Assembly: GCA_934572445.1 (NCBI GenBank) | Contig: CAKTLD010000072.1 | Span: 1-10,106 of the forward strand | DNA length: 10,106 bases | Source of the DNA: an uncultured Oscillospiraceae bacterium | GTDB taxonomy: Bacteria; Bacillota; Clostridia; Oscillospirales; Oscillospiraceae | Reading direction: 5' to 3' | Shown: positions 1 through 10,106 of the stretch, in pieces | Layout: every line of letters starts with the position of its first letter | How positions within the stretch are numbered: the stretch's first letter is position 1 | The notes under the pieces: generated by a model | Seen by the model: only the letters and a program-made list of their open reading frames with translations | Databases searched by the model: none | What the model was told of the DNA's origin: nothing | Made by a program: the position numbers and the translations under genes

Positions 1-656
1 GCATCGTTCGCGCCCTGGGCAAAGCCCCAGCCGTAACGGATGCAGGCGGGGTTGGTGCCGCCGCCGCCGCCGGTGAAGCCGAGCTTCTCATAGCCTTCCT
101 TGACGACAGCGTAACCGGCGAAGTAGCCGCACTGCTCTTCGTTGAAGGCGATGCCCGCAACGTTGTCAAGGCCGAGGGACCAACCGTCGATGAAGACGAA
201 CTTGGTGTCGGTGAATTCCTTAGCAGCCTTCTCGAGGGCGCCGCCCTGCATGAAGCCTGCGCAGACGATGACCTTGGCGCCGCCGTCCACGGCCGCCTTC
301 ATGGCGTCGTAACGGTCGTCGTCAGTGGCCTGATCGCCGTTGGCGGGCTGATAGTACTTGTAGCTCAGGCCGTTGTTGGCGGCATAGAGCTTCACGCCGT
401 CGAAAGTGCCCTGGTTGAAGGACTTGTCCTTCAGCTGGCCGACGTCGGTGATGAAGGCGACTTCATACTTGCCGTCCGCGGACGTCATGTTGTCGTCGAT
501 ATCATCGGGATTGGTGTAATTGGTGGGCTCTTCCGTCTGCTGCTGCTGATCGTCCGGATTGGTGGTGGCACCCTGGTTGTCATCGGTCTTATTGCCGCAG
601 GCAACAAGGGACAGAACCATGACGAGAGCGAGAAGCATTGCAAAAAACTTCTTCAT
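1..656 (-). CDS. BMP-family ABC transporter substrate-binding lipoprotein (nucleoside type), C-terminus cut by window edge
   Basis: Read leftward from the ATG at 654-656, this gives 218 codons and continues past position 1. The N-terminus is a lipoprotein signal: two lysines, a hydrophobic stretch and the lipobox LVAC with the lipidated Cys20. A polar, Asp/Gln/Asn/Thr-rich linker follows (about residues 21-60). The BMP/PnrA-like periplasmic-binding fold then starts with the signature around residues 69-87 (TDVG...DKSFNQGTFDG). Later blocks are VIVCAGFMQGGALEKAA, FIDGW and a glycine-rich GFTGGGGG run before RYGWGFAQG. Family members bind purine or other nucleosides at the membrane surface for an ABC importer (NupNOPQ or PnrABCD type). 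The ATPase and permeases would be expected further left, outside the window. The RBS AAGGAAGG lies about 10 bases upstream. The deoD/deoC/kinase genes in the same cluster support a nucleoside substrate. The family call is firm; the exact ligand is inferred. Confidence 0.93.
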   Translation of the reverse strand, partial: MKKFFAMLLALVMVLSLVACGNKTDDNQGATTNPDDQQQQTEEPTNYTNPDDIDDNMTSADGKYEVAFITDVGQLKDKSFNQGTFDGVKLYAANNGLSYKYYQPANGDQATDDDRYDAMKAAVDGGAKVIVCAGFMQGGALEKAAKEFTDTKFVFIDGWSLGLDNVAGIAFNEEQCGYFAGYAVVKEGYEKLGFTGGGGGTNPACIRYGWGFAQGAND

Positions 657-684
657 TCTTCTGTAACCTTCCTTAAAATTATTT

Positions 685-739
685 CCGTCCGGCGGACGAT
701 TTCCGCCGTTCGGTATGCGGAGTGCGGACACACTCCGCA
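685..739 (-). promoter_or_regulatory. Two tandem stem-loops in the 5' leader of the BMP gene
   Basis: The first hairpin has perfect 9-base arms, 716-724 with 731-739 (TGCGGAGTG/CACTCCGCA), around a 6-base loop. The second pairs 690-696 with 702-708 (CGGCGGA/TCCGCCG) around a 5-base loop. It extends through a 2x2 internal loop to three more pairs (685-687 with 711-713). Neither is followed by a T-run on the minus strand, so they are not terminators. The predicted transcription start falls in or next to the first hairpin, so the mRNA may begin with a 5'-terminal stem, which usually stabilises a message. I do not recognise a known riboswitch. Confidence 0.5.
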
Positions 740-742
740 GGT

Positions 743-771
743 AGTATAGCAAAAACAGAGGGGAGAATCAA
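743..771 (-). promoter_or_regulatory. Sigma-A promoter for the BMP lipoprotein gene, embedded in the upstream terminator
   Basis: On the minus strand, TTGATT (766-771) is followed by a 17-base spacer and TATACT (743-748). The -10 is preceded by TGC, an extended -10. The predicted start is near 735-737, about 80 bases before the ATG. The -35 and most of the spacer lie inside the stem-loop that ends the preceding transcript, so terminator and promoter share the same bases. Confidence 0.65.
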
Positions 772-785
772 GTGCGATTCTCCCC
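751..785 (-). terminator. Rho-independent terminator after the EIIC-like gene
   Basis: A perfect 10-bp stem pairs 760-769 (GGGGAGAATC) with 776-785 (GATTCTCCCC) around a 6-base loop. Reading leftward it is followed by TCTGTTTTTG, a T-rich tail. It lies about 60 bases after the stop codon of the gene at 847-1917. The plus strand also has TTTT directly after the stem (786-789), so it could act in both directions. Confidence 0.8.
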
Positions 786-846
786 TTTTCCATGTTTTTG
801 TAAAATTTGTATGATTTTTTAGGAGCTCTTTCGCTCTTTTCGCTTA

Positions 847-1917
847 TCAGAGCTTGAGATCGCCGTCCTTGACCCAGCCCAGGCGGCGGCAGAGCGCATT
901 GATGGCCGGCGTGAGAATGGCGGGCAGCACGATGGCGACGAGCACAAGGCCCAGCCAGTCAAAGCCCGTGGGGGCAATGGCCGCCGCCCCCTTGGCAATG
1001 GCCTCCTCGCTCGGCGAGACCCAGCCGGTCCACACGCCGATGGGGCCGCAGAGCCCGCAGGTACCCATGCCGGAGTTGATGGGCGCGCCGTTCATTTCGA
1101 GCTTGAAAACGCAGGTCGCGATGGGACCCGTGATGGCGGAGGCGAGCGTCGGCGCGATCCAGACGCGGGGATTCCTGACGATGTTCGGCATCTGGAGCAT
1201 TGACGTGCCGAGACCCTGCGACACAAGCCCGCCCCAGCGGTTCTCCTTGAAGCTCATCACGGCGAAGCCAACCATCTGCGCGCAGCAGCCCGCGACGGCC
1301 GCGCCGCCGGCGATGCCCGTCAGCCGCAGCACCTGGCAGATGGCGGCGGACGAGATGGGCAGCGTGAGCGCGATGCCAACGAGGACAGAGACGGCAATGC
1401 CCATCCAGAACGGCTGGAGCTCCGTCGCATGGTCGATCACATCGCCAAAGGCCGAAGCCGCCAGGCCGATGGGCGGAGCGATCCACTTGGCCAGCGCCAC
1501 GCCGACGAGGATCGTCACGGCGGGCGTCACTAAAATATCGATCTTCGTCTCCTTGCTCACGGCCTTGCCGCACTCGGCGGCGACAATGGCGATGATCAGC
1601 ACCGCGAGCGGGCCGCCCGCGCCGCCCTCGGCGTTGGCCGCCCAGCCGACCGCGGCAAGGGAAAAGAGCACCATGGGGTCAGCCTTGAGCGCGTAGCCAA
1701 TGGCGACAGCCATCGCGGGGCCGGAAACGCTCATGGCGTATTTGCCGATATCCGTCAGAAAGGAAACGCCGAGCTGGTCGCCCAGCGTTTTGATGATCGT
1801 GCCGATCAGCAGCGAGCAGAAGAGGCCCTGCGCCATCGCGCCGAGTGCGTCGATGCCGTAGCGCTTGGCGGATACCTCAATGTTCTTGCGCTTGCAGAAT
1901 GATTTTATCGTTTCCAT
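847..1917 (-). CDS. PTS EIIC-like (PTS_EIIC_2/PfoR family) integral membrane protein; candidate NiaR-regulated niacin transporter
   Basis: This 356-residue membrane protein has many hydrophobic segments: about 25-45, 58-77, 82-95, 101-116, 128-150, 170-193, 200-222, 254-270 and 320-343. The conserved block around 235-250 (GLGTSMLQMPNIVRNP), the following PTLASAITGPIAT (256-268) and the glycine-rich loop 277-297 (GAPINSG...GTCGLCGP) are typical of the PTS_EIIC_2/PfoR family. No EIIA, EIIB or HPr gene or domain is present, so sugar phosphotransfer is not supported. The start ATG has a GAGG site five bases upstream, and translation ends in tandem stops (TGA then TAA). The gene follows niaR by 109 bases and has its own strong promoter overlapping a large palindrome with a NiaR-like core. 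I infer that it imports niacin or a related NAD precursor. The family is well supported; the substrate is a hypothesis from regulation and context. Confidence 0.85.
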   Translation of the reverse strand: METIKSFCKRKNIEVSAKRYGIDALGAMAQGLFCSLLIGTIIKTLGDQLGVSFLTDIGKYAMSVSGPAMAVAIGYALKADPMVLFSLAAVGWAANAEGGAGGPLAVLIIAIVAAECGKAVSKETKIDILVTPAVTILVGVALAKWIAPPIGLAASAFGDVIDHATELQPFWMGIAVSVLVGIALTLPISSAAICQVLRLTGIAGGAAVAGCCAQMVGFAVMSFKENRWGGLVSQGLGTSMLQMPNIVRNPRVWIAPTLASAITGPIATCVFKLEMNGAPINSGMGTCGLCGPIGVWTGWVSPSEEAIAKGAAAIAPTGFDWLGLVLVAIVLPAILTPAINALCRRLGWVKDGDLKL

Positions 1918-1943
1918 GGCAGCCTCACGATCTCATCACAAAA

Positions 1944-1991
1944 ATATAGTGTAATGCACAGGTGTCTTGACACATGCACATTACACTATAT
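1944..1991. promoter_or_regulatory. 48-bp near-palindromic operator, probable NiaR binding site
   Basis: The outer arms are a perfect 13-base inverted repeat: ATATAGTGTAATG (1944-1956) and CATTACACTATAT (1979-1991). The centre, GTGTCTTGACAC (1962-1973), is a second perfect 5+5 inverted repeat sharing the same axis. The bases between add two more matched pairs. From memory, Firmicutes NiaR (YrxA) boxes are palindromes of the form AGGTGTC-N2-GACACCT; the left half here (CAGGTGTC) fits and the right half (GACACATG) has one change. The site lies 27 bases before the EIIC-like gene, with niaR just upstream. It covers the promoter -10 and about the first 20 transcribed bases, which suits a repressor operator. 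Confidence 0.75.
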
Positions 1992-2013
1992 CCGTTCCCT
2001 CTTCACTTGTCAA
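1985..2013 (-). promoter_or_regulatory. Strong sigma-A promoter for the EIIC-like gene
   Basis: On the minus strand, a perfect TTGACA (2008-2013), a 17-base spacer and TATAGT (1985-1990) give a near-consensus promoter. The -10 hexamer is part of the outer arm of the palindrome at 1944-1991. The predicted start is about 1978, which places the GTGTCTTGACAC core roughly at +5 to +17, so repressor binding there would block initiation. Confidence 0.8.
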
Positions 2014-2026
2014 GAGGCGTTTCCGC

Positions 2027-2536
2027 TCAGCTCTCCTCCAGCAGCACGCCCAGCGCGCGCAGCGCGTCCTTCGCGCGGACGAACGCCGCCTCGTCGGGAC
2101 AGGAGAGCGTATGAAGGTGGATGCCGTCGGTCAGGCTGGAGAGCGGCTCCGCCGTTTCGCAGCGCTCGATGAACTGTCCGACCTCGTAGCGGTTCGAAAT
2201 TTGCAGCGGGCCGGTGAGCTGGCCGTAGATGGGGTGGTCGACGATGACGTCGATGACCGTGCAGCCGTTGTCGACGATCGCGTTGAGCTCGGCTTCCATC
2301 TCCTGCGGCGTGTGCTTCACGGCGACGCGGCGGACGATGCCGCGTGCCTCTTTCGGCGTCACATAGCCGCGCGGGGTCGCGAGGATCTCCTCGCCCGAGG
2401 AGCGCAGCAGCGCGATATCGCCCACGATGATCTGGCGCGAGACGGAGAATTTTTCCGCCAGCGCGGAGGCGCTGATCGGCGCGTCCGCCGCGCGCAGCAC
2501 GTCGGCAATGGCCTTTCGCCTCTCGTCAGAATACAC
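2027..2536 (-). CDS. niaR: NiaR-type transcriptional repressor of NAD precursor genes (HTH plus 3H domain)
   Basis: This is a 169-residue regulator. Residues 1-60 form a winged helix-turn-helix (ERRKAI...ISASALAEKFSVSRQIIVGDI, then the wing ILATPRGYV). Residues about 65-169 form the 3H domain that senses niacin. H75, E83, H140 and H142 keep the spacing of the metal ligands I recall for Thermotoga TM1602 (His79, Glu87, His144, His146); H101 lies in the conserved DHPIYG. Known family members repress NAD synthesis and niacin uptake genes when niacin is plentiful. I chose the GTG at 2534-2536 because GGGGAGGGAG lies five bases upstream of it. An in-frame ATG at 2558-2560 would add eight residues but has no good binding site. 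The 99-base gap to the preceding kinase gene shows no convincing promoter or terminator, so niaR may be read with the deo genes. The likely target is the operator at 1944-1991. Confidence 0.9.
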   Translation of the reverse strand: MYSDERRKAIADVLRAADAPISASALAEKFSVSRQIIVGDIALLRSSGEEILATPRGYVTPKEARGIVRRVAVKHTPQEMEAELNAIVDNGCTVIDVIVDHPIYGQLTGPLQISNRYEVGQFIERCETAEPLSSLTDGIHLHTLSCPDEAAFVRAKDALRALGVLLEES

Positions 2537-2635
2537 TTGCTCTCCCTCCCCTTTTCGCATGAAAACGCCAAATTCCGATCAAGTTTCGTATAATCCAAAT
2601 CAAAAATTGCGATTTGTTGTCAGTTTTTGCCGCTT

Positions 2636-3562
2636 TTAGTACTCAAAGCAGCTGCCGCCGACAAACTCGCGCACGATGGAGTCGCGCGGCACATAGTCGG
2701 TCCTGAGCGGCGGTACGGAGTTGACCACGTCGAAAAGATCGCTCAGCCCGTGCTCGGCGATAAAGTGATCGTCGAGCTGGCTGTAAAACTCGGGAATTTC
2801 CTTTAGATAGCGCGCGAGGATGCACGGCTCGTAGTCGTGGAAGGTGTCGATGTGGATGCTCGCGTTCGGCTTGTTCGGCATGATGTAGTTGAGCTCGCCG
2901 CGGTCCACGCTCTCGGCGCGCTCGACGGTCTGGCGCAGGGAATGGCCGCGCCCCTGATAGTCGCGGATCATGCGGCGCGCCACGCGCAGCTGCTCGGGGC
3001 GCACGATGCGGTCCTTTTCCGTGATGATACGCGTGCGCGGGGCGACGTAAACGCCCGTGGCCTCGCTCTTGAGCTCATCGAAGATGAGCGGGTTGAGCAT
3101 GTGGATGCCCTCGGCAATGATGACGGCATCCTTGTCGCCCTGCATGGGCTTATAGCCGCCGACGCCGCCGGACTTGAAGTCGTAAACCGGCAGCTCGACA
3201 AGCTCGCCGTCCATCAGGCGGTGGATATCCTCGATCAAAAGCTGACGGTTCACGCAGTAGGGCGATTCCCAGTCGCTCGCCTCGGGCGGGCGCTCCGACA
3301 GCGGCAGGAAGAAGTTATCCATACTCAGCAGGCAGACCTTCACGCCGAGGTTCTCAAGGTACGCCTTCAGGCGCATGGCTGTGGTCGTCTTGCCCGAGCC
3401 GCTCGGGCCCGTCAGGCAGACGATGGGCTTTTGCCCCTTGTTCATTAAGATGCTCGCCGCGGCGGAGCTGATCTTGTCGTGGAAGACCTCCTCGCAGCGC
3501 AGGACGAAGCGGGTGTCGTCCTTCATATTGGTCACAATGTTTTCAATGTCGATGACGCGCAT
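2636..3562 (-). CDS. Uridine kinase-like P-loop nucleoside kinase
   Basis: This 308-residue protein belongs to the uridine kinase/phosphoribulokinase superfamily. It has a Walker A motif GPSGSGKTT (52-60), a substrate-side aspartate in SMDNF (D82), an aromatic/Asp stretch PVYDFKSG (125-132), a hydrophobic Walker-B-like strand ending in EGIH (151-154) and an arginine-rich lid region (RVARRMIRDYQGRG, 193-206). It is longer than classical Udk (about 210 residues), with roughly 45 extra N-terminal residues and a C-terminal extension. It matches the larger clostridial uridine-kinase-like group. Classical Udk phosphorylates uridine and cytidine with a nucleoside triphosphate donor in the cytoplasm. 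The RBS AAAGGAG is seven bases upstream of the ATG, and the gene is 32 bases downstream of deoD. A nucleoside substrate fits the context, but pyrimidine, purine or nicotinamide riboside cannot be told apart from sequence alone. Confidence 0.85.
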   Translation of the reverse strand: MRVIDIENIVTNMKDDTRFVLRCEEVFHDKISSAAASILMNKGQKPIVCLTGPSGSGKTTTAMRLKAYLENLGVKVCLLSMDNFFLPLSERPPEASDWESPYCVNRQLLIEDIHRLMDGELVELPVYDFKSGGVGGYKPMQGDKDAVIIAEGIHMLNPLIFDELKSEATGVYVAPRTRIITEKDRIVRPEQLRVARRMIRDYQGRGHSLRQTVERAESVDRGELNYIMPNKPNASIHIDTFHDYEPCILARYLKEIPEFYSQLDDHFIAEHGLSDLFDVVNSVPPLRTDYVPRDSIVREFVGGSCFEY

Positions 3563-3594
3563 CGTTGTTCTCCTTTCAAAAGGGACGGCGCGGC

Positions 3595-4311
3595 TCAGCG
3601 CGCCGCCATCTTCACAGCGGTCTCAAGCGCCACGCGCATCATATCGGTGAAGCTCGTCTGCCGCTCTTCGGGCGAGAGCGCCTCGCCGGTAATGATGTTA
3701 TCCGAGATCGAGCAGATGGAAAGTCCGCGCTTTCCCGTATAGGCTGCGTTGCAATAAAGCGCGGCGGCCTCCATCTCAATGGCGAGCACGCCCATCTTCG
3801 CCCATTTGAGCGAGGGGTCGGACGCATCGTAAAACGTGTCGGACGAGTAGAGATTCCCGACCGGCATCGTGACGCCGAGCTCCTTCGCCGATTCGACAGC
3901 GGCGGAGAGGAGCGCAAAGTCCGCGATGGGCGCAAACGTTCCGCCGAGGCCGTACTGCGCGGCGTAATTCGAGTTCGTACACGCGCCCATACCCGCGACC
4001 ACGTCGCCGAGCGTTAAATTCTTTTGCAGCGCGCCCGCCGAGCCGACGCGGATGATGCTCTCGACATCGTACTGCGTGAACAGCTCATAGGAGTAGATGC
4101 CGATGGACGGCATACCCATACCGCTTGCCATCACGCTGACGGGAACGCCCTTGTAGGTGCCCGTGTAGCCCTGCACGCCGCGGACATTGTTGACAAGCTT
4201 TGGTTCATCTAAAAACGTTTCGGCGATAAACTTCGCGCGCAGCGGGTCGCCGGGCATCAGAACGGTTTTGGCAAAGTCGCCTTTTTTCGCGCTGTTGTGC
4301 GGAGTCGGCAT
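3595..4311 (-). CDS. deoD: Purine-nucleoside phosphorylase, DeoD type
   Basis: This 238-residue enzyme matches the hexameric bacterial DeoD family in full length. It phosphorolyses purine (deoxy)ribonucleosides to the base plus (deoxy)ribose 1-phosphate. Visible active-site elements are H5 near the N-terminus, the phosphate loop MPGDPLRAK (19-27, with G21 and R25), R44, RVGSAGA (88-94), the sugar-binding EMEAAALY (179-186) and the general-acid pair S203-D204 in SISDNI. D204 has the same number as in the E. coli enzyme. The RBS AAAGGGGAGG is seven bases before the ATG. The gene follows deoC by 18 bases, so the two are co-transcribed. The ribose or deoxyribose 1-phosphate it makes would need a phosphopentomutase, not in this window, before DeoC can act. 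Confidence 0.97.
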   Translation of the reverse strand: MPTPHNSAKKGDFAKTVLMPGDPLRAKFIAETFLDEPKLVNNVRGVQGYTGTYKGVPVSVMASGMGMPSIGIYSYELFTQYDVESIIRVGSAGALQKNLTLGDVVAGMGACTNSNYAAQYGLGGTFAPIADFALLSAAVESAKELGVTMPVGNLYSSDTFYDASDPSLKWAKMGVLAIEMEAAALYCNAAYTGKRGLSICSISDNIITGEALSPEERQTSFTDMMRVALETAVKMAAR

Positions 4312-4329
4312 ATTGAGCCCTCCCCTTTC

Positions 4330-5019
4330 TTAAAATTCGCCCTTGGCCTCAAGCTCCTTGACGGCCTTGACGATGCGGGACGTGCCGAGGCGGTCGGCGC
4401 CGAGCTTGAGGAAATCCTCGGCGTCCTGCAGGCTGGCGATGCCGCCCGCGGCCTTGATCTTCTTGCCGTTCGTCATGTGGGCGGCCATGAGGGCGACGTC
4501 CTCTCGGGTCGCGCCGCCGCCGGCAAAGCCCGTGGAGGTCTTGATATAGTCAGCGTGAGAGTTGGAAACGACCTCGCAGAGCTTGATCTTCTCTTCCTCG
4601 GTGAGCAGGCAGGTCTCGATGATGACCTTTAAGATGTTGCCGTGGCAGGAGATCTTGACGGAGTTGATCTCCTGAAGGATCTTGTCGTACTGGCCTTCCT
4701 TGACCCAGCCGAGGTTGATGACCATGTCGATCTCGGTCGCGCCGTCGGCGACGGCGGACTCGGCCTCCATGCACTTGATGCCGCTGGGCGTGTAGCCGTT
4801 GGGGAAGCCGATGACCGTGCAGATGGGCAGCTGGCCGAAGCCGTAGTGCTGCTGCTCTGCGACGTAGTGCGCGGCATGGTTCACATAGGTCTGCGGGATG
4901 CAGACGCTCGCGCAGCCGTATTTGATGCCGTCGTCGCAAACCTCCTTGATGTCCTCCCAGGTGGCAGTCTGCTTGAGGAGGGTATGGTCAACGTGCTTGA
5001 GAATTTCCTTGACGTCCAT
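4330..5019 (-). CDS. deoC: Deoxyribose-phosphate aldolase
   Basis: This 229-residue class I aldolase (DERA) cleaves 2-deoxyribose 5-phosphate to acetaldehyde and glyceraldehyde 3-phosphate, the last step of deoxynucleoside catabolism. Visible catalytic residues are D98 in TEIDMVINLG, the Schiff-base lysine K160 in DYIKTSTGF and the activating lysine K189 in KIKAAGGI. The length is normal for the short clostridial form. I placed the start at the ATG 5017-5019 because AAAGGA lies ten bases upstream and the family begins here. A longer in-frame reading to 5112 would cross the promoter and is not credible. It is the first gene of the deoC-deoD-kinase group, directly behind a near-consensus promoter at 5065-5093. 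Confidence 0.97.
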   Translation of the reverse strand: MDVKEILKHVDHTLLKQTATWEDIKEVCDDGIKYGCASVCIPQTYVNHAAHYVAEQQHYGFGQLPICTVIGFPNGYTPSGIKCMEAESAVADGATEIDMVINLGWVKEGQYDKILQEINSVKISCHGNILKVIIETCLLTEEEKIKLCEVVSNSHADYIKTSTGFAGGGATREDVALMAAHMTNGKKIKAAGGIASLQDAEDFLKLGADRLGTSRIVKAVKELEAKGEF

Positions 5020-5051
5020 TATGTTCGTTTCCTTTCTTTGGAAAGTATTTT

Positions 5052-5061
5052 GCAAATTTGC
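5052..5061. promoter_or_regulatory. GCAAATTTGC palindrome at the deoC transcription start, possible operator
   Basis: A perfect 10-base palindrome sits about four bases downstream of the -10, around the predicted start. Its position suits a repressor site for nucleoside-responsive control, but it is short and AT-rich, and no deoR-like regulator is in the window. Confidence 0.3.
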
Positions 5062-5064
5062 TTT

Positions 5065-5093
5065 ATTATAGCACAGCGGCAGGAATTTGTCTA
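5065..5093 (-). promoter_or_regulatory. Promoter for the deoC-deoD-kinase group
   Basis: On the minus strand, TAGACA (5088-5093), a 17-base spacer and a perfect TATAAT (5065-5070) with an extended TGC. The predicted start is about 5058, giving a leader near 40 bases. The TAG stop codon of the upstream NTPase gene forms the first half of the -35, so there is no room for a terminator between the two units and read-through from the upstream operon is likely. Confidence 0.85.
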
Positions 5094-5636
5094 CGCACGA
5101 AACGCGTTCCATGTCAGGATACGCCCGCGCAGCGCCTCATAGAGCACCTCACGGTTTCCTTCGTCGAGAAATACGAGCTCCGCCCTTTCATGGCCGCGCA
5201 CCGCGCGCAGAAAGTCCGTATCCCTCGGCTTTACCGCCGCAAGCACCGGCGTCTCACCGTCCAGTGCATCGAGTACCGCGCGCTGAAAGGCCGGCGCGCC
5301 GTTTTCCAAAAAGCCCAGCTCATCCATCAGGATCAGGCCATCTTCCGGCGTACTTTCGATGCAGCGCACGCCCAGCGTGTCGAACACCTCGCTGTGCCGC
5401 ACGCTCGAACGGCTGTCACAGCTGCCGACAAGATTTTCCCGCGTGCTGCGGCGCTCGCCCTCCGGCTGCGCCGCGTCGTAAAGGTAGATGGGGTAAAAGC
5501 CGTTTTCGTCCGGCGTTTTCAGCCGCAGCGTCACAAAGCCGCCGAGCGGCCGCGTGTTGTGCGCCAGCAGCCGCCGGATCAGCGTGCTCTTGCCCACGCC
5601 GCGTTCACCGCAGATCAGCAGATGTCTTTTCTCCAT
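5091..5636 (-). CDS. THEP1-like nucleoside-triphosphatase (NTPase_1 family P-loop protein)
   Basis: This 181-residue P-loop protein begins almost at once with a Walker A motif GERGVGKST (10-18). The family-typical GGF follows at 32-34, and a Walker B at 101-108 (LILMDELG, with D105 and E106) is followed by FLE. This order and length match the NTPase_1/THEP1 family, whose purified members hydrolyse NTPs but whose cellular role is mostly unknown. The ATG at 5634-5636 is preferred because GGGGGAG lies six bases upstream; a TTG at 5664-5666 would add ten residues. The gene overlaps the end of the methyltransferase gene by 32 bases, which implies translational coupling. The overlap suggests the two proteins act together, but the pathway cannot be read from this window. 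Confidence 0.82.
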   Translation of the reverse strand: MEKRHLLICGERGVGKSTLIRRLLAHNTRPLGGFVTLRLKTPDENGFYPIYLYDAAQPEGERRSTRENLVGSCDSRSSVRHSEVFDTLGVRCIESTPEDGLILMDELGFLENGAPAFQRAVLDALDGETPVLAAVKPRDTDFLRAVRGHERAELVFLDEGNREVLYEALRGRILTWNAFRA

Positions 5637-6339
5637 GTGTCTCTCCCCCAATGTCCTTTGTTTCAAAGCGGAACAGCGCCAGATGCTTCTCGTGTCTCAG
5701 ATAATACGGAAACTCCGCCGACGGCCCCGGCACGAGCCTCTTTTCGATCTCCGCGCGCGAAAGCGGTGCGCCGCTGCGGTCATAGATCGCCATAAAGCGC
5801 TCCGCCGCCTCAAGCGTGCGGAACGGCTGGCCGAACTCCGCCGTGAAGCGCTCCGCCGCATAGGGGATGCCGCGCGACAAAAGCGTTTCCTCGGCGCAGC
5901 GCGCCGTAAATTCGCCAAGGCTCACCTGTCCCGCGCTGAAGCGGTGGTAGGCATAGTCGCGCTTGACAAGGAACACCCGCCCGCTGCAGCAGCGCGCGGC
6001 GATCGTCAGTGCGTCCTCCGTCCGCCCGAACAGGCAGAACACCATCGCGTCAAAGGGCTGCCCGGGCCGCAGCGCGGAGGCATCGCATAAAAGCGGCGTC
6101 ACGCCCTCGTGCGGGCGCGTTTCCAGCTGCGAGAGCGCCAGCGCACTGCGGTCTGCCGCCGTCACGGCGGCGCAGTATGGCCGCAGCGCAAGGCTCAGCC
6201 CGCCCATGCCGCAGCCCGCGTCGCACACGCGGTCGGTCCGCGCAAGGTGCGGCGCGATGCGCCGTGCGATCACGCCGTAATAATCGTTCACCGCCATCGC
6301 ATCCCGCAGGAAGGCGACGGTCTCTTCGCTCCAGTACAT
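5605..6339 (-). CDS. Class I SAM-dependent methyltransferase, substrate unknown
   Basis: This 244-residue protein has a Rossmann-fold methyltransferase core. Motif I is VCDAGCGMGG (38-47), the acidic residue ending strand 2 is D63 in TAADRS, D86 in LLCDAS suits the adenine-side position, and the strand-4 motif is PFDAMVFCLFG (95-105). The remaining C-terminal part (about 125-225) is not a family I recognise and may set the substrate. The ATG at 6337-6339 lies only two bases after the stop of the M18 aminopeptidase, so I chose it over an ATG at 6376-6378 that would overlap that gene. No strong RBS is seen beyond a weak GGGGA, which fits re-initiation by ribosomes finishing the upstream gene. 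A small-molecule methyltransferase is more likely than an RNA one, but this is a guess. Confidence 0.78.
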   Translation of the reverse strand: MYWSEETVAFLRDAMAVNDYYGVIARRIAPHLARTDRVCDAGCGMGGLSLALRPYCAAVTAADRSALALSQLETRPHEGVTPLLCDASALRPGQPFDAMVFCLFGRTEDALTIAARCCSGRVFLVKRDYAYHRFSAGQVSLGEFTARCAEETLLSRGIPYAAERFTAEFGQPFRTLEAAERFMAIYDRSGAPLSRAEIEKRLVPGPSAEFPYYLRHEKHLALFRFETKDIGGETHGEKTSADLR

Positions 6340-6341
6340 GC

Positions 6342-7613
6342 TTACAGCGCATCCCCGAAGTATGCCGTCATCGCGCACACCAGATATTCATAATCTCTGA
6401 CGCCCGCCGTCTCCCAGCTTGAGTGCATTGCGAGCTGGGGAAGGCCGATATCGACCGTGCTCACCGGCACGAGCGTATCGGAAATGGAACCGAGCGTCGA
6501 GCCGCCGGGGAGATCCGACCGGTTAGACATCACCTGCGTGGGAACGCCCGCGCTTTCGCACACAGCGCGGAACACGGCGCAGGAGCGGCCGTCGGTCGCG
6601 TAGCGCTGGTTGGCATTGAATTTGATGACGACGCCCTCGTTCATGTACGGGCAGTTGTCGGGGTCGGCGTATTCACCGTGGTTGGGGTGCTGGGCGTGCG
6701 CGTTGTCCGCCGAGACAAGGAAGCTGCGCGCGAGCATCATCTGGAGTTCCTGCTCGTCCTTGCCAAGGCACAGGGCGATGCGGCGCAGCGTGTCGCGCAG
6801 GAACGTCGAGCCCGCGCCCTGCTTGGTGGACGAGCCGACCTCTTCATTGTCGAAAATGCAGCAGACGGCGATATTTCCGCTCTCCCCGGCAGCAAGGAAA
6901 CCCTCAAGGCAGCCGCAGGCGCACTCGAGATCGTCGAGCTTGGGAGAGAGAATGTACTCCTCGTTCTCACCGAGAAGCGTCCCCTCGCCGCGGCAGTAGA
7001 GGAACAGGTCGCTGCCGAAGATGTCGTTCTCTGCAACGTCCGCGGCCCTGGCGACGATGGGCAGGATGCCGCCGCTGTCTTTGCCGCCGAGCAGCGGGAG
7101 CGTGTCGATATTCGCGAGATACTTCATGCCGTCGTTCGCGCTGCGGTTCATGTGGATGGCCACGCTCGGGATCACAAGCAGGTCTCGGTCCACATTCACG
7201 AGCTTCTGCACGATCCTTCCGTTTTCGCGCACGAAAACGCGTCCCGCGACGGAGAGCGGGCGGTCGAACCAGGTCGCCATCAGCATCCCGCCGTACTTTT
7301 CGGTGGAGAGCTGCACATAGTGCGCGCTGCGGCGGTCGGGATGTTCCTTTAAGCGGAACGCCGGCGAATCGGAGTGCGCCGCCGCCATGGCAAAGCCGCC
7401 GTCAAGCGCGCTCGGCACGCGGAAGGCGATGGTACTCGAGCCGTTGCGCTGCACAAAATAGTTTCCTCCCGTTTCGAGCGTCCAGTGTTCGCGCTCGGAA
7501 AGCTCGGTGAAGCCGCTTGCAAGGAGCTTCCGGCGGATATTTTCGGTCACATGGTAGCAGGTGGGACTGTCTGCGATAAAGCGCAGCAGGTCATTGGTCA
7601 GCGTATCGTTCAT
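6342..7613 (-). CDS. apeB: M18-family metalloaminopeptidase
   Basis: This 423-residue protein has the normal length of bacterial M18 aminopeptidases. These are cytoplasmic dizinc enzymes that form large dodecameric shells and remove N-terminal residues from peptides. Probable metal and catalytic residues are H80 and D82 in AAHSDSPAF, D227/D228 in KLDDLE, E257/E258 in DNEEVGSST, D303 in SADNAHAQHPN and H397 in AMHSSWE. I start it at the ATG 7611-7613, with GGAGG ten bases upstream. The longer in-frame reading to 7694 would cross the promoter. It is the first gene of an operon with the methyltransferase (2-base gap) and the NTPase (32-base overlap). The aminopeptidase itself is probably a housekeeping peptide-turnover enzyme. 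Confidence 0.95.
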   Translation of the reverse strand: MNDTLTNDLLRFIADSPTCYHVTENIRRKLLASGFTELSEREHWTLETGGNYFVQRNGSSTIAFRVPSALDGGFAMAAAHSDSPAFRLKEHPDRRSAHYVQLSTEKYGGMLMATWFDRPLSVAGRVFVRENGRIVQKLVNVDRDLLVIPSVAIHMNRSANDGMKYLANIDTLPLLGGKDSGGILPIVARAADVAENDIFGSDLFLYCRGEGTLLGENEEYILSPKLDDLECACGCLEGFLAAGESGNIAVCCIFDNEEVGSSTKQGAGSTFLRDTLRRIALCLGKDEQELQMMLARSFLVSADNAHAQHPNHGEYADPDNCPYMNEGVVIKFNANQRYATDGRSCAVFRAVCESAGVPTQVMSNRSDLPGGSTLGSISDTLVPVSTVDIGLPQLAMHSSWETAGVRDYEYLVCAMTAYFGDAL

Positions 7614-7649
7614 GGTTTCTGATCCTCCGTTTTTTTGATCCTTGGCCGC

Positions 7650-7678
7650 ATTATACCATAGCCTTTTTCCCGCGGCAA
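7650..7678 (-). promoter_or_regulatory. Promoter for the M18-methyltransferase-NTPase operon
   Basis: On the minus strand, TTGCCG (7673-7678), a 17-base spacer and a perfect TATAAT (7650-7655) with an extended TGG. The start is expected near 7643, leaving a leader of about 30 bases before the ATG at 7613. Confidence 0.8.
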
Positions 7679-7701
7679 GACGGCTGCGCGACACGATATG
7701 A

Positions 7702-7748
7702 CGTCTTTCGCGGAAAATTCCCGTTCTTTTGTCCGTCCTTCGCGGAAA
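7702..7748. repeat. Pair of 15-base direct repeats between divergent promoters
   Basis: CGTCTTTCGCGGAAA (7702-7716) and CGTCCTTCGCGGAAA (7734-7748) match at 14 of 15 positions and are 32 bases apart start to start, about three helical turns. Each contains the small inverted repeat TTC-GCG-GAA. The second copy ends five bases before the -35 of the rightward promoter. The arrangement suggests binding of a dimeric or paired regulator on one DNA face. Confidence 0.5.
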
Positions 7749-7753
7749 TGTGG

Positions 7754-7782
7754 TTGCTTATTTCGGTTTTATCCTCTATAAT
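7754..7782 (+). promoter_or_regulatory. Promoter for the MFS-M3 peptidase transcription unit
   Basis: TTGCTT (7754-7759), a 17-base spacer and a perfect TATAAT (7777-7782). The -35 is weak (three of six), which with the repeats just upstream hints at activator dependence. The start is expected near 7789, giving a leader of about 115 bases. Confidence 0.75.
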
Positions 7783-7799
7783 ACAGGAAGATTTCCGTC

Positions 7800-7870
7800 C
7801 CCCTCCGCCCGATACGCAGAGGGGAAAGCCTCTTCCGCCGCATCGCGGCGGTGCCGCTCAGGCTTTGTTT
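7800..7870 (+). terminator. Attenuator-like terminator in the MFS gene leader
   Basis: The arms AAAGCCT (7825-7831) and AGGCTTT (7860-7866) enclose a GC-rich inner stem, CCGCCGC (7835-7841) with GCGGCGG (7845-7851), and the outer stem runs into TTTGTTTT. This is the form of an intrinsic terminator, placed between the promoter and the RBS. Just before it, CCCCTC (7800-7805) can pair with GAGGGG (7819-7824). As an alternative, AGAGG (7818-7822) can pair with CCTCT (7829-7833), which would break the terminator's outer stem. I see no convincing leader peptide and no known riboswitch class. Confidence 0.55.
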
Positions 7871-7903
7871 TGCACTCCTCACTGAAAGGAGGCGTTCATC
7901 CCC

Positions 7904-9178
7904 ATGAACGATCAGATCACCCCCGCGCCGCAGCCCCACAAGCTCTGGACGCGGGACTTTACCATCATCACGCTGGGCAGCGTGGTATCGATGCTGGGCA
8001 ATTCGATGTCCGGCTTCGCGCTGAGCCTGCTCGTGCTGGACTACACCGGTTCAAACCTGCTCTACGCCATCTACATTGCGGCCTTCACGCTGCCGCAGAT
8101 CATCATGCCCATCTTCTCCGGCGCGATCCTTGACCGTTTTTCCCGCAAGAAAACGATCTACACGCTGGACTTCCTCTCCGCTGCCGTTTACGGCATCGCA
8201 GCGCTCATTCTGCGCGAGGGCTGGTTCAGTTTCCCCGTGCTGGCGGTATTCTGCTTTGTCATCGGCTCGATCAACAGCGTTTACTATGTGGCCTACGAGA
8301 GCTTTTATCCGCTTCTGATCTCCGAGGGCAACTATTCCAAGGCCTACTCCATCGCAAGCGTGCTGGAAACGCTCTCGGCGCTCATCATCCCCATCGCCAC
8401 CTACTTTTACAAGCTCGTCGGCATCGCACCGCTGCTGGGCATCAATGCGCTGTGCTTCTTTCTGGCCGCCTCGGCCGAGACGCAGATCCGCGCCGAGGAG
8501 CACTACATCGCAAAGCAGCGCGCCGCGCTCGAGGCCGAGGCCGGGCGCGCCTCCGGCCGCCAGCTCCTGCGCGACATTCGCGAGGGCTTCCGGTACCTCA
8601 TGAGCGAAAAGGGCCTTTTGTGCGTGGCCATTTACTTCACGTTCAGCTCGCTCTCGGCAGGCGCGTCGCAGGTCATCACGCTGCCGTACTTCAAATCGAC
8701 GTTCGATAACGGCGAATACATCTATATGCTCGTATGGGGCATGGCCATCTTCGGCCGCGCCATCGGCGGCGGCATCCACTATAAGGTAAGGCTCCCCATC
8801 CACCGCAAGTACGCCATCGCGCTCACGGTGTATATCGTCATCTCCCTGTGCGAGGCCTTTTACCTCTACTGCCCGCTGCCCGTCATGATGCTCTCCTGCT
8901 TTCTCACGGGCATCCTGGGCGTCACGAGCTACACCATCCGCATCTCCGCCACGCAGAGCTATGTGCCGGATGAGAAAAAGGGCCGCTTCAACGGCGCGTT
9001 CAACATGCTCAACACCGTGGGCAGCTTTTCCGGTGAGCTGCTTGCCGGCGCGCTGACGGCATTTCTGCCGCCGCGTCTTGTACTCACAGGCTTCCTGCTC
9101 ATCACAGCGGCCTCCGCCGTCGTGGTCATCGGCGGCGGACGCGACGCCGTTTCCGCCATTTACAACCGCCAGCAGTAA
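7904..9178 (+). CDS. Major facilitator superfamily transporter, probable efflux type
   Basis: This 424-residue protein has about 12 hydrophobic segments and a short charged N-terminus. The loop between helices 2 and 3 carries the MFS motif A form GAILDRFSRKK (73-83). A longer cytoplasmic central loop around residues 193-230 (rich in Arg, Glu and Ala) divides the two six-helix halves. Early blocks such as LGNSMSGFALSLLVLDYTGS resemble the MFS_3/EntS-MacrolideMef-like exporters found in Firmicutes, so drug or metabolite export is the best guess. The substrate is unknown. The RBS AAAGGAGG lies 11-12 bases before the ATG. An oligoendopeptidase gene follows after 22 bases, so the two are probably co-transcribed. 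Expression may be controlled by the direct repeats and the leader attenuator upstream. Confidence 0.9.
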   Translation: MNDQITPAPQPHKLWTRDFTIITLGSVVSMLGNSMSGFALSLLVLDYTGSNLLYAIYIAAFTLPQIIMPIFSGAILDRFSRKKTIYTLDFLSAAVYGIAALILREGWFSFPVLAVFCFVIGSINSVYYVAYESFYPLLISEGNYSKAYSIASVLETLSALIIPIATYFYKLVGIAPLLGINALCFFLAASAETQIRAEEHYIAKQRAALEAEAGRASGRQLLRDIREGFRYLMSEKGLLCVAIYFTFSSLSAGASQVITLPYFKSTFDNGEYIYMLVWGMAIFGRAIGGGIHYKVRLPIHRKYAIALTVYIVISLCEAFYLYCPLPVMMLSCFLTGILGVTSYTIRISATQSYVPDEKKGRFNGAFNMLNTVGSFSGELLAGALTAFLPPRLVLTGFLLITAASAVVVIGGGRDAVSAIYNRQQ

Positions 9179-9200
9179 TACATATATACGGAGGTAACCT

Positions 9201-10106
9201 ATGAAATTCTCACAGATGCCCTACACCCGCCCCGATCCCGAGGCCGCCAAGCAGCAGCTTTCCGCGCTGACGGAAGAGCTCAAAAGCGCCAGGAGCTACG
9301 AGGAAGCGCGCAAGGTCTTCCTTTCGCAGCAGGAGCTGATGAGCCACATCTCCACCGCCGCGGCGCTCGCGAGCATCCGTCACTCGATCGACACGCGCGA
9401 CAAATTCTACGACGGCGAGGAGAAGTTCTGGAACAACTTCACCCCCGAGCTTGAGGAATACAATCAGGCGTGGACGGCGGCGATGCTGGGAAGCGCCTTC
9501 CGCGCGGACTTTGAAAAGGAATACGGCGATCTGATGTTCGTCAACGCCGAGATCGCGCTCAAGACCTTCTCCCCCGCCATCATCCCTGAGCTTCAGCAGG
9601 AAAACGACCTGACGCAGGAGTATGAAAAGCTGCTCGCCTCGGCGCAGATTCCCTTTGACGGGAAGACCTATACGCTCTCCCAGCTCTCCCCGTTCAAGAC
9701 CTGCGCGGATGACGAAAAGCGTCTTGCCGCGTGGAAGGCCGAGGGCCAGTGGTACAAGGACAATCAGGCAAAATTCGACGAGCTCTACGACAAGCTCGTA
9801 AAACTCCGCGACGCGATGGGCAAAAAGCTCGGCTACGAGGGCTACACCACGCTCGGCTACTACCGCATGGGCCGCAACTGCTACACGAAGGAAGACGTTG
9901 AAACGTTCCGCGCGGCGGTCGTGAAGTATCTCGTGCCCGTGGCCGACAAGGTCTACCGCGAGCAGGCCAAGCGCCTCGGCAAGACCTATCCCATGAGCTT
10001 TGCCGACAACGCGCTCGAGTTCCGCTCCGGCAATCCCCGCCCCGTGGGCACGCCTGACGAGATCCTGGCCCAGGGCATGAAGTTCTACAGCGAGCTCTCC
10101 CCCGAG
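9201..10106 (+). CDS. M3-family oligoendopeptidase, C-terminus cut by window edge
   Basis: The frame is open from the ATG at 9201 to the window end (302 codons), with RBS GGAGGT close upstream. The sequence starts MKFSQMPYTRPD and continues as a helical, Glu/Lys/Gln-rich domain typical of Firmicutes M3 oligoendopeptidases (PepF/thimet group, usually about 560 residues). Supporting blocks are the region around 188-193 (LSPFKT), AAWKAEGQWYKDN, LRDAMGKKLGYEGYTTLGYYRMGR and YLVPVADKVYREQAKRLG. The zinc motif HExxH lies further downstream than the sequence shown, so catalytic competence cannot be checked here. Family members are cytoplasmic zinc enzymes that cut short peptides. It is the second gene after the MFS transporter. 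Confidence 0.92.
   Translation, partial: MKFSQMPYTRPDPEAAKQQLSALTEELKSARSYEEARKVFLSQQELMSHISTAAALASIRHSIDTRDKFYDGEEKFWNNFTPELEEYNQAWTAAMLGSAFRADFEKEYGDLMFVNAEIALKTFSPAIIPELQQENDLTQEYEKLLASAQIPFDGKTYTLSQLSPFKTCADDEKRLAAWKAEGQWYKDNQAKFDELYDKLVKLRDAMGKKLGYEGYTTLGYYRMGRNCYTKEDVETFRAAVVKYLVPVADKVYREQAKRLGKTYPMSFADNALEFRSGNPRPVGTPDEILAQGMKFYSELSPE

What the first reader, a model, noticed from the sequence alone, without database searches (positions are those of the whole stretch)
847..2536. Orphan EIIC-like permease predicted to be a NiaR-controlled niacin transporter
A PTS_EIIC_2/PfoR-type membrane protein without any EIIA or EIIB partner sits directly downstream of niaR. It has its own promoter, overlapped by a palindrome with a NiaR-like core. 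This argues against sugar phosphotransfer and for uptake of niacin or a related NAD precursor. I recall that NiaR regulon studies listed several uncharacterised membrane proteins as niacin-uptake candidates; I cannot confirm from memory that this exact family is among them.
Basis: partly seen in the sequence, partly recalled or inferred. Interest (0 to 1): 0.75.

Follow-up and report, generated by a model that had tools for sequence, protein, structure and literature searches.

The report
Orphan EIIC-fold niacin transporter candidate
A membrane protein annotated as a sugar transporter carries the switch, and in its relatives the gene neighbours and genome company, expected of a niacin (vitamin B3) importer.

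Summary
A PF13303 (PTS_EIIC_2) gene (847-1917, minus) lies downstream of niaR with its own promoter. A 13-of-14 NiaR-type operator (1958-1977) sits just after the -10, inside a 48-bp dyad (1944-1991). Across homologues the operator tracks NiaR: 31 of 36 genomes with NiaR against 4 of 44 without (p=9e-13), repeated in a second set (19 of 31 against 0 of 29). Function does not rest on NiaR alone. In 79 genomes of the order, EIIC carriers nearly always have pncB (41 of 42; others 19 of 37) and rarely nadA (3 of 42; others 21 of 37). pncB is adjacent in six loci, twice as a direct pncB-EIIC tandem. No PTS Enzyme I was found in 30 of 42 carriers, so sugar phosphotransfer is unlikely. The model has the EIIC fold. 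Best reading: a PTS-independent nicotinate importer, NiaR-repressed here. Reservations: most carriers in the order (31 of 42) have no NiaR; the presence-absence tables are not corrected for phylogeny; the window's own genome is not held; and I could not check whether the published 'NiaY' is this same family.

The parts
847..1917 (-). orphan EIIC-fold membrane protein (PF13303), predicted nicotinate importer, 356 aa
   Evidence: AlphaFold model pLDDT 95.2, EIIC fold
2027..2560 (-). niaR, niacin-responsive repressor (HTH_11 + 3H); start ATG 2560 or, after a good Shine-Dalgarno, GTG 2536
1958..1977 (-). NiaR-type operator GCATGTGTCAAGACACCTGT, 13 of 14 pattern positions, about +1 to +20 of the EIIC transcript (start site inferred from the -10)
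1944..1991 (.). longer dyad around the operator, spanning the -10 box; in relatives the outer arms keep symmetry while changing sequence
2008..2013 (-). -35 box TTGACA of the EIIC promoter
1985..1990 (-). -10 box TATAGT of the EIIC promoter

Best explanation
The gene encodes a stand-alone EIIC-fold permease that imports nicotinate (niacin) without PTS phosphotransfer. PncB would trap the nicotinate inside the cell as nicotinate mononucleotide for NAD synthesis. In this genome NiaR with bound niacin is expected to sit on the operator at about +1 to +20, just after the -10, and block the EIIC promoter when niacin is plentiful; low niacin releases it. Shown by sequence: gene, predicted fold, promoter, operator, and in relatives the links to niaR, pncB and missing nadA. 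Inferred: substrate, coupling ion, transport direction, and binding by this NiaR.
For: NiaR-type operator with a promoter in the intergenic region. Operator tracks NiaR: 31 of 36 against 4 of 44, p=9e-13, p below 2e-10 at every threshold 10-13; second set 19 of 31 against 0 of 29, p=8e-8; of 21 independent tree pairs differing in operator, NiaR goes the same way in about 12, the other way in 0, does not differ in about 9, median p=0.0005. niaR within 1 kb of EIIC in 13 of 34 class genomes holding both; in 16 other genomes niaR is within 5 kb of nadA, never both. pncB adjacent in 6 of 144 EIIC loci, many with short flanks: L028 and L040 direct tandem, L027, L045, L066 as pncB-niaR-EIIC, L126 divergent. 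In the order, EIIC x pncB 41 of 42 against 19 of 37, p=1.4e-6; EIIC x nadA 3 of 42 against 21 of 37, p=1.5e-6; Enzyme I, a rough control, shows no clear link with EIIC (p=1.0), nadA (0.42) or pncB (0.08). Enzyme I not found in 30 of 42 EIIC genomes.
Against: EIIC x NiaR co-occurrence is not significant (p=0.41 in the order, 0.07 in the class). In the class EIIC x nadA is weaker (21 of 75 against 39 of 81, p=0.013) and 16 of 34 NiaR+ EIIC+ genomes have nadA. The presence-absence tests are not corrected for phylogeny. Five of 36 NiaR+ genomes show no site at 10 or more (L020, L028, L054, L071, L081); L054 also has nadA. L028, one of the two direct pncB tandems, is in a genome that also has nadA with niaR near it. 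Enzyme I lies about 0.2 kb upstream of EIIC in L055 and a fructose-PTS operon lies near it in L001, with def between; 12 of 42 EIIC genomes have Enzyme I. The window's flanks are nucleoside-salvage genes, which would also suit a nucleoside. No transport or binding data exist here.
Confidence: 0.77

Rival explanations
1. It imports another NAD precursor (nicotinamide, nicotinamide riboside or quinolinate) rather than nicotinate.
For: NiaR also represses the riboside transporter gene pnuC in S. pneumoniae (PMC5343564, passages); the window's flanks are nucleoside-salvage genes.
Against: The NAD-salvage enzyme found adjacent is nicotinate phosphoribosyltransferase (PncB), and EIIC carriers have pncB in 41 of 42 genomes. 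Adjacency or presence of pncA, nadR or nadC was not searched for.
Confidence: 0.13
2. It is an ordinary sugar PTS EIIC whose EIIA and EIIB are encoded elsewhere.
Against: Enzyme I not found in 30 of 42 EIIC genomes, though gaps in assemblies are not excluded; no EIIA or EIIB among the 25 commonest families of 81 downstream and 78 upstream neighbours (rarer families beyond those 25 were not listed); operator and profile links point to NAD.
Confidence: 0.04
3. It is a membrane sensor or regulator (as the label PfoR suggests) or an exporter, controlled by NiaR but not an importer.
For: One source names a homologue 'regulatory protein (pfos/r)'.
Against: EIIC transport fold over nearly the whole chain (model residues 15-353 aligned to 8qsr) with no other Pfam domain; in genomes without nadA an importer is the expected partner.
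Confidence: 0.05

Closest known systems
NiaP, NiaX and NiaY niacin transporters of the NiaR regulon
   Same: Repressed by NiaR, whose type I operator is TGT-N4-ACA, and linked to niacin salvage (PMC7713382 and PMC5343564, passages).
   Different: NiaX is described as an ECF substrate component (PMC5343564, passage); NiaP is an MFS protein (recalled, no call). NiaY, said to be found in five genomes of Bacilli and Clostridia and named as the niacin transporter of S. sobrinus (PMC12735969, passages), could be this very family; the 2008 paper that defines it is not held, so I could not compare.
PTS EIIC glucose superfamily (glucose EIIC, MalT, ChbC)
   Different: 10-15% identity in those alignments, no EIIA or EIIB found nearby, often no Enzyme I found in the genome.
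PF13303 paralogs following a 2-dehydropantoate 2-reductase gene on Lactococcus and Enterococcus plasmids
   Same: Same Pfam family (342 and 328 bits for the two scanned), no EIIA or EIIB among the annotated neighbours, paired with a small-acid enzyme.
   Different: 23.5% and 24.5% identity to the window protein; they lack the LPISSAA, GCCxQMxGFAV and GTSMLQ stretches of the niacin-linked group.

Membership tests
PF13303 PTS_EIIC_2 | Pfam profile match over the full length | tested here: met
   303.6 bits, profile 2-327 of 327
EIIC fold (glucose superfamily) | structural match over most of the chain | tested here: met
sugar PTS permease | EIIA and EIIB partners encoded with EIIC | tested here: inconclusive
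   none in ten window ORFs scanned nor in the 25 commonest neighbour families; unlinked copies and rarer neighbour families not tested
sugar PTS permease | Enzyme I in the genome | tested here: inconclusive
   the window's own genome is not held; in relatives PF05524 was found in 12 and not found in 30 of 42 EIIC genomes of the order
NiaR regulon member | NiaR operator in the promoter | tested here: met
   13 of 14 at 1958-1977; tracks NiaR across genomes
NiaR regulon member | niacin-dependent binding and repression | not testable with these tools
   needs a gel-shift or reporter assay
NiaY | homology to the published NiaY sequences | not testable with these tools
   defining paper not held; the passages seen of papers that name NiaY give no sequence or fold
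niacin transporter | uptake of niacin | not testable with these tools
   only co-occurrence, linkage and regulation

The most novel reading that the evidence does not exclude
PF13303 is a family of EIIC-fold permeases that left the PTS and became importers of small acids. The niaR/pncB-linked group (LPISSAA, GCCxQMxGFAV, GTSMLQ stretches) is the missing niacin transporter of most niacin-salvaging genomes of this order and of many other Clostridia, with or without NiaR. The group paired with 2-dehydropantoate 2-reductase in Lactococcus and Enterococcus moves a keto or hydroxy acid such as ketopantoate.
Probability: 0.42. Interest if true: 0.78.

Novelty: new variant of a known kind. Interest (0 to 1): 0.64.

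Why it matters
A survey of gut genomes found known B3 transporters (NiaP, NiaX, NiaY) in only 25% of B3 auxotrophs and called knowledge of B3 transport incomplete (PMC6593275, passages). In my sample of the order this EIIC is present in 38 of 50 genomes that have pncB but no nadA, so it could fill part of that gap. It would give a testable vitamin-transport role to a very large protein group (8,000 relatives scored, a cap) whose members, where the listings name them, are mostly called 'PTS (sugar) transporter subunit IIC'. It would also show an EIIC fold working without the phosphotransferase system.

Tried and rejected
Sugar PTS partner: rejected as unlikely, with the exceptions L055 and L001 told above; one search also gave a weak Enzyme I-like hit in L057 (60 bits), not followed. 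HPr as a control was useless, present in 79 of 79. Rfam found no RNA element in the window at gathering scores. No viral contig matched the peptide patterns. Sequence search of the PDB found no credible relative of the EIIC; hhalign to a fructose EIIC gave probability 2%. NiaY identity: among 359 distinct homologues listed no niacin label appears where a name is given, but most have none and names are cut in the listing; a paper search for BH3254, a name I recall from SEED as a nicotinate-regulated transporter, gave nothing. A search for PF13303, COG3641, K07035 or PTS_EIIC_2 gave one paper, PMC6952197, seen only as a listing; its abstract start is on prebiotic oligosaccharides. Searches joining EIIC, PfoR or PTS names with niacin terms listed nothing that ties this family to niacin (listings, plus passages of PMC12301409, a NiaP paper, and of PMC6837493, on NiaX). 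P0123, a 587-aa homologue, carries an internal repeat of the same protein, not a NiaR fusion. The operator pattern and the thresholds (10, 11) were chosen after seeing sites; thresholds 10-13 were then tabulated for the first set only. The pattern misses some odd sites, and L024's hit is off-register. In one search, 26 of the 80 loci (12 or more) plus the window were used. Two class genomes with sub-threshold PF13303 hits (G161, G227) were counted as lacking EIIC.

Full report
The window. Minus-strand genes run udk-like kinase (2636-3562), niaR (2027-2560, or from GTG 2536), EIIC (847-1917), then a PnrA-like substrate-binding protein (ATG at 656 leftwards, cut by the window's end). The EIIC is one PF13303 domain from residue 23 to 356 with no other Pfam hit. 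NiaR residues 11-176 match solved NiaR proteins. The 109-nt gap between the two genes holds a TTGACA-17-TATAGT promoter followed at once by a NiaR-type operator. From the -10, transcription should start near 1978, so the operator covers about +1 to +20 (inference). The published type I consensus is TGT-N4-ACA (PMC7713382, passage) and the pneumococcal operator TACWRGTGTMTWKACASYTRWAW was supported there by promoter mutations (PMC5343564, passages); the window's GTGTCTTGACAC fits both cores.

Is the operator real? In the 200 nt before the gene, 31 of 36 genomes with a 3H (NiaR) protein score 10 or more of 14, against 4 of 44 without it; at 12 or more it is 25 of 36 against 1 of 44, with background windows at 1 of 3,035. 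The five NiaR genomes without a site are those of L020, L028, L054, L071 and L081. A second set of 60 loci from wider sampling gave 19 of 31 against 0 of 29 at 11 or more. On a FastTree of 140 proteins the operator changes at least 29 times; of 21 pairs on separate supported branches that differ in operator, NiaR goes the same way in about 12, never the other way, and does not differ in about 9 (136 rows). Operator and repressor thus tend to be gained and lost together, which is what real regulation predicts.

Neighbours. Of 78 same-strand upstream neighbours within 350 nt, 17 are NiaR; no other family exceeds 3 of 78. Of 81 downstream neighbours none of the 25 commonest families is a PTS subunit (families beyond those 25 were not listed). 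One upstream neighbour is a PTS Enzyme I (L055). pncB, nicotinate phosphoribosyltransferase, is next to EIIC in six of 144 loci, twice (L028, L040) as a direct tandem with no niaR gene between and three times as pncB-niaR-EIIC. No 3H protein was found in the L040 genome; the L028 genome has both NiaR and nadA, about 3 kb apart. In the class sample niaR is within 1 kb of EIIC in 13 of 34 genomes with both, and within 5 kb of nadA in 16 of 32 genomes with both, never the two at once.

Profiles. In 79 genomes of the order: EIIC 42, NadA 24, NiaR 17, PncB 60, Enzyme I 22. EIIC against PncB 41 of 42 versus 19 of 37; against NadA 3 of 42 versus 21 of 37; against Enzyme I 12 of 42 versus 10 of 37, no link; against NiaR 11 of 42 versus 6 of 37, no significant link. 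EIIC occurs in 38 of 50 PncB+ NadA- genomes, 3 of 10 PncB+ NadA+, 0 of 14 PncB- NadA+ and 1 of 5 with neither. In 156 genomes of the class (EIIC 75 over cut-off) the NadA link is weaker, 21 of 75 versus 39 of 81, p=0.013, and NiaR+ EIIC+ genomes have NadA in 16 of 34: a salvage importer may also serve prototrophs. I asked for genomes at least 90% complete, but the tool shows no completeness for these. The tables are not corrected for phylogeny. NadB and NadC were not searched.

Family view. Distant PF13303 paralogs on five Lactococcus and Enterococcus plasmids follow a gene annotated 2-dehydropantoate 2-reductase by 12-25 nt; the reductase of L193 was confirmed as PanE/ApbA by Pfam. These five are not independent: three carry the identical reductase accession. 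Paralogs in Nicoliella (L194) and Listeria (L195) lack this pairing. This suggests that the family moves small acids, the niacin group being one branch; the substrate of the other branch is a guess.

Novelty. NiaR-regulated niacin transporters are a known kind. In the searches named I saw no paper that links PF13303 to niacin, but NiaY is described only by name in what I could read and may be this family; I put that at roughly even odds, from memory. The lines found here (pncB tandems, nadA and Enzyme I profiles, operator and repressor changing together) stand whatever the name.

Noticed in passing
window 1944-1991 and 26 related operators: The NiaR operators lie in longer dyads: each of the first 7 bp outside the 20-bp core is symmetric in 63-70% of 27 sequences (related, not independent) against 28-36% when flanks are paired across loci, with varied pair types. 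In the window the outer arms reach into the -10, so they are not all transcribed; cause unknown (palindrome correction, extra NiaR contacts or cruciform).
   Followed up: partly
L193, L196, L197, L198, L199 (plasmids of Lactococcus and Enterococcus): A distant PF13303 paralog follows a gene annotated 2-dehydropantoate 2-reductase by 12-25 nt in 5 of 5 Lactococcus and Enterococcus records looked at (three with the identical reductase); not in Nicoliella L194 or Listeria L195. Suggests a transporter for a keto or hydroxy acid.
   Followed up: partly
L008 upstream of 5001 and L013 upstream of 5001: In two genomes where no NiaR was found, a different GC-rich palindrome (CACGGGCG...CGCCCGTG) sits at the operator position of the EIIC promoter, possibly the site of another repressor.
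   Followed up: no
L055:2867-4774: A PTS Enzyme I gene lies about 0.2 kb upstream of the EIIC homologue in one genome.
   Followed up: no
window 3-656 and 2636-5022: Nucleoside-salvage-type genes flank the pair: PnrA-like binding protein, udk-like kinase, phosphorylase of the PNP/UDP family, DeoC-type aldolase.
   Followed up: no
class sample of 156 genomes: niaR lies beside nadA in 16 genomes and beside EIIC in 13, never both, as if the repressor moves from the biosynthetic operon to the importer.
   Followed up: partly
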